Source: an uncultured Pelagibacteraceae bacterium
GTDB taxonomy: Bacteria; Pseudomonadota; Alphaproteobacteria; Pelagibacterales; Pelagibacteraceae
NCBI GenBank assembly: GCA_902614055.1
Contig: CACMJX010000001.1
Coordinates: forward strand, 1 to 64,000
Length of the DNA stretch: 64,000 bases
Reading direction: 5' to 3'
This document shows positions 1 to 64,000 of this stretch, piece after piece. The position numbers were made by a program, and so were the translations under genes. The notes beneath the pieces were generated by a model. That model searched no databases, was not told the origin of the DNA, and was given only the letters and a program-made list of their open reading frames with translations. Position 1 is the stretch's first letter. Each line of letters starts with the position of its first letter.

Positions 1-740
1 TATGAATAATTATGATGATCAGGAAATATAAGTTTTTTTGATATTTTAAACTTATACTTATTGAGTGTGTTTTCAAACTCCTCAGGGTTTCCAATTCCAC
101 AAAAATATAAGTAATTTTTTTTTCTATCAAAATTTTTCAAATTGATTGGAACATAGTTGGAATAAAATATTTGATTGTTAAATTTTTTTAATTTTGAAGA
201 AAGTTTTATATTTTTTTTTTCACCAATTAAAAAAATTGCACTATATTTTTTTAATATTTCTAGTTTTTCTCTTAAAGGTCCTGCGGGAAGTAAATATCCA
301 TTGCCTATACCATATGTTGAATTAAAGCATACAATTGATATGTCATAATCAATTTTTTTATCTTGTAAACCATCATCTAAAATAGCTAAGTTAAATTTTT
401 TTGCTTCTGCTTTATCTAAACTTATACCTCTATTCTCTGCACTAATTACTTTTCCATGGGTCTCTAGCATTTTTCTTTCATCTAATTGATCTAAATATCT
501 TTTTTTAATGAATACTGTTCTAAACCTTTTTTTTAAAATTTTATTTATTTGTATGCATAGAGATGTTTTTCCAGTTCCACCTAAATATAAATTTCCTACG
601 CATATAGTTTTTATTTTATATTTCTTTTTAATTAGAAAACTTTTAATAAAATTTATTAAATTAGTAAAAATTGTAAAAGGTTTTAACAAATATGAGATTA
701 AATTTTTATCATTAAAGTATAATGGTTTTATAATTTTCAT
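1..740 (-). CDS. lpxK: Tetraacyldisaccharide 4'-kinase, 3' part cut by the window edge
   Basis: Reading the minus strand from ATG at 740 gives an uninterrupted frame of about 246 codons that leaves the window at base 1, so the C-terminus is missing. LpxK phosphorylates the 4' position of the lipid A disaccharide at the inner membrane. Visible motifs fit the family: an early P-loop VGNLYLGGTGKTS around residues 50-62, the DDGLQ motif, GPLRE and FPDHH near the truncated end. The start lies one base beyond the waaA stop, so the two are almost certainly cotranscribed with msbA, in a Kdo-lipid A assembly and export run. The usual LpxK length is a little over 300 residues, so roughly a quarter is outside the window. 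Confidence 0.9.
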   Translation of the reverse strand, partial: MKIIKPLYFNDKNLISYLLKPFTIFTNLINFIKSFLIKKKYKIKTICVGNLYLGGTGKTSLCIQINKILKKRFRTVFIKKRYLDQLDERKMLETHGKVISAENRGISLDKAEAKKFNLAILDDGLQDKKIDYDISIVCFNSTYGIGNGYLLPAGPLREKLEILKKYSAIFLIGEKKNIKLSSKLKKFNNQIFYSNYVPINLKNFDRKKNYLYFCGIGNPEEFENTLNKYKFKISKKLIFPDHHNYS

Positions 741-1982
741 TTAGATAAATTTTTTAATTTCATATAAATTCTTATTAAGAATTTTATCCCCCAAGTATTT
801 TAACTTTTTATTCACTGTATTTCTTTGTAAAAAATTAATTTTTTGACGAACAACAGATTTCATATTTTTTATTGAGTTTATTTTTGTTGTAATTTTAAAT
901 TTTTCTAACATTTTATAAACTTCTTTAAAGTTATCTATATGTGGACCGTATAATATATAATTACCTTCTCTTGCTGACTCTAGAGGGTTCTGTCCTCCAT
1001 GTGGTATAAGTGATCCACCCAAAAATGTTAATTTGGATAATGAATAGAAATTTTTAGTGTCTCCGTAAGTATCTACTATGTATATATCTGTATCTTTGCT
1101 TAATTTTTTGTGTGATGTATGAAATTGAGAATTCAGACCAATATTGTTTAATTCATATAGTATTTCTTTTTTTCTATTTATATGCCTTGGTATTATTATG
1201 GTTATCAAGTTTTTAATTTCAGATTTTAGTTCCTTATGCACTTTTCCAATAAATAATTCTTCTTTTCGATGAGTGCTCGCTGCACAGAAAATGATCCTTT
1301 TTGAAAATTTTTTTTTAAGAATTAAATTTTTTGTATTGTCTTTTTGTAGTTCTCCAAAAAACTTTAAATTACCAACAAATTTTGTATTTTTTGTTCCTAA
1401 TAATTTTAAATATTTTTTTGACTCCATGTTTTGTGGTAAAGCAAGAGTTATTTTTTGAAATATTTTTTTAGAAAAATTTGGGAAGAATTTCCATCTATTA
1501 AAAGATTTTTTTGTAATTCTTGCGTTAAGAAGTATTAGTGGAATATTTTGTTTATGTAAATTGTTAAACATATTTGGCCAAATTTCTGAGTCTACAAATA
1601 TTGCTAATTTTGGTTTCCAATGATTGATGAAACGCTTGGTTAAAAAGTTTAAATCGAAAGGATAAAACTGATGAATTGTTTTTTTAAACCTAAATTTAGA
1701 AAAAATATGTGATGAACTAGTGGTTGAAGAGGTAATTAAAATTTTTTTTATCTTTTTATCTTTTTCAAACTTCTTAATAATTGGAATTATGCTTAATATT
1801 TCTCCTACACTTGCACCATGTATCCAAACTATTTCTTTAGAATTATTGTTTTTTGCAAGAAATCCATATTTTTCCTTAAATCTATTTTGATCCTCTTTAC
1901 CGAGGAAAATTCTAATTAATATAATTAATGGAGAAATAAAAATTATCAGATACAAAAAAAAATTGTAAATAACAAACATCAA
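741..1982 (-). CDS. waaA: 3-deoxy-D-manno-octulosonic acid (Kdo) transferase
   Basis: The 413-residue product matches WaaA/KdtA in size and layout: an N-terminal membrane anchor (about residues 5-27), then a GT-B glycosyltransferase fold. The HGASVGE motif at residues 55-61 carries the expected catalytic glutamate (E61), and a glycine-rich GGSLIPHGGQNPLE segment near residue 340 fits the CMP-Kdo binding half. It adds Kdo to lipid IVA on the cytoplasmic face of the inner membrane. Its first four bases overlap the msbA stop and its stop abuts the lpxK start, so msbA-waaA-lpxK is a tight transcription unit. Confidence 0.93.
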   Translation of the reverse strand: MMFVIYNFFLYLIIFISPLIILIRIFLGKEDQNRFKEKYGFLAKNNNSKEIVWIHGASVGEILSIIPIIKKFEKDKKIKKILITSSTTSSSHIFSKFRFKKTIHQFYPFDLNFLTKRFINHWKPKLAIFVDSEIWPNMFNNLHKQNIPLILLNARITKKSFNRWKFFPNFSKKIFQKITLALPQNMESKKYLKLLGTKNTKFVGNLKFFGELQKDNTKNLILKKKFSKRIIFCAASTHRKEELFIGKVHKELKSEIKNLITIIIPRHINRKKEILYELNNIGLNSQFHTSHKKLSKDTDIYIVDTYGDTKNFYSLSKLTFLGGSLIPHGGQNPLESAREGNYILYGPHIDNFKEVYKMLEKFKITTKINSIKNMKSVVRQKINFLQRNTVNKKLKYLGDKILNKNLYEIKKFI

Positions 1983-3721
1983 CTTTTGTTTATTTGTTTG
2001 CTATAATAGTTTTTATAAGTATCAGATTTTGTTAACAATTCTTCATGATTACCCGAGTCTATTACTATACCCTTATCCATAACATAAATTTTATCAGAAT
2101 TTAAAATAGTTGAAAGTCTGTGGGCAATAACTACAGTTGTCTTATTTAAGGTTAATTTATCTAATGCTTTTTGGATTTTTTCCTCTGTTTCAGAGTCTAA
2201 AGATGAAGTTGCTTCATCCAAAAGTATTATTTTACTTTTTTTTAAAAATGCTCTTGCAATTGAAAGTCTTTGTTTTTCTCCTCCTGACAATCTGACTCCA
2301 TTTTCTCCTATCAATGTTTGATATCTGTTCTCAAGTTTATCAATAAATTCTGAACACATGGAAAGATGAGCTGCTTCATATATTTCATCATCTTTAGCAT
2401 CTGGCTTTGCATATTTTATATTGTTGAAAATTGTATCATCAAATAAAGTTACATTTTGATCAACAATTGATATTTCCTTTCTTAAAGAAAATAGATTAAC
2501 CTCTTTAATATCTTGTCCATCAATTTCTAATTTTCCTTCCGTTGGATCATAAATTCTTGGTATTAAACTTAACAGAGTTGATTTACCAGAGCCGCTTTGT
2601 CCAACCAAAGCAGTCATTTTACCCCCATTAATTTTAATATTTATGTTTTTTAAAACTTTATTTTCTAAGTTTGTTGAATAGTGAAAATTAATATCTTTGC
2701 AGTCTATATTTCCATTTTTAAAATTTAAATTTATTTTATCATCGTTAGTTTGTATCAAATTTATTGTATCAATTATTGGGAGTATTCTTTTGCTGGCAGA
2801 TAATCCTTGGCTAATACCAACATTTATAGTTGCTAAGGATTTTACTGGTTGATAAGCTAACATCATTGCAGCCAAAAATGAAAAAAAATTATTTAAGCTG
2901 AGCTGATCATTCATTATTAATTTTCCTGAGTAAAAAATTAGAACAGCAATCATAGTTCCAGTTAAAATCTCCATTACTGGCGTTGCTCTAATTAAGACAG
3001 CAGATATTTTTATTGATTTTTCTTTCAAATCATCCACAAATTTTTCCGATCTTTCATTCTCATACTTTTCTCTTTGAAAAATTTTAATAATTTTGTGATT
3101 TTTAAAAATATCAATTAAATATTTATTTAAATCTCCAGATTTTTCTTGAGCTTCAGTTACTACTTTCCCCATTCTTTTACCTAATTTTTTTGCAGTAATA
3201 GATGCAAATGGTATCATGATAAGTGCAATTAAAGATAATCTCCAGTTCTGGATAAACATTACAGATAGAAGTCCTATTAACGTTAATCCATCTTTGAAAA
3301 AAGTTAAAAAGGATGTACTTAGCATTCCTGTTATCTGATTCACATCAAAATTAAGATTGGAAATATATTTTCCAGTATGTTTGTTCTCTATGTTTTCGGT
3401 ATCAGCCTTAATAAAAGATTTAAGCATATTAACTTGCAATTCCTTTTTAACTTCCTCCGCAACTTTAATCATTGTGACTTTTGCTAAATAAAGCGAAACC
3501 CCTTTTGTTGCAAAAGCCAAAATAATTAATAATGGAATTATTAAAAGTAGGCTTTGATCTTTATTAATAAAAATTTTATCGATTGCTGGATCTAATAACC
3601 AAGCAGTTGCAGATGTACTACCAGCAACTAAAATTGAAAAAAAAACTGCTAGAAAAATTTTGTTTAAATATTTTTTTGTATAGTCTTTGTAAAGTCTTTT
3701 TAGTATTTCAAGATTTGGCAT
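1979..3721 (-). CDS. msbA: MsbA-type lipid A exporter, ABC half-transporter
   Basis: A 580-residue fused half-transporter: six-helix ABC membrane domain (about residues 15-310) followed by an ATPase domain with Walker A GQSGSGKST near residue 370, ABC signature LSGGEKQRLS near 480 and Walker B ILLDEAT shortly after. The length equals that of MsbA. The assignment to lipid A flipping rests mainly on its position directly upstream of waaA and lpxK; sequence alone would also allow another multidrug-type ABC exporter. It starts one base after the ubiA stop, so all four genes ubiA-msbA-waaA-lpxK probably form one transcript. Confidence 0.85.
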   Translation of the reverse strand: MPNLEILKRLYKDYTKKYLNKIFLAVFFSILVAGSTSATAWLLDPAIDKIFINKDQSLLLIIPLLIILAFATKGVSLYLAKVTMIKVAEEVKKELQVNMLKSFIKADTENIENKHTGKYISNLNFDVNQITGMLSTSFLTFFKDGLTLIGLLSVMFIQNWRLSLIALIMIPFASITAKKLGKRMGKVVTEAQEKSGDLNKYLIDIFKNHKIIKIFQREKYENERSEKFVDDLKEKSIKISAVLIRATPVMEILTGTMIAVLIFYSGKLIMNDQLSLNNFFSFLAAMMLAYQPVKSLATINVGISQGLSASKRILPIIDTINLIQTNDDKINLNFKNGNIDCKDINFHYSTNLENKVLKNINIKINGGKMTALVGQSGSGKSTLLSLIPRIYDPTEGKLEIDGQDIKEVNLFSLRKEISIVDQNVTLFDDTIFNNIKYAKPDAKDDEIYEAAHLSMCSEFIDKLENRYQTLIGENGVRLSGGEKQRLSIARAFLKKSKIILLDEATSSLDSETEEKIQKALDKLTLNKTTVVIAHRLSTILNSDKIYVMDKGIVIDSGNHEELLTKSDTYKNYYSKQINKS

Positions 3722-4588
3722 TTAAATTATTTTCCCAATAAAAATATTAATAAATACAATAAGACCTAATAAATTATTACTTTTAAATTTTATTAGACAC
3801 ATATTGGGGTTTGATACTTCAAGATTTTTTATTTGATAAAAGCCTAAATGAAAAAAAGTAATTATCAGTGATATAAAAAATAAGATTTTAAAGTTCATTA
3901 AATAACCAACTAAAAGTAATGAAAGAAAAAAAAATATGTAACATAACGAAATAAATTTTTTTGGGCTATTTTTAAATTTTATCGAGGTAGATTTAACTCC
4001 TATAATCTCATCATCTTTAATATCTTGATATCCATAAATAGTGTCGTAACCCAGTGTCCAAAATATGGCTCCAAAATAAAAAATAATTGGTATTAAATCT
4101 ATGCTGTTATTTATTGATATCCAAGCAAGAACAAGACCATAGTTAAATGTAATTCCTAAAAATAGCTGTGGCCAATAAGTAAATCTCTTCATCAAAGGAT
4201 AAGTAAAAGCTAATGGCATAGATAACAGTGCCATTAAAATTGTAAATTTATTGAAATTAATCAATACTAAAAATGCTAATCCACATAAAACAAAAGAGTA
4301 AATTATTGCACTCTTTACAGAAACTTTTCCAGATGCAATGGGTCTATTTTTTGTTCTTTCAACTTTTTTGTCAAAATTTTTGTCTACTATGTCATTAACA
4401 ATGCACCCAGCTGATCTCATTAGCATTGAACCAAGTAAAAAAAGTAAAGAATAAAAATAAAATTTTCCTAATTCAGAATCAAAATTATAAGCAATAGTAA
4501 GACCCCATAGACAAGGCCAAAATAAAAGCATGTAACCGATTGGTCTATTTAATCTTGTAAGTTCAATGAACAATTTGATGTTTTGCAT
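3722..4588 (-). CDS. ubiA: 4-hydroxybenzoate polyprenyltransferase
   Basis: A 288-residue polytopic membrane protein with both aspartate-rich prenyltransferase motifs: NDIVDKNFD near residue 66 and a second D-rich stretch (YGYQDIKDD) near residue 185. It transfers the polyprenyl tail to 4-hydroxybenzoate in ubiquinone synthesis, which suits the aerobic, bc1-dependent respiration encoded elsewhere in the window. Lys and Arg residues after the first motif (KVERTKNRP) are typical of UbiA. It is first in the run with msbA. The upstream 52 bases, shared with a divergent gene, contain a small palindrome described separately. Confidence 0.9.
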   Translation of the reverse strand: MQNIKLFIELTRLNRPIGYMLLFWPCLWGLTIAYNFDSELGKFYFYSLLFLLGSMLMRSAGCIVNDIVDKNFDKKVERTKNRPIASGKVSVKSAIIYSFVLCGLAFLVLINFNKFTILMALLSMPLAFTYPLMKRFTYWPQLFLGITFNYGLVLAWISINNSIDLIPIIFYFGAIFWTLGYDTIYGYQDIKDDEIIGVKSTSIKFKNSPKKFISLCYIFFFLSLLLVGYLMNFKILFFISLIITFFHLGFYQIKNLEVSNPNMCLIKFKSNNLLGLIVFINIFIGKII

Positions 4589-4592
4589 AACA

Positions 4593-4606
4593 ATTTACTT
4601 GTAAAT
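4593..4606. promoter_or_regulatory. Palindrome ATTTAC-TT-GTAAAT between ubiA and a DUF2721-like gene
   Basis: A perfect 6-base inverted repeat with a 2-base centre lies in the short divergent gap 5 bases from the ubiA start. Two GANTC sites follow at 4616-4620 and 4634-4638, just before the likely ATG of the plus-strand gene. The symmetry suits a dimeric regulator, but in DNA this AT-rich short palindromes also occur by chance. Confidence 0.3.
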
Positions 4607-4640
4607 AGCAAAGCAGAGTCTCATAATCAAATTGATTCGA

Positions 4641-5048
4641 ATGAATATAGATTACACTGTCACTGCTTTAATGTTTCCAGCAATACCGCTTATAATGAGT
4701 GTTTATAGCAATCGATTTCATACCCTGAGTGGATTAATCCGAAAAATTCATGATGAGTATGTGTTTGAAAAACACACTCCTCCAGAATGGAAAGATCAAC
4801 TTATAAACTTAAACAGCAGAATTGGAGTATTAAAGTTTGCAATTATGTCAGCAGCATTTGGCTTTTTATTTAATATGCTGACTGTATTTGCTCTTTATTT
4901 AGAAAGTTTAATTGTAGCAAGAGTAATCTTCGGAACGTGTTGTTTATCAATGATGATTTCAATTATATTTTTTATAAGAGAAATACAAATTTCTACCAAG
5001 GCTTTAAAACTTCATCTTTCTGATATGGATGTTCAGTTTAAGGAATAA
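4641..5048 (+). CDS. DUF2721-like membrane protein
   Basis: Product of 135 residues from ATG at 4641; a TTG at 4632 would add three residues. I prefer the ATG because the conserved-looking part starts with MNIDYTVTALMFPAIPL. The protein has one N-terminal hydrophobic segment, a soluble stretch with NRFHTLSGLIRKI, and two strong C-terminal membrane helices (about residues 70-115). The FPAIPL and NRF...LIR pattern resembles DUF2721 proteins as I remember them; no function is known to me. It is a lone plus-strand gene whose end overlaps the convergent quinone oxidoreductase by 11 bases. Confidence 0.7.
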   Translation: MNIDYTVTALMFPAIPLIMSVYSNRFHTLSGLIRKIHDEYVFEKHTPPEWKDQLINLNSRIGVLKFAIMSAAFGFLFNMLTVFALYLESLIVARVIFGTCCLSMMISIIFFIREIQISTKALKLHLSDMDVQFKE

Positions 5049-6009
5049 TTACAGCTGGACCTGTAATTTTTCTTCCTTCTAAATCTTTATGAGCTTGAAC
5101 AACATCTTCTAATTTGTATTTTTTAAAAATTTCTATTTTTATATTTCCTGATGAAATTTGTTTAAACAACATATTAGCCGCTTCTTGTATCTCTTCACTA
5201 TTTGTGAAGTACTGATTCATTGCAGGTCTTACAAAATAAATACCTTTCGGTTGTAAAGATTTTGAAACAATAATTGGGTCAAGCGGACCTGATGCATTTC
5301 CAAATGAAACCATTGTTCCTCTTAATTTTAAACATTCAATGGATTTATCATATGTTGTTTTTCCCACACCATCATAAACTACTGAAACACCTTTACCGTT
5401 TGTGAGTTCCAACACTTTTTTCGAAAAGTCTTCCTTAGAATAGTTTATAACTTCATCACAACCATACTTTTTTGCTATCTCAACTTTTTCATCACTACCA
5501 ACCGTTCCAATAACTCTCAGTCCTAAACTTTTTGCCCACTGACAAAAGAACTGTCCCACGCCACCAGCTGCTGCATGAAATAAGACAGTTTCTCCCTTTT
5601 TTGGAACATATGTTTTGTGTAATAAATAAAAAGTTGTCATTCCTTTTGTCATTGCACTGGAAATTTGCTCCAAATCAATATCATCAGGAACTTTTACAAT
5701 ATTTTTTGATGTGTAATTTCTGTGAGTTGAGTAAGCACCTAAAGGAGCTGCAGCATATGCAATTTTATCCCCAACTGAAAAATTTGAAACATTTGAACCA
5801 ACTTCCTTAATTATGCCTGCTGCTTCCATACCAATTCCAGTTGGTAACTGAAGAGGATATAAGCCTGATCTATGATAGGTATCTATATAATTCAAACCAA
5901 TTGATACATGTTCAATTTGAACTTCATCAGCACCAGGTTTTTCTAAAGTTATATCTTCTAGTTTAAGAACTTCAGGTCCACCCGTATTTGTAACTTTAAT
6001 AGATTTCAT
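5038..6009 (-). CDS. qor: NADPH:quinone oxidoreductase, zinc-free MDR family
   Basis: The 323-residue protein has the two-domain medium-chain dehydrogenase/reductase layout: a GroES-like N-terminal half with the NYIDTYHRSGLYP motif near residues 40-52 and a Rossmann half with AAAGGVGQ near residue 147. The structural and catalytic zinc cysteines are absent, as in quinone reductases of the QOR type. It probably reduces quinones or reactive carbonyls with NADPH in the cytoplasm. Its ATG overlaps the stop of the upstream pirin gene by four bases, indicating translational coupling. The exact substrate cannot be read from the sequence. Confidence 0.88.
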   Translation of the reverse strand: MKSIKVTNTGGPEVLKLEDITLEKPGADEVQIEHVSIGLNYIDTYHRSGLYPLQLPTGIGMEAAGIIKEVGSNVSNFSVGDKIAYAAAPLGAYSTHRNYTSKNIVKVPDDIDLEQISSAMTKGMTTFYLLHKTYVPKKGETVLFHAAAGGVGQFFCQWAKSLGLRVIGTVGSDEKVEIAKKYGCDEVINYSKEDFSKKVLELTNGKGVSVVYDGVGKTTYDKSIECLKLRGTMVSFGNASGPLDPIIVSKSLQPKGIYFVRPAMNQYFTNSEEIQEAANMLFKQISSGNIKIEIFKKYKLEDVVQAHKDLEGRKITGPAVIIP

Positions 6010-6842
6010 TTTACAAATGTACCTTTATGATAATCCTCGACTGCTTGCAAGATTTCTTGTTTAGTGTTCATAACAAATGGACCACCTCTAGCAATTTGCT
6101 CACCTATTGGTTTTCCAGCGATAAGAAGAAACTTAGCATCAGTTGAGCCATAAACCTTAAGTTTATTTCCCTTTTCTAAAAGAATTAGTTTTGAATTTTC
6201 AGCTTTTTGATGTTGTTGATTTCCAATTTTTATCTCTCCATCAATTAAATAAATAAATGAATTATGAGTTGATGGTAAATCGAAATTGAACTCCTTGTCT
6301 TTATTTAATTCTACATCAAAATAAATAGGCTCAACATTATGTTTTTTTACAGGACCTTCAGCTTTTTCAAATTTACCAGCAATAACTTTTACAATTTTTT
6401 CCTCATCTTTATATGATTTCATCTGGTCTGCATCTATATAGATATAATTAGGTTTGCTCATTTTAAGTTTAGCTGGCATGTTAATCCATAATTGAAATCC
6501 ATGTAACTTACCTTCTTTCATTGCTGGCATTTCAGAGTGAATTATTCCACTTCCAGTTTTCATCCACTGAACATCCCCTGCAGTCATTCTACCTTCGCCG
6601 CCTGTGCTGTCTTTGTGTTCAAAATCTCCAGCCAACATATAGGTTACTGTTTCTATTCCTCGATGAGGGTGAGGTGGAAAACCTGCTATATAATCTTCAC
6701 TATTTTCTGATCCAAATTCATCAAGCATTAAAAATGGGTCAAAGTAATTTGGCTCTACACCAATACTTCTTTTTAATTTAACTCCAGCCCCGTCAGATGC
6801 TGGCGTAGGTTCAATAATTTTTTTAACTTCAATATTTGACAT
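6006..6842 (-). CDS. Pirin family protein
   Basis: A 278-residue bicupin. The N-terminal cupin keeps the pirin metal ligands: HPH at residues 58-60 (FPPHPHRG) and HSE at 102-104. Bacterial pirins of this type can act as quercetin 2,3-dioxygenases or as redox-sensitive regulators, but the substrate here is unknown. It sits between a DoxX-family gene (8 bases upstream) and the quinone oxidoreductase (4-base overlap downstream). This supports a role in quinone or electrophile metabolism, which is inference from context only. Confidence 0.88.
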   Translation of the reverse strand: MSNIEVKKIIEPTPASDGAGVKLKRSIGVEPNYFDPFLMLDEFGSENSEDYIAGFPPHPHRGIETVTYMLAGDFEHKDSTGGEGRMTAGDVQWMKTGSGIIHSEMPAMKEGKLHGFQLWINMPAKLKMSKPNYIYIDADQMKSYKDEEKIVKVIAGKFEKAEGPVKKHNVEPIYFDVELNKDKEFNFDLPSTHNSFIYLIDGEIKIGNQQHQKAENSKLILLEKGNKLKVYGSTDAKFLLIAGKPIGEQIARGGPFVMNTKQEILQAVEDYHKGTFVK

Positions 6843-6849
6843 TTTATTT

Positions 6850-7221
6850 TTAAAATTTTCTATCTAAACTAAAATCTTTAGTTCCATTTATGAATATAAA
6901 TAGAAACCCACCTGCTAATGCTATATTTTTCAAAAAAGATCCTAATTGCATCTGGTCCGAAAAATCGTTGTGAAAAATTACTGCTGTAGCAATACAAAAT
7001 AGACTTAATAAACCTGCTGCAACTTTTGCTTTATAGCCTAATATAATAAAGATAGGTCCAACTATCTCTAAGATTATTGCTGGTATAATTAAAATTCCTG
7101 GTATTCCAAAACCCTCCATCCAGCCAACTGTTCCATCATAATTACTAATTTTAAAAACACCATTAAGAAGAAATAAAGCTGAAATTAAAATTCTTGCAAC
7201 AAGATCTAAAATGTTTGACAT
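6850..7221 (-). CDS. DoxX family membrane protein
   Basis: A 123-residue protein with four hydrophobic segments and the DoxX-type start: helix one containing ILISALFLLNGVFKI, then a GxPG turn (FGIPGILIIPA) near residue 38 and EIVGP in helix two. DoxX proteins are small inner-membrane proteins often found with redox enzymes; no activity can be assigned from sequence. Its position directly before pirin and quinone reductase genes agrees with a thiol or quinone stress role, but this remains a guess. Confidence 0.85.
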   Translation of the reverse strand: MSNILDLVARILISALFLLNGVFKISNYDGTVGWMEGFGIPGILIIPAIILEIVGPIFIILGYKAKVAAGLLSLFCIATAVIFHNDFSDQMQLGSFLKNIALAGGFLFIFINGTKDFSLDRKF

Positions 7222-7242
7222 ATTTTTAAAATAATGACTTGT

Positions 7243-7902
7243 TTAAATAATATCAAGTAAGTGTTTAAGATTATTAATCTGATTTTCAGGAGCGTAATCT
7301 AGATTATCAAAAATAATATTATTTCTATTCACCCAAATAGCATTAAAACCATAATTTCCACCACCAGAAACATCCCATGTATTTGCGCTTAAAAAGGCGA
7401 CTTCACTTTTTTCAATCTTATATTTTTTGACTGGAATATCGTATACCTTTGAATCTGGTTTAAAAATACCTACTTCTTCTACTGAAAAAATATCATCAAA
7501 TACTCTAAGATTATTACTTGAGACCAATTCATTGAGAAGGGAAGGAGTTCCATTTGAAAGTATTGATAGTTTGTAATTTTTTTCTTTTAATAATTGTAGT
7601 GTTTCTTTTACTTCTGGGTATGGAGAAAGAATTTTATAAAGATCAAGTAATTCACTTTTCATATTAGGATTAATATTAAAAACTTTCATTGATTTATCTA
7701 AACTATCCTCAGTAATTTTCCAAAAATCTTTATGTCTTTTCATTAGGCTTCTAAGCCAAGTATATTCTAGCTGAGTTGTTCGCCAATAATTTGAAAAACT
7801 TTCCCATTTGCTGCCAATTTTATCTTTACATTTTTCTGCTGCAGAATTGACATCAAATAAAGTTCCATAGGCATCGAAAATTATTGCTTTAATATTTTTC
7901 AT
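7243..7902 (-). CDS. Haloacid dehalogenase, type II
   Basis: A 219-residue HAD hydrolase. Motif I is FDAYGTLFDV (nucleophile D10 in MKNIKAIIFD), motif II is LSNGTPSLL near residue 115, motif III lysine lies in FKPDSKVY, and motif IV is replaced by the dehalogenase-type SANTWDVSGGGNYG followed by WVNR. That combination points to L-2-haloacid dehalogenase rather than a phosphatase. It would hydrolyse short-chain 2-haloacids to 2-hydroxyacids. It is the first gene of the HAD-DoxX-pirin-qor run; the gap to DoxX is 21 bases. Substrate is not provable from sequence. Confidence 0.85.
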   Translation of the reverse strand: MKNIKAIIFDAYGTLFDVNSAAEKCKDKIGSKWESFSNYWRTTQLEYTWLRSLMKRHKDFWKITEDSLDKSMKVFNINPNMKSELLDLYKILSPYPEVKETLQLLKEKNYKLSILSNGTPSLLNELVSSNNLRVFDDIFSVEEVGIFKPDSKVYDIPVKKYKIEKSEVAFLSANTWDVSGGGNYGFNAIWVNRNNIIFDNLDYAPENQINNLKHLLDII

Positions 7903-7918
7903 AAATTACTTTCTTGAT

Positions 7919-8629
7919 ATGAGTAATATTAGAATATTTTTTCCTGAAAGTTTATCTCTTAATTTTAATTCTTGGCTTGAAAAACCACAATCACACTATT
8001 TAACAAAAGTAATGAGAGTTAAAATTGGTGAAAATTTTTCACTATTTAATAAAAACGGTGAGTGGTTAGCTAAAATTAATAATATCAGTAGTGGCAAAGT
8101 TGAATTTAGTATTCGGGAAAAATTAAGAAATAAAGAAAACCCGGTAGAAATTTGGTTGGCATTTTCGCCAATTAAATCGAATTATTCAAATTTCATGATA
8201 CAGAAAGCTACTGAATTGGGAGTAACTAAATTTATTCCAATTATTTTTGATAGAACAATTGTAAGAAAGATTAATTCTGAGAGATTAGAAAAAATAATTA
8301 TAGAGGCAACAGAGCAGTCAAATAGAATAAATCTTCCTTCTTTAGAAAAACCTCAAAACTTGAAAAGTTTCTTAAAAAAAAATGAAAATAAAATAGATTT
8401 AATTTTTACCGACCTAAATACTAAAAATAAAAAAATTAAGTTTAATAAAGACAGAAGTAAATCATTGTGTGTTATAATTGGACCTGAGGGTGATTTTTCA
8501 GAACGAGAAAGGAATAATATTTTAAATTTTAAAGGTGTAAAGTCACTAAAAATAAATGAAAATATTCTCAGATCAGAGACAGCGGTAATATCGTCAATAT
8601 CAATACTTAGTTATATTTTGAATTTATAA
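7919..8629 (+). CDS. rsmE: 16S rRNA m3U1498 methyltransferase
   Basis: The 236-residue protein has a PUA-like N-terminal part and a C-terminal SPOUT knot with the family marks: IQKATELGV near residue 94, IGPEGDFSERE near 186 and LRSETAVI near 218. RsmE methylates N3 of U1498 in 16S rRNA, as a dimer using S-adenosylmethionine. It is a single plus-strand gene only 16 bases from the divergent dehalogenase start, and its end overlaps the convergent SCO1 gene by six bases. Confidence 0.93.
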   Translation: MSNIRIFFPESLSLNFNSWLEKPQSHYLTKVMRVKIGENFSLFNKNGEWLAKINNISSGKVEFSIREKLRNKENPVEIWLAFSPIKSNYSNFMIQKATELGVTKFIPIIFDRTIVRKINSERLEKIIIEATEQSNRINLPSLEKPQNLKSFLKKNENKIDLIFTDLNTKNKKIKFNKDRSKSLCVIIGPEGDFSERERNNILNFKGVKSLKINENILRSETAVISSISILSYILNL

Positions 8630-9211
8630 ATATTTGTTAATTAATTTGATTGATTTTTTAATATCGTCTCTGTGAGAAATTTTAGCAATATACTTTCCAT
8701 CTTTTAGTAGAATCACGGGTGAGCTGTGATCAACATTATAATCACCATTTTCAAAAAAAATCTTTTGGCTGATTATTCCCCATGATTGTGACAATAAAAA
8801 AATTTCACCTGGATCTCCTGTGATTCCAACAAACTCATTATCAAAATTTGTTAGATAATCTTTAATAACTTCTGGAGTATCTCTTTTAGGATCAACGCTA
8901 ATAAAAAAAACTTTTAAATCTTTTTTTTTATTTTTCTTTATTCTATTCAATGCGATATCCATTTTATTTAAAGTCATTGGACAAATATCAGGACAATTTG
9001 TAAAACCAAAAAATATTGCAGTTAAAGGTCCATTAAAAGATTCTTGAGTTATAATATTATTGTTCATATCTTTAAGCACAAAATCTGAGCCCTTAAATGC
9101 TGCGACTGATTGGTCTTTTTGTTCTTTCATAGAAAGAAATACGGGAAGCATCAAAAAAAAGAATATTGTTAAACATCCAGTTAATACTGCAATTGAGGTT
9201 TTTATTTTCAT
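8624..9211 (-). CDS. SCO1/SenC copper chaperone for cytochrome oxidase
   Basis: A 195-residue membrane-anchored thioredoxin-fold protein: N-terminal signal anchor (about residues 7-28), the copper motif TNCPDICP with C73 and C77, and the third ligand H162 in VDHSSP. SCO1 delivers copper to the CuA centre of cytochrome c oxidase subunit II on the outer face of the inner membrane. It lies divergently from a subunit III-like gene and close to coxB, which carries a complete CuA site. No Cox11/CtaG gene for CuB insertion is in the window. Confidence 0.92.
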   Translation of the reverse strand: MKIKTSIAVLTGCLTIFFFLMLPVFLSMKEQKDQSVAAFKGSDFVLKDMNNNIITQESFNGPLTAIFFGFTNCPDICPMTLNKMDIALNRIKKNKKKDLKVFFISVDPKRDTPEVIKDYLTNFDNEFVGITGDPGEIFLLSQSWGIISQKIFFENGDYNVDHSSPVILLKDGKYIAKISHRDDIKKSIKLINKYL

Positions 9212-9234
9212 TATTGTAAAATTATATATAGGAA

Positions 9235-9247
9235 CTATATAAACATT
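9235..9247 (+). promoter_or_regulatory. 13-base leader repeated before two oxidase genes (copy 1)
   Basis: CTATATAAACATT directly precedes the ATG at 9248. The identical 13 bases directly precede the coxB ATG at 10206. It could be a shared -10 element or translation signal; no Shine-Dalgarno core is present in it. Confidence 0.4.
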
Positions 9248-9925
9248 ATGTCTCTATTAAAGAAAATATTTGGCACATTAACTGAAAAACCTTGGGAACA
9301 AGATCAAGCGGTAATTGATAGTGGCCATTCTGGAAAAACATTTGAAATTTCAAATCAAATGTCAGCGGTTATCATTATTTTTGGAGTAAGTACAACTTTA
9401 TTTAGTTTAATTTTTACTGGCTATCTTTACTCACTACCCCCTGAACAAGATACAACTTTTATCCTGAAGACAAATTTACTTTGGATAAACACATTGGTCT
9501 TAATTCTAGTAACAATATTTTTTAATAGAATAAGTAAAGATTTAAAAAATGGAATTACAAACACAATAAAAAAAAATCTAATTTATGTAGGTGCTTTAAG
9601 TTATATATTTTTATTTCTACAGTTAGCTTTATGGTACCAGCTTATGAAAAGTGGAAATTTTGTTTCAACTAACACATATTTTTCATCTTATTATTTCTTT
9701 ACTGCATTACATGGTATTCATCTTTTAGGAGGTCTTTATTTCTGGGGTAAAGTAAGTTCAAAAATTTTTAAACTAGATGAGAAAGATTATTATAAAGAGG
9801 AAAAAAGTATTAATGCTCTTTCTTTGTACTGGTTATTTTTATTTATAGTTTGGCTAGTTTTCTTTACAATAATGTTTGCATACAATGATACTGTTATAGA
9901 ATTCTGCAAATCTTTGATTGCATAA
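9248..9925 (+). CDS. Heme-copper oxidase subunit III-like membrane protein
   Basis: The 225-residue product has about five membrane helices after a hydrophilic N-terminus of 35 residues. ALHGIHLLGGLYF near residue 155 matches the conserved HGxH region of oxidase subunit III, and the C-terminal helix has YWLFLFIVWLVFF, also typical. It is shorter than standard subunit III, with fewer helices. A second subunit III-like gene exists at 12935-13645. Which of the two associates with CoxA/CoxB cannot be told; this copy is separated from coxB by an oppositely oriented small gene. It shares a 13-base leader with coxB, suggesting common expression. Confidence 0.8.
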   Translation: MSLLKKIFGTLTEKPWEQDQAVIDSGHSGKTFEISNQMSAVIIIFGVSTTLFSLIFTGYLYSLPPEQDTTFILKTNLLWINTLVLILVTIFFNRISKDLKNGITNTIKKNLIYVGALSYIFLFLQLALWYQLMKSGNFVSTNTYFSSYYFFTALHGIHLLGGLYFWGKVSSKIFKLDEKDYYKEEKSINALSLYWLFLFIVWLVFFTIMFAYNDTVIEFCKSLIA

Positions 9926-9926
9926 T

Positions 9927-10118
9927 TTATATAAATAAAACTAACACTGATCCAAATACTGCAATAATTATTAATAGTATATTTACTGATCTTAGATATC
10001 TTTTAGTTTCAGGTTTTGTCTCTCCTTTTGAAAATCTTCCTGCACCCAAAGAAATTACAAAATAGAATGCTAATACTAAAGCGAGAATTGTTATTAGAAT
10101 ACCCAATTTACCAAGCAT
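9927..10118 (-). CDS. Small twin-transmembrane protein, unknown
   Basis: The 63-residue product has two membrane helices (about residues 5-25 and 45-63) joined by a short basic loop containing RFSKGETKPETKR. Proteins with this helix-basic loop-helix layout (DUF2909-type) are found in oxidase clusters of other bacteria, but I cannot confirm membership. It lies on the opposite strand between a subunit III-like gene (one base gap at the 3' end) and coxB. The location suggests an accessory or assembly role; this is inference. Confidence 0.65.
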   Translation of the reverse strand: MLGKLGILITILALVLAFYFVISLGAGRFSKGETKPETKRYLRSVNILLIIIAVFGSVLVLFI

Positions 10119-10155
10119 AAATATATTGATTATATTAGTATAATTAATATGTTTT

Positions 10156-10170
10156 ATGACATTTTGTCAT
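10156..10170. promoter_or_regulatory. Palindrome ATGACA-TTT-TGTCAT upstream of coxB
   Basis: A perfect 6-base inverted repeat with 3-base centre sits in the 87-base divergent gap, 35 bases before the coxB ATG. The arms contain mixed bases, which makes chance less likely than for pure AT palindromes. The position fits an operator controlling coxB and perhaps the divergent small gene. Confidence 0.4.
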
Positions 10171-10192
10171 AGGTATTTATAGGATTATTCTT

Positions 10193-10205
10193 CTATATAA
10201 ACATT
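10193..10205 (+). promoter_or_regulatory. 13-base leader repeated before two oxidase genes (copy 2)
   Basis: CTATATAAACATT ends directly at the coxB ATG and is identical to the sequence before the gene at 9248. See that entry. Confidence 0.4.
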
Positions 10206-11042
10206 ATGCACGCAGGAATAATTTTTTTATTGGTGATCATTGGATCTGTCTTATTTCATATTTTTACCCCTTGGTATTGGACTGATATAGCATCAAACTG
10301 GGGTGGAATGGATGATACTATCACACTTACTTTTTGGGTAGGTGGAGGAGTATTTGTAGCTGTTTGTCTTTTTATGATCTACTGCGTTTTCAGATATCAA
10401 CATAAAGAGGACAGAAGAGCTGAATACAAACCAGAGGATAAAAAATTAGAGAAAATTTTAACTTGGGCTACTACATTAGGAGTTTGTGCACTGTTGGCTC
10501 CTGGTCTTATTATATGGAATCAATATGTAAATGTTCCAAAAAATGCGATTGAAGTTGATGTAATGGCATGGCAATGGGGATGGCAATATAGACTACCTGG
10601 TGCAGATGGAAAATTGGGAACTACACAAGTAAGAAACATTGCTGACAATAATCCATTTGGTATCAACCCAGATGATCCGTTTGGAAGAGATGATATAATG
10701 GTTGAGAGTGATGTTATAAATTTAGAAAACAATAGACCTGTAAAAATTTTATTGAGATCAGTAGATGTGCTTCATAATTGGTATGTTCCACAATTTAGAG
10801 CAAAAATGGATGCAGTTCCAGGAACGGTTACTTTCTATTGGTTTGAACCTAACAAAGTAGGTGAATACGAAGTATTATGTGCCGAGTACTGTGGTGTAGG
10901 ACACTACGCAATGAGAGGTGGTGTTGAGGTCCAAGATAAAGCTGACTATGAAGTTTGGCTAAGCGAGCAAGAAACTTTTGAGCAATTATCTGCAAGATAT
11001 GAAAAATTAAACATAGATGGGAACAAATTAGCCAAAAAATAA
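10206..11042 (+). CDS. coxB: Cytochrome c oxidase subunit II
   Basis: The 278-residue protein has two N-terminal membrane helices (about residues 42-63 and 87-105) and a periplasmic cupredoxin domain. The CuA ligands are all present: H190 in DVLHNW, C225, E227 and C229 in CAEYCGVGH, H233 and M236. This makes the enzyme a cytochrome c oxidase rather than a quinol oxidase. No fused cytochrome c domain is seen. An insertion of about 25 residues rich in N, P and D (residues 140-165) lies between the conserved WQWGW segment and the CuA loop. It is followed by coxA after 43 bases. Confidence 0.95.
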   Translation: MHAGIIFLLVIIGSVLFHIFTPWYWTDIASNWGGMDDTITLTFWVGGGVFVAVCLFMIYCVFRYQHKEDRRAEYKPEDKKLEKILTWATTLGVCALLAPGLIIWNQYVNVPKNAIEVDVMAWQWGWQYRLPGADGKLGTTQVRNIADNNPFGINPDDPFGRDDIMVESDVINLENNRPVKILLRSVDVLHNWYVPQFRAKMDAVPGTVTFYWFEPNKVGEYEVLCAEYCGVGHYAMRGGVEVQDKADYEVWLSEQETFEQLSARYEKLNIDGNKLAKK

Positions 11043-11072
11043 CAATTTATTAATTTAAAAAAAAATATATAT

Positions 11073-11078
11073 AGAGGA
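11073..11078 (+). promoter_or_regulatory. Shine-Dalgarno site of coxA
   Basis: AGAGGA lies 7 bases before the coxA ATG at 11086. Recognisable Shine-Dalgarno sites are uncommon in this window, so the site supports the chosen coxA start and efficient translation. Confidence 0.6.
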
Positions 11079-11085
11079 TAAAATT

Positions 11086-12924
11086 ATGTCAGACGAATAC
11101 GATAACAATAAATCATATCAAGCCCAGTCATCAGAAGTAATAGATGGTTCGACTGGTTCTGTGAACCCAGATATAGATTATGTAAGACCAGCAGAGGTTG
11201 GTGAGCAAGATTTATATCATGGACATAGTTTTATCGAAAAATGGGTTTTTTGCCAGGACGCAAAAGTTATCGGAGTACAATATTTCTTAACTGCAGTATT
11301 TACTGGAATTGTAGGTTTAATCTTATCTTGGTTAATGAGACTTCAATTGGGTTTTCCAGGATTAGCAGGTTTTATGACAGCAGAGCATTATTATCAATTT
11401 GTAACTATGCACGGTATGATAATGGTGGTTTACTTTTTAACTGCTCTATTCTTAGGAGGGTTTGGAAATTATTTAATTCCACTCATGGTGGGAGCAAGAG
11501 ATATGGTTTTTCCATATGTAAATATGCTGAGCTTCTGGATGTTCTTTGTTGCAGTTGCAGTTTTGATGGCAAGTTTCTTTGTTCCAGGTGGACCAACAGG
11601 AGCGGGTTGGACCTTGTATCCTCCACAAACTATTTTGGAGGGAACTCCAGGATCTGGCATGGGAATACTTCTAATGCTTATATCTTTATCTTTATTTGTA
11701 ATTGGTTTTACAATGGGCGGACTGAATTATATGATTACAATTCTGCAAGCTAGAACTAGAGGAATGACATTAATGAGAATGCCTTTAACAGTTTGGGGTA
11801 TTTTCACAGCAACTGTCCTAGCAATGTTAGCATTTCCAGCGCTACTAGTTAGTGCAATAATGATGACATTAGATAAGGTTTTACAAACAAGTTTCTTTAT
11901 GCCAACAATATTAAAGGCAGGAGAGGTTCTTGAATATGGTGGAGGAAGCCCAATACTTTTCCAACACTTGTTTTGGTTCTTTGGACACCCTGAAGTTTAT
12001 ATTGTTGCATTACCTGCATTTGGAATAGTTTCAGACCTGATATCAGTTCATGCAAGAAAAAACATATTTGGTTATAGAATGATGGTTTGGGCAATTGTTG
12101 GTATTGGAGGTTTAAGTTTCTTTGTGTGGGCTCACCACATGTATGTTAGTGGAATGAACCCTTGGTTTGGATTTTTCTTTGCAACAACCACTTTAATTAT
12201 CGCGGTTCCAACCGCCATGAAAGTTTATAACTGGATACTAACTTTGTGGAGAGGTAACATTAGAATTAATACTGTAATGTTATGGTGCCTAGGATTTATC
12301 GTTACATTTGTAAATGGCGGAATTACTGGAATATTTCTAGGAAATGTTTCTGTTGATGTTCCATTATCTGATACATATTTTGTAATAGCCCACTTCCACA
12401 TGGTCATGGGTATTGCACCATTAATGGTTATTATGGGAGCAGTTTATCATTGGTTCCCATTAGTAGCTGGAAAAATGTTACACGAGGGTCTAGGAAAATG
12501 GCACTTCTGGATTACTTTCTTGGGAGCATACTCAATATACTTCCCAATGCACTATTTAGGCTTTATTGGAGTTCCAAGAAGATATTTTGAAATGTATGAT
12601 AGTCCGTATATGACATCTGCAGTTGGTATGAACGAATTTATAAGTATTGCAGCATTTATAGTTGGTGCAGCACAATTTATTTTAGTTTTCAATATCATTA
12701 AAACATTAAAAACAGGAAAAAAAGCTGAACAGAACCCATGGAAAGCTAACTCATTAGAATGGTATACTTCAACTGTTCCACCAGAACATGGTAACTTTGG
12801 TGAAAGACTTCCAGTTGTTCACAGATGGCCTTACGACTTTAGTGTTCCAGGAGCAAAGGACGACTTTATTCCACAAACAACAGCACCTAGTGAAGTAATA
12901 CACACAGAAGTAGAGAAAACTTAA
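11086..12924 (+). CDS. coxA: Cytochrome c oxidase subunit I
   Basis: A 612-residue heme-copper oxidase catalytic subunit with about 12 helices. Ligands are in place: H109 (low-spin heme), the CuB site H301 in FGHPEVY with cross-linked Y305, H350-H351, and H436/H438 in AHFHMVMG for the two hemes. E303 in the HPEV motif and D139 in the GARDMVFP loop indicate an A-family enzyme with a D channel. The N-terminal hydrophilic tail of 50 residues is longer than usual. With CoxB it reduces oxygen to water and pumps protons. It is followed by the subunit III gene after 10 bases. Confidence 0.95.
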   Translation: MSDEYDNNKSYQAQSSEVIDGSTGSVNPDIDYVRPAEVGEQDLYHGHSFIEKWVFCQDAKVIGVQYFLTAVFTGIVGLILSWLMRLQLGFPGLAGFMTAEHYYQFVTMHGMIMVVYFLTALFLGGFGNYLIPLMVGARDMVFPYVNMLSFWMFFVAVAVLMASFFVPGGPTGAGWTLYPPQTILEGTPGSGMGILLMLISLSLFVIGFTMGGLNYMITILQARTRGMTLMRMPLTVWGIFTATVLAMLAFPALLVSAIMMTLDKVLQTSFFMPTILKAGEVLEYGGGSPILFQHLFWFFGHPEVYIVALPAFGIVSDLISVHARKNIFGYRMMVWAIVGIGGLSFFVWAHHMYVSGMNPWFGFFFATTTLIIAVPTAMKVYNWILTLWRGNIRINTVMLWCLGFIVTFVNGGITGIFLGNVSVDVPLSDTYFVIAHFHMVMGIAPLMVIMGAVYHWFPLVAGKMLHEGLGKWHFWITFLGAYSIYFPMHYLGFIGVPRRYFEMYDSPYMTSAVGMNEFISIAAFIVGAAQFILVFNIIKTLKTGKKAEQNPWKANSLEWYTSTVPPEHGNFGERLPVVHRWPYDFSVPGAKDDFIPQTTAPSEVIHTEVEKT

Positions 12925-12934
12925 GAGAAAAATA

Positions 12935-13645
12935 ATGTCTGAACAAAAAATAGACGGCTTCGAACTTAAACCTGGGTTTAAGGGCATGGCTTCTGACACT
13001 GGTTCAGACCAAACGATGTTTAAAGGTGTGCATTGGGGCAAAGCCATGATGTGGATCTTTTTATTGAGTGATACTTTTGTATTTAGCTGTTTTTTAATTT
13101 CTTATATGAAAGGTAGAGGATCAACAATTGTTGATTGGCCTAACACGAGTGAGGTTTTTTCTTTATATGTAGGAGGTGTACCTGTCCCACTTTTACTGAT
13201 TGCGATAATGACTTTTGTATTGATCACAAGTAGTGGAACAATGGCTTTAGCAGTTAAATATGGTTACGAAAAAAATCGTAAAATGTGTGGTTGGCTAATT
13301 CTAGCTACTGCTGTAGGCGGACTTACTTTTGTTGGTATGCAAGTTTTTGAGTGGTCTAAACTAATTCATGAAGGTGTGAGACCTTGGGGAAATCCTTTTG
13401 GCGCATCACAGTTTGGTTCTTTCTTTTTTATGATAACAGGTTTTCATGGATTCCATGTCTCAATTGGGGTGATTTTCTTGTTTATTTACACTTATAAAGT
13501 TTTTGCTGGTCATTATGAGAGTAAAAAAAGAGGCTGGTTTACTAAAATGAAAGGGGATTATGTCGAAATTGAAATATTAGGTCTTTATTGGCACTTCGTA
13601 GATCTAGTTTGGGTTTTTATTTTTGCATTTTTCTATTTGTGGTAA
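12935..13645 (+). CDS. Cytochrome c oxidase subunit III family protein
   Basis: A 236-residue protein with about five to six helices. LLSDTFVFSCFLISY near residue 42 corresponds to the SExxxF helix of subunit III, and GFHGFHVSIGVIFLF near 170 and YWHFVDLVWVFIF near 211 are the conserved late helices. This is the more canonical of the two subunit III-like genes and directly follows coxA. Subunit III stabilises the catalytic subunit and aids proton uptake. The gap to the following subunit IV-like gene is eight bases. Confidence 0.9.
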   Translation: MSEQKIDGFELKPGFKGMASDTGSDQTMFKGVHWGKAMMWIFLLSDTFVFSCFLISYMKGRGSTIVDWPNTSEVFSLYVGGVPVPLLLIAIMTFVLITSSGTMALAVKYGYEKNRKMCGWLILATAVGGLTFVGMQVFEWSKLIHEGVRPWGNPFGASQFGSFFFMITGFHGFHVSIGVIFLFIYTYKVFAGHYESKKRGWFTKMKGDYVEIEILGLYWHFVDLVWVFIFAFFYLW

Positions 13646-13653
13646 AATAAAAT

Positions 13654-14013
13654 ATGGAAGAGACTAACAAAATGAACGAGACAACTAAAAAGGAAGAGCA
13701 AACAAGCACTCAAAAGATAGGAATTTATCTTTGGATTTGGTTACTGTTATTTGTTCTGAGTTTCTTTTCTTACATGGTTGACTGGTACCAATTTCAAGGA
13801 ATGTTGAGATGGTCATTAATATTATTTTTTATGTTTCTAAAGGCAGGGTTAATTATGGCTTTTTTCATGCACTTATTTTGGGAGAGATACGCTTTAGTAA
13901 ATGTTCTGTTATGGCCGATGACTGCAATTGCCTGTTTTATATTTTTAATGACTGCAGAATTTAAATATACGCTATTTTCAAGATTCTTTTATTTCGTAGT
14001 GGGGGGAGCTTAA
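13654..14013 (+). CDS. Cytochrome c oxidase subunit IV-like (CyoD/COX4-pro) protein
   Basis: A 119-residue protein with a charged N-terminus of about 25 residues and three membrane helices. The KAGLIMAFFMHLFWER segment near residue 70 is typical of bacterial subunit IV/CyoD proteins, which carry a GLxMxxFMHL helix. It likely stabilises the CoxA CuB region. An internal ATG at residue 7 (MNETTKK) is an alternative start. It is followed after one base by an unknown small membrane gene. Confidence 0.82.
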   Translation: MEETNKMNETTKKEEQTSTQKIGIYLWIWLLLFVLSFFSYMVDWYQFQGMLRWSLILFFMFLKAGLIMAFFMHLFWERYALVNVLLWPMTAIACFIFLMTAEFKYTLFSRFFYFVVGGA

Positions 14014-14014
14014 T

Positions 14015-14278
14015 ATGGACGCTTACGGTTATTTAGCTTTTTTTTTAATTTTATTTGTTTTTTTTATTTATATAGTTTGGTTTGGTTATTCAGTAAAAGT
14101 TGAAAACCAAAAAGAACAAGGCGATAAAGTCACAATAAATCCTTATGATCAAATACCTTTAAGCAGAAGATTAATTGATAAGAAAAACAGTAAAGTTGGT
14201 ATATTTGATCTTGGAAATCATATTTTAATAGCAGGCGTTATATTACTTGTAATTTTTGTTTCACTGAATGTTGAGTAA
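14015..14278 (+). CDS. Small two-helix membrane protein in the oxidase operon, unknown
   Basis: The 87-residue product has one helix at about residues 5-24 and a second at about 65-85, linked by a soluble stretch containing NPYDQIPLSRR. I do not recognise a family. It starts one base after the subunit IV-like gene and is followed by ctaB after two bases, so it must be cotranscribed with the oxidase genes. In other alphaproteobacteria this place often holds assembly factors such as CtaG or SURF1, but no resemblance to those is visible. Confidence 0.7.
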   Translation: MDAYGYLAFFLILFVFFIYIVWFGYSVKVENQKEQGDKVTINPYDQIPLSRRLIDKKNSKVGIFDLGNHILIAGVILLVIFVSLNVE

Positions 14279-14280
14279 TA

Positions 14281-15195
14281 GTGACTATAAATACAATTAA
14301 AAAAAAATCAGTTTATATTAGCCCTATTTCGTATTTAAAATATTTATTACTATTGATGAAACCAAGGGTAATGTCTTTGGTCATCTTTACTTGTGCTGTT
14401 GGATTATTAACAGCCCCAGTTTCAGTTTCATTCATTAATTCAATAGTTGCAATATTTTTTGTAACAATGGGTGCAGGTGCAGCTGGTGCTCTAAATATGT
14501 GGTATGAGGCTGACCTTGATAAATTAATGACAAGAACATGTCTTAGACCAATTCCTACAGGAAAAGTTAATAGGGAACACGCTTTATTGTTTGGAACAGT
14601 ATTATCAATATTATCTATAGTCGGACTTTATTATTTTTCAAATTTAACTTCTGCAATACTGTTATCTATAACAATCGCATTTTATGTTTTTGTTTACACG
14701 ATTTGGTTGAAAAGAAAAACTCCACAAAATATTGTGATAGGGGGCGCATCAGGTGCACTACCTCCAGTTATAGGATGGACTATAGCAACTAACTCGTTAA
14801 CATTAGAACCAATTACATTTTTTTTGATCATATTCTTTTGGACGCCATCTCATTTTTGGGCTCTTAGCCTTTATAAGGCAGACGATTACGAAAAAGCCAA
14901 AATTCCAATGTTACCTATTACTAACGGTATTGAGGAAACGAAGAAAAATATATTTGTTTATTCTTTAATAATGTTACCAGTAGTTATTTTGCCTTATTAT
15001 ATTGGTTTTGCAGGCGAAACATTCTTAATAGTTTCATTATTACTCACCTTTTATTATAACTATGTTTGTTATGATCTTCTTAAGTTCAAAAAAAACAAAT
15101 TTGAAGTAAAGAAGGCTAAAAAGGTATTTTCTTATTCAATTTTTTACTTATTTTTGCTTTTTGTCTTATTTTTGGTAGACCAGATCATTAAATAA
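14281..15195 (+). CDS. ctaB: Protoheme IX farnesyltransferase (heme O synthase)
   Basis: The 304-residue polytopic UbiA-superfamily enzyme carries NMWYEADLDKLMTRT near residue 72, the heme O synthase signature, and the later YKADDYEKAKIPMLP motif near 200. It farnesylates heme b to heme O, the first step to heme A for CoxA. The start is GTG at 14281, two bases after the preceding stop; the next ATG would remove the first helix entry, so GTG is preferred. Heme A synthase (CtaA) is not in this window. Confidence 0.92.
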   Translation: MTINTIKKKSVYISPISYLKYLLLLMKPRVMSLVIFTCAVGLLTAPVSVSFINSIVAIFFVTMGAGAAGALNMWYEADLDKLMTRTCLRPIPTGKVNREHALLFGTVLSILSIVGLYYFSNLTSAILLSITIAFYVFVYTIWLKRKTPQNIVIGGASGALPPVIGWTIATNSLTLEPITFFLIIFFWTPSHFWALSLYKADDYEKAKIPMLPITNGIEETKKNIFVYSLIMLPVVILPYYIGFAGETFLIVSLLLTFYYNYVCYDLLKFKKNKFEVKKAKKVFSYSIFYLFLLFVLFLVDQIIK

Positions 15196-15236
15196 ATAAT
15201 CCTATTTATTTTATAAGAAAATGGTAAAAAAAATTC

Positions 15237-16607
15237 ATGAGATATGTAAGTACAAGAGATAATTCAAAAGAATACAGTTTTGAAGATGTTTTCGTCAAAG
15301 GTTTAGCTGATGATGGAGGACTTTATGTTCCTACATCTCTAAAAAAATTTAGTCCAGAAGAGTTATCTGATCTCAAAAGCTTAAATTATAATGACTTATC
15401 TACTGAAATAATTTACCAATTTTCATCAGATTTTATCTCTAAAGATGATCTTTCATCATTAATTAATAAATCCTATTCAACTTTCAGAGAAAAAGAAGTT
15501 GTAAAAATTTCAAATGTTGGTGATTTGAAGTTGTTAGAGTTGTTTCATGGTCCAACATTAGCATTTAAAGATATTGCAATGCAGTTCATTGGAAATTTGT
15601 ATGAGTATTATTTAAGCAAGAATAATAAAAAAATTAATATTGTAGTTGCAACTTCTGGTGATACAGGAGCTGCTGCTATAGATGCAATTAAAGGCAAATC
15701 AAACTTAAATATTTTTGTCTTACATCCTAATAATAGAATTTCACCAGTACAAAGAAAGTTAATGACAACAGTCGAGGATGAAAATGTTTTCAATATTGCA
15801 ATCAATGGAAATTTTGATGATTGTCAAAATATTGTTAAGCAAATGTTTTCTGATTTAGATTTTTCTAAATCAATAAAAATGTCAGGAGTTAATTCAATTA
15901 ACTGGGCTAGAATAATTGCCCAAGCTGTTTATTATTTTTATACTTATTTTAAACTTGATTTTGAGAAACCTATATCTTTTTCAGTTCCTACAGGAAACTT
16001 TGGAGATGTTTTTGCAGGCTATCTTGCAAAAGAAATGGGATTACCAATAGATAAACTTATTGTTGCAACTAATGAAAATGATATTTTGCATAGAGCAATC
16101 TCAAATGGTGATTATGTTTCAAAAAAAGTAAAAGAAACATCTTCTCCAAGTATGGATATCCAATTAGCAAGCAATTTTGAAAGATTAATTTATTATGTAA
16201 ATAATTCTAATTCTGAAATTACATCAAATATAATGAAAAAAGTTAAGAACAATGAATATAGAATAGAAAAATCGAACCTGGATATCATTCAAAAAGATTT
16301 TGTCTCAGAAAGTTGTGACGAAGAGGAAACTTTAGAAATTATTAAAGAAAATTTTGAGAAAAATAGTGTCATATTAGATCCCCACACTGCAGTTGGAGTA
16401 GGGGCTGCAAATAAGCTTAATTTTAATGATTGCGTAGTTTTATCTACTGCTCATCCATGCAAATTTCCAACTGCTACTGATAATGCAATTAATAAACATG
16501 AAAAATTACCTAAAGAACTTCAATATGTTCATAGTAAAGAGGAAAATTTTCAAATATTAAAAAATGATACCGAAGCAGTAAAAAATTTCGTTAAAAGTAA
16601 ATTATGA
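15237..16607 (+). CDS. thrC: Threonine synthase
   Basis: The 456-residue PLP enzyme converts O-phosphohomoserine to threonine. The PLP lysine is K111 in HGPTLAFKD, and ATSGDTGAAA near residue 138 is the phosphate-binding and substrate loop. PTGNFGDVFAGY near 250 is also diagnostic. Length fits the long (alpha-proteobacterial/yeast-like) class. The partner homoserine kinase thrB is in this window at 17507, on the other strand. A 4-base ATGA overlap joins thrC to the peroxiredoxin gene. Confidence 0.95.
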   Translation: MRYVSTRDNSKEYSFEDVFVKGLADDGGLYVPTSLKKFSPEELSDLKSLNYNDLSTEIIYQFSSDFISKDDLSSLINKSYSTFREKEVVKISNVGDLKLLELFHGPTLAFKDIAMQFIGNLYEYYLSKNNKKINIVVATSGDTGAAAIDAIKGKSNLNIFVLHPNNRISPVQRKLMTTVEDENVFNIAINGNFDDCQNIVKQMFSDLDFSKSIKMSGVNSINWARIIAQAVYYFYTYFKLDFEKPISFSVPTGNFGDVFAGYLAKEMGLPIDKLIVATNENDILHRAISNGDYVSKKVKETSSPSMDIQLASNFERLIYYVNNSNSEITSNIMKKVKNNEYRIEKSNLDIIQKDFVSESCDEEETLEIIKENFEKNSVILDPHTAVGVGAANKLNFNDCVVLSTAHPCKFPTATDNAINKHEKLPKELQYVHSKEENFQILKNDTEAVKNFVKSKL

Positions 16608-17089
16608 AGCTAAAAGTTAATGATCAAATCCCAGACACAAAAATATTTCATTTAGTTGATGGTGAACCCAAGGAACAAAATATTTCTGAGGTATTAGGAT
16701 CAAAAAAAATAATATTATTTGGATTACCTGGCGCATTTACAGCTACATGTTCTAAGTTTCACTTACCAGGTTATGTTAAAAATGCTCAACAAATCTTAGA
16801 CAAAGGTATTGATAAAATATTTTGTTTAGCTGTCAATGATCCCTATGTAATGAATGCTTGGGGAGAGGCGAACAATATAGGGGAAAATATAGCCATGTTA
16901 GCTGATCCTTATTTATCATTCACTAAGTTAATAGGTTCTGAAGTTGATAGAAATTCAAAAGGCATGGGTATGAGATCAAGCCGTTATGCTATGGTTATTG
17001 AAAATTTAAAGGTTCAAAATATTCAAGAAGAAGAGGAAACTAAAAGTTGTGGAATATCCTCTGCAGAGGGAATTATAAATATTATTTAG
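16604..17089 (+). CDS. Peroxiredoxin, Prx5 type
   Basis: The 161-residue protein has the Prx5 active-site motif LPGAFTATCSKFHLPGY with peroxidatic C49. Peroxiredoxins of this type reduce H2O2 and alkyl peroxides using glutathione or thioredoxin. A cysteine near residue 147 (KSCGIS) could be a resolving cysteine. Its start overlaps the thrC stop (ATGA), and its end overlaps convergent rnhA by eight bases. Confidence 0.92.
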   Translation: MKLKVNDQIPDTKIFHLVDGEPKEQNISEVLGSKKIILFGLPGAFTATCSKFHLPGYVKNAQQILDKGIDKIFCLAVNDPYVMNAWGEANNIGENIAMLADPYLSFTKLIGSEVDRNSKGMGMRSSRYAMVIENLKVQNIQEEEETKSCGISSAEGIINII

Positions 17090-17507
17090 AGTTTGCAGCT
17101 TCTCTTGCGATTAAATCAACTTCATTATTTAATTTATCTGAAGAATGACCCTTTACCCAACTCCATTTTATTTCAAATTCACTAGTCATAAGATCCAATT
17201 CGGTCCAGAGTTCTTTATTTTTTACAGGTTGTTTATTTGCAGTTTTCCAACCATTTTTTTTCCAATTATGTATCCACTCTGTTATTCCTGATTTTACATA
17301 TTTAGAGTCTGTGAAAATCTGAATATTACTTCCTTTAGGAATTTTTTTAAGAGCTTTTATTGGAGCGAGTAATTCCATTTGATTATTAGTGGTATTTTTT
17401 TTGCTACCCTTTATTTGGATTTTTTTATTATCATCTATAATAATTGCAGCCCACCCACCATTTCCTGGGTTTCCTAAACATGATCCATCGGTGTAAATCT
17501 TTATCAT
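17082..17507 (-). CDS. rnhA: Ribonuclease HI
   Basis: A 141-residue RNase H with the catalytic set D7 (TDGSCLGNPG), E in NQMELLA near residue 45, D in FTDSKY near 67 and a late D near 131 in NEVDLIAR. It removes RNA from RNA-DNA hybrids. It is the last gene of the long minus-strand run, sharing the A of TAATG with thrB. RNase HII (rnhB) is also present in this window, so both enzymes exist. Confidence 0.94.
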   Translation of the reverse strand: MIKIYTDGSCLGNPGNGGWAAIIIDDNKKIQIKGSKKNTTNNQMELLAPIKALKKIPKGSNIQIFTDSKYVKSGITEWIHNWKKNGWKTANKQPVKNKELWTELDLMTSEFEIKWSWVKGHSSDKLNNEVDLIAREAANSK

Positions 17508-18472
17508 TAAGAATAATCCTTAAAAGAATTTAGTTTTCTATGAAAGTTTAATTTATCTAAATATTCTTTAGGATCTTTAATTTTAATTAATGCTTTTTTA
17601 GGAGTATTTAAATAATCATAAGATCTAGTAAGAAGATATCTTAAAGCTGAGCCTCTACATAGAGTATTGAAATTACTCTTTTCTTTTAAACTTAATTTAC
17701 GCACTGATTGATAACCTCTTAATAATTGCGCAGATTTATTTTTGTCTAAAACATAAATTTTATTTATCTTTTTAAAACATAGTGCATTGACACATGTTGC
17801 TAATTCATAAGCCAAGAAATCATTTGCAGAAAAATAAAAATCAATAAAACCGTAATATTTTTTCTTATAGAAAAAAATATTATCAATAAAAAGATCACTG
17901 TGAATTATTCCATTTGGCATATTTTTTGGCCATTTTTTCTTAATATCAAATAAATCAGTTTTCATGGTCTTAATTAAATTATTTGAAAGTTTGTTAATTC
18001 TTTTATCTATTCTATTTAGCAAAGGTCCCCAAGAATTTACTGATAACGAATTTTTTCTATACAATCTTAATTTCTTAGCAGCCAAATGTAACAGAGCAGC
18101 ATTTTTTCCAACTTGGAAACAATCTTTACTTGTTAGTTGATTTTTATCTTTTCCCTCTAAAAAACTTACCAAACATGCAGTTTTATTTTTAATTTTGAAT
18201 AAATATTTGCCTTTTTTATTTTTTATTGGTTCAGGACATTTAATTTTATGTTTAGATAAACCAAACATTAAGTTCATAAAAAAAGGTAAATCTTTTAATT
18301 GAACTCTTTTTTCAAATATAGTCAGTATTATTTTTTTTTTATTTGTTTTTATTAAGTAGTTTGTATTCTCAATTCCTTTTTTAATGCCAGAAAATGAATA
18401 GATTTTCCCAATCTTAAAGTTTTTTTCGATCAAGCCTAAATCATTTTGATTTATCCTTGTATAAACTGCCAT
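17507..18472 (-). CDS. thrB: Homoserine kinase, ThrB2/aminoglycoside phosphotransferase-fold type
   Basis: The 321-residue protein is not of the GHMP type but of the APH-like homoserine kinase family used by many alphaproteobacteria. The phosphotransferase motif IIHSDLFIDNIFF near residue 188 and the metal-binding GFIDFYFS about 18 residues later show this. N-terminal NTNYLIKT corresponds to the ATP strand. It makes O-phosphohomoserine for ThrC, whose gene is in this window on the other strand. It follows ispH with a TAATG junction, though the pathways are unrelated. Confidence 0.9.
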   Translation of the reverse strand: MAVYTRINQNDLGLIEKNFKIGKIYSFSGIKKGIENTNYLIKTNKKKIILTIFEKRVQLKDLPFFMNLMFGLSKHKIKCPEPIKNKKGKYLFKIKNKTACLVSFLEGKDKNQLTSKDCFQVGKNAALLHLAAKKLRLYRKNSLSVNSWGPLLNRIDKRINKLSNNLIKTMKTDLFDIKKKWPKNMPNGIIHSDLFIDNIFFYKKKYYGFIDFYFSANDFLAYELATCVNALCFKKINKIYVLDKNKSAQLLRGYQSVRKLSLKEKSNFNTLCRGSALRYLLTRSYDYLNTPKKALIKIKDPKEYLDKLNFHRKLNSFKDYS

Positions 18473-19422
18473 TAATTTAATTTTCCTGGAATTTTAAATG
18501 TTACATCTTCTTTTACTATTTCAACTTCCTCTATTTCTACAGTAAATTTTTTTTTAATATTTTCTATGAATTCATTCACTAATACTTCAGGTGCCGAGGC
18601 ACCAGATGAAATACCTATTGTTTTACATTTAGATATTTTTTCCAGTGGAAAAGTGCTTTCTGAATGAATTAATTCAGCATGTTCACATCCATTATTTTTA
18701 GCTACTTCAACCAATCTAACTGAGTTAGATGAATTTCTACTACCAATTACAAACAAATTATCACACTTTTTTGCAATTTTTTTTACTGCTGCTTGTCTAT
18801 TTGTTGTTGCGTAGCAAATATCATCTTTTTTTGGCTCGTGAATATCAGGAAAGCGTTCTTTTAAAACATTTATAATATCTTTAGTATCATCAACCGACAA
18901 TGTTGTTTGTGTAATATAAGCAAGTTTATCGTTTTTACCTCTTTGATAATTTTTTGCATCATCTGTAGTTTCAATAAGATCAATCTTTCCACTAGCTACT
19001 TGGCCCATCGTACCAATTACTTCAGGATGGTTTTTATGACCAATAAGTAAAACTTGAACATCTTTTTTATTTAAATTTTCTGCTTCTCTGTGAACTTTAG
19101 ATACCAATGGACATGTCGCATCAACAAAAATCATGTTTAAACTTTCTGCTTCTTGAGGAACAGATTTTGGTACACCATGAGCTGAAAAGATAACAGGCCT
19201 TGTTTTATCCTCAATTTCAGCAATTTCCTCAACAAATATTGCACCAATTTTTTTTAAGCCATCTACTACGTGCTTGTTATGAACTATTTCATGTCTTACA
19301 TACACAGGGGCACCATATTTTTCTATACTTTTCTTAACAATTTCAATTGCTCTGTCAACACCGGCACAAAATCCTCTTGGAGCTGCTAAAAGTATTTTAA
19401 GATGATTATTCTTCACTTTCAT
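18472..19422 (-). CDS. ispH: 4-hydroxy-3-methylbut-2-enyl diphosphate reductase
   Basis: The 316-residue enzyme has the three iron-sulfur cysteines: C19 in PRGFCAGVDRA, C104 in DATCPLVSKVH and C203 in CYATTNRQ. HGVPKSVP near residue 82 and the conserved GHKNHPEVIGTMGQ stretch agree. IspH is the last MEP-pathway step and yields IPP and DMAPP. It lies directly downstream of the carotenoid/retinal genes, so precursor supply and retinal synthesis probably share a transcript. Its start overlaps the preceding small membrane gene by 17 bases. Confidence 0.95.
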   Translation of the reverse strand: MKVKNNHLKILLAAPRGFCAGVDRAIEIVKKSIEKYGAPVYVRHEIVHNKHVVDGLKKIGAIFVEEIAEIEDKTRPVIFSAHGVPKSVPQEAESLNMIFVDATCPLVSKVHREAENLNKKDVQVLLIGHKNHPEVIGTMGQVASGKIDLIETTDDAKNYQRGKNDKLAYITQTTLSVDDTKDIINVLKERFPDIHEPKKDDICYATTNRQAAVKKIAKKCDNLFVIGSRNSSNSVRLVEVAKNNGCEHAELIHSESTFPLEKISKCKTIGISSGASAPEVLVNEFIENIKKKFTVEIEEVEIVKEDVTFKIPGKLN

Positions 19423-19579
19423 CCTTTCGAAAGAACGGGATTAAAAAAACAATACATGCAATTAGAAAAAAAAGACTGCCAAACATAGCCCAAAAATTTC
19501 CTAAACTTGATATAATAAAACCCAACGCAGAAATAATGAATAAAATCCACCCAACTAAATTAATATTTTTATTACTCAT
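19406..19579 (-). CDS. Small two-helix membrane protein between blh and ispH, unknown
   Basis: From ATG at 19579 the product is 57 residues; a TTG at 19588 would add three. It has two hydrophobic segments (about residues 8-26 and 29-47) and an acidic tail KDESEE. No family is recognised. The start overlaps the blh stop by eight bases and the end overlaps ispH by 17, so it is locked between two retinal-pathway genes. The overlap pattern and the clean hydrophobic profile argue for a real gene. Confidence 0.65.
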   Translation of the reverse strand: MSNKNINLVGWILFIISALGFIISSLGNFWAMFGSLFFLIACIVFLIPFFRKDESEE

Positions 19580-20462
19580 TTTTTTCAATTAAATATTCGA
19601 GCAATATATGTGGAAAAGTCAATGAGGCCAATCCAATAAAAATTACTCGATATATAGTTTCATTAAATTCGTTATAATTATTCAGAATTGATATTGAAAC
19701 AACATATCCAAAAATTGTCAAAATTGTTAGTGGAAGGGCTTTTTTAATGAATATTGGCAATCCTTTTGTCAAATTTTTATTTATTTCTCTAATCAAAGAA
19801 ATTGAGTGCCTAATAGAATGTAAAAAGCAAAAGTAAATCGTAAAAGCAATTATTGGATTAAGAAAATAATTTAGGATTAGTATTGATATATAATCCATTA
19901 ATAACAATGACTTTGCTTCGAGACTTTTGTTTAACGATAAAATAATTCCAGAAATTAAAGATAATAAGATAAATATGAATAATATCTCATTAGATATTAT
20001 TAAATTATTTGAAATATAAAAATTTAATGTTTCGAATATTGCTAGCGTCTCTTCTTTGTGAAAAAATAAGGGTGAGGTAATTATTAAGGATCCTTTTAAA
20101 AAATAAATTAATTCAAAGTTTTTCTTTTGGTTAATAAACTCGGAGTCCTCTTTTCCAAAATGAAAAGCAGCTATAATTAAAAATAAGAAAAGTAATGATT
20201 TTGGAAATATTAACCAAATCAATATTATAATTGCACCAATAAGTAAATAACTCAAATAAAAAATACCCATTGATTTATATCCAAAATATTTAATCAGTTT
20301 TTTACCTTTAATATGATCTAGAGAACCATGAGATATTCCAATTGTTAAAATTAAAAACAACGAAATAAGTAAGAAACTGCCTTCTCTCAGATATTTTATT
20401 CCAGATAAAAGTATACACAAATTAAAAAAAATTAAAGAGTGGTAAAAATTAATTCTAATCAT
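19572..20462 (-). CDS. blh: Brp/Blh family beta-carotene 15,15'-dioxygenase
   Basis: The 296-residue polytopic membrane protein has the family histidines: GISHGSLDHIKG (H45, H50), AAFHFGKED near residue 100 and the LHSIRHSI pair near 215. Blh cleaves beta-carotene into two retinals, the chromophore of proteorhodopsin. It directly follows crtY, whose product makes the substrate. No opsin gene is in the window; in SAR11 genomes it usually lies elsewhere. The identification rests on motif pattern and context together. Confidence 0.92.
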   Translation of the reverse strand: MIRINFYHSLIFFNLCILLSGIKYLREGSFLLISLFLILTIGISHGSLDHIKGKKLIKYFGYKSMGIFYLSYLLIGAIIILIWLIFPKSLLFLFLIIAAFHFGKEDSEFINQKKNFELIYFLKGSLIITSPLFFHKEETLAIFETLNFYISNNLIISNEILFIFILLSLISGIILSLNKSLEAKSLLLMDYISILILNYFLNPIIAFTIYFCFLHSIRHSISLIREINKNLTKGLPIFIKKALPLTILTIFGYVVSISILNNYNEFNETIYRVIFIGLASLTFPHILLEYLIEKNE

Positions 20463-20466
20463 TTAT

Positions 20467-21531
20467 CTAAAAAAGTGCTTTAATAAAAATCCATTTAGGC
20501 ATTTTTAATATTATCGACAAATCTTCAAATAAATTACTTCTATTCGACAAAAATTTTATTACGGTATTAGATTTATTATTAAACATCCTAAAAAAAATAT
20601 TCGGCATTTTGCTTGGATTATTTTTAAGAACTTTTAAAAAAATATTATCAAGAAATTGATATTTTTTTTTGATTTTAAAAGTTTTCAATTTACTAATGTT
20701 TTCGATATTTTCTCTTATATATTTACTTTGCTCTTGAATATTTAGAAAAGTATAACCAGTACTTAACCTTGTCATACCACCAGCTGTTCCAATATTAATT
20801 TTATTTTTAACTTGGTCAATTGTTGGGTAAAAAAGAGGTATTGCACCCACTTCTTTGTATGTAATTTTATAATCTTTTATTTTAAGATTATTTTCAATGT
20901 ATTCTTTAATTTGCTGATCATAATCTTTTTGGGAATCGTCATTCATTTCTGATATCCAAGTTGTTTCAACTAATGCTGTTTTTTTTGAATATGGAAGTGT
21001 ATAAAAAAAATGAACACTTCCTCTCTGCTCACATTCAAAATCCATTAGGTTCATCATTTCTTCATCAAAAAATTCCTTTTTTGTTTCTATTTCTACCCCA
21101 CAGAAATGTTGCCAAAGACCAGAGTTTTGATTATCTAATTTTGGAACACTATTAAATACTAAAGAGTTATCAAAATTTATATTTTGATCATTTTTGTGAA
21201 AGGAAATATTTCTATTCTCTTTTAATTTATTGTTTATTTTTTCATAAAATAACCCACTATCAATACTTTGATACTGATAATTATCGCACTCTAGATGTCT
21301 AGTTTTTTGAGGCACATTTATTGAGAAATGTTTCCAATTTTTTTTTACACAATCCTCAAAATTATGTGGGAATGTTCTCCAAAAAGACCAAGTTTTATCT
21401 TTTTTATATTCATCTCTTGGCTCAATAATAGCTAAAGTTTTATTTTTTAACTTATTATTGATCTCTAACTCATATGCTAAAGATAAACCTGCGCAACCAC
21501 CACCAATTATGATAAAATCAAAATCTTTCAT
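20467..21531 (-). CDS. crtY: Lycopene beta-cyclase, CrtY type
   Basis: A 354-residue flavoprotein with N-terminal dinucleotide fold IIIGGGCAGLSLAYEL (residues 6-21), EPRDEYKKDKTWSFW near residue 37 (the CrtY-type WSFW motif) and GTAGGMTRLSTGYTF near 265. It cyclises both ends of lycopene to beta-carotene. The start overlaps the crtB stop by 14 bases, and blh follows after four bases. The order crtI-crtB-crtY-blh is a complete phytoene-to-retinal path except for crtE. Confidence 0.93.
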   Translation of the reverse strand: MKDFDFIIIGGGCAGLSLAYELEINNKLKNKTLAIIEPRDEYKKDKTWSFWRTFPHNFEDCVKKNWKHFSINVPQKTRHLECDNYQYQSIDSGLFYEKINNKLKENRNISFHKNDQNINFDNSLVFNSVPKLDNQNSGLWQHFCGVEIETKKEFFDEEMMNLMDFECEQRGSVHFFYTLPYSKKTALVETTWISEMNDDSQKDYDQQIKEYIENNLKIKDYKITYKEVGAIPLFYPTIDQVKNKINIGTAGGMTRLSTGYTFLNIQEQSKYIRENIENISKLKTFKIKKKYQFLDNIFLKVLKNNPSKMPNIFFRMFNNKSNTVIKFLSNRSNLFEDLSIILKMPKWIFIKALF

Positions 21532-22369
21532 TTAAATTTATTTCCTCACTAATTAATTCGTGTTCTTTATCTCTAAGGTGATTATGATTTTTAATCAATG
21601 ATAGTTTAAGCAAGTCATATATAGATAATAATGTTTGAAATATTTTGCCACTATTACTAACAAAAATTTTACCTGATTGGTTGTAATTTTGAATTGTTTG
21701 TTTCTTAATAATAATTTTACCAATTTGCCTATAAACTCTTCTTGCTACTAAAATTGAAAATCTAAGATTTAATGGAATATCCTTTATTGAAGAAAAACTA
21801 CTATCGTAAAATAAATCTGCAGTAGCCAATGTTTCTTTTATAGTTTCAAAATTATGTTTTATATAAAACCTTTGATTTTTAGAGTCCTCTATTACATCTC
21901 TTGAAATATTTGTAAGTTGCATAGCTATTCCCAAATCTATAGCCGATTTAAGAGACTTAGAGTTAGTGACATTTAAAATTTTTGCCATCATTAATCCAAC
22001 AGTTCCTGCTACTCTGTATGAATAAATTAATAATTCTTTTTTTGAACTTAATCTTATTTCATTTTGAATATCAGACTCCACACCATCGAATAAGTCTTCT
22101 ACAATTTTTGTAGAAATATCATATTCATCCATTAATACCCACATATTTTTGATTATATGGTTCTGAAATTCTTTATTGATAAAATTATTTTTGAAGTTTA
22201 AAAATCTTCTTAATTTAACATCAATTATACTTTCGTCGTCTGCTATATTGTCTAAAGTTCTACAAAAATCGTATAAATTAGAACATTTCAAATAAGTTTC
22301 TTTTGGAAGAAAAAAACCAGCCCAATTGAATGATTTTGCGTATATTGATAGAAAACTCTTTTTCTTCAT
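21518..22369 (-). CDS. crtB: Phytoene synthase
   Basis: The 283-residue squalene/phytoene synthase has the two aspartate-rich motifs: DNIADDE at residues 40-46 and ISRDVIEDSKN near residue 178. CRTLDNIADD and the YRVAGTVGLMM helix near 130 are typical. It condenses two geranylgeranyl diphosphates to phytoene. TAATG links it to crtI. The GGPP synthase that supplies the substrate (crtE) is not in the window. Confidence 0.93.
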   Translation of the reverse strand: MKKKSFLSIYAKSFNWAGFFLPKETYLKCSNLYDFCRTLDNIADDESIIDVKLRRFLNFKNNFINKEFQNHIIKNMWVLMDEYDISTKIVEDLFDGVESDIQNEIRLSSKKELLIYSYRVAGTVGLMMAKILNVTNSKSLKSAIDLGIAMQLTNISRDVIEDSKNQRFYIKHNFETIKETLATADLFYDSSFSSIKDIPLNLRFSILVARRVYRQIGKIIIKKQTIQNYNQSGKIFVSNSGKIFQTLLSIYDLLKLSLIKNHNHLRDKEHELISEEINLNERF

Positions 22370-23826
22370 TACAAAATTTTGTCTAAGACTTTTGCTGAAG
22401 ATAGTACTCCTGGTACACCTGCTCCAGGATGAGTACCTGCTCCAACAAAATATAATCCATCAAAAATCTCTGATTTATTATGAAATCTAAAATAAGCTGA
22501 TTGAGTAAATTTTGGTTGAATGGAAAAACCTGAGCCATATTTTGTATTTAACTCTTTCTCAAAATAATCAGGAGTTAAGTAAAAATCCTCAACAATATTT
22601 TCACTTAGGTTAGGTAGTAAACTTTCCTCCATTTTTTTAATAACTAAGTTTTTCATTCTATCTCCCTCAATAGACCAGTCTATGCCAGATTGATTATTAG
22701 GAACTGGTACCAACACATAAAAACAATCATGTTTATCAGGCGCCATCGATTTGTCTGTAGCTGTTGGTCTATGTAAGTAGTAACTAATATCCTCATTTAA
22801 TTTTTTATTGTTAAAAATATCGTCCAAGTGTTCCTTATACTTATCTCCAAATTTGATTGTATGATGTTCAACATTGTCGTAAACTTTTTTGGTTCCAAAG
22901 TAATAAACAAACAAACCCATTGAATATTCCATTCTTTTCATTTTCCAATTAAAAATAGAATTACTACTATTTGTGTTTGCTAATTTTGAGTAAACAGCAG
23001 GTGGATCTGCGTTACAAATTACATTATCTGTTTCTATTCTATCCCCATTGTTTAGTTCAATTCCGGTTATTTTATTTTTATTTGATATAATTTTATTTAC
23101 TTCGCAACCTTTTAATATTTTGATATTTTCTTCATTCATTAGTTTTTCCATGCCATTTATTATTTGACCAGTACCACCCATTGAATAATGAATTCCCCAT
23201 TTTTTTTCTAAATATAAAATCAATCCATATATTGATGTTGTTGTGAAAGGATTACCACCTACTAATAGTGGATGCATACTAAGTAATCTTCTTAATTTTT
23301 CATCTTCAATATAAGAAGAAACCAAACCATAAACAGATTTATAACTCTTTAGATTAAATAAAGAGGGTATTTGCTTTATCATAAAGGAAGGCTTGTCAAA
23401 TGGAACATCTGCAAGTTCTGTAAAGCCTTTATCAAAAATTTTTTTTGTAAAATTAACTAAGTTTTTATACCCGTTAACATCTTTTTCGTTTATCTTTTTT
23501 ATTTGATCAATCATCTCTTCTTCATCACCAGAATAGTCAAACTTAAAGCCATCTTCGAAAACAAATTGATACCAAGTTTTTAAAGATTTAATTTCTAAAT
23601 AATCTTTTGAATTTTTGTTAAAAAGCTGAAATAATTCATCAATTAGGTAGGGTGCTGTTATCACAGTTGGCCCACCATCAAATGTAAATCCATTTTTTTT
23701 AAAAACTCTAGCCCGTCCACCTAAATCTTGGTGTTTTTCAATTAAGGTCACATTATGGCCCTTAGCTTTTAACCTTAATGCCGCAGCCATACCCCCAAAA
23801 CCTGAACCTATTACTATCGAATTCAT
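22369..23826 (-). CDS. crtI: Phytoene desaturase (lycopene-forming)
   Basis: A 485-residue FAD enzyme with N-terminal VIGSGFGGMAAALRL (residues 5-19) and the CrtI C-terminal motif FVGAGTHPGAGVPGVLSSAK near residue 455. GGRARVF and FDGGPTVI near 40-55 match the bacterial CrtI family. It desaturates phytoene to lycopene. It is first in the carotenoid run and begins 44 bases after the atpF stop; I see no terminator in that gap, so read-through from the F0 genes is possible. Confidence 0.94.
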   Translation of the reverse strand: MNSIVIGSGFGGMAAALRLKAKGHNVTLIEKHQDLGGRARVFKKNGFTFDGGPTVITAPYLIDELFQLFNKNSKDYLEIKSLKTWYQFVFEDGFKFDYSGDEEEMIDQIKKINEKDVNGYKNLVNFTKKIFDKGFTELADVPFDKPSFMIKQIPSLFNLKSYKSVYGLVSSYIEDEKLRRLLSMHPLLVGGNPFTTTSIYGLILYLEKKWGIHYSMGGTGQIINGMEKLMNEENIKILKGCEVNKIISNKNKITGIELNNGDRIETDNVICNADPPAVYSKLANTNSSNSIFNWKMKRMEYSMGLFVYYFGTKKVYDNVEHHTIKFGDKYKEHLDDIFNNKKLNEDISYYLHRPTATDKSMAPDKHDCFYVLVPVPNNQSGIDWSIEGDRMKNLVIKKMEESLLPNLSENIVEDFYLTPDYFEKELNTKYGSGFSIQPKFTQSAYFRFHNKSEIFDGLYFVGAGTHPGAGVPGVLSSAKVLDKIL

Positions 23827-23870
23827 GATTTTGATTTTATATTATTTTGAGGAAATGTAACGTAATTTAG

Positions 23871-24365
23871 TTATGAATTAATTTTTTTTAATTCAGCCTT
23901 TGCTTCTTCAAGATTTTTTTCAAAAAGATTATCTAGTTTAGATTTATCAACTGTTGTTGTTATAATTTTTTTTACAGACTCCAGCGCAATTTTGACAGAA
24001 GTATCTTTGATTTCTTTAATTGCTGCCTCTTTCATCTGATTTATTTTTGTTTGAGTTAAATTCTTCTTTATATCAGAAGTTTTATAAAATTTTTCATTCA
24101 TGCTTATAACAAGTTGTTCAGACTCAGTTTTAGCTTGATCCATGATCTTTTTTGACTCCCCTTGAACAGAATTAAGTTTAGCTTGAGCTTCATCTAATAG
24201 TTTTTTTGACTCAACTCTTAACTTTTCACTCTCATCAATTTCTTTTTTTATATCCCCTATCATTTTTGTTAGAAGATTATTTATATTCTGAGGTATTTTA
24301 AAATATACCAATAGACCTATAAAAATAAAAAACGATATTGCTACCCAAAAAGTTGCATCAAACAT
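23871..24365 (-). CDS. atpF: ATP synthase F0 subunit b
   Basis: A 164-residue protein with one N-terminal membrane helix (about residues 5-22) and a long charged coiled coil reaching to the C-terminus, the classic b subunit shape. It forms the peripheral stalk together with the b' subunit encoded just upstream (8-base overlap). It is the last F0 gene in this cluster. The F1 genes are not here, the split arrangement usual in alphaproteobacteria. Confidence 0.92.
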   Translation of the reverse strand: MFDATFWVAISFFIFIGLLVYFKIPQNINNLLTKMIGDIKKEIDESEKLRVESKKLLDEAQAKLNSVQGESKKIMDQAKTESEQLVISMNEKFYKTSDIKKNLTQTKINQMKEAAIKEIKDTSVKIALESVKKIITTTVDKSKLDNLFEKNLEEAKAELKKINS

Positions 24366-24945
24366 CTTTTGTCTCTTTGTTTATTCTTGTTTGCTCTTCC
24401 ACAATTGCTGCTATGCTGCTACTATTTACATTTTCACCAATTAGCTCTTGTATTAACTCAGCTGATGTTTCAGCTGCTATCTTGTTTATTTTTTCTCCTG
24501 ATTTATTCTTTAGATCAGACAATTCCTTTTCTACTTCGCTTATTTCCTCATCAAGATCTTTCTCTAATGCAACTTTTTTTTTATTAATATCAACCAAAAT
24601 CTTTTCTCTAGCTTCATTAAAGTAACTTTTAGCTTTAAGTTTGCTGTCTAAAATAATCTTTTCATATTCGTCAATTTTTTTTTGACTTTCCTCTTTTTGC
24701 TTATCTGCTGTCTCAATATTTTCAAGTATTTGAGATTTTCTAGTTTCCAGGTTATCGCTAATCTTAGGCAATATAACTTTGGTTAAAACAAAAAAAAGTA
24801 TTCCAAACGTGATGATAAGCCAGAAGATTTGAGAAATCCAAAACTCTGGATTAAGTTGAGGCATACCACCACTTTCAGCAGCAAATACAATATCTAAACA
24901 TGCAAAGCATGTAACGAATAATAAAATAACTATTTTTTTTAACAT
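24358..24945 (-). CDS. atpF': ATP synthase F0 subunit b'
   Basis: The 195-residue protein has an N-terminal signal-like segment (residues 3-22, ending in FAAES), then MPQLNPEFWISQIFWL and a membrane helix around 35-55, then a coiled coil. PQLN...FW.SQ is the usual start of alphaproteobacterial b' subunits. Having both b and b' is a mark of photosynthetic and alphaproteobacterial ATP synthases. It lies three bases after atpE. Confidence 0.92.
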   Translation of the reverse strand: MLKKIVILLFVTCFACLDIVFAAESGGMPQLNPEFWISQIFWLIITFGILFFVLTKVILPKISDNLETRKSQILENIETADKQKEESQKKIDEYEKIILDSKLKAKSYFNEAREKILVDINKKKVALEKDLDEEISEVEKELSDLKNKSGEKINKIAAETSAELIQELIGENVNSSSIAAIVEEQTRINKETKDV

Positions 24946-24948
24946 TAA

Positions 24949-25176
24949 CTAAAATGCAAATAAAATAATCAACGCAACTACAAGTCCAAACAATCCTGTT
25001 GCTTCAGCTAATGCAAATCCTAATAACAAGTTAGGGAATTGTTTTTGAGCTGCAGATGGATTTCTCATAGCACCAGATAAGTAGTTACCAAAGATAATTC
25101 CTATACCAACTCCCGCACCTGCAAGTGCTATAGCCGCTAAACCTGCTCCTATCATTTTTGCTGCTTCTAATTCCAT
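24949..25176 (-). CDS. atpE: ATP synthase F0 subunit c
   Basis: The 75-residue hairpin has two membrane helices with the GAGVGIGIIFGN glycine helix, the polar loop AMRNPSAAQKQ, and the ion-binding carboxylate E58 in ALAEATGLF. The residue set gives no clear Na+ signature, so a proton-driven ring is expected. An unusually strong Shine-Dalgarno site precedes it, in keeping with the many copies of c needed per enzyme. Confidence 0.95.
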   Translation of the reverse strand: MELEAAKMIGAGLAAIALAGAGVGIGIIFGNYLSGAMRNPSAAQKQFPNLLLGFALAEATGLFGLVVALIILFAF

Positions 25177-25180
25177 TTTT

Positions 25181-25187
25181 TCCTCCT
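25181..25187 (-). promoter_or_regulatory. Strong Shine-Dalgarno site of atpE
   Basis: On the minus strand AGGAGGA lies four bases before the atpE ATG. It is one of only a few full-strength sites I noticed in the window and probably sets the high c-subunit stoichiometry. Confidence 0.75.
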
Positions 25188-25194
25188 TTTTTTA

Positions 25195-25929
25195 TTAATG
25201 GTGTAGATTTAATGCATCATTTAAATAAATGCATGTTAAAATTGCAAACACATAAGCTTGAAGAAAAGCAACTAATATCTCCAAACCTGTAAGTGCAACC
25301 GAAAAACTAAGTGGAAGCCACCCACCTATAATTCCTAAGCTTATAACAAACCCTCCAAATACCTTCATCATTGTGTGACCAGCCATCATATTAGCAAATA
25401 ATCTTACTGATAAACTAATTGGTCTACTTAAATAAGAAATAATTTCAATTACTACTATTAAAGGAAGCAGAACTATTGGAACCCCACTTGGTACAAACAA
25501 TTTTAAATATCCTAATCCATGTTTCATGAAACCAATTATTGTAACTCCAACGAAAATAAATGCTGCAAGCACAAATGTAACTATGATATGGCTTGTGACT
25601 GTAAATGCGTAAGGTATCATTCCGAACATGTTACAAAAAAGTACAAACATAAATAGTGAGAAAATAAATGAAAAGTAAGGTTTTGCTTTCGATCCCGCTG
25701 TATCACTGATCATTTTGGCGACAAAGGAATAACTTAATTCTGACAGTAATTGAAGTTTATCAGGTATTAGAGTTTTTTTCTTTGCTCCCAGATTGAAAAT
25801 TATTAAAATAGCCAAAGAACTAATGACCATAAACAAACTTGCATTGGTGAAAGAAATATCAACAGAGCCTAACTTAATTTCTGGACCAATCCGGTAAACA
25901 TTGAATTGGTACATTGGATTTGATGCCAT
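25195..25929 (-). CDS. atpB: ATP synthase F0 subunit a
   Basis: A 244-residue polytopic protein. The essential arginine lies in LSVRLFANMMAGH near residue 175, and the last helix has the Q in FLQAYVFAILT near 225. It forms the proton half-channels against the c ring. It starts 9 bases after atpI and ends 18 bases before atpE. Confidence 0.94.
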   Translation of the reverse strand: MASNPMYQFNVYRIGPEIKLGSVDISFTNASLFMVISSLAILIIFNLGAKKKTLIPDKLQLLSELSYSFVAKMISDTAGSKAKPYFSFIFSLFMFVLFCNMFGMIPYAFTVTSHIIVTFVLAAFIFVGVTIIGFMKHGLGYLKLFVPSGVPIVLLPLIVVIEIISYLSRPISLSVRLFANMMAGHTMMKVFGGFVISLGIIGGWLPLSFSVALTGLEILVAFLQAYVFAILTCIYLNDALNLHH

Positions 25930-25938
25930 TTTTCTATC

Positions 25939-26217
25939 TTATTTTTTTTGCATTTTTTTTGCTGATTTAATTACATTCATAATTCCTGCAATTACTCCTA
26001 CAAAAAAAAATATTAAAATTAACCAAGGCTTAGTACCAAACCAATTGTCTAAAATAAACCCAATAATTGTCCCAACAGCTACTGCTGCAACTAATTCTGT
26101 ACTCATTTTAAAAGCATGACCCATTCCTGATGTAGAAGGTTCTTTACTTTCAGAGTATTTAGATTTTGCTCTATTTTTTGCACTTTTAAGGCGAGTTTTA
26201 AAATCTTCTTCCTCCAT
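25939..26217 (-). CDS. atpI: ATP synthase protein I (AtpI/AtpZ-like)
   Basis: A 92-residue protein with a charged N-terminal half (about 45 residues) and two C-terminal helices containing GTIIGFILDNWFGTKPW, the typical AtpI pattern. AtpI assists c-ring assembly and, with AtpZ, may bind Mg or Ca. It lies four bases after smc and heads the F0 genes. Confidence 0.85.
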   Translation of the reverse strand: MEEEDFKTRLKSAKNRAKSKYSESKEPSTSGMGHAFKMSTELVAAVAVGTIIGFILDNWFGTKPWLILIFFFVGVIAGIMNVIKSAKKMQKK

Positions 26218-26221
26218 TAGC

Positions 26222-28795
26222 CTAAGCTACCATGCTCTCAGCTTTTTGAAGGTCAACTGCAACCAGTTGACTTATACCTTTCTCTGGCATCGTAACCCCG
26301 TATAATCTATCCATTTTTGACATAGTTAAAGCGTGATGGGTCACTATTATAAATCTTGTAGAAGTAATTTTTGTCAGTTCATTTAATAGATTGCAAAATC
26401 TTGTTACATTGGCATCATCTAGCGGTGCATCTACTTCGTCAAGTACACAAATAGGGGATGGGTTAGTAAGAAATACTGCAAATATTAGAGACAATGCTGT
26501 TAAAGCCTGCTCACCACCTGAAAGCAGAGTAATCGACTGAAGTCTTTTTCCTGGAGGGCTGACCAGCATTTCTAAACCTGCATCTAGTGGGTCATCAGAG
26601 TCCACGAGTTCTAATTTAGCGCTTCCTCCATTAAACAATTTCGTGTAAACCTCATTAAATTTTCTGTTCACTCTTTCAAAAGCATCTAACAATCTTTCTC
26701 GACCTTTTTGATTGAGTTTTGTTATGCTCTCTTTTAGTTTAAATATAGCTGTAACAAGGTCTTGTCTATCTTGTTCCATTTTTTTTATTTCAGTTTTATA
26801 TTTTTCAGTTTCATCATCTGCTCTTAGGTTAACAGATCCAAGTTTCTCTCTTTCTCTCTTTTTTTCATCTAGTAACTCTTCTTGAGTGACTAAGTCAGGA
26901 AATTCAGCATCATTTTCAAGATTAGAATAATTAAGTATATTGCCTTCTTCAACATTCAAATCTGTCATCACTCTTTCTAAAAGATCATTTCTTCTTTTAT
27001 TTAAACCTTCAATTGTTGCTCCAGAGCTTGCTTTCTTTTCTCTAATTTCAATTGAATTTTCTTTTGTGTTGTTTAATTGGTTTCTAATTTCTGAAATATT
27101 ATTATCAATTTTTTCAACTAAAATTTCATTCTCATTTTTTTCATTTTCTGAAATTCTTAAGTTTTCAGAAATTTTCCCTTTTTTTTCTGCTTGAGATTGA
27201 GGTTGTGTTTCCAGAGCATTCAATTTTTCTACGAGCTTATTTTTTCTCGTATTGAGTTCACTAACCATTTTTTCAGAATTAGTTAAAAGACTTTGCCAGC
27301 TTTCGAATTCTTTATCAATTATACTTATTCTTTCTTTTCTTTTGACAGACTCATTTTTTATGTTTTGATTTTTACTGTAAGTTTCAGCATAATCATCTTG
27401 TAATTTTTTTATTTGATCACTTTTTGATGTTAGAGTTGAAATCACATTGTCATTCTCAACTTCTTTAACTTTCATAGTTAAATAAGACAAGTCAATTATA
27501 CATTCATCTAAAATTTTTATTGTCTGATGGTTTCTATCTTCTGAAATTAGTTTTTTAACTTCTTCAATTTTACTTTTTATGTTGTAAATAATTTCATTAT
27601 TTTTTTGCAAAGATACAGCGCTAAAACTCTCTAATAATTCATCAATTCTATCTTGCTCATTTTTTAATTTTGATTTAGATTTTTCTAGATCTTGATTGGA
27701 AAGTTTCTCTGTTTCATAATATTTTGAATCTGTATCAATTAAGATATTTCTCTCCTCTCTTAATCTTTTTTCGTTTGAATTTGCATCAATTACTATGCTT
27801 TTTTCTCTATCTATGTCCTCATCTATAACTTTTATAGAACTTTTTATTGTATCTATTTCCTCATTTATTCTACTACTTTCCTCATCTAAAGCTTTCAGCT
27901 CAAGGTTTAATCTTTGAATCTTAGATAAATTTTCAATATTTTTTTGTCTTATTGGCTCTACTCTCTCAATTTCATTTTTAATTTTATTTTCTAATTCTTC
28001 AATTTGTTTATTAAATTTCTCTACTTTTACATCTGCCTCATTATTTACCTCACTTTCTAAAGTGATTTCTTTATCAATTTCTAGAAGTCTTAAATAATAA
28101 AGCCCTGCCTCAACTTTTTTTATTTCTTCTGAAATTGATTTATATTTTGCAGCTTCCTCAGCTTGTTTTTCTAAATTTGCTAATTGTTTTTCCTGTTGTC
28201 TTCTAAGCTCGTCGGCTCTCTTTAAATTATTTTCTGCTGCTCCTAATCTAATTTCAGCTTCATGCCTTCTAACATGCAAACCGGCTATTCCAGCAGCTTC
28301 TTCAAGTATAGCTCTTCTGTCAGATGGTTTTGCTGTAACTAATGCCCCAATCCTGCCTTGACTGATCAATGATGGTGAATGAGCCCCTGTAGACAGATCT
28401 GCAAAAAACATTTGTGCATCTTTAGCTCTAACTTCTTTGTTATTTATGTAAAACTTTGATCCTTTATCTTTCTCAATCTTTCTACGAATTTCTATTTCAT
28501 CTAGATCATTGTATTGGTGTGGTCCATCTTTGTTATCATTGTTTAAACTTAAAACTACTTCAGCAATATTTTTTGATGGTTTATTTGATGTACCTGAAAA
28601 TATTACATCCTCCATTCCAGAACCCCTCATACTTTTCGCTGAAGTTTCTCCCATGCACCATCTAAGAGATTCAACTATGTTTGATTTGCCGCAACCGTTA
28701 GGCCCGACAATTCCTGTAAGACCTTTTTCAATTAAAAAGTTAGTTTTCTCCGCAAAAGACTTAAAGCCATTTAATTGGATTTTTTTAAACTCCAT
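26222..28795 (-). CDS. smc: SMC chromosome segregation ATPase, unusually short
   Basis: The ends are clear SMC: Walker A GPNGCGKSN at residues 31-39 and the Q-loop region GRIGALV near 148, then C-terminal signature LSGGEQALTAL near 766 and Walker B CVLDEVDAPLDDAN near 795. Coiled coil fills the middle. The total of 857 residues is about 300 below typical bacterial SMC (around 1150-1200). I cannot find the conserved glycine-rich hinge; the centre holds a short helical segment (about residues 395-450) between coils. SMC with ScpAB compacts and separates the replicated origin regions. The gene lies between dsbA-like and atpI genes with gaps of eight and four bases. Confidence 0.92.
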   Translation of the reverse strand: MEFKKIQLNGFKSFAEKTNFLIEKGLTGIVGPNGCGKSNIVESLRWCMGETSAKSMRGSGMEDVIFSGTSNKPSKNIAEVVLSLNNDNKDGPHQYNDLDEIEIRRKIEKDKGSKFYINNKEVRAKDAQMFFADLSTGAHSPSLISQGRIGALVTAKPSDRRAILEEAAGIAGLHVRRHEAEIRLGAAENNLKRADELRRQQEKQLANLEKQAEEAAKYKSISEEIKKVEAGLYYLRLLEIDKEITLESEVNNEADVKVEKFNKQIEELENKIKNEIERVEPIRQKNIENLSKIQRLNLELKALDEESSRINEEIDTIKSSIKVIDEDIDREKSIVIDANSNEKRLREERNILIDTDSKYYETEKLSNQDLEKSKSKLKNEQDRIDELLESFSAVSLQKNNEIIYNIKSKIEEVKKLISEDRNHQTIKILDECIIDLSYLTMKVKEVENDNVISTLTSKSDQIKKLQDDYAETYSKNQNIKNESVKRKERISIIDKEFESWQSLLTNSEKMVSELNTRKNKLVEKLNALETQPQSQAEKKGKISENLRISENEKNENEILVEKIDNNISEIRNQLNNTKENSIEIREKKASSGATIEGLNKRRNDLLERVMTDLNVEEGNILNYSNLENDAEFPDLVTQEELLDEKKREREKLGSVNLRADDETEKYKTEIKKMEQDRQDLVTAIFKLKESITKLNQKGRERLLDAFERVNRKFNEVYTKLFNGGSAKLELVDSDDPLDAGLEMLVSPPGKRLQSITLLSGGEQALTALSLIFAVFLTNPSPICVLDEVDAPLDDANVTRFCNLLNELTKITSTRFIIVTHHALTMSKMDRLYGVTMPEKGISQLVAVDLQKAESMVA

Positions 28796-28803
28796 TCAAT
28801 GAC

Positions 28804-29385
28804 TTATATCAGTTTTTCTATATATTTTTTTAATTTTTTATAGTTAGATGAATTTTCGAACTTTTCGCCATTGATTATAAGTGTTGGTGTTGCCTCTATT
28901 TTGTAGTTTTTAGCTCCATTGATTCGGTCTTCTAAAATAAAATCTTCAATTTTTGAGTCTGCTATACATTTATCAAAATCTAATTTGAAATTTGATTCTT
29001 GAATTACCTTTTTTAGATTTTTGTTGAGATCCTCAATTGTGCTTCCTCTTACCCAGCTACTTTGATTTTTATACAAATGATGAAGTATCTCTGAATTTCC
29101 ATCATTTTTACAATGAGCTATTTTTGATGCATTAAATGCAGCCATATCTAATGGAAAATTTCTAAATTCGATTAAAATTAAACCTTTGTCTATAAAATCA
29201 GTTTTTAAACTAGGGTAAACATTTTTATGGAAATCTGCACAATGACTACATGTTAAAGACTCAAAAACTATCAGTTTTACTTTTGCATCGACATTACCCT
29301 CAGTAATAGATTTAATATTTGCTTTAGCATTATGTATTACAAAAAATAATGAAATAATAATTGTTTGTATTAGTATTTTTTTCAT
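28804..29385 (-). CDS. DsbA-like exported thiol oxidoreductase
   Basis: The 193-residue protein has a signal peptide (about residues 1-22, ending in NAKAN), a thioredoxin-fold CSHC active site at C46-C49 in SLTCSHCADFH, a helical insertion and the cis-proline in EATPTLIING near residue 167. It is of the DsbA/Com1 type and acts in the periplasm to form or transfer disulfides. It overlaps the DciA-like gene by four bases and precedes smc. Confidence 0.9.
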   Translation of the reverse strand: MKKILIQTIIISLFFVIHNAKANIKSITEGNVDAKVKLIVFESLTCSHCADFHKNVYPSLKTDFIDKGLILIEFRNFPLDMAAFNASKIAHCKNDGNSEILHHLYKNQSSWVRGSTIEDLNKNLKKVIQESNFKLDFDKCIADSKIEDFILEDRINGAKNYKIEATPTLIINGEKFENSSNYKKLKKYIEKLI

Positions 29386-29861
29386 CTTGATTTAAATATT
29401 TTATTTAATTCTAACAAAGATTTTTTAATTTTATCATTCTTAATATTCGTTATCTGCTTAATATTTTTGCTTTTTGTCGCATTATTTATTTTGTTTTCTT
29501 TAATTTTTTTAAACTCTCCCTCAAAAGTTTTTAATTTAATATCATCGACTACATTATAACCAAAAAATATATTAATTTTTTTTATTATTTCTTTCTTAGA
29601 GTACTCTAAATCTACTTCATTTCCTCTTTTGACCATTATATTTAAACAGCTCCCATTTAATTTTGAATTTTTATATGATCTTGGGAAGGATACATTAAAT
29701 AATTCTTTGCCAACAAGAAATTTCCAATTATCCAAAGTTTTTGAATAAATTTGACCTTTTTTATTCAATATTCTTTTGGCTTCTTGGGGCAAAGTATCTT
29801 TAAAAGATCTTAGTCCTTGAACAGATTTAGTTCTCTGCTTAGTATTATATTTAAAATTCAT
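29382..29861 (-). CDS. DUF721/DciA-like protein
   Basis: I place the start at ATG 29861 (159 residues); a longer open frame to 29954 runs antisense into mutY and its extra 31 residues look unlike the family. The region with DNWKFLVGKEL and NGSCLNIMVKRGNEVDLEYSK matches the DUF721 core, the KH-like fold of DciA, a loader of the replicative helicase DnaB. The C-terminus is lysine- and asparagine-rich. The start codon directly abuts the divergent mutY start (CATATG). Confidence 0.72.
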   Translation of the reverse strand: MNFKYNTKQRTKSVQGLRSFKDTLPQEAKRILNKKGQIYSKTLDNWKFLVGKELFNVSFPRSYKNSKLNGSCLNIMVKRGNEVDLEYSKKEIIKKINIFFGYNVVDDIKLKTFEGEFKKIKENKINNATKSKNIKQITNIKNDKIKKSLLELNKIFKSR

Positions 29862-30848
29862 ATGACAAGTCAAAACATACCAAATAAAATTTTGAATTGG
29901 TACGATAATAATAAAAGAGACCTTCCTTGGCGAAAAAAAGTCTCTAGAACTCAAAAAGAATATTTTACGTTAGTCAGTGAATTTATGTTGCAGCAAACGC
30001 AAGTGAGGACTGTGATACCATATTTTGAAAATTTTATTTCTAAAATCCCAGACTTAAAAACTTTATCAAAAGTAAGAGATGCTAAATTGATGAAATGTTG
30101 GGAAGGATTAGGGTATTATTCAAGAGCCAGAAATCTAAAAAAATCAGCAAAACAAATTATAAATGAATTTAAGGGTCAGCTTCCAAAAAATGAGGACGAT
30201 TTAAAATCACTACCTGGAATAGGGGATTATACATCTAAAGCAATTATGGCAATTGCATTCAATAAAAAAATAATTCCTTTAGATGGAAATGTTGAAAGAA
30301 TTTTAAAAAGAATATTTTATTTAAAAAAAGAAAAAGAAATTTCTAAAGAAAATTTACACAAAAAAAAATTTTTTTTTGGGGAAACAATTAGAGCTAGCGA
30401 TTATGCTCAAGCTATTATGGAAATAGGTGCACTAATCTGTAAACCATCCAATCCACTATGTTATCAATGTCCCATCTCAACAAATTGCAAATCCTTTAAA
30501 AAAAATGACTTTGAAATAATTAAAATAAATAAATTTAATAAACAAAAGTTTTTTGAAGCAAATATTTTTCAAAATAAGCAGAATAGTTTCTATCTTTTAA
30601 AAAACAGGAAATTTAACTTTTTAAAAGATATGCCTATATTCCCCATGAATGAGATACCTAAGACAAAATTTAAAAATCATTTAGGAAAAAGGATCAATAT
30701 AAAAATGTCAAATATGGATATGAGAATTGCAATTAATATGAAAAATAATTTACAAGAGAAGAAGGATGGATTTTTTATTAATGTTAAAGATTTAAGGAAT
30801 TGGACTTTACCTTCGTTTACAAAGAAAATACTTAATAGTATCAAATAA
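29862..30848 (+). CDS. mutY: A/G-specific adenine DNA glycosylase
   Basis: From ATG 29862 the product has 328 residues. The catalytic E40 lies in SEFMLQQTQV, the helix-hairpin-helix in LPGIGDYTSKAIMAIAF near residue 118 with catalytic Asp in PLDGNVERI, and the 4Fe-4S cysteines in CKPSNPLCYQCPISTNC near 193-209 (spacing C-6-C-2-C-5-C). It removes A opposite 8-oxoG. An in-frame upstream ATG at 29817 would add 15 residues inside the divergent gene. The C-terminal domain is short and poorly conserved. Next gene follows after four bases. Confidence 0.93.
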   Translation: MTSQNIPNKILNWYDNNKRDLPWRKKVSRTQKEYFTLVSEFMLQQTQVRTVIPYFENFISKIPDLKTLSKVRDAKLMKCWEGLGYYSRARNLKKSAKQIINEFKGQLPKNEDDLKSLPGIGDYTSKAIMAIAFNKKIIPLDGNVERILKRIFYLKKEKEISKENLHKKKFFFGETIRASDYAQAIMEIGALICKPSNPLCYQCPISTNCKSFKKNDFEIIKINKFNKQKFFEANIFQNKQNSFYLLKNRKFNFLKDMPIFPMNEIPKTKFKNHLGKRINIKMSNMDMRIAINMKNNLQEKKDGFFINVKDLRNWTLPSFTKKILNSIK

Positions 30849-30852
30849 ATTA

Positions 30853-31983
30853 ATGAAAAAAATTGCGATTATTGGTGGAGGGATATCAGGCTTATATTTT
30901 GCAAATCTTTTAAATAATCAAAAAGATTTTGAATATAAAATATTTGAGAAAAAAGATAATTTTAATTTTCTTGAAGGTTATGGAATTCAATTATCAGTAA
31001 ACAGTATAAAATTATTAAATAGCATTGGATTTAAAAATATATCTGCATCTGAGGTCAGTTTTCCCTCAAAAGTGAATTTCATACAAGCAAATAACTCAAA
31101 AAAAATATGCGATATAGACCTTACGCAATTTAATGATTACTCTAATAGATACACTACCTTAAAAAGATCAACATTATTAAAATTCTTATTTCAAAACACC
31201 CCACAAGAAAAAATAAATTTTAATTCAAATATAACAAAAGTAGATACTTCTAATGGCATCAGAATTTTTTTTGGAGATAATAAAAATGAAGAATTTGATT
31301 ATTTAATTATTTCGGACGGTATTTTTTCAAAAACGAGGTCACTAATTTTTAATGAAAGCATATATCCAAAATATAATCTTAATGTTGCACTGCGAGGTAA
31401 ATTAAAAGGTGACTTCGACAGTGATATTTCAATATATATGGGGTCAAATAGTCACTATGTGATCTATCCTGTAAATCAAAATAATGAATACAATTTTGTG
31501 GCTATAATAAAAAAAAAATTATCATCAGATGAATTAAAAAATTATGATTTATTTAAATCTGATGAATTTTTAGCATCTTTAGTATCAGGTTTGCAAAAAA
31601 CATCGCAAATAAATGAAGAAAATTTAAGTGAATTGAAATCATTTCCTGTTTACGTTAGCAGTGGTTTTACAAGTCTAAATAAAAAAAATATATTTTTGTC
31701 AGGCGATGCTTTATTCACCTTCCCTCCATCATTTGCTCAAGGAGCTTCCCAAAGCATTGAAACTGCAAATGATATATTGAAATGTATATTAAGCGGTTCG
31801 AATGATATTTATGAAAAAAGAATAAAGCACATTTACTCAATAAAAAAAAAATCGGCGTTTAATCTTTTTTCATTTCATTTATCAAACCCTTTCAATGTTT
31901 ACTTTAGAAATATTGCGTTGAGATATTTGTCAAGAAATAAGATATTTTTGGATAATTATCTTGGTAAAATATACAAAAATTAA
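30853..31983 (+). CDS. FAD-dependent monooxygenase, UbiH/salicylate hydroxylase-like
   Basis: The 376-residue protein has the N-terminal FAD fold IIGGGISGLYFANLL (residues 5-19), YTTLKRSTLLKFL near 108 and the late FAD motif SGDALFTFPPSFAQGASQSIE near 285, where the usual GDA(A)H histidine is phenylalanine. This fits group A aromatic hydroxylases such as UbiH-type enzymes or 6-hydroxynicotinate monooxygenase; substrate is not clear. It probably sits in an operon with mutY. A ubiquinone hydroxylase role is possible, but nothing local supports it. Confidence 0.8.
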   Translation: MKKIAIIGGGISGLYFANLLNNQKDFEYKIFEKKDNFNFLEGYGIQLSVNSIKLLNSIGFKNISASEVSFPSKVNFIQANNSKKICDIDLTQFNDYSNRYTTLKRSTLLKFLFQNTPQEKINFNSNITKVDTSNGIRIFFGDNKNEEFDYLIISDGIFSKTRSLIFNESIYPKYNLNVALRGKLKGDFDSDISIYMGSNSHYVIYPVNQNNEYNFVAIIKKKLSSDELKNYDLFKSDEFLASLVSGLQKTSQINEENLSELKSFPVYVSSGFTSLNKKNIFLSGDALFTFPPSFAQGASQSIETANDILKCILSGSNDIYEKRIKHIYSIKKKSAFNLFSFHLSNPFNVYFRNIALRYLSRNKIFLDNYLGKIYKN

Positions 31984-32002
31984 AAACTAAGAAAACTTAA
32001 TA

Positions 32003-33598
32003 TCATTTTTTTAAGGAGAACACAGATGACATAAGTCTTTTTGTGTATTTATCCTTAGGTATATTTATTACATTATTTGTATTTCCCATTTCTATAATTT
32101 CACCATTATACATTACAATTATCCTATCAGAAAAATATTTTACTACAGAAATATCATGGCTAATGAGTATTATTGTAATATTTAATTTTGTTTTAAGATC
32201 GTTTAAAAGATCTAAAATTTGTGATTGTATTGTAACATCTAAAGCAGAAGTTGGTTCGTCACAAATTAATATTTGTGGTTTAAGTATAATTGCTCTTGCA
32301 ATTGCTACTCTTTGTCTTTGACCTCCTGATAATTGATTTGGAAATCTGTTATAATATTCTTCAGATAATCCAACTAATCTTAGTATTTTAATAACTTCCT
32401 CTTTTACCTCACTTTCAGATCTATTTTGATTTATTGTTAAAGGTCTTGAGACTATGTATCCGATAGTATGAATTGGATTTAGAGTAGAATAAGGATCCTG
32501 AAAAACCGGTTGTATTATTTTTGCACGATCCGAAATCTCAATATCCTCAATATTTTGTCCTTTAATTTCTACTTTCCCCTCATCTTTATTAATTAAACCA
32601 TTTATTATTTTAGCTACAGTTGATTTCCCAGATCCAGACTCACCGACTATTGCTATAGTTTCTCCAAACTTTACATCAAAAGATACTTTCTTAACTGCAT
32701 ATATTATTTCAGGTTTTTTAAAAATTTTGGCTGGTAATTTATAACTTTTTGAAATTTCTTTTACTTTAATTATTGGAGTATCTTTAATTTGATTCTTTTT
32801 TTGTTCATCTTCTAATTTGAATAAACAATCTAATAGTCCTTGAGTGTACGGGTGATTTGGTTTTTCTAGAACTTTTAAAGTTTTTCCTTTTTCAACAATT
32901 TCTCCATTTTTCATAACCACAACATTATCTGAAATTTGAGATACTACTCCCAAATCATGGGATATAAAAATTAAAGCCATTCCAATCGTCTCTCTTAAAT
33001 CTGAAATTAATTGAATTATTTCTTTTTGAACAGTTACGTCTAAAGCAGTGGTAGGTTCATCAGCAATTAATAAAGAAGGATTGTTAATTAGTGCAAGTGC
33101 TATCATCACTCTTTGTCTTTGACCTCCAGATAATTGATGAGGATATTGATCCATCCTCTGCTTGTATTTTGTTAATTTTACTGCATCTAAAATTTCTAGT
33201 GCTCTTTCAATTCCTTTTTCAACACTTACATTGTTATGATATAAGTATGTTTCTAAAAGTTGCTTTCCTATTGTGTGAACAGGGTTAAGAGCTGTCATAG
33301 GCTCTTGAAAAATCATTGAAATTTTTTTTCCACTAATTTCTTTATAAAAATTCTTATTATCTAATTCATCTAAATTTCTATTTTGAAAAATTATCGACCC
33401 AGAGGATACACTAGCTTGTTTTGGTAAAAGTCTTGTAAGAGCTAACATAGATAATGTTTTTCCACTTCCAGACTCACCTACGATACCTAAACTTTCTTTT
33501 TCATTTAAATTTATACTGAAGTTTTCAACAGTCTTTAAATTTTTATTATTTGATTGAAAGCTGATTTCTAAATTCTGTATATTTAATAAATCACTCAT
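32003..33598 (-). CDS. Peptide/nickel-type ABC importer, fused double ATPase (DppD-DppF type)
   Basis: The 531-residue protein has two complete ABC ATPase domains in one chain. Domain one: Walker A GESGSGKT near residue 40, LSGGQRQR near 157 and ADEPTTALD near 177. Domain two: Walker A GESGSGKST near 315, LSGGQRQRVAIARA near 428 and CDEPTSALD near 450. It powers the importer whose permeases and binding protein lie upstream. Its start overlaps dppC-like by four bases. Confidence 0.92.
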   Translation of the reverse strand: MSDLLNIQNLEISFQSNNKNLKTVENFSINLNEKESLGIVGESGSGKTLSMLALTRLLPKQASVSSGSIIFQNRNLDELDNKNFYKEISGKKISMIFQEPMTALNPVHTIGKQLLETYLYHNNVSVEKGIERALEILDAVKLTKYKQRMDQYPHQLSGGQRQRVMIALALINNPSLLIADEPTTALDVTVQKEIIQLISDLRETIGMALIFISHDLGVVSQISDNVVVMKNGEIVEKGKTLKVLEKPNHPYTQGLLDCLFKLEDEQKKNQIKDTPIIKVKEISKSYKLPAKIFKKPEIIYAVKKVSFDVKFGETIAIVGESGSGKSTVAKIINGLINKDEGKVEIKGQNIEDIEISDRAKIIQPVFQDPYSTLNPIHTIGYIVSRPLTINQNRSESEVKEEVIKILRLVGLSEEYYNRFPNQLSGGQRQRVAIARAIILKPQILICDEPTSALDVTIQSQILDLLNDLKTKLNITIILISHDISVVKYFSDRIIVMYNGEIIEMGNTNNVINIPKDKYTKRLMSSVFSLKK

Positions 33599-34524
33599 TC
33601 TTCACTAATCTTGCTGTTGGGATCTGTAATATCCCTCAATCCGTCTCCCATCATATTTATAGATACCACTAGTGTGAAAAGTGCAATACCAGGCAAAATA
33701 ATTAGCCAAGGTTGAAAAAAAATCGCTTCTTTTCCTTCAGCTATAAGTAATCCCCATGATGGCGTAGGTGGTTGAATTCCAACTCCTAAGAAAGATAAGC
33801 TTGCTTCATTTAAAATGGCAATACCTACCTCAAGAGTGAAAATTACAATAATTTGACTGAAAGTATTCGGAATTATATCTCTCATAATAATCTGAAATTT
33901 ACTTGCACCAATTGCTCTAGCCGAAGTTACATAATCTAAATTTTTTATTTTTTGAGTTGCTGATCTAGAAACGACTAAAAAAAAAGCCCAATGAGTTGCT
34001 CCTATTACAAATATGACTACTGTTATTGATGGTCCTATTAAAAAAACAATTGTCATTGCGAGTAAAAGTCCAGGCAATGCTAATTGACACGTAAGTAAAT
34101 AGCTTACAATTTGGTCAACCCAACCCCCAAAGTAACCTGCACAAACGCCTAAAGTTACACCAATTATCATGCCAACACATGCTGCCCCAAAACCTATGGT
34201 TAATGAAATTCTTGTTCCATATAAGATCCTTGCAAAATAATCTCTTCCATTTCCATCTGTTCCAAAAATATATTCCCAACTTCCACCCTCTTTCCATACT
34301 GGTGGCAAAAGTCTTTTAGTTAAATCTTGCTCATAAGGTGATACGTCCAAAATTATTGGTCCAAATATTGCAAACAAAAAAATTATAATTAATAAAGCTA
34401 ATCCAAATTTAAACCCACCATGATTTGAAGATTTCCTTATAATAAGGTCTTTTGGTGTTAAATTATAAATGTCATTATCAAAAGATCTTGGAAATAATCT
34501 TTTTATGAAAGTTTTAAATATCAT
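33595..34524 (-). CDS. ABC transporter permease, DppC/OppC type
   Basis: A 309-residue membrane protein with an N-terminal charged tail, first helix near residue 40-60, and the EAA loop with RAIGASKFQIIMRDIIPN near 205. The FGTDGNGRDYFARILYGTRISL motif near residue 90 is typical of the DppC/OppC family. It pairs with the DppB-type permease upstream (four-base overlap). Confidence 0.92.
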   Translation of the reverse strand: MIFKTFIKRLFPRSFDNDIYNLTPKDLIIRKSSNHGGFKFGLALLIIIFLFAIFGPIILDVSPYEQDLTKRLLPPVWKEGGSWEYIFGTDGNGRDYFARILYGTRISLTIGFGAACVGMIIGVTLGVCAGYFGGWVDQIVSYLLTCQLALPGLLLAMTIVFLIGPSITVVIFVIGATHWAFFLVVSRSATQKIKNLDYVTSARAIGASKFQIIMRDIIPNTFSQIIVIFTLEVGIAILNEASLSFLGVGIQPPTPSWGLLIAEGKEAIFFQPWLIILPGIALFTLVVSINMMGDGLRDITDPNSKISEE

Positions 34525-35435
34525 AATCTCAACCTTGGATCTAAATAGGCATTCAGAATGTCAGCCAATAGATTAAAAAAAAGAAAAATGATAGCAAATA
34601 CAAACACTAAAATCTGGACTGTTGGTATATCTGCACCTAAAATAGACTCTAAGGCAAGTCTACCCAATCCATTAATTGCAAAAACAGATTCTGTAATGAC
34701 TGAACCTCCAAACTTATTTCCCAGTTGTACAGCTAAGACGCTTACCACAGGCAAAAGAGCATTTCTTAATGCATGATTAAATACCAATCGCCATCCATAA
34801 AAACCAGAGGAGCGTGCTGTTCGAATAAAATCTGCATTTATAACATCTAACAATCCAGTTCTCATTAGCCTCATTACTGCTGGCACTGAACTTGCTCCTA
34901 AAACAATTGACGGTAAGACAAAATGAAACAAAGTTTTATCCCCAGAGACTGGAAATATCGGAATAGCTAGTGCAAAAATTAGTATCATTATTAATCCCAA
35001 CCAGAAGTTAGGCACAGCTTGAGCTGTTACGGCTATACCAAGTGCTATTCTATCAATCAAAGAATTAGGATTTAATGCTGCCAAAATTCCTAATGGTATA
35101 GATATTAAAATTGTAACGCTCACAGACATCAATGCTAAAGTTATTGTTTCTGGCGCCCTATCTATAAGTAAAGAAATTACTGGTTTGTTCCAGTAATAAC
35201 TTATCCCTAAATCTCCTTGAAAAATTCCAGAGAACCATTCAAAATATCTAACTGTTATACTTCTATCGAATCCATATTGTTCTCTTATTTGCTCGATTTC
35301 TTCAAATAAAGCATCTTCACCCGCTATCGCTTGAGCCGGATCAATTACATAATTAAGTAAAAAAAAAGTAACAATTGAAAGTGTTAGACCAACACTCGAA
35401 CCTACAATTAATCTTCCGGCAATAAATCTTAACAT
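34521..35435 (-). CDS. ABC transporter permease, DppB/OppB type
   Basis: A 304-residue permease with six helices and the DppB-type loop TARSSGFYGWRLVFNHALRN near residue 210. YGFDRSITVRYFEWFSGIFQGDLG near residue 55 is the usual OppB/DppB periplasmic segment. Its start codon lies in the loop of a perfect 13-bp inverted repeat that spans the gap to the binding-protein gene and the first codons. Confidence 0.92.
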   Translation of the reverse strand: MLRFIAGRLIVGSSVGLTLSIVTFFLLNYVIDPAQAIAGEDALFEEIEQIREQYGFDRSITVRYFEWFSGIFQGDLGISYYWNKPVISLLIDRAPETITLALMSVSVTILISIPLGILAALNPNSLIDRIALGIAVTAQAVPNFWLGLIMILIFALAIPIFPVSGDKTLFHFVLPSIVLGASSVPAVMRLMRTGLLDVINADFIRTARSSGFYGWRLVFNHALRNALLPVVSVLAVQLGNKFGGSVITESVFAINGLGRLALESILGADIPTVQILVFVFAIIFLFFNLLADILNAYLDPRLRL

Positions 35436-35458
35436 TTGTTATTTTTTTATTGCCGGAA
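35414..35458 (-). repeat. Perfect 13-bp inverted repeat around the dppB-like start codon
   Basis: TTCCGGCAATAAA (35414-35426) pairs with TTTATTGCCGGAA (35446-35458) around a 19-base loop. The ATG of the permease gene (35435-35433) falls in the loop, and one arm is codons 4-8 of the gene. The GCCGG core is rich for this DNA. The hairpin would form in the transcript between the binding-protein gene and the first permease gene, where it could protect the upstream mRNA or limit permease translation. Confidence 0.75.
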
Positions 35459-35490
35459 TTATTACATATTTTGCTTGTAAATAGACAACT

Positions 35491-37020
35491 CTATTTCCAA
35501 GTTATATTCCACAACCTTGGATATCCGTCAGGATCCAGTTTGAAGTCAATTGATTTGCTAGATAAAACTCCTTCAGAATACGACCATAAAGGTACCCAAT
35601 AAGCTTGATCAGCAATCAGCTTTAGACCTTGCGCATATAAACTTTTTCTTTTTTCCACATCTAAAGTTTGTTCAGCACCAAGCATCAACTCATTTACTTT
35701 TGGATCTCCAGATAGATTTCTGTCTCCTTTTGCAGGATCTCTCCAATGTATGTTAGAAATTGTTGCTGTATCTGGAGATGCAGTTGAACCCCATGTTCCA
35801 AAATAAGCTCTGATCTCTCTATTTTTTCTTGCTTTATTTAATGCAGAGAGTTTTCCGTGCTTTAAATTGACTTTGATACCAACTTTACCAAGATCTTCAG
35901 CCATTGCTTGGGCAGCTTCTTTGTCTCTATATGACCACAAATCAAGATCAAATCCATTTGGATAACCTGCTTTAGCTAAAAGTTTTTTTGCTCCTTCTGG
36001 ATTATATTCGTATTTTTTTACATCTTGAAAACACCCAAATACTACAGGGTTGCAAGCTGTATGCACTGCTTTTGCTGGGCCACCTATAAGGTTTTTTGCG
36101 ATACTATCTCTATTAATCGCATGGTTCATTGCTCTTCTTACATCAAGTTTAGTAATAGGATTTCCCTCACCTGAGTATCCTCCTGCATCAAGAACTAAAA
36201 AACCAACACGTAAACTTGGACCAAGCTGGTAGTCAGCTTTCCCAGTTTTAGCCATTGCTTCCCCAATGTCTTTCTTTACATTATACATCCAATGAATTCC
36301 ACCACTCATCAATTCTGCTTGCTGAGTTCCCATATCAGGAATTGAACGAATAATAACATTTTTAATTGCAGGCTTACCTTTTGGTCCACCGTAATAATCA
36401 TCGTTTCTTACAAGTACTACTTCAACACCAGGATCAAACGATACCACTTTATAAGGTCCAGTTCCGTTTAACTCATTTAACTGAGCACTATCGTTCCAGT
36501 TACCCTCAGTTCCCATAATACCATTTTTTCTGATTTTAATTCGGTACAAGTCATTAAAAAGATTTGCATATGGATACTTAGATTTAAATCTAACTGAATG
36601 TGTTCCTGTTTTTTCAATACTTTCCATCCATCCTTTTATTTTTTTACTTCTTCTGTTTTTTTCGTTTTTTACAATAAAATTGTAAGTGTATACTACGTCA
36701 TCTGCAGTTACATTAGATCCATCATGAAATTTTGCATTCTTTCTCAAATTTATATCTATAGTAGTATCGTCTACAATTTTATAGTCAGATGCAATATCTG
36801 GTACATAAGATAAATCTTCTCTATTGACATAGAATAGTCCACTATCAATCATGTCTCCTAAAATTAAAAACTCTGTTTTTGTTCCATAATGATAATCTAA
36901 TTGTGTTAACTCCCTTGAAAATGCAGCAACAAAAGTATCATCTGATTTGTCAGCAAAAACATTAATTGGAAACATTAATGAGATTAATAATGTTAATATT
37001 AATGATTTTAATTTACTCAT
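35491..37020 (-). CDS. Peptide/nickel-type ABC transporter substrate-binding protein
   Basis: A 509-residue family 5 solute-binding protein with a signal peptide (residues 1-23, ending in VFADKS). NLRKNAKFHDGSNVTADDVVYTYN near residue 100 is the SBP_bac_5 signature. The ligand may be a peptide, nickel chelate or other small compound; sequence gives no clear choice. It heads the operon, has a strong Shine-Dalgarno site and a 105-base divergent upstream region, and is followed by the hairpin before the permease genes, as expected for a protein needed in excess. Confidence 0.92.
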   Translation of the reverse strand: MSKLKSLILTLLISLMFPINVFADKSDDTFVAAFSRELTQLDYHYGTKTEFLILGDMIDSGLFYVNREDLSYVPDIASDYKIVDDTTIDINLRKNAKFHDGSNVTADDVVYTYNFIVKNEKNRRSKKIKGWMESIEKTGTHSVRFKSKYPYANLFNDLYRIKIRKNGIMGTEGNWNDSAQLNELNGTGPYKVVSFDPGVEVVLVRNDDYYGGPKGKPAIKNVIIRSIPDMGTQQAELMSGGIHWMYNVKKDIGEAMAKTGKADYQLGPSLRVGFLVLDAGGYSGEGNPITKLDVRRAMNHAINRDSIAKNLIGGPAKAVHTACNPVVFGCFQDVKKYEYNPEGAKKLLAKAGYPNGFDLDLWSYRDKEAAQAMAEDLGKVGIKVNLKHGKLSALNKARKNREIRAYFGTWGSTASPDTATISNIHWRDPAKGDRNLSGDPKVNELMLGAEQTLDVEKRKSLYAQGLKLIADQAYWVPLWSYSEGVLSSKSIDFKLDPDGYPRLWNITWK

Positions 37021-37023
37021 ATT

Positions 37024-37030
37024 TCCTCCT
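37024..37030 (-). promoter_or_regulatory. Strong Shine-Dalgarno site of the substrate-binding protein gene
   Basis: AGGAGGA on the minus strand lies three bases before the ATG at 37020. Such full sites are rare here, and it fits high expression of a periplasmic binding protein. Confidence 0.7.
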
Positions 37031-37125
37031 CAATTCCTTATAAGTTAACATCAAAATAGAAAAATTAAAATATTACTTTATTTTTTTTGTTATATTTATA
37101 TGAAATAATTAATAGTTTTGTAAAA

Positions 37126-38490
37126 ATGAAAAATATAAAGAATATTGAGCCAGAGTATTTGCTACTTAAAAATAACTTGTGGCAAAGTTACGCAAACGTT
37201 GAGGCTGAAATGGCTATAGCTCAGAGTCAAGTTGGAATTATTCCAAAACAGGCTGCAATTATCATTAAAAAAAAATCTAATTTTTCAAAAAAAAATTTTA
37301 CAGAAGTTGAAAAATTACAAAAAAAAAACAAAAAAACTATTTTATCAATTGTTAAAGTTTTATCAAAAAAAAGTGGAGAGTTTGGTGGATATGTTCATTG
37401 GGGTGGCACAACACGTAATATCATTGATACAGGAAATAAACTTATATTTAGAGAGATACATAGATCAATCCTTAAAGAATTATCAATCTCCATTAAAAAA
37501 CTCTCGATTATATGTAAAAAAAACTCAGACGTACCCATGATGGCGCGAACAATGGCAAAAAATGCATTACCTATAAGTTTTGGATTTAAAATAGCTGGAT
37601 GGTTAGAAAGTTTAATCAGATTAGATAAAAGATTTATAAGTGCTGAAAAAAATTATTTTACTTTATTTTTTGGTGGAGCGGTTGGCGCTATGCATGGATA
37701 TAAAAATAAAGGTAAAAAATTTACAAACCAATTAGCTAAAAATTTAGGATTTTCGAATTCGTTAGTTCCTAACAGAGTATCTTTAGAAACAAGTATTGAT
37801 TTTATAAATTCACTATCATTTCTTGGTGTTGTTATTGGTAAAATTTCAAATGATATATATATGCTCATGCAACAAAGCATTGACGAACTATCTGAAAAGC
37901 AGGGTAAAAATCAAATAGGCAGCTCCACTATGCCTCATAAAGTAAATGCCTATACTATATATCAGGTTTTAAGGGATGCATCTTTATTAAGAGGAAAGGC
38001 ATCAGGTTTATCAGATAGCGCATTAACGCTTTTTGAGGGAGACTCAAAAAACGACTTCGTATTAGAAGAAATTTTGAAGGACTCACTTATTTTATCATTT
38101 AATTTATTAAAAAATTTCAATTTATTGTTAAGCAAATTAATTATTAACAAAAAAAAAATGTTAGAAAATTTGATCAAAGAAAAAGAGTATATCGCCTCTG
38201 AAAATATAATGTACAAGTTGGGTAAAAAAATTGGCAGACAAAGATCTCATGCATTAATTAATAAAATAATAAAAAATTCAATTTATAATAAAAAATCTAT
38301 TATGAGTGAGTTATTAAAAAATAAAGAGATTAATAAATATATAAATAATAAACAAATTAAAAAACTTCTAAATCCATTAGATTATCTAGGTGACAGCAAA
38401 TCTATTAGTTTATCAACTTACATTTACTCTTTGAGATATCTTAAAAATATTCAAATTAGAGTAAAAAAAAGAAATTTAAGTGTATTTTAG
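37126..38490 (+). CDS. Fumarase/aspartase superfamily lyase, adenylosuccinate lyase/PcaB-like
   Basis: From ATG 37126 the product has 454 residues; an upstream ATG at 37087 would add 13 residues that look non-conserved. The superfamily signature GSSTMPHKVNAYT is near residue 268, and VHWGGTTRNIIDTGN near 93 and NDIYMLMQQSIDEL near 243 agree. It could be a 3-carboxymuconate cycloisomerase-like or adenylosuccinate lyase-like enzyme; the true purB is expected elsewhere. The C-terminus is very lysine- and asparagine-rich. It is divergent from the ABC importer, so a joint catabolic role is possible but unproven. Confidence 0.75.
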   Translation: MKNIKNIEPEYLLLKNNLWQSYANVEAEMAIAQSQVGIIPKQAAIIIKKKSNFSKKNFTEVEKLQKKNKKTILSIVKVLSKKSGEFGGYVHWGGTTRNIIDTGNKLIFREIHRSILKELSISIKKLSIICKKNSDVPMMARTMAKNALPISFGFKIAGWLESLIRLDKRFISAEKNYFTLFFGGAVGAMHGYKNKGKKFTNQLAKNLGFSNSLVPNRVSLETSIDFINSLSFLGVVIGKISNDIYMLMQQSIDELSEKQGKNQIGSSTMPHKVNAYTIYQVLRDASLLRGKASGLSDSALTLFEGDSKNDFVLEEILKDSLILSFNLLKNFNLLLSKLIINKKKMLENLIKEKEYIASENIMYKLGKKIGRQRSHALINKIIKNSIYNKKSIMSELLKNKEINKYINNKQIKKLLNPLDYLGDSKSISLSTYIYSLRYLKNIQIRVKKRNLSVF

Positions 38491-38494
38491 AAAA

Positions 38495-39382
38495 TCAATT
38501 TTGAAGATCATCTTTAAATTTCTTCTCATTTTTATTTAAGGCATCTCTGTATGCTATATAGCTAACAGACAATATTACTATCATACCTCCAATCCAAGTC
38601 CATACATCAGGAATTTCTAAAAATATTGTATATCCAATTATTGATGTCCATATCAACTTAGTGAACCTAAATGGCATTACGAAACTTGTTTCTGCTAACT
38701 CCAAAGCTTTATTTGAACAAAACATAACAATGGTTCCGCATAAAGCGATACAAACTAATAATAGTGATTGATTGAAATTTGGAGTTTGCCAATTAAATAA
38801 GGCTATAATAAATAAAATTGGACTTATAATAGTTAATCCATAGGTCATTATGGTAATTACGCTGTCTGTTTTGGTCAAATATTTAACAATTATTATTACA
38901 AATGCGAACATAAATGTTGCTGTTATAATTATTAGTGAGCCTAATTCTAATTCTATAAAACCTGGTCTTAAAACAATTAAAATTCCGATAAATCCAATTA
39001 GAAGACCAATCGTTCTGTGAATTTTTATAACCTCTTTCAAAATTATAATCGATAAAACTGTTGCGTATAATGGAACAGCAAAAGTTAAAGCTGCTGCTTT
39101 TTCTAATGCGATAAGGCTTATACCAGTGAAAGTTAATAGCATCGATATTGAATTAATAGTACCTCTCAATAAATGAATTTTTAAATTTTTTGTTTTAAAA
39201 ACATTAATTTTACTTTTGATAATTATTGGTGAGAGAATTATCAGGCCAAGAAAAGCTCTAAAGAAAGCAATCATGTAAGTGTTTAATTCAGATGATAAAT
39301 ATTTAATAATTAGGAACATTATTGATGATGCCAAGGTTCCGCAAATGGTCAGAATTATTACGTATAACTTAATATTATTCAT
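38495..39382 (-). CDS. DMT-family (EamA) transporter
   Basis: The 295-residue membrane protein has ten predicted helices in two EamA repeats. FFRAFLGLIILSP near residue 40 and the second-repeat FTKLIWTSIIGYTIFLEIPDVWTWIGGMIVILS near 240 are typical of drug/metabolite exporters of the RhaT/SAM-transporter group. Substrate is unknown. Its end is four bases from the convergent lyase gene. Confidence 0.85.
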   Translation of the reverse strand: MNNIKLYVIILTICGTLASSIMFLIIKYLSSELNTYMIAFFRAFLGLIILSPIIIKSKINVFKTKNLKIHLLRGTINSISMLLTFTGISLIALEKAAALTFAVPLYATVLSIIILKEVIKIHRTIGLLIGFIGILIVLRPGFIELELGSLIIITATFMFAFVIIIVKYLTKTDSVITIMTYGLTIISPILFIIALFNWQTPNFNQSLLLVCIALCGTIVMFCSNKALELAETSFVMPFRFTKLIWTSIIGYTIFLEIPDVWTWIGGMIVILSVSYIAYRDALNKNEKKFKDDLQN

Positions 39383-39438
39383 TGATAAGACTTATTTCTA
39401 TACCAAATAAAACTAATTCAAAGTAATGGAAATGAATT

Positions 39439-40515
39439 CTAGATATTTGATGGTCTCAATTTATTTCTTAATTCGTCAATAGGCTTTAGAGAGTTGCCTG
39501 ATTTATAATGCCAAAATGTCCATCCATTACAACTATCTGTACCAATAATTTTTGCTGCCACTTTATGGATTGATCCTTCTGATTGTTGATATTTTATACT
39601 TCCATCCACCATAATTTTAGCATTTACTTTTTTCTTTTGATCATAAATTTCTGTTCCAGGTTTAATTAAGCCCATTTCAACTAATGATCCAAAAGGAATT
39701 CTTGGTTTAGATCTATTATTTTGAAGTGTATCCAGATATTCATCTTTTATGATATTTGTATTTTCTAATCTTTCCTTTGCAGCATCGAAATAATATTTTT
39801 CTTTTTCAATTCCAAAATACTTTCTACCTAATTTTTTAGAAACAACAGCCGTAGTACCCGATCCTAAAAATGGATCTAAAATAAAATCATTTTTATTTGA
39901 TGAGGCTAATATTATTCTATGGAGTAACGCTTCTGGTTTTTGAGTAGAATGGACTTTTTTTCCATTATTTTTTAATCTTTCTTTTCCGTTACAGATTGGG
40001 AAACTCCATGTGGATCTCATCTGCAGGTCATCATTTAAACATTTTAATGATTGATAATTAAAAGTATATTTAGATCCTTCGCTCTTTGAGGCCCAAATAA
40101 GCGTTTCATGTGCATTGGTAAACCTCGTTCCTCTAAAATTTGGCATTGGGTTATTTTTATTCCAAATTACATCATTTAGTATCCAAAAACCCAGATTTTG
40201 GATCGTAGTGCCAACTCTAAATATATTATGGTAGCTACCTATAGCCCAAATTGTTCCATCCTTTTTTAAAATTCTTTTACATTCTTTTAACCACTCAAAA
40301 GTAAATTCATCATAGCTTTTAAAACTTTCAAATTGATCCCATTTATCATTAACAGCATCCACTTTAGACCTATCTGGTCTACTTAATTCTTTTTTTAATT
40401 GAAGGTTATAGGGAGGGTCAGCGAATATAAGATCAAAAGTTTCGTCAGGAATTTTTTTTAATTCCTTTAAACTGTCTCCATTAATAATTTTATTTTTTAA
40501 AGTTTTAACACTCAT
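39439..40515 (-). CDS. ccrM: Adenine DNA methyltransferase, CcrM type (GANTC)
   Basis: A 358-residue beta-class N6-adenine methyltransferase: DPPY at residues 33-36 precedes the SAM motif FLGSG at 216-220. The conserved GTEIYDQKKKVNAKIMVDGSI and GSIHKVAAKI in the C-terminal domain (about residues 260-350) are the added CcrM domain. CcrM methylates GANTC after replication and controls cell-cycle genes in alphaproteobacteria. Four GANTC sites cluster in the 77 bases around its upstream gap. It has no restriction partner nearby, in keeping with a solitary regulator. Confidence 0.93.
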   Translation of the reverse strand: MSVKTLKNKIINGDSLKELKKIPDETFDLIFADPPYNLQLKKELSRPDRSKVDAVNDKWDQFESFKSYDEFTFEWLKECKRILKKDGTIWAIGSYHNIFRVGTTIQNLGFWILNDVIWNKNNPMPNFRGTRFTNAHETLIWASKSEGSKYTFNYQSLKCLNDDLQMRSTWSFPICNGKERLKNNGKKVHSTQKPEALLHRIILASSNKNDFILDPFLGSGTTAVVSKKLGRKYFGIEKEKYYFDAAKERLENTNIIKDEYLDTLQNNRSKPRIPFGSLVEMGLIKPGTEIYDQKKKVNAKIMVDGSIKYQQSEGSIHKVAAKIIGTDSCNGWTFWHYKSGNSLKPIDELRNKLRPSNI

Positions 40516-40531
40516 TTTTAAATATTAATTA

Positions 40532-40608
40532 GACTCCAGAGAAGAGTCTGCGTCAACCTGTGATTGAATTATTTTGAGTCTAATTGTTACTATTTTTTTT
40601 TAAGACTC
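40532..40608. promoter_or_regulatory. Cluster of four GANTC sites upstream of ccrM
   Basis: GACTC at 40532-40536, GAGTC at 40544-40548, GAGTC at 40576-40580 and GACTC at 40604-40608. They form two nested inverted pairs: AGACTC...GAGTCT with a 7-base loop (40531-40549) and TTGAGTCT...AGACTCAA (40574-40610). The first three lie in the 74-base gap before ccrM and the last inside the 3' end of rnhB. They suggest that the methylation state feeds back on ccrM, as shown for the Caulobacter gene. Confidence 0.6.
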
Positions 40609-41168
40609 AATATGTTGTGTATTGGATTGAATGTTTTTCGATGAAATCTTGTTATTCCATATTTTCTAATAGCGTTAATATGATCTTTGGTTCCATAACC
40701 TGCATTTGAGTCCCATTTGTATTTTTTGAAACTTTCTGACATTTTGAACATCAGTTTATCTCTTGAAACTTTTGCAATTATTGATGCTGCTGATATTTCT
40801 TTAATTTTTTGGTCTCCCTTAATTATTGTTTTAACAAGATAATTTCTTAATTCAGGTGATTTATTTCCATCAATAAGTACTAAATTTGGTTTAACTTTTA
40901 GTTTTCTTATAGCTCTTTTCATGGCTAATAAACTTGCATTTAAAATATTAAGTTTTTCTATTTCCTTTACTGAGGCAGATCCTATTGCCCAAGTAGAATT
41001 TTTTTTTATATATTTTGCTAATTTTTCTCTATCAATCATATTTAACTTTTTTGAATCTTTGATCTCTTTCTTTTTAATATTTTTTTTAAGAATAACAGCT
41101 GCAGCATATACTGGACCAATTAAACTTCCTCTACCAACTTCATCAACTCCAGCTATAATTTTTTTCAT
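40590..41168 (-). CDS. rnhB: Ribonuclease HII
   Basis: The 192-residue protein starts with AGVDEVGRGSLIGPVYAAAV, the RNase HII motif with catalytic D8 and E9; LIDGN near residue 98 and the D in KVSRDKLM near 133 complete the site. It excises ribonucleotides from DNA. Its ATG shares an A with the stop of a 44-codon ORF just upstream (TAATG), so translation may be coupled. It lies upstream of ccrM with 74 bases between. Confidence 0.95.
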   Translation of the reverse strand: MKKIIAGVDEVGRGSLIGPVYAAAVILKKNIKKKEIKDSKKLNMIDREKLAKYIKKNSTWAIGSASVKEIEKLNILNASLLAMKRAIRKLKVKPNLVLIDGNKSPELRNYLVKTIIKGDQKIKEISAASIIAKVSRDKLMFKMSESFKKYKWDSNAGYGTKDHINAIRKYGITRFHRKTFNPIHNILSLKKK

Positions 41169-41302
41169 TAAGTAACAAAAAAATGATATAAAAGTACTCC
41201 AACAATCAAACCTTTAATAAAAGTAATCCACAATAATCCATAATTTGAAAGATTAAGTTTTTCTCTCCACCAATTTATATATTTTTTATGTATTTCTATC
41301 AT
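41168..41302 (-). CDS. 44-residue single-pass membrane protein coupled to rnhB, hypothetical
   Basis: ATG at 41302 opens a frame of 44 codons. The product begins MIEIHKKYINWWREKL (amphipathic, basic), then a hydrophobic stretch (about residues 24-44, ITFIKGLIVGVLLYHFFVT). Its TAA overlaps the rnhB ATG as TAATG, and its start is seven bases after the uracil-DNA glycosylase stop, so it fills the gap exactly. No family is recognised. The tight packing supports a real gene, but short frames like this can arise by chance. Confidence 0.6.
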   Translation of the reverse strand: MIEIHKKYINWWREKLNLSNYGLLWITFIKGLIVGVLLYHFFVT

Positions 41303-41309
41303 CTTAAAG

Positions 41310-42014
41310 TTAGACTGATATTCTTAATTCATCAATTTTCTTCCTGATTTGTTTTAAATCAGCCCAAGAATATTTTTTTTGTTCAGCTTGCCTTAATAAA
41401 TATGCTGGGTGAAATGTGATCATTGTCAAGTATGTTTTATTATGAATGATTAAATCTTTCCAAACACCTCTTTCTTTAGAAATTTTTATCTTAGATCCAA
41501 AAAGTGATTCCATGGCTGTACTACCCATCAGAATTAAAATTTTAGGATCAATAATTGAAATATGTTTTCGAAGAAAATTCGAATATCTATTAATTTCTGA
41601 AGGTTCAGGCTTTCTGTTATTTGGTGGCCGATAGTTAACTACATTAGTTATATAAATATTACTTCTTTTTATTTGAATAGCCTGTAACATTTTATTCAAT
41701 AATACCCCAGCGTCTCCCACAAATGGCCTCCCTCGCTCGTCTTCTTTTTGGCCTGGACCTTCACCGATTACCATAATTTTACTCTCGCTGTTCCCATCAG
41801 CAAATACTAATTGTGTTGCATTATTCTTTAGTTCACAATTATCTATATTTTCGATTTCATTCTTTAATTCTAAAAGAAGTTTTTTTTTATCTTCTAGCTG
41901 TGGTTTAGTTTTAAGTCTGTTAATTGGCTTATCATTAAATATATATTCAATTTCATTTGAGTTAAGATTTTCAAGGTTTAATATGTCATTTTGATTTTTG
42001 AGATTTAAAGTCAT
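41310..42014 (-). CDS. Uracil-DNA glycosylase, family 4-like
   Basis: From ATG 42014 the product has 234 residues; the open frame extends to 42107 but would run into the divergent TPR gene. Motif A GEGPGQKEDERGRPFVG near residue 86, NVVNYRPPNNRKPEP near 125 and motif B FHPAYLLR near 204 place it in the UDG superfamily near family 4. NCELKNNATQLVFADG before motif A has only one cysteine, and the usual KCRPP cysteine is Y, so the iron-sulfur ligands of classic family 4 seem missing. This form resembles other alphaproteobacterial members. Confidence 0.85.
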   Translation of the reverse strand: MTLNLKNQNDILNLENLNSNEIEYIFNDKPINRLKTKPQLEDKKKLLLELKNEIENIDNCELKNNATQLVFADGNSESKIMVIGEGPGQKEDERGRPFVGDAGVLLNKMLQAIQIKRSNIYITNVVNYRPPNNRKPEPSEINRYSNFLRKHISIIDPKILILMGSTAMESLFGSKIKISKERGVWKDLIIHNKTYLTMITFHPAYLLRQAEQKKYSWADLKQIRKKIDELRISV

Positions 42015-42024
42015 AAGTTTAAAT

Positions 42025-43698
42025 ATGAAAATTTTACTAATAATTTTATCATTTTTAGCACTGCAGACCAGTACATATTCAAGTACTTCTGAAGATAATA
42101 AATTCAATCAAAAGTATCTATCTAATTATTTTTCTGCTTTAGTTTCATCAGGTAATCAAAAAAATGAGGCAGCACTTGATTATTTTAATTCTTCAAAATT
42201 TCTTATCCAAAAACATGATGATTTTTTAAAAAAGTATGTATTTTCACTAGTTTTAAATGGACAAGTTAAAAAAGGAATAGACCAAATAAAAATTTCAAAA
42301 AATGATATTAATTCAAACACCTTTGAGCTTAACCTTCTCCTTTTAGTTGATAGCTTTAAGAAAAAAGATTTTAAACAAGCCAATAAAAGAATCAAAGAAT
42401 TTCAAATGAACAAAGATGATGGAACTTACGAATATGTAATTTACAAAATTTTAAAAGATTTTAATTATCTGTTTCTTAAAAAAGAGGCAGTTGAAGATAA
42501 CAAATATGGATCATTAAGTTTAATTTCAACTGCTTTTCAGAATTGTTATTTAAATTCACAAAAAACAAATTCATATTTTGAAAGGTTATTAAATAGCTCT
42601 GAGGGAGATTATTCGAGATACATGTTTTTTTATTTTGCAAATCTGATTGAGAATAAAGAACTTAAAAAAGTTAATGAAGTATCTAAAAGAATTGAACCTT
42701 TAGGAGATAGTATATTATTACATCAAATCAAAGATTGGATCGATAATGAAGATTATAAAAAATTTAAAACTCATTTCTCTTGTAATAATGGAAATGATAT
42801 TTTGGCTGAGATTTTTTATTTAGTATCTAATTTATTTTCTACTCAAAATATTTTTGATCAATCAAATTTTTATTTAAGAATATCAGAATACCTTAATCCT
42901 AAATTTTATTTCAATCGGACTTTGATTGCTGAAAATTATTACTTAAATAAGAATAATTACCAAGCTAATAGAATTTTAGAAGATTTCAAAAAAAAAGATA
43001 AATTATATTTTTGGTATAAAACAAAAAAGATTGGGAGAATACTATCTGAAGATAAATCAGAAGAAGAAGCTGCAATTTATATTAAAAAGCATTTCAATTC
43101 TATAAAGTCTCCAACCTTAAAAATCCTTTATGACTATGCGAATATTAATAAGGGTTTTGAAAATTATGAAATTGCTATTGAATATTACACCGAATTAATG
43201 AAAAAAGTTGAAAAGAATTCTTATGCACTCTCCAGGATCCTATACAGAAGAGGAAGCAGCTATGAAAGGATGGGAAATTATGAAAAAGCGGACAAAGATA
43301 TGTTGGAGAGTTTAAAAATATATCCTAATGAACCGTATACTATGAATTATCTTGCTTATAGTTGGCTAGAGAGAAATCACAAAATAGATGAAGCAATAGA
43401 AATGATACAGTCGGCCTATAAACAAAAAAAAGATGATCCATATATAACAGATTCTGTTGGTTGGGGATATTATTTGATTGGTGATTATATTAATGCTGAA
43501 AAATACCTAAAAAGAGCTTTGCAGCTTATGCCAGACGATCCAATTGTTAACGATCATTATGGTGATGTTCTTTGGAAACTAAATAAAAAACTACAAGCAA
43601 ATTATTATTGGCGGGCTGTATTAGATCTAGAGGAAACAGAAGATAAAATGAAATCAAAAATAAAATCTAAGTTATTAGAGGGATTAAAAAAATCATAA
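42025..43698 (+). CDS. Exported TPR-repeat protein
   Basis: From ATG 42025 the product has 557 residues with a signal peptide (about residues 1-19, MKILLIILSF then SSTSED). Tetratricopeptide repeats occupy the C-terminal part, for example SYERMGNYEKADKDMLESL and VGWGYYLIGDYINAEKYLKRAL (about residues 410-520). The latter pattern is typical of large alphaproteobacterial TPR proteins encoded upstream of ispE. It probably acts as a periplasmic scaffold; no partner is visible. It is cotranscribed with ispE (3-base gap). Confidence 0.85.
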   Translation: MKILLIILSFLALQTSTYSSTSEDNKFNQKYLSNYFSALVSSGNQKNEAALDYFNSSKFLIQKHDDFLKKYVFSLVLNGQVKKGIDQIKISKNDINSNTFELNLLLLVDSFKKKDFKQANKRIKEFQMNKDDGTYEYVIYKILKDFNYLFLKKEAVEDNKYGSLSLISTAFQNCYLNSQKTNSYFERLLNSSEGDYSRYMFFYFANLIENKELKKVNEVSKRIEPLGDSILLHQIKDWIDNEDYKKFKTHFSCNNGNDILAEIFYLVSNLFSTQNIFDQSNFYLRISEYLNPKFYFNRTLIAENYYLNKNNYQANRILEDFKKKDKLYFWYKTKKIGRILSEDKSEEEAAIYIKKHFNSIKSPTLKILYDYANINKGFENYEIAIEYYTELMKKVEKNSYALSRILYRRGSSYERMGNYEKADKDMLESLKIYPNEPYTMNYLAYSWLERNHKIDEAIEMIQSAYKQKKDDPYITDSVGWGYYLIGDYINAEKYLKRALQLMPDDPIVNDHYGDVLWKLNKKLQANYYWRAVLDLEETEDKMKSKIKSKLLEGLKKS

Positions 43699-43701
43699 TT
43701 A

Positions 43702-44550
43702 ATGAGATTTGAAAAGATTAAGTCACACGCAAAAGTTAATTTATCTCTTAACGTGCTAGGAAAACGAAAATCAAAACTTCATAATTTAGAAACTCTAGTT
43801 GCTTTTGTCGACTTACATGATCAAATTTTTATAAAAAGAATAAATAGTAAAAATCACATAGTAAAATTTTCAGGAGATTTCTCTAACAAAGTGCCAAAAA
43901 TAAATACCGTTAGTAATTTGCTAAATATTCTCGATAAAAAAAAAAAATTAAAAAATAATAAATATTCAATTTTAATAAAAAAAAATATTCCCCAAGAAGC
44001 TGGACTTGGTGGGGGCTCGATGAACGCGGCCTCTTTAATAAATTACTTTGAAAAAAAAAATAAAATTAATTTAACGTTAAAAGAGAGATATGATTTATGT
44101 TCAAAAATAGGGTCGGATGTAATCTTAGGCATTGATCAAAAAAATTTAATTATTTCTTATAAAAAAAAAACTACAAAAATTAAAAAAAATTTAAAAATGT
44201 TTACTTTAATGGTTAAGCCAAATTTTGGTTGCTCGACAAAAAGTATTTTTAACCGAGTTAGACATTACTCAAAACCACAATTATCAAAAATAAGGTCAAA
44301 AAATATTGACTTTAATTTAATGTCAAAGTTAAAAAATGATTTAGAGATCATATCTACAAAAAAATATCCTAAACTTCAGAAACTTAGAGATTATTTTTTA
44401 AATATTGATAAGAATTCATGTGTAAGAATGACAGGATCTGGTTCAACAATCGTTGGGTATTTTAAGTCCAAAAAAGCCGCACTAAACGCAAAGAAATTAT
44501 TAGGAAAAAATTATAAAAATTATTGGTGTAATTTATCAAAAACTATATAA
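43702..44550 (+). CDS. ispE: 4-diphosphocytidyl-2-C-methyl-D-erythritol kinase
   Basis: A 282-residue GHMP kinase: N-terminal SHAKVNLSLNVLGKR (residues 7-21), ATP motif PQEAGLGGGSMNAASL near residue 97 and MTGSGSTIVGYF near 246. It phosphorylates CDP-ME in the MEP pathway. Its partner ispH is in this window too. The protein is unusually rich in lysine and asparagine, as expected from the base composition. Confidence 0.94.
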   Translation: MRFEKIKSHAKVNLSLNVLGKRKSKLHNLETLVAFVDLHDQIFIKRINSKNHIVKFSGDFSNKVPKINTVSNLLNILDKKKKLKNNKYSILIKKNIPQEAGLGGGSMNAASLINYFEKKNKINLTLKERYDLCSKIGSDVILGIDQKNLIISYKKKTTKIKKNLKMFTLMVKPNFGCSTKSIFNRVRHYSKPQLSKIRSKNIDFNLMSKLKNDLEIISTKKYPKLQKLRDYFLNIDKNSCVRMTGSGSTIVGYFKSKKAALNAKKLLGKNYKNYWCNLSKTI

Positions 44551-44582
44551 AGCTTTTTTTTTGTGATATATGAAATTAATTT

Positions 44583-44656
44583 TGGGGTGTAGCCAAGTGG
44601 TAAGGCAGCGGTTTTTGGTACCGCCATCCTAGGTTCGAATCCTAGCACCCCAGCCA
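44583..44656 (+). tRNA. tRNA-Gln (anticodon TTG), CCA encoded
   Basis: A full cloverleaf fits: acceptor TGGGGTG (44583-44589) pairs with CACCCCA (44646-44652), discriminator G, then encoded CCA at 44654-44656. The anticodon arm has stem GCGGT/ACCGC around the loop TTTTGGT, with anticodon TTG. The T arm has GGTTCGAATCC. The gene lies between ispE and the CCA-adding enzyme, whose ATG is only three bases after the encoded CCA. Confidence 0.96.
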
Positions 44657-44659
44657 CTT

Positions 44660-45934
44660 ATGTACAATTTTTTTAGAAAAATCTTTAAATCAAACAAAAA
44701 ACTTACATCAAAAGATAGCTCATTTTTAAGCATATATAAAAACACAGAAGTTTCAAAACTTTTTGAAGCGATATCAAATTTTAACAATACTAGTGAACTT
44801 AGATATGTAGGTGGATGTGTTAGAAAAATTTTAAATCAGGAGGATGTTGATGATATTGATCTAGCTGTAAATCTAAATCCAAATCAAATTAAAAAGTGTT
44901 TGCAATCAAACAGCATTAAATTCTTTGAAACTGGCATAAAACATGGGACTATCACTGCAAATATAGGTCAAAAAAATTTTGAGATTACATCACTAAGAGA
45001 AGATGTAGATACCGACGGACGACATGCAAAAGTTCAATATACAACAGACTGGTTAAAAGACTCATCAAGAAGAGATTTCACCATTAATTCTATTTATGCG
45101 GATAAAGATGGCAATTTGTTTGATCCCAATGGAGGCGTAAAACATTTAGAAGAGGGTAGGGTAATATTTATAGGTAATGCAGATAAAAGAATTCAGGAAG
45201 ATTATTTAAGAATTTTGAGATATATTAGATTCTTTATAAGTTATAGTAATCATACCCATAATTCATCAGTTAAAAAATCAATCAAACAAAACATTGCTGG
45301 TGTAGCTAATCTTTCAAAAGAAAGATTAATAAGCGAATTAAAAAAAATTATTTTATCTAAAAATTTTTTACAATTATCAAAAGACTCTTTTTCATTAGAA
45401 ATTTTAACAACAATTTTTCCTCAGCTTGTTAATCTTAATAATTTAGAAAAAATAAATGAATACTCAAAAAATATATTTTACAAAAAAACATTTATTTTTT
45501 TAATTTCTTACTTAATTATAGATGAAACTGATAATGCCAATTATTTCTTATTTAAATATAATTTATCAAATGAAGATAAAAAAAGAGTAAAGTTTCTTAT
45601 TGAAAATCATGAATTATTTTCTGAAAAAGATTACTTCAATAAGAAAAATCTTCAAAGAATTTTTTATTTTTATAATAAATCATATGTTATTGATTTGTTA
45701 GATTTAAAAATTTTTAACTCTAAGACAGCACCAAAAAAACTAATTGAATTAAAAAAATATTTTGAACAGTTTGAGAAACCTATTTTTCCACTAAAAGCCC
45801 AGGATTTACTTGAAAAATACAAATTAAAAGAAGGCAAAGAATTTGGACAAAAAATTAGATTACTCGAGGAAATGTGGTTAAATAAAAGCTTTAAAATAAG
45901 TAATAAGGAAATTGATAACGTATTTAGAAATTAA
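44660..45934 (+). CDS. cca: CCA-adding tRNA nucleotidyltransferase / poly(A) polymerase family
   Basis: A 424-residue class II nucleotidyltransferase: [10 protein letters not shown] with [10 protein letters not shown] (catalytic DxD) near residues 53-76, [12 protein letters not shown] near 138 and the RNA-binding RILRYIRFF near 187. It repairs or adds tRNA 3' CCA ends. The ATG is three bases after tRNA-Gln, and I see no other ATG, GTG or TTG start before the conserved region, so the mRNA may start or be cut almost at its start codon. The end overlaps convergent greA by four bases. Confidence 0.9.
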
Positions 45935-46407
45935 ATATATTTAACGTCTTTTATTTCAAAATTTTTTACACCTGCAGGAGTTTTAATTTCAACTAAATCC
46001 CCCTTATTTTTACCAATCAGACCCATGCCAATTGGCGATTTAAAATATATTAGTTTTTCTTTTAAATCTGCCTCATCTTTTCCAACAATTTTATATTTCA
46101 CACTTTCATCAGTATCTAAATTTTGTAGCATTATTGTTGAACCAAATATAACTTTTCCATCGTTATCCAATTTAGAAACATCAATAACATTTGCTCTAGC
46201 AATTAAATCCTCAACTTCTTGAACTCTTCCCTCATTGTGAGATTGTTGTTCTTTTGCAGCATGATATTCGGCATTTTCTTTAAGGTCCCCATGTGATCTT
46301 GCTTCGGCTATAGCTGCAACTATCTCTGGTCTTTTTTTCTCTTTTAAGAAAATTAATTCTTCTTTTAATTTTTCCAAACCTCTAACTGTGATTGGTTCTT
46401 TTTCCAT
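45931..46407 (-). CDS. greA: Transcription elongation factor GreA
   Basis: The 158-residue protein has the N-terminal coiled coil with [24 protein letters not shown] (acidic tip at D and E near residues 40-45) and the C-terminal FKBP-like domain with [23 protein letters not shown]. GreA rescues backtracked RNA polymerase by stimulating transcript cleavage. It lies three bases after hemF. Confidence 0.95.
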
Positions 46408-46410
46408 AAT

Positions 46411-47238
46411 TTATTTCCATTTTGCAACAGGAGGTAATGACATTAAAATAGCTTCAACATTACCATTCGTTTGTAAACCAAACTTTGTACCTCTATCATA
46501 AAGTAAGTTAAATTCAACATATCTACCTCTTTTTTCTAATTGAATTTCTCTTTGTTTATTTGACCATTTTTTTTTATATTTTTTTAGTATTATTTCTCTA
46601 AAAATATTTTTAAAACTTATTCCTACCTCTCTTACAAAATTAAAATCTCTTTCCCAATTTTCTTTTTTATAATCAAAAAAAATTCCCCCTATACCTCTTG
46701 GTTCTTTCCTATGTGGCAAATAAAAATATTCATCACACCATTTTTTATATTTTTTATAAAAATTTTTATTGTGTTTGTCACAAGATTTCTTTAATTCATT
46801 ATGAAACCATTTTTCTAAACTTTTATCTTTCAGGCAAGGTGTAACATCCATCCCTCCACCAAACCATCCATGAGAAGTATAAATATATCTAGTGTTAAAA
46901 TGCATAGCAGGAACATGAGGGTTTTTCATATGCATTACGACCGATATACCCGCTGCCCAAAAATTTGGATTTTTATCTCCCCCAGGAATTCTGTTTCTAA
47001 ATTCTTTTGAAAATTTTCCATACACTTCTGAAAAATTTACACCAACTTTTTCAAAAATTTTTCCATTTTCCAAAATTCTAAATTGGCCCCCACCTTCATT
47101 TGAGTTTTTACCTCTTTCCCAATTTTTAATTTTGAAGATATTTTTTTTTGCTTCTAATTCCTCAATTTCTTGACAAATTACTTCTTGTAAAGTCTTAAAC
47201 CAATTTCGAGCTAGTTTTTTTTTAATCGTTTGATCCAT
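46411..47238 (-). CDS. hemF: Oxygen-dependent coproporphyrinogen III oxidase
   Basis: A 275-residue enzyme with MHMKNPHVPAMHFNTRYI near residue 105 and the WFGGGMDVTPCL motif near 130, both diagnostic of HemF, plus EFNLLYDRGTKFGLQTNGNVEAILMSLPP at the end. It converts coproporphyrinogen III to protoporphyrinogen IX with oxygen, so heme synthesis here is aerobic. It feeds the cytochromes encoded nearby. The start overlaps trmL by 17 bases. Confidence 0.95.
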   Translation of the reverse strand: MDQTIKKKLARNWFKTLQEVICQEIEELEAKKNIFKIKNWERGKNSNEGGGQFRILENGKIFEKVGVNFSEVYGKFSKEFRNRIPGGDKNPNFWAAGISVVMHMKNPHVPAMHFNTRYIYTSHGWFGGGMDVTPCLKDKSLEKWFHNELKKSCDKHNKNFYKKYKKWCDEYFYLPHRKEPRGIGGIFFDYKKENWERDFNFVREVGISFKNIFREIILKKYKKKWSNKQREIQLEKRGRYVEFNLLYDRGTKFGLQTNGNVEAILMSLPPVAKWK

Positions 47239-47683
47239 AGATATTTGATTGTCTTATATTTTCTGACAATACTATTGCAACTGAAGATGCGAGGTTCAAG
47301 GATCTTTTTTTTTCAATCATTGGTATTTTTATCCTATTCTCTAGCCTTTTATGAACCTCATCTGGAACACCAGCACTTTCTCTTCCAAATAGTAATGTGT
47401 CATTGTATCTAAATTTAAATTCAGTATAAATTTTACTGGCCTTAGTGGTCATCAAAACTACTCTATCATTTTTCTTTTCCTCAAAAAATTCATTAGAACT
47501 TTTGTAAATCTTCATCAATTTTTCATCCAGGTAGTCCATCACAACTCTTTTAAAGCGCTTGTCATTTAGTAAAAATCCACAAGGCTCTATAATCTCAAGA
47601 ACAGCTCCTAGGCAAGAACAAGTTCGAGCTATCGCAGCCGTATTTTGCGGTATATCAGGCTCGTAAAGTGCTATTTTAGGCAT
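47222..47683 (-). CDS. trmL: tRNA (cytidine/uridine-34-2'-O)-methyltransferase
   Basis: I place the start at ATG 47683 (MPKIALYEPDIPQNTAAI), giving 153 residues, the normal TrmL length; an upstream ATG at 47716 adds 11 residues without similarity. The SPOUT knot motifs are LLFGRESAGVPDEV near residue 97 and IPMIEKKRSLNLASSVAIVL near 118. It methylates the wobble ribose in tRNA-Leu isoacceptors. It heads the trmL-hemF-greA run. Confidence 0.92.
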   Translation of the reverse strand: MPKIALYEPDIPQNTAAIARTCSCLGAVLEIIEPCGFLLNDKRFKRVVMDYLDEKLMKIYKSSNEFFEEKKNDRVVLMTTKASKIYTEFKFRYNDTLLFGRESAGVPDEVHKRLENRIKIPMIEKKRSLNLASSVAIVLSENIRQSNIYGSND

Positions 47684-47734
47684 CGATTTAGTTTTTTTGT
47701 GTGTCATTGTTACCATGGAAAAATAACGTTTTTC

Positions 47735-47746
47735 TTCATATATGAA
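47735..47746. promoter_or_regulatory. Palindrome TTCATATATGAA upstream of petA
   Basis: A perfect 12-base palindrome lies 31 bases before the petA ATG in the 94-base divergent region with trmL. CATATAT repeats at 47738 and 47749, so there may be two half-related sites. It could be an operator or part of a promoter; AT content lowers its weight. Confidence 0.3.
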
Positions 47747-47777
47747 ATCATATATTAAGAAAAAATTAAAATAATAA

Positions 47778-48296
47778 ATGTCCGACTCAGAAAAAAAGAA
47801 GCCAAATAGAAGAGATTTTATAGTGACAGCAACAACTGCTGCAGGTGCAGTAGGCGTTGGTGCTGTTGTTTGGCCTTTAGTTGATCAAATGAACCCTGAT
47901 GCATCTGTAAAGGCATTAGCAAGCACAGAAGTAGACATAAGTGCTGTAGAACCTGGTCAATCAATCACAGTTTTGTGGAGAGGTAAACCGGTTTTTATTA
48001 AAAGAAGAACTAAAGAGGAAATCGACAGTGCAAGAGCAGTTGATTTAAGTGAACTGAAACATCCCGAAAAGGATGAGGACAGAGCAAAAAATCCTGAGTG
48101 GCTTGTGATGTTAGGGGTATGTACTCACCTTGGATGTGTGCCTTTAACTGATAAAGGGGACTATGGTGCATGGTTTTGTCCATGTCATGGTTCACATTAC
48201 GATACATCTGGAAGAATTAGAAAAGGACCAGCACCAACTAATATGGAAGTGCCAAAATATGAATTTGTAAACAGCAATACTATAAAGATTGGATAA
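47778..48296 (+). CDS. petA: Ubiquinol-cytochrome c reductase iron-sulfur (Rieske) subunit
   Basis: The 172-residue protein has a Tat-type signal anchor (NRRDF at residues 10-14, then a hydrophobic helix to about 35). The 2Fe-2S ligands are C115/H117 in CTHLGC and C134/H137 in CPCHGSH, with C120 and C136 for the disulfide. It passes electrons from ubiquinol to cytochrome c1. First gene of petABC. Confidence 0.97.
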
Positions 48297-48304
48297 AAAA
48301 TTTT

Positions 48305-49573
48305 ATGAGTGATCACGAATATACACCTAAATCAAAAGTTGGAAAATGGTTTAATGATAGACTTCCATTACTAACACTTGCAAACCATTTAACAGATTAT
48401 CCAACTCCTAAGAACTTAAATTACTGGTGGACATTTGGAGGAATTCTTACTTTTTGCTTAATTACTCAAATAATTACTGGAATTGTTTTAGGCATGCATT
48501 ATGTAGCTCACGCTGACTTAGCTTTTCAAAGTGTAGAACACATAATGAGGGATGTAAATTATGGCTGGTTAATAAGATATGTGCATGCGAACGGTGCATC
48601 AATGTTTTTCTTAGCTGTATATATCCATATCTTTAGATCTTTGTATTATGGTTCTTATAAATCACCAAGAGAAGTAATTTGGATAATAGGTATGTTGATT
48701 TATTTCCTTATGATGGCAACAGCATTTATGGGATACGTCCTTCCATGGGGACAAATGAGCTTTTGGGGTGCAACAGTAATTACTAACTTATTTAGCGCCA
48801 TTCCTTTAGTAGGGGAGAGTATCACGAATTGGCTTTGGGGAGGATACTCAGTTGACAATCCAACTTTAACTAGATTTTTTAGTTTACACTATTTGTTTCC
48901 TTTTTTAATTTTAGGTTTAGTAGTTCTTCACATTTGGGCACTTCATGTTCCTGGAAACAATAACCCTATTGGAATAGACATAAAAAAACCATCTAAAGAT
49001 ACTGTTCCATTTCATCCGTATATAGTAATAAAAGATTTATTTGCACTTTTGATATTTTTATTAATATTTGCTTTCTTTGTATTCTTTTCACCTAATATTC
49101 TGGGTCATGCTGACAACTATATTGAGGCAAACCCGCTAGTCACGCCTGCTCACATTGTGCCTGAGTGGTACTTATTACCTTTTTATGCAATCTTAAGATC
49201 AGTCCCTGATAAACTGCTTGGAGTAATCGCAATGTTTGCTGCAATATTTGTGCTCGTAATTTTACCTTGGTTAGATACTTCCAAAGTTAGATCAACTGTT
49301 TTCAGACCTATATACAAACAGTTCTACTGGTTTTTAGTTGCCGATGTATTAATACTTGGTTATGTGGGAGCAATGCCAGCGGAGGGCTTATACTTATTAA
49401 TAGCAAGAGTGGCAACAGCATATTACTTTGCACATTTTTTAATAATCTTACCTTTCTTAGGTTTGAAGGAAAAAACCACTCCATTACCGCTAAGTATAAC
49501 TGAACCAATTTTAGGTGGATCGCCAGATATGGCAATGGCTAGAAATAATTCTAACTATAAAGAAAAACTGTGA
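48305..49573 (+). CDS. petB: Ubiquinol-cytochrome c reductase cytochrome b
   Basis: A 422-residue membrane protein with the two b-heme histidine pairs in helices B and D (for example [21 protein letters not shown] near residues 95-115 and [20 protein letters not shown] near 198-218) and the Qo-site PEWY motif near residue 282. It is the core of the bc1 complex. The stop overlaps the petC start by four bases. Confidence 0.96.
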
Positions 49574-50355
49574 GAAAATTAATAAAATTATCTTTTTTTT
49601 TAATTTTAGTTTCATCTTTATTTTTTACAAAAGCAAATGCAGCGGGAGAACAGCATGATCTATTAGAGGTAGATTGGTCTTTTAAAAGCTTCTTTGGAAA
49701 ATTTGATAGAGCTTCCCTTCAAAGAGGATATCAGGTTTACACAGAAGTTTGTGCTTCGTGCCATTCACTTAAACATTTAAGTTATAGAAATCTTGCAGAA
49801 AAGGGTGGACCAGAGTTTACAGAGCTTGAAGCCAAAGCAATTGCCTCAAATTTTGAAGTAACAGATGGACCAAATAGTGACGGAGAAATGTTTGAAAGAC
49901 CAGCCAAATTGTCAGATAAATTTGTAATGCCTTATGCAAATGTTCAAGAAGCAATTGCAGCAAATGGTGGAGCATATCCCCCAGATATGTCAGTTCTTGT
50001 AAAAGCTAGAAAAGGTGGAGCAAATTACATTTATTCAGTCTTAATGGGCTATGATGAGCCACCAGCAGGTATGGAACTAGATGATGGTGTTTATTACAAC
50101 AAATATATGTATGGTAATAAAATTAAAATGTCATCTCCTTTAGATGATGACATTGTAGAGTACGCTGATGGAACAAAAGCAACAGTAGATCAAATGGCTA
50201 AGGATGTAACAACATTTTTACAATGGACTGCAGAACCTCACTTAGAAACAAGACACAAACTAGGTTTTAGGGTAATAATATATTTATCTGTTTTAACAAT
50301 TTTAGTTTATTTCACTATGAAAAAAATCTGGTCACGTATTGAAACGAAAGTTTAA
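49570..50355 (+). CDS. petC: Ubiquinol-cytochrome c reductase cytochrome c1
   Basis: A 261-residue protein with a signal peptide (about residues 1-24, ending NANA), heme c motif CASCH at 61-65, and a single C-terminal membrane helix near residues 235-253. The start is GTG at 49570, overlapping the petB stop. It accepts electrons from the Rieske subunit and passes them to cytochrome c. The last 24 bases overlap convergent ychF. Confidence 0.95.
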
Positions 50356-51408
50356 AATATCTCCGTCATTAACTATATATTCTTTGCCTTCCAATCTCAT
50401 TTTTCCAGCTTCTTTAGATTTTAACCACCCTTGATTATTTAAAAAATCTTCATAAGCAATTGTTTCAGCTCTAATAAATCCTTTCTCAAAGTCGGAATGA
50501 ATTTCTCCTGCAGCATTTGGAGCTGTAGAGTCCTTTGTAATAGTCCAAGCTCTTGTCTCCTCTGGTCCAGATGTAAAAAAAGTTTGTAAGGATAAAAGTT
50601 CATATCCTTTTCTTATTAATGAATTAAGTCCCGTCTCTGACATATTGATCATTTTCATATAATTTTTTTTTTCATTTTCATCTTCTAATTGGTTTATCTG
50701 ATTTTCTATATCTGCAGAAATTACCAATGTGTTTTTTTCATCAAATTTTTTTATAAAGTCCTCAGTATATTTATTACCTAACTTAATACTCTCCTCGTCT
50801 ACATTGCACACGTAAAGTTTTGGTTTAGTACTAAGAAGTCCGCTATTTTTTAAAAGTTTTGTATCAAATTTATTTGTGATAAGTGTTAAATCTCCATCCT
50901 CATCGATTATCTTTTGGGCTTCCTGAAGTAATTTAAGCTCTTCAATATTAACATTTTTTTTATTCTTTTTATCAAGTCTCTTTTGAATTGACTCTAAATC
51001 AGCTAACTTCATTTCGGTTTCTATAATTTCCAAATCTCTGACAGGATCAATGGTTGGGTTAACATTTTGAATGTCATCCGAGTCAAAACATCTGATCATA
51101 TGAATAATGGCATCAACTTCTCTGATGTGGGATAAGAATTTATTACCTAATCCCTCTCCTTTAGAGGCTCCTTTAACAAGACCAGCGATATCAACAAATG
51201 AGATTGTAGTGTTAATTTTTTTTTTTGAAATTGAAATTTTAGCTAGTTTGTCAAGTCTTTCATCTGGAACTGCTACAATGCCAATATTTGGATCAATTGT
51301 GCAAAAAGGAAAATTTTCTGCTTGTGCTTTATTAGAGTTTGTTAAAGCGTTAAACAAAGTAGATTTACCAACATTTGGCAATCCAACGATTCCACATTTA
51401 AAACCCAT
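50332..51408 (-). CDS. ychF: Ribosome-binding ATPase YchF/OLA1
   Basis: The 358-residue protein has GLPNVGKST at residues 8-16, NFPFCTIDPN near 33 and DIAGLVKGASKGEGLGNKFL near 72, followed by a coiled coil and the C-terminal TGS domain. It is an Obg-family member with ATPase activity linked to translation. It follows pth directly with no gap, an arrangement common in bacteria. Confidence 0.96.
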   Translation of the reverse strand: MGFKCGIVGLPNVGKSTLFNALTNSNKAQAENFPFCTIDPNIGIVAVPDERLDKLAKISISKKKINTTISFVDIAGLVKGASKGEGLGNKFLSHIREVDAIIHMIRCFDSDDIQNVNPTIDPVRDLEIIETEMKLADLESIQKRLDKKNKKNVNIEELKLLQEAQKIIDEDGDLTLITNKFDTKLLKNSGLLSTKPKLYVCNVDEESIKLGNKYTEDFIKKFDEKNTLVISADIENQINQLEDENEKKNYMKMINMSETGLNSLIRKGYELLSLQTFFTSGPEETRAWTITKDSTAPNAAGEIHSDFEKGFIRAETIAYEDFLNNQGWLKSKEAGKMRLEGKEYIVNDGDILNFRFNT

Positions 51409-51969
51409 TTAATTGTTGTTAACAGTGCTAGAAAATAAATCTAATTTTTTATCAATCAATATAGTTAAAGACTCTATTATATTACTTGTTATTGAGTCTA
51501 AATGAACTTGTTCATCTTCATTAAAGTCGTTTAGCACATAATCAGAGACAGATATTTTATTTTCTGGCTTTCCAATGCCAATACGAACTCTTGAATATTC
51601 CTTGCCTATAAATTTGTCAATTGATGCTATTCCATTATGACCTGCACTTGATCCACCAAACTTTGCTTTAATTTTTCCAAATTCAATATCTAGATCATCA
51701 TGAAATACAATCACATCTTCTGCATCTATTTTGAAGTATTCAAGTAGCTCTCTAATACAAATTCCTGAATTATTCATAAATGTGAGAGGTTTAATTGCAT
51801 ATATTTTCTTATCACCAATATTCCCAGTAGTTAATAATCCCTTAAACTTTGGTTTTTGCTTAGATAATCCGAATTTTTGGTTAATCGCGTCCACAATCTT
51901 AAAACCAATGTTATGTCTATTATTTTGACTATTAGGAGTCGGATTTCCTAAACCAACAAGTAACAACAT
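51409..51969 (-). CDS. pth: Peptidyl-tRNA hydrolase
   Basis: The 186-residue enzyme shows VGLGNPTPNSQNNRHNIGF (residues 5-23, catalytic H20), TFMNNSG near residue 66 and HDDLDIEFGKIKAKFGGSSAGHNG near 92. It frees tRNA from stalled peptidyl-tRNA. It follows the rplY gene (36-base gap) and abuts ychF. Confidence 0.96.
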   Translation of the reverse strand: MLLLVGLGNPTPNSQNNRHNIGFKIVDAINQKFGLSKQKPKFKGLLTTGNIGDKKIYAIKPLTFMNNSGICIRELLEYFKIDAEDVIVFHDDLDIEFGKIKAKFGGSSAGHNGIASIDKFIGKEYSRVRIGIGKPENKISVSDYVLNDFNEDEQVHLDSITSNIIESLTILIDKKLDLFSSTVNNN

Positions 51970-52005
51970 ATCAAATCAAATCTGGAAAAAAAATTTCACT
52001 ATTTA

Positions 52006-52722
52006 TTATTTTTTATCTGATGAGGATTTATCTTCTTCTTTAGCTTTTTCACCTTCAGCTTTATCACCATCAGTTGAAGTTTTATCACCACCTTCTGCAG
52101 TTGCCTCTGTTGCTTCGCTAGCCTCGCCCTCAGCTGCCTCTGCTGGTTTTTCTGGCTCTTTAACTACAGTAGGTGCTGCAACTGTAGCAATCACAAAGTC
52201 TCTCCCTTGTATCGTAGGGGTTACATTTTCAGGTAAACTAATTGAAGAAATTTTTATACTTGTACCAATATCTAAACCTTCCAAATCAACAACAAGCTCA
52301 GTTGGAATATTTTCTGCTGGACATCTCAGTTCTACCTTACGTCTTACTATATTTAGTACACCTCCACGTTTCAGTCCTGGTGATAGTTCATTGTTTATAA
52401 ATTTCACAGGTATTTCTAAAATAATTTTTGCACCTTTAACAATTCTCATCAAGTCGAAATGAATAGGCTCATCAGTGACAGTGTCAAAAGCAATACTTCT
52501 TGTTAAAACTTTTTGTTCTTTTCCATCTAAATTAATAGAAATTACGTTAGATAAAAAATTTTCTTTATTTATTAAATTTTTTAACTCTTTAGTTGTAATT
52601 GAGATTTTTTCATTTGGCTGTTCTCCACCATAAACTATACCTGGGACATTACCTTTACTTCTTAAGTCGTTGACTTGACCTTTAGTTTTTGTATCTCTTA
52701 TTGTTGCCTGAATTGTGCTCAT
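52006..52722 (-). CDS. rplY: 50S ribosomal protein L25, long (Ctc) form
   Basis: A 238-residue protein with the L25 beta-barrel at the N-terminus, the TL5-type C-terminal domain (RCPAENIPTELVVDLEGLDIG near residue 133) and a long low-complexity tail of about 50 residues rich in E, A, K, S and G. It binds 5S rRNA. The rplY-pth-ychF order is common. The acidic tail is longer than needed for the fold. Confidence 0.94.
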   Translation of the reverse strand: MSTIQATIRDTKTKGQVNDLRSKGNVPGIVYGGEQPNEKISITTKELKNLINKENFLSNVISINLDGKEQKVLTRSIAFDTVTDEPIHFDLMRIVKGAKIILEIPVKFINNELSPGLKRGGVLNIVRRKVELRCPAENIPTELVVDLEGLDIGTSIKISSISLPENVTPTIQGRDFVIATVAAPTVVKEPEKPAEAAEGEASEATEATAEGGDKTSTDGDKAEGEKAKEEDKSSSDKK

Positions 52723-52764
52723 AAATTGCAGGTTTTATACCGCAGTTTGGTAATTTTACAAGAT

Positions 52765-53697
52765 TTATTTAAATAGATCTGAAACAGATGTTGAATTAGA
52801 AATCCTTTTAATAGCTTCAGCCAACAATATTGATATAGATAATACTTCAATATTTCTTACTTTTTTAAGTTTGTCTGAACTATCAATACTATCTGTAATA
52901 ACTAAGTTTTTAATTTTTGAACTTTTTATCTTATTAACCGCATCACCACTAAAAACTCCATGAGTTGCATATACGTGAACTTCTTTTGCACCTCTTTTTA
53001 CTAAAGCGTCCGCCGCATTAACAATTGTTCCTCCAGAATCAATTATATCATCTGTTAAAATACAAATTTTGTTTTTAACATTTCCAATAACATTCATAAC
53101 TTGCGATTTTCCAGGACTAGGTCTTCTTTTGTCTACAATTGCTAATCCAACATCTAATTTTTTTCCTAAAGCTCTTGCCCTTTCAACTCCTCCCACATCA
53201 GGTGCAACACAAATTATATTATTACTTTTAATTTTCCTTTTAATATGCTTTGCAAAGATTGGTGTAGCAAAAAGGTTATCAACTGGAATATCAAAAAAAC
53301 CTTGAATTTGACCAGCATGTAAATCTACTGTTACCACTCTGTCAGCTCCTGCATTTGTAATTAAGTTTGATACTAATTTTGCAGAAATAGAAGTTCTCGG
53401 TACAACCTTACGATCTTGTCTCGCATACCCAAAATATGGAATTACTGCAGTGATATTTTTTGCAGATGATCTTTTAAGTGCGTCTATGCAAAGAAGTAAT
53501 TCCATCAGGTTATCATTTGCTGGAGAGGATACAGATTGAATTATAAAAATACTATTTCCTCTTATATTTTCATTAATCTCAATATAAATCTCACCATCTG
53601 CAAATTTTCTAATACTGGTATTTACTAATTTATTTTTTAGATTTTTAGAAATTTTATTACTTAGCTGTTTATTGCTATTTCCAGTGAGAATCTTCAT
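52765..53697 (-). CDS. prs: Ribose-phosphate pyrophosphokinase
   Basis: A 310-residue PRPP synthase with the [15 protein letters not shown] region near residue 98, the metal site [14 protein letters not shown] near 128 and the PRPP loop [16 protein letters not shown] near 215. It makes PRPP for nucleotide, His and Trp synthesis. It lies in the long minus-strand run from lgt to ychF. Confidence 0.96.
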
Positions 53698-53711
53698 TTT
53701 TTGAGAATATC

Positions 53712-54464
53712 TTATTTAATCATAATTACAGAAATATTTCTACCATAATCATTTAATTTATTTTTAATTGATCTCCTAGCACTGAAAAAGTTGTTACTTC
53801 GTAAATATGTATCTTTTTTGATAATTTCAATGTTTTTAACTCCAAATTTCAGAAGTTGCTCTTTAATATAATCTGTTAAACTGAAATAAATTTTATTTCT
53901 TTTGGTTTTAAAAAATTTTTTATTAGATCTTTCTTGTTTAATAAATTTATACAAGAAATCATTTCTTACCTCATAGCTATCTTTTCCTATACAAGGTCCA
54001 ATTACAACTATTAAATTATTAAAATTACTACCACTTGACGAAAATTTTCTTAATGTAGTAGATACTATTTTTTTGTATGCTCCTTTCCATCCTGCATGTA
54101 GCGCACTAATTAAATTATTAACCGGGTCATATATAAAAACAGGAGCACAATCGGCTGTCAAAATTCCTAAAGCGATACCTTTTTTATTTGTTACTAATGA
54201 GTCACCTTTTAATTTTTTTTTTGGAATTTTACTTATTTTATAAACATTATTACTATGAATTTGATCTAATAATACGAGATTATTTTTATTACAGCCAATT
54301 TTTTGGCAAACTTTTTTTATATTTTTCTTAACATCTCTAGTTTTATCTTCAGATCCTATACCACAATTTAAACCTTTATAAATACCTTTTGAGACACCTC
54401 CAATTCGATTAAAAAACCCATGTCTTATCATTTTAAACTTAGAAAGTTTTTTTGATTTAAACAT
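53712..54464 (-). CDS. pgeF: Purine nucleoside phosphorylase / laccase-domain protein (PgeF/YfiH family)
   Basis: The 250-residue protein has the family zinc site: [10 protein letters not shown] near residue 66, [12 protein letters not shown] near 103 and [15 protein letters not shown] near 117. Members act as multi-substrate purine nucleoside phosphorylases or in editing of peptidoglycan; older annotations call them polyphenol oxidase. Its ATG shares an A with the stop of the upstream methyltransferase. Confidence 0.9.
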
Positions 54465-55546
54465 TATTCAAAGCCAAAAAAATTATTATTTTTATTTTTA
54501 TATCCAAAAATTACTTTAAAGAGGCTACCCATTTGTTTTTTTTCTAGTAGCCGAGACAAAGTTTCTTTCATATATATCTGCTCTTTATTAGTCTTTTTTT
54601 TCTGTAAAATCTGCGCTCTTTCAACTATACCCATTCTTTCTAGAAAAAACCTTTGTGTGACTACTTTTTTTACTTTAAGATTATTTTTAAGGAAATACTC
54701 TTTTAATAAATTAAAATTTACTAGTGAAGTTATATCTGCTTTACCAAGATTTTTTAACATTATCTCAGTTGAAATTTTTTTATTACCCATCACTGCCTGA
54801 ATTGTATTTGAATTATTACTATTCAAATAACCGTAATCTATAAGTAAAATACCCCCAGAAAGTTTATTTATTTTCTTTATTATTGGATTTAACTCTATTA
54901 ATCCCTTTTTAGGAAATTCAATAAATTTAAGTTTTTTTAATGTTCCAAAAGTCATTATTTGAGCAAAATCTTTTTTGTTACTTCTTATAAACTTTTCACT
55001 AATATCAATATCATCTGTCACTGAATAACATTTTTCAAATAACTCATTATTTATATTCGAAAACTGTTTAATTGGTATTGCATCAAAAAACTCGTTACCA
55101 AAAAAAATAACTGGTCCCTTTTTTATTGAGTTAAAGTTTTTGATCCATTTTATTCGGTTATTATCTATATTTTGCTTTTGTAATTTTTTTAAAAATAAAC
55201 TTTTCTCATATAAGTAAATTTTTATAGCTTTATTTAATTCTGGAAACTGTTTTAAGGTACTAATTATAACTTTAGTTAAACTTCCATCTCCTGGTCCAAG
55301 TTCTACAAAATTAAATATTTTAGGTTTACCCATTTTTTCCCAGGCAGAAATCAACCATATGCCTATAATTTCTGAGAATAGGTTTGAAATAGTAGGAGAT
55401 GTTATAAAGTCTCCATTTTTGCCAAATGGATCCTTGCTAGAATAATAACCTATTCCAGGTTCATATAGAATTTTTTCAATAAAATCATCTACAGGTAAAG
55501 GTTTTTTTGACGTAATTTTAAATTTTTTGAGATTTGGTTTCATCAT
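54464..55546 (-). CDS. SAM-dependent methyltransferase, MidA/NDUFAF7 family
   Basis: The 360-residue protein has the family pattern: GYYSSKDPFGKNGDFITSPTIS near residue 34 and the SAM-binding FVELGPGDGSLTKVI near 81, then FFGNEFFDAIPIKQF near 148. Eukaryotic NDUFAF7 methylates an arginine in complex I subunit NDUFS2; bacterial substrates are not established. It overlaps lgt by 29 bases. Confidence 0.88.
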   Translation of the reverse strand: MMKPNLKKFKITSKKPLPVDDFIEKILYEPGIGYYSSKDPFGKNGDFITSPTISNLFSEIIGIWLISAWEKMGKPKIFNFVELGPGDGSLTKVIISTLKQFPELNKAIKIYLYEKSLFLKKLQKQNIDNNRIKWIKNFNSIKKGPVIFFGNEFFDAIPIKQFSNINNELFEKCYSVTDDIDISEKFIRSNKKDFAQIMTFGTLKKLKFIEFPKKGLIELNPIIKKINKLSGGILLIDYGYLNSNNSNTIQAVMGNKKISTEIMLKNLGKADITSLVNFNLLKEYFLKNNLKVKKVVTQRFFLERMGIVERAQILQKKKTNKEQIYMKETLSRLLEKKQMGSLFKVIFGYKNKNNNFFGFE

Positions 55547-56303
55547 TTCTTTTAAAATAAATTAAAAACCCACATAAAATCATTATGGCGCTTAAAAGTA
55601 TTCCCATACTTACATGTCCAAATAAATATCCAATTTGTATATCTGGCTCTCTAAAAATTTCAGAGGTAATTCTAAAACATCCATAAAGTATTAAGAACAT
55701 GAATGAACAAGTTCCAATTTTATAATTTTTATTAAAAAAAATTAAATTCATTAAAATAAACAAAATAATACCTTCTAAAAATGCTTCATATAACTGAGAA
55801 GGATGTCTTAATTTATCATCATACTTAGGAAATAAAACTCCCCAATTAGAATTTGTAACTTTTCCAACTAATTCTCCATTTATAAAATTTGAAATCCTAC
55901 CAAATAAAATACCTATTGGTGCTGTAATAGATACTAAATCTAAAAAAATAAAAATATCTTTTTTATTCTTTTTTGAAAATAAATAACTAGTAATTATTAT
56001 ACCAATTAAACCCCCATGAAATGACATGCCTCCGTTCCATATCATAAAAATTTCAACTGGATTATTCAAAAAATAAGTAAAATTATAAAAAAATACATAC
56101 CCTAGCCTTCCTCCAATGATAATTCCAATTATTAAATATGAAATATAATCTTCAAATAATTTTTGAATTATATCATCTTTAATTAGTATTTTTTTACAAT
56201 ATGCCCAGCCAAAAATAATACCAAAAATATATGCTAGTGAATACCACCTGATACTTAAAGAGAATATTTCAAAAGCTACTGGGTCAAAATTATTAGTAAA
56301 CAT
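55518..56303 (-). CDS. lgt: Phosphatidylglycerol--prolipoprotein diacylglyceryl transferase
   Basis: A 261-residue polytopic protein with SIRWYSLAYIFGI near residue 16, MSFHGGLIG near 93 and the Lgt signature GRISNFINGELVGK near 135, including the catalytic arginine region. It attaches diacylglycerol to lipoprotein cysteine. First gene of the minus-strand run to ychF. Confidence 0.94.
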   Translation of the reverse strand: MFTNNFDPVAFEIFSLSIRWYSLAYIFGIIFGWAYCKKILIKDDIIQKLFEDYISYLIIGIIIGGRLGYVFFYNFTYFLNNPVEIFMIWNGGMSFHGGLIGIIITSYLFSKKNKKDIFIFLDLVSITAPIGILFGRISNFINGELVGKVTNSNWGVLFPKYDDKLRHPSQLYEAFLEGIILFILMNLIFFNKNYKIGTCSFMFLILYGCFRITSEIFREPDIQIGYLFGHVSMGILLSAIMILCGFLIYFKRNDETKSQKI

Positions 56304-56353
56304 TTGTAAAATTTATTATAAGTTATTAAATATAATTTTAGTAAATAATTATT

Positions 56354-56596
56354 ATGTCAAAATCAAGATTCGTATTCGATAAATTTGCAAAACTAATTGA
56401 ACAAGGTCTGATTAATTACAAAGATATATCCGATGAAGTAATTTCAATACTAAAATCAAAGCGAGATGAAATTGTATTTAAAATGAAACTAGCAAGTAAA
56501 GAAGAAGTAGATATTTTGAACAAGAGAATTAGCAATCTTGAAAAAAAATTAGCAGAAAAAAAGAAAAGAAAAAAAACTAGTAAGGTAAAGAAATAG
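56354..56596 (+). CDS. UbiK/BMFP-domain accessory protein
   Basis: The 80-residue product is a two-helix coiled coil: an N-terminal half with FDKFAKLIEQ and a C-terminal coil with EEVDILNKRISNLEKKLAEKK, ending in a basic tail. This is the shape of the BMFP/YqiC family; UbiK assists ubiquinone synthesis in proteobacteria. It is a single gene with a 50-base divergent gap to lgt and a 20-base 3' overlap with the histidine kinase gene. Confidence 0.75.
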   Translation: MSKSRFVFDKFAKLIEQGLINYKDISDEVISILKSKRDEIVFKMKLASKEEVDILNKRISNLEKKLAEKKKRKKTSKVKK

Positions 56597-57893
56597 TTAC
56601 TTTCAAACCACCTAATTTTGACTTATTAAAGTTAATATCTCCACCATGAGACTTTATAATATCAGATGATATAGATAATCCTAAACCAACACTTGATTTT
56701 GACTTAGATCTACTTTTATCAATTTTATAGAATGGTTTGGTAATATTTTGAAATTCTGATTTTTTAATTCCAGGGCCGTCATCATCAATTGATATGAGAA
56801 TGGTTGAATTTTTTTTTTCTAAATTTACTGATATTTTTTCTCCATACTTAATTGAATTATCTATTAAATTATTGATACACCTCGTGATTAAATTTCTTCT
56901 TCCATTGAAATATGTGTTTTTCTTTATTTTTTTCTGAATATTTTGATTTTCATACTTAAGAATAATTTCGTCCAAAAGTTCTGATATATTAAAAGTTTCA
57001 GTTTTATCTTTAGCACCTGTACTTGCAAACTGAAGGTATTCATTTAGCATTTTTTCCATTTCATCTACATCCTTTGATATTTTTTCTGAAAGTTGTTTGT
57101 CCTTAATAACAGCAAGTTGTAGTTTAATTCTTGTAAGAGGTGTTCTTAAATCATGACTTATTCCAGATAGCATCTCAGATCTTTGATTTAAATGTCTTAG
57201 AATTCTTTTTCTCATCTTTTCAAATTCCAGACCTGCTTTTCTTATTTCCAAAGCTCCTGATGGCCTAAATTCCTCAACATCCTCACCTCTACCAAACCTT
57301 TCTGATGCTTGAGCTAATTTTGTTATAGGTCTAGTTTGATTTTTTAAGAAAATCATCGCTACTGCTATCATCAAAATTGCTGGAACAGTTATCCAAAAGG
57401 CAAATATTCTGATAGAGGATGCTTGTATTCTTTCTTTTGGAAAAAAAATTTGCAAAACTCCATCTCTAAATTTTATTCTTAAATCTACAACTTCCTTGTA
57501 TGAAATAGTATTAAACCAATGTTGACCGATTTTAGGTTTCAATTCTCTTCTTAAAGTCCTATCCATAGGACTAAACCATCTTTCAACTTTTATGTCTGGT
57601 AATTTTTCATTGTCTAAAAACCTTACTGAAAAGCTAAAATTTTTATTGTAAAGGTCGGTAACTATTTTTTTATTATATTCATTTTCATTGTTATAAATGT
57701 CGATAATAGTAACTATTTCACTCACTAGCGCTTTTGTTAAGCCTTTATTAGTTTTAATCCATAAACTGTCAAAAAAAACTAAAGAGATTGTAATTTGTAA
57801 AATTAATATAGGGACAGCAACAATTAGTAATCCTCTATAAAATAATCTTTTAGGCAACATGTTCTTTAAAATTCTACTCAATCCAAAGGACAT
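56577..57893 (-). CDS. EnvZ-type sensor histidine kinase
   Basis: A 438-residue kinase: helix one (about residues 19-40), a periplasmic part to about 163, helix two (165-184), HAMP with RPITKLAQASERF, the phosphoacceptor H247 in GISHDLRTPLTR, N-box NLIDNSIKYG near 350, and G-boxes DDGPGI and GLGLS near 375-410. It pairs with the OmpR-type regulator upstream (20-base overlap). Signal is unknown. It is followed at its 3' end by the convergent BMFP gene. Confidence 0.9.
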   Translation of the reverse strand: MSFGLSRILKNMLPKRLFYRGLLIVAVPILILQITISLVFFDSLWIKTNKGLTKALVSEIVTIIDIYNNENEYNKKIVTDLYNKNFSFSVRFLDNEKLPDIKVERWFSPMDRTLRRELKPKIGQHWFNTISYKEVVDLRIKFRDGVLQIFFPKERIQASSIRIFAFWITVPAILMIAVAMIFLKNQTRPITKLAQASERFGRGEDVEEFRPSGALEIRKAGLEFEKMRKRILRHLNQRSEMLSGISHDLRTPLTRIKLQLAVIKDKQLSEKISKDVDEMEKMLNEYLQFASTGAKDKTETFNISELLDEIILKYENQNIQKKIKKNTYFNGRRNLITRCINNLIDNSIKYGEKISVNLEKKNSTILISIDDDGPGIKKSEFQNITKPFYKIDKSRSKSKSSVGLGLSISSDIIKSHGGDINFNKSKLGGLKVTISLPY

Positions 57894-58551
57894 AACCTTC
57901 TCCTCTTATGGTTTGCAAGTATTTAGGACTTTTAGGAGTTTCTTCAATCTTTTTTCTTAATCTAGTAACAATAACATCTATTGATCGTTCTTTACTTAAA
58001 TCTATTAAATTTGCAATTTCATCTCTTGTAAAAATTTTGCCAGGAAAATTTATCATTTTTTCTAAAATTAGTTTTTCTGTGTTATTTATTTTTAGTCTTT
58101 GGTCATCTTTAAATATAAATAGCTTTTTTAGGTCTATTTTTATATTGCCAAATTCAATAACTCTTTTTATTTCTAGTGATTTAGTTTTGTTTAAAATATT
58201 ATTTATTCTTAAAATTAATTCCTTTGGTTCAAAAGGTTTTGTCAAATAATCATCTGCACCTACTTCAAGTCCTTCAATTCTTTCAGATGGCTCTCCCTTA
58301 GCTGTCAATAATAAAATTGGTGTATTAATTTTTTTTTTATGATCCTGAGTAAATTCTAGTCCAGTTTTTCCTGGCATCATAATATCTAGTACTATTAAGT
58401 CAAATTTAACGACTTTAGTCTTTTCAAAAGCATCATTTGAATCTTTGGCAGTTGAAACAAGATAATTATTTTGGTTTAAATATTCTTTTACTAAATCTCT
58501 TATTCTATCATCATCATCTACAATTAATATATGGGCTTTAAAATTTTTCAT
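57874..58551 (-). CDS. OmpR/PhoB-family response regulator
   Basis: I place the start at ATG 58551 (MKNFKAHILIVDDDD; 225 residues); an ATG at 58578 would add nine. Receiver domain with D56 in VLDIMMPG and K in LTKPFEP near 105, then a winged-helix output domain with DVIVTRLRKKIE and TIRGEGYVLW at the end. The gene order MarR-OmpR-kinase next to ilvE resembles the PetP/PetR locus of other alphaproteobacteria. That would fit control of petABC, but this is inference. Confidence 0.9.
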   Translation of the reverse strand: MKNFKAHILIVDDDDRIRDLVKEYLNQNNYLVSTAKDSNDAFEKTKVVKFDLIVLDIMMPGKTGLEFTQDHKKKINTPILLLTAKGEPSERIEGLEVGADDYLTKPFEPKELILRINNILNKTKSLEIKRVIEFGNIKIDLKKLFIFKDDQRLKINNTEKLILEKMINFPGKIFTRDEIANLIDLSKERSIDVIVTRLRKKIEETPKSPKYLQTIRGEGYVLWIE

Positions 58552-58981
58552 TAATAATTTTTTTAAGTACTTTATCAAAACTTATAACATCGTTAGAATC
58601 TGAACTTAAAAATGCATCATAAATTCTTTTCTTTTGTGCAGAAAAAATTTCATCAAATATTTTTTTTCCTTCTTCAGTTAAATATACATGCTTTACTCTT
58701 GTATCTATTTCATCTCTTTTAAATTCTATAGCATTAATCTCTACCAAATCATTGAGAACTCTATTTAAACTTTGTTTAGTGACCTTAAGCTTTCTTAATA
58801 AACTAGAAATAGTTATACCTTCATACAGAGATATAAGGTGAATTACTTTATTGTGAGCAGTTCCTAGAGCATGTTTATCCAAAACCTTTTTAGCATCAGC
58901 GACAGTTTCTCTATATCCATTGAATATTTTTTCGATATATTCCTTTAATTGATGATCTTTTAAATATAAAAGTTTTTTCAT
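58538..58981 (-). CDS. MarR-family transcriptional regulator
   Basis: The 147-residue protein has a winged helix with ISSLLRKLKVTKQSLNRVLNDLVEINAIE (about residues 55-85) and a wing RDEIDTRVKHVYLTEEGKKIF. It overlaps the response regulator gene by 14 bases and is probably cotranscribed. Its role may match PetP, a MarR protein paired with PetR. It is divergent from ilvE with a 61-base gap where autoregulation could occur. Confidence 0.85.
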   Translation of the reverse strand: MKKLLYLKDHQLKEYIEKIFNGYRETVADAKKVLDKHALGTAHNKVIHLISLYEGITISSLLRKLKVTKQSLNRVLNDLVEINAIEFKRDEIDTRVKHVYLTEEGKKIFDEIFSAQKKRIYDAFLSSDSNDVISFDKVLKKIINEKF

Positions 58982-58995
58982 AATGGTAAGTTATA

Positions 58996-59024
58996 TTGAC
59001 ATATTATATATACAAAGATATTTT
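58996..59024 (+). promoter_or_regulatory. Candidate sigma-70 promoter of ilvE
   Basis: TTGACA at 58996-59001 and TATTTT at 59019-59024 with a 17-base spacer, 18 bases before the ilvE ATG. The -35 is a consensus match and the -10 is weaker. On the other strand the same region holds TATAAT-like sequence that could serve the MarR gene, so the divergent promoters would overlap. Confidence 0.4.
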
Positions 59025-59042
59025 TTCTAAAAAATAAATCAA

Positions 59043-59927
59043 ATGATACCTTACGATAAAAGAGACGGAAAAATTTGGTACAATGGTGATCTTGTTGAGT
59101 GGCAGGATGCAAAGCTGCATGTCATTAGTCATGGACTGCACTATGCAAGTTTAGTTTTTGAGGGTGTTAGAGTGTATGATGGTGAAATTTTTAAGCTACA
59201 AGAACATACAGATAGATTATATCATTCGGCGAAAAGAATGGATATGAACATTCCTTACACAAAAGAAGAAATTAACAAAGCTTGCAATCAAATAATTAAA
59301 ATACAAAACGTTCAGAATGGTTACGTAAGACCTTTTGCTTGGCGAGGAAGTGAAATGATGGGTGTCTCAGCTCAAAAAACAAAAATTAATGTTGCAATCG
59401 CTACTTGGGAGTGGGGTGACTATTTCGACCCTAAGTTGAAAACTGAAGGAATTAAATTAAATATTTCTAACTGGAGACGACCAGCACCAAATACTATACC
59501 GTGGGATAGTAAAGCAGCAGGTTTATACATGATTTGTACACTTTCTAAGCATGAAGCAGAGAGACAAGGATATAGTGAATCCTTAATGTTAGATCATGAA
59601 GATAATGTTGCAGAGTCAACAAGTGCAAATATATTTTTTAAAGATAAAAATGGAGAACTTCATACCCCAATTCCTGATTCATTTTTAAATGGTATTACAA
59701 GACAAACTGTAATTGAATTAGCTAAATCAAAAAATATTAAAGTTCACGAAAGAAAAATTAAACCAGATGAATTATCTAGTTTTGAAGGATGCTTTTTAAC
59801 TGGCACAGCTGCTGAAATTACACCAATATCACAAATTGCAGAAAACAATTACAAAGTTTGTGATGCTATTTTAGACTTATTGTCTAGCTATGGAAAACTA
59901 GTAAGAAAAAAAAGAGCTGCTGCTTAA
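59043..59927 (+). CDS. ilvE: Branched-chain amino acid aminotransferase
   Basis: A 294-residue fold-type IV PLP enzyme. PLP lysine is K157 in PWDSKAAGLYM; HYASLVFEGVRVY near residue 33 and LDHEDNVAESTSANIFF near 183 and FLTGTAAEITPI near 253 are BCAT motifs. It makes Val, Leu and Ile from their keto acids. Its last four bases overlap convergent pgsA. Confidence 0.93.
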   Translation: MIPYDKRDGKIWYNGDLVEWQDAKLHVISHGLHYASLVFEGVRVYDGEIFKLQEHTDRLYHSAKRMDMNIPYTKEEINKACNQIIKIQNVQNGYVRPFAWRGSEMMGVSAQKTKINVAIATWEWGDYFDPKLKTEGIKLNISNWRRPAPNTIPWDSKAAGLYMICTLSKHEAERQGYSESLMLDHEDNVAESTSANIFFKDKNGELHTPIPDSFLNGITRQTVIELAKSKNIKVHERKIKPDELSSFEGCFLTGTAAEITPISQIAENNYKVCDAILDLLSSYGKLVRKKRAAA

Positions 59928-60508
59928 CTTTTATTATCTTCAGATATTGCATGGTCAATACCTTTTCTTAAATATTCATATCCAGTATATAAAGTAAGAA
60001 AAGCAGAAAGCCATAATAAAATTATGCCAATTGTTTGAGCATTATAGTCTTGAAAATTAATTATTTTATTTCCTGTTTCACCAGTTAGTAAAATAGAAAT
60101 TGAAAACATTTGAAGAAATGTTTTTACTTTTGCTAAACTTGAGACAGGAAGTTTAACTCTTCCTTTTGCTAAAAATTCTCTTAAACCAGAAATTAATACT
60201 TCTCTTGTAAGTATTATTATTGCAGCAATAACCTCATAGTTTTTAATAGTTCCATCCATGACGAGCAATATTAATGCAGTAGCTACTATAATTTTATCAG
60301 CAATTGGGTCTAATAATTCGCCAAGTTTGGACTCCTCCTTGAACATTCTTGCTAATAATCCGTCCAAAAAGTCTGTAAATGAAGCAATGACAAATAAACC
60401 AAACGGAATTATATCTCCATAAAATCCTGGTAAATAAAAAGTAAAAACAAATATAGGAACAATAATAATTCTACCTATTGTTAGATAATTTGGAATTTTG
60501 ATTTTCAT
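59924..60508 (-). CDS. pgsA: CDP-diacylglycerol--glycerol-3-phosphate 3-phosphatidyltransferase
   Basis: A 194-residue membrane enzyme with the CDP-alcohol phosphotransferase motif [27 protein letters not shown] (positions about 46-72; the D, G, A, R, G, D, D set is complete). It makes phosphatidylglycerophosphate, the precursor of PG used by Lgt. It overlaps uvrC by four bases. Confidence 0.94.
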
Positions 60509-62340
60509 TCGTGAAAGAAATTATATATCTTTTTGGCAACTTTTTCTTCAACTCCTTCAACTGTTTTGATCTCATCCAAGCTAGCTGATTCAACAGCTCT
60601 TGCTGATCCAAAGTGATTTAAAAGAGCTCTTTTTCTTATCGATCCTATTCCATCAATTTGATCAAGTAAAGACTTACTAATACCCTTTTTTCTCTTAGCT
60701 CTATGAGCGCTTATTGCAAATCTATGGGACTCATCTCTCAATCTTTGTAAGAAAAAAAGAGTAGGATCATTCTTTTCAAATTTAAACTCTTTACCATTAT
60801 GAAAAAAGGTTTCATTACTACTATTTCTAAATTTACCTTTTGCAATTGCGATCATTGGAATATCATGTAAACCTAATTCATTAAGTGTTTCTCTAGCTAC
60901 TGAGTATTGTCCTTTCCCTCCGTCAACTATTACTAGGTCTGGCATTGTTAAATAATTGTCTTTTTCTTGAACAGCTCTTTTAAATCTTCTATTTAAAACT
61001 TCTCGCATCATTCCATAATCATCTTGTTCATTCTTTTTAATCTTAATATTAAATTTTCTATATCTTTTTTTTATAAAACCTTCCTCACCATATGTAATTA
61101 GTGCGCCTACACTATTAGTTCCCTGAATATGACTATTGTCATAAACCTCAACTAAATTAATATTATTTTCTAAATCAAATTTTTTAGAAACATTATCAAA
61201 AAGTTCTTTATTATTTTGGCTCTCATAAATTTTTCTATTTAAACTATCTTTTGCATTTTTGAGTGCTTGATTTATAACTTTTAATTTAGATCCTTTTTTT
61301 GCTACTGATATATTTATTTCTTTATTCTCCTTTTGTGAAAGTGTTTTTTCAATTAAAACTTTTTCTTTAATATCTTCACTTAAGATTATTGAGCTTGGTA
61401 CACTTTTGTTTTCATAGAATTGTGATACGAAAGAATTAAGAATTTCTTTTATGTTATCATCTGGATCATGTTTTGGAAAAAAGGCTTGATTACCCCAGTT
61501 TTGTTTTGATCTGTAGAAAAAAACTTGTATGCAAGTTTTTCCAGACTCTTTGTAGCCAGCTATAACATCTGCTTCTACTAAATTAGCTTCATTAATTCTT
61601 TGTGATGACTGAATAATATTTAAAGACTTTATTCTATCTCTTAATATCGCAGCTTTTTCAAAATCTAAATCAGAACTTGCTTTTTCCATCTGACCTGACA
61701 AATTCTTTTGTATCTTTCTTGATTTACCAGATACGAATTCAATTGCACTATCTACTGATAGTTTATAATCATTTTTTTCAATATAACCAACGCAAGGCCC
61801 AGAACATCTCTTAATTTGATAAAGTATACAGGGTCTTTCTCTTTTTTTAAATACAGTATCGTCACAAACTCTTAGCTGAAAAATTTTCTGGATCATTTTG
61901 ATTGTCCAGTTTGCAGAGCCAGCAGAGGCAAAAGGTCCAAAATAAAAGCCCTCTTTAGTTTTTTTTCCTCTATGACGTCTAATCTGAGGCCATTTATCTT
62001 CAATACCAATAAAAATGAATGGAAACGATTTATCGTCTCGTAAAAGTATATTGAATTTAGGTTTGTATTTTTTTATTAAGTTTGCCTCTAGGAGAAGTGC
62101 CTCACTCTCATTTGAAGTACTTGTGATTTCAATTTTCCTTGTTTGAGATAGCATTCTCTCAGTTCTAATAATGTGATTTTTCTCTGAAACATAACTCTTT
62201 AATCTGTTGGGTAAATTTTTTGCTTTACCAACATAAAGTATTACATTTTTTTCATTTAACATCCTGTATACACCAGGAAGTTTGGGTATAAGTGGTAGCT
62301 CTTTTTTAATTGCCTCTTTGCCTATATCAGAACTTATCAT
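60505..62340 (-). CDS. uvrC: Excinuclease ABC subunit C
   Basis: The 611-residue protein has the GIY-YIG nuclease at the N-terminus ([25 protein letters not shown] near residue 23), four cysteines near 160-185 ([25 protein letters not shown]), the UVR motif near 205, the RNase H-like nuclease with [10 protein letters not shown] near 400 and terminal helix-hairpin-helix motifs. It makes both incisions in nucleotide excision repair. Confidence 0.96.
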
Positions 62341-62752
62341 GACTTCTTTTTTTTGAAATTTGAATACCTACTGAAGAACAATCTTTCATAATTTCTAATT
62401 TCTCAATTTGAAGGCTAATTTTATCAATTCTTTTATCTTTGAATAGCTCATCGAATACATCTTCCGCTAATGTTTCAAGAAAATTATAGTGTTTATTTTT
62501 AACAAGTTTTTTTATTAATCTTACAATTTTTGAATAATTTACTATTGATTTTATATCCCTATCATTTGAAGGTTTTTTATCTTCGTAGTTTACTTCTAAA
62601 TCAAATTTAATTTTTTGGGGAGCCTCTTTTTCAAAATCAAAATATCCAAGTTTCAAATTTAAAATAAGTTCTTTAATAAGTACTTTTTTTTCGTAATTGA
62701 AAAGTTTTTTATTTTTATCTATCTTAACAATTTTTAAATTATTTCTTTTCAT
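62327..62752 (-). CDS. folB: Dihydroneopterin aldolase
   Basis: A 141-residue protein with the FolB core: [27 protein letters not shown] near residues 25-52 (catalytic-type tyrosine and glutamate), [14 protein letters not shown] near 60 and [17 protein letters not shown] near 83. It converts dihydroneopterin in folate synthesis. It has an N-terminal extension of about 20 residues. It overlaps the hydrolase gene by four bases and uvrC by 14. Confidence 0.88.
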
Positions 62753-63669
62753 ATTCTCGATTCTATATATTCTAATATAACTGGATTGTAATATTGAAAA
62801 CAGGTTGCCTGATCCATACTATGTCCATCTTTAACTTTAAATTTATCTGATTTTTGTTTCCCTAATTTAAAACATTTTTTTCCATCAATTGTGTAATCTT
62901 TAGATATCACGACTCTTTTCATGCCATCAATTTGATCCAACCAATCAGAAGTCAATCCTTCAAAAGGGTCTTTTGGATGAGTAAAAGCCAATAATGGAAC
63001 TTTTAAATTATTTAATATTTCATCATTATACTGTGCCCTTAATTCGTATTGTGCAGGTTTCTTTTCTTTAAATTTTGCCAAACCTGCATCTACTCCTAAT
63101 TTTGCTACCTTATACTTCTTGCTTAATCTATCAAAGCACGCTTGCATATAGGCTATTCCTCCTCCAGCTTTATCAGGATGTCTTGAAAAGAATAGTAGTG
63201 TTGTTAATCCACCGCAAGAATGTCCAGTGACAAATATTTGTTTTCTAGGAACACCAAAAGAAACGAGTTTTTCTATCAACTGTAAATTTTGTTCTACTCT
63301 TTTATCTAATTTTGACTTGCCCTCATATGGTTTTTTTGAAAACCACCACTTTTTTCCCATGTCACCTGCAATTTTATGCGCACACAAATTATAAAGCATG
63401 ATTTTTTTTCCATTTATTTCTTCATCTATTAATGAAACACGGTTTCTAATTTGGTCAATAGATGTACAAAAGTTTTGTTTTCCATCAAAATTACTTTGAC
63501 CATGATTATTGATTAAAATTATCTTATTATCTGGATCTTCAATTGTAGATAATTTTGTTACTTTAAATTTCTTTGATAAAAATCCGTCTTTCTTAATATT
63601 ATGACTGTCTGCTAATGAAGATGATATTGTCAGAATAAACACTGATAAAAATAAACATAAACTTTTCAT
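62749..63669 (-). CDS. Exported alpha/beta hydrolase
   Basis: I place the start at ATG 63669, preceded by a good Shine-Dalgarno site; an upstream ATG at 63702 adds 11 non-signal residues. The 306-residue product has a signal peptide (about residues 1-20, MKSLCLFLSVF then SLADS), the nucleophile elbow VTGHSCGGLTTLLFF near residue 150, and a later acid in FTHPKDPFEG and histidine near the end in KDGHSMDQ. It resembles dienelactone-hydrolase-type enzymes. Substrate unknown. It overlaps the SDR gene by four bases. Confidence 0.82.
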   Translation of the reverse strand: MKSLCLFLSVFILTISSSLADSHNIKKDGFLSKKFKVTKLSTIEDPDNKIILINNHGQSNFDGKQNFCTSIDQIRNRVSLIDEEINGKKIMLYNLCAHKIAGDMGKKWWFSKKPYEGKSKLDKRVEQNLQLIEKLVSFGVPRKQIFVTGHSCGGLTTLLFFSRHPDKAGGGIAYMQACFDRLSKKYKVAKLGVDAGLAKFKEKKPAQYELRAQYNDEILNNLKVPLLAFTHPKDPFEGLTSDWLDQIDGMKRVVISKDYTIDGKKCFKLGKQKSDKFKVKDGHSMDQATCFQYYNPVILEYIESRI

Positions 63670-64000
63670 TCTTTCCCCTCCATTATATCTGGAGTTTGCC
63701 AATTTAAGCTTTGTCCACTATCAATAGCTAAGACTTGTCCTGTAATAGATATATTTTTTATAAAAAAATCAACTGCATTGCATACTTGGTCAACATCTAC
63801 TTGTCTCTTTAGAGGTGTAGCCATGTATTGTTTTTTAAAATGCTTTTCACTTTGTCTCTTATTTTTAATTGTAGGACCAGGTGCAATTCCATTAACTCTT
63901 ATATTTGGTGCTAAGCTCATTGCACTAGTCTTGGTTAAAGTATAAAGACCTGTTTTACTGATAGTATAAGAAAAAAAGTATGGTGTTAGTTTAAATACTC
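63666..64000 (-). CDS. Short-chain dehydrogenase/reductase, N-terminus cut by the window edge
   Basis: The open frame runs off the window at 64000. The visible C-terminal 111 codons contain the SDR active site YTISK followed by VNGIAPGPT and ITGQVLAIDSG...WQTPDI, the usual end of this family. In other alphaproteobacteria an SDR of this kind precedes folB and uvrC; FolM-like dihydropteridine reductase activity is possible given the folB neighbour, but not proven. An internal ATG at 63920 lies after the active site and is not the real start. Confidence 0.85.
   Translation of the reverse strand, partial: VFKLTPYFFSYTISKTGLYTLTKTSAMSLAPNIRVNGIAPGPTIKNKRQSEKHFKKQYMATPLKRQVDVDQVCNAVDFFIKNISITGQVLAIDSGQSLNWQTPDIMEGKE
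63675..63681 (-). promoter_or_regulatory. Shine-Dalgarno site that fixes the hydrolase start
   Basis: GGAGGGG on the minus strand lies five bases before ATG 63669, inside the last codons of the SDR gene. It favours this start over the in-frame ATG at 63702, and so gives a proper signal peptide. Confidence 0.7.

Follow-up and report, generated by a model that had tools for sequence, protein, structure and literature searches.

A short SAR11 Smc without a detectable hinge and with a predicted helical hairpin in the hinge position

Models of SMC action presuppose a dimer that is locked at the hinge. SMC proteins without a hinge are known from marine Actinomycetes, where they were called a new kind of biology; in the portion of that paper available to us, no regular SMC accompanies them in the genomes screened, and they branch within Actinobacteria in the authors' own tree (Sussfeld 2025, PMC12153180). 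SAR11 and Pelagibacter go unmentioned in the main text of the same paper, and SMC does not occur in the accessible part of a SAR11 phosphoproteome paper (PMC13198564). In Bacillus subtilis, growth was normal when a Rad50 zinc hook took the place of the Smc hinge (PMC5344682, partial text). Since a zinc hook can stand in for the hinge, it seems that in that organism nothing more is required than that the far ends be joined. We found no report of a hinge-less SMC in SAR11 in the literature searched, which left out most subscription journals and all preprints.

SAR11 bacteria are very abundant in the ocean. The window analyzed here, a stretch of 64,000 nucleotides from an uncultured Pelagibacteraceae bacterium, holds an smc gene on the minus strand (26222..28795, ATG start). 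As originally predicted, its open reading frame encodes an SMC ATPase of only 857 residues with intact head motifs at both ends. The protein scores 665.8 bits against TIGR02168 (SMC_prok_B; cutoff, 567.35), a model under whose cutoff some relatives of 809 to 817 residues fell in the genome search, as split matches. The N-terminal half of the ATPase head (about residues 1 to 165; 28301..28795, minus strand) carries the Walker A motif GPNGCGKSN (residues 31 to 39; 28679..28705, minus strand), which is invariant in alignment A2. The C-terminal half (about residues 691 to 857 and the stop codon; 26222..26725, minus strand) carries the ABC signature LSGGEQ (residues 758 to 763; 26507..26524, minus strand) and a Walker B motif with D-loop, PICVLDEVDAPLDDA (residues 781 to 795; 26411..26455, minus strand). 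Both halves were assigned by TIGR02168 and by PDB matches, solved Smc heads being retrieved with a profile of the 857-residue protein and 20 hinge-less relatives; their boundaries are estimates, the N-terminal one by analogy. The source genome (1.17 Mb, 78% complete) contains a single smc copy.

A frameshift or assembly error, raised in the original prediction as what might have removed a hinge, was ruled out. All 80 named loci (Pelagibacteraceae, Pelagibacterales, or Candidatus Pelagibacter, i.e., SAR11) have an intact smc frame of exactly 857 codons, and intact genes encoding 798 to 881 residues occur in five one-contig genomes (G012, G373, G291, G375, and G471). In-frame stops do interrupt smc in three draft genomes that are 55 to 85% complete (G014, G015, and G059), as a frameshift, a truncated assembly, or a pseudogene might lead one to expect. 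We nevertheless give an artifact virtually no credence, since it is refuted by the one-contig genomes, by 105 distinct intact proteins of exactly 857 residues (pairwise identity down to 71%), and by purifying selection. The pN/pS ratio was 0.02 to 0.23 in 40-residue windows of the head, averaged 0.21 and 0.26 in the two arms, and was 0.60 at the tip (JC-corrected dN/dS of about 0.36); these ratios and the identities given below come from the 20 of 128 sequences that were left after removal of those at least 93% alike.

The gene order in the window is mutY, dciA, dsbA, smc, atpI, atpB. On the upstream side lie genes for a DsbA-like thioredoxin (28804..29385, minus strand; PF13462), DciA (DUF721; 29382..29870, minus strand; PF05258), and a MutY-like glycosylase (29847..30848, plus strand; PF00730), the start codons of the last two having been chosen; downstream are atpI (25939..26217, minus strand; PF09527) and atpB (25195..25929, minus strand; PF00119). 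Among 26 other loci, 16 of them outside SAR11, the dsbA-smc order was found in all 26 and smc-atpI-atpB in 23, the atp genes being absent from the stretch examined at L260 to L262. MutY was detected in 23 of these loci and DciA in just 11; thus, dciA is often missed or absent. The neighborhood is common to hinge-bearing smc genes (e.g., L249 to L251 and L257 to L259), to short hinge-bearing ones, and to smc of f25, a second lineage discussed below. Because it is shared with hinge-bearing alphaproteobacteria, the SAR11 gene is the vertical copy and not a paralogue. Near the ATP synthase genes, the window also holds a retinal pathway cluster (19572-23826, minus strand) with a beta-carotene dioxygenase, a lycopene cyclase, a phytoene synthase, and a flavin amine oxidoreductase-family protein that is probably phytoene desaturase.

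The original prediction had asked after scpA and scpB, and both proved to be present, side by side, elsewhere in the source genome (ScpA, 244 residues; ScpB, 229 residues; matches at G000:C7:34420-35073 and 33887-34348). Across the order, ScpA was found in 45/61 genomes and ScpB in 47/61; in the 18 most complete, the counts were 15 and 16. No parS site was found within the window.

That no hinge lies between the coils was the central claim of the original prediction, with the Pfam hinge model PF06470 as the proposed check on the protein and its relatives. This model was absent among the Pfam matches of the 857-residue protein up to an E value of 10 and from the Pelagibacterales genomes scanned (0/61). 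PF06470 is weak in Alphaproteobacteria, however: it missed the Caulobacter control and matched 91/289 genomes of the class, some of the other 198 seeming to be without a full Smc. We thus rejected PF06470 alone as proof of hinge loss and built a class-specific profile, A3, from an alignment of 24 alphaproteobacterial hinges (motif GQxxVxxxGxxWRWDG), 22 of which singly match PF06470 at an E value of 0.01. A3 matches one solved Smc chain (5h69; E = 1.5e-5). Run against 60 chosen whole genomes, it detected the hinge in all 21 control alphaproteobacteria, including seven that had contributed nothing to the profile (E values from 4.5e-37 to 4.3e-59; one shares a genus with a contributor). It found no hinge in 38 Pelagibacterales genomes representing all nine genera (0/38), inside or outside SMC, and G488, a genome of f25, likewise gave no match. 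Thus, a homologous hinge is missing from these genomes both in cis and in trans, and the claim is confirmed.

Alignment with the full-length Smc of genome G093 places the loss. The 857-residue form lacks the equivalent of residues 394 to 738 save about 53 residues, and the 798-residue form lacks 381 to 754 save about 23; the missing part comprises the hinge (about 505 to 634 in G093) and about 104 to 125 coil residues on each side of it. The original prediction had offered shortened coils with a very reduced hinge. Its first half is borne out, as coil is missing on both sides of the hinge and the arm spacings described below agree. The second half does not fit: the middle is predicted to be all helix, and the 798-residue sister form retains only the 23 or so residues mentioned above.

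Short Smc proteins that keep the hinge do exist, so total length alone cannot decide whether a hinge has been lost. Those of f32 (865 to 866 residues; L246 and L247), f142 (882; L243), f51 G354 (936; L244), and f61 G265 (984; L245) have lost only arm, in a roughly mirror-image manner about the hinge, and on their account we rejected the equation of short with hinge-less. We also rejected a route to hinge loss via short-armed, hinge-bearing ancestors, as such groups are not adjacent to SAR11 in the trees. One might argue that the SAR11 middle is a hinge diverged past recognition, given that alphaproteobacterial hinges already match PF06470 poorly and that short-armed relatives of near-equal length (865 to 882 residues) do bear one. 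A3, however, matches these short relatives at E values of 4.2e-44 to 3.7e-47 (their own hinges being in the profile) and SAR11 not at all. The all-helical prediction, which is of high confidence, and the scant space in the 798-residue form also speak against a diverged hinge, a reading already disfavored, and we regard it as very improbable. The 857-residue protein is almost certainly a true hinge-less Smc.

The hinge-less form extends across the order. P0001 matched 140/148 Pelagibacterales genomes; the eight without a match are 91 to 97% complete, and assembly gaps are the likely reason. One genome, G432, gave a weak match only (E = 4e-4). In the first sample, smc was matched in 50/61 genomes. 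Among the matches listed, open frames not cut by a contig end had 799 to 891 codons in both families. SMC sequences from all nine genera sampled have 798 to 881 residues, and the lengths of hinge-less SMC in Pelagibacterales are discrete (798, 809 to 814, 857 to 864, and 880 to 881). The AT-rich lineage f25 (GC at the locus, 23% in G488 and 30% in our genome) was matched in 5/6 genomes, the unmatched one being 54% complete; four of the proteins have exactly 817 residues and the fifth has 803. These proteins lack the hinge as well, G488 by alignment and A3 and the others by aligning to G488 without a hinge-sized insert.

How often the hinge was lost depends on the position of f25. Pelagibacterales form a single clade in the heads tree (98/99); with proximal coil added, their branch is weak (69/36) and lies beside a long hinge-bearing branch. 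The proximal-coil tree groups SAR11 and f25 weakly, with the long branch of the hinge-bearing f10 G092 inside (82/85), and the heads-only tree does not group the two. An AU test did not reject a single SAR11-f25 clade (p = 0.25), and the loss in f25 is perhaps separate. Among the matches listed for 299 genomes sampled across the phylum, no other hinge-less SMC occurred, and the other Smc frames had at least 1138 codons. The hinge-less Smc profile had no match in five complete genomes of one alphaproteobacterial genus, f72 g224 (G367, G641, G647, G658, and G745), of which G367 gave a weak TIGR02168 match (1.7e-5); loss of smc is possible there. Small genomes of the class, including G089, G090, G094, and G104, likewise gave weak TIGR02168 matches (E values of 7e-4 to 4e-8 for these four), and Smc may be absent from or very divergent in such genomes.

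In place of the hinge, AlphaFold2 predicts a distal cap (27446..27628, minus strand). A run on residues 340 to 500, with an alignment of 37 sequences that are 48 to 93% identical to our protein, gave helices at 341 to 389, 393 to 418, 422 to 448, and 451 to 499 and no strand (mean pLDDT, 93.0; pTM, 0.66). The cap consists of a break at 390 to 392, the helix from 393, a turn at 419 to 421 that forms the apex (27533..27541, minus strand; its motif is common to the 798-residue form), the helix up to 448, and a second break at 449 to 450; the hairpin is almost exactly the short helical segment that the original prediction had seen near residues 395 to 450. It is flanked by the N-terminal arm (about residues 166 to 389; 27629..28300, minus strand), with a predicted helix at 157 to 389, and by the C-terminal arm (about residues 451 to 690; 26726..27445, minus strand). 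A whole-protein run agreed with the segment run in the arms and modeled the heads poorly (pTM, 0.29); thus, only the middle segment was used.

Nowhere in the protein is conservation lower than in the cap, where mean identity is 38% versus 77% and 72% in the arms. Conserved hydrophobic residues make one coiled-coil seam (396, 403, 406, 410, 413, and 417 with 429, 432, 436, 439, and 443), and further ones lie by the apex (416, 426, and 428). Among 25 sequences, the hydrophobic content of the second cap helix exceeds that of 96% of equally long segments of the arms, and that of the first helix exceeds that of 89% of them; a second hydrophobic stripe is partly kept, positions 428, 434, 438, and 441 being hydrophobic in 100, 68, 76, and 56% of the sequences. 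This pattern permits a tip interface. A Foldseek search with the middle segment gave no match at E < 0.001 and retrieved generic coiled-coil hairpins, the best match being an Smc5/6 arm (E = 0.014). No CxxC occurs between the heads in 16 hinge-less alignment rows or in the 105 distinct 857-residue proteins (residues 171 to 690), and the only cysteines of our protein are residues 35, 47, 432, 783, and 801. In the sister SAR11 family f2 (L206 to L209), the distal module carries a conserved tryptophan motif, YDDPxxWTxIFxxKFY, that differs from the Pelagibacter cap.

Arm length is constant within clades. At the 80 named loci, chosen by best match to the 857-residue query (a choice that favors equal length), smc is constant at 857 residues, and the products of neighboring genes range from 191 to 211 (dsbA), 159 to 190 (dciA), and 263 to 345 residues (mutY), a spread that stems partly from taking the first possible start codon. 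Over 52 aligned rows from SAR11, f25, and hinge-bearing alphaproteobacteria, the E229-E331 spacing in the N-terminal arm is 102 in every row and the W500-N656 spacing in the C-terminal arm is 154 to 159 (52/52; the W500 column holds another residue in nine rows). In a second alignment, of family f2, the two spacings are 164 to 165 and 165. The remaining variation falls mainly between E331 and W500, a distance of 110, 123 to 124, 127, 169 to 172, or 195 to 196 residues in hinge-less forms, 178 to 293 in short hinge-bearing forms, and 402 to 471 in longer ones.

Length steps between clades come in mirror-image pairs, as expected if the rod consists of two antiparallel strands in a fixed register. 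Counted by eye, the 857-residue form has 29 more residues than the 798-residue form on the N-terminal side of the common apex motif and 30 more on the C-terminal side. Compared with four sisters, the f25 genome G239 has one 7-residue gap per arm (columns 291 to 297 and 500 to 506), at mirror positions about approximately 398.5; these gaps lie inside the otherwise constant proximal arms and are an exception to their constancy, yet a symmetric one. The constant 857 residues despite a variable tip, together with the mirror-image steps, suggest at the sequence level that the rod is length tuned and its geometry under selection. Taking the heads as about 165 residues per end, we estimate the SAR11 arms at about 233 to 274 residues. 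The natural modes of SMC arm length are given as 238, 341, and 515 residues and the working range of engineered B. subtilis Smc arms as 253 to 267 (PMC5344682, partial text); the SAR11 estimate is near the first mode and the engineered range.

The reading that we favor is an ordinary, vertically inherited SAR11 Smc-ScpAB ATPase that has lost its hinge and whose hairpin-capped rods meet at their tips; as a whole, this statement has about an even chance of being right. The rod would have lost its outer third along with the hinge and been closed again by the short helix-turn-helix cap. Retention of heads, kleisin, and kite leads us to expect that ATP drives the engagement of the heads as usual and that DNA is handled normally at that end, and the SMC motor would still work, with the kleisin bridging the heads and with rod-shaped arms. 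The far ends of two rods would meet via the hairpin caps and neighboring coil, in a contact that is probably less strong than a hinge and opens more readily, and the DNA contacts that a hinge mediates would have to be missing or else be made by heads and arms. The original prediction's alternative, that with the hinge lost dimerization or ring opening would work differently, fits the findings.

Tip-to-tip contact in place of the hinge is itself a tentative element, for which we put the prospects a little short of even: the low conservation of the cap, the lowest in the protein, is unusual for a specific interface, and the second stripe of hydrophobic residues is incompletely retained. The same fast evolution of the tip (38% identity, pN/pS of 0.60) would suit an open-ended clamp, in which there is no distal junction and the Smc pair is held at the heads by ATP and ScpA-ScpB. 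The lack of a hinge profile match in cis or trans and of CxxC between the heads also agrees with such a clamp, but the exact length and mirror-image indels suggest that the position of the far end matters, and the conserved hydrophobic residues cluster by the apex (416, 417, 426, 428, and 429); we consider it rather unlikely. Retention of heads, kleisin, and kite may mean that a closed ring is still wanted, which a separate, unrelated protein could provide by bridging the tips as a nonhomologous hinge in trans. The neighbors of smc, however, are ancestral genes, and the genomes searched yielded no homologous hinge domain, candidates having been sought within the hinge family only; a bridging protein seems to us distinctly improbable.

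In SAR11, the hinge has been removed order-wide while heads, kleisin, and kite are kept and arm length is exact to the residue within clades; thus, what the hinge is for becomes testable with natural proteins. The clades that differ by mirror-image steps (29 + 30 and 7 + 7) form a natural arm-length series beside the engineered one of B. subtilis. The chances seem evenly balanced that, in a whole free-living order, Smc-ScpAB works with hairpin-ended arms whose closure is weak, tunable, or absent, so that the hinge would be unneeded in nature, with at least two marine losses (SAR11 and, from the accessible text of PMC12153180, Actinomycetes) and perhaps a separate one in f25.

Among known systems, the SAR11 protein is most like the Smc of Smc-ScpAB in its head motifs, proximal spacings (102 and about 156), gene neighborhood, and accompanying ScpA and ScpB. 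Unlike hinge-bearing alphaproteobacterial Smc (about 1150 residues), it has no hinge, and its distal module between the fixed marks spans 110 to 196 residues in hinge-less forms versus about 460 in those proteins. With Rad50/SbcC it shares an SMC-like head, a coiled-coil rod, and the lack of an SMC hinge, but it has no zinc-hook CxxC, and the Rad50 cutoffs are far above its scores; no MukB model was among the best 25 of its 36 matches. Like the engineered Mini-Smc and Smc(Zh) of B. subtilis, it combines shortened arms with another cap for the hinge, although the zinc hook of Smc(Zh) is a strong engineered dimer and the SAR11 cap is a plain helical one (PMC5344682, partial text). The SAR11 and Actinomycetes proteins share the SMC head and coil, a marine habitat, and the absence of both a hinge and a CxxC motif, as far as the available text of the latter's description goes (PMC12153180). 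Synteny and trees indicate that the SAR11 Smc is the alphaproteobacterial ortholog, which speaks against membership in the actinobacterial clade. Beyond what the actinobacterial case offers, SAR11 shows the trait throughout an order, with stepwise differences in arm length and with ScpAB.
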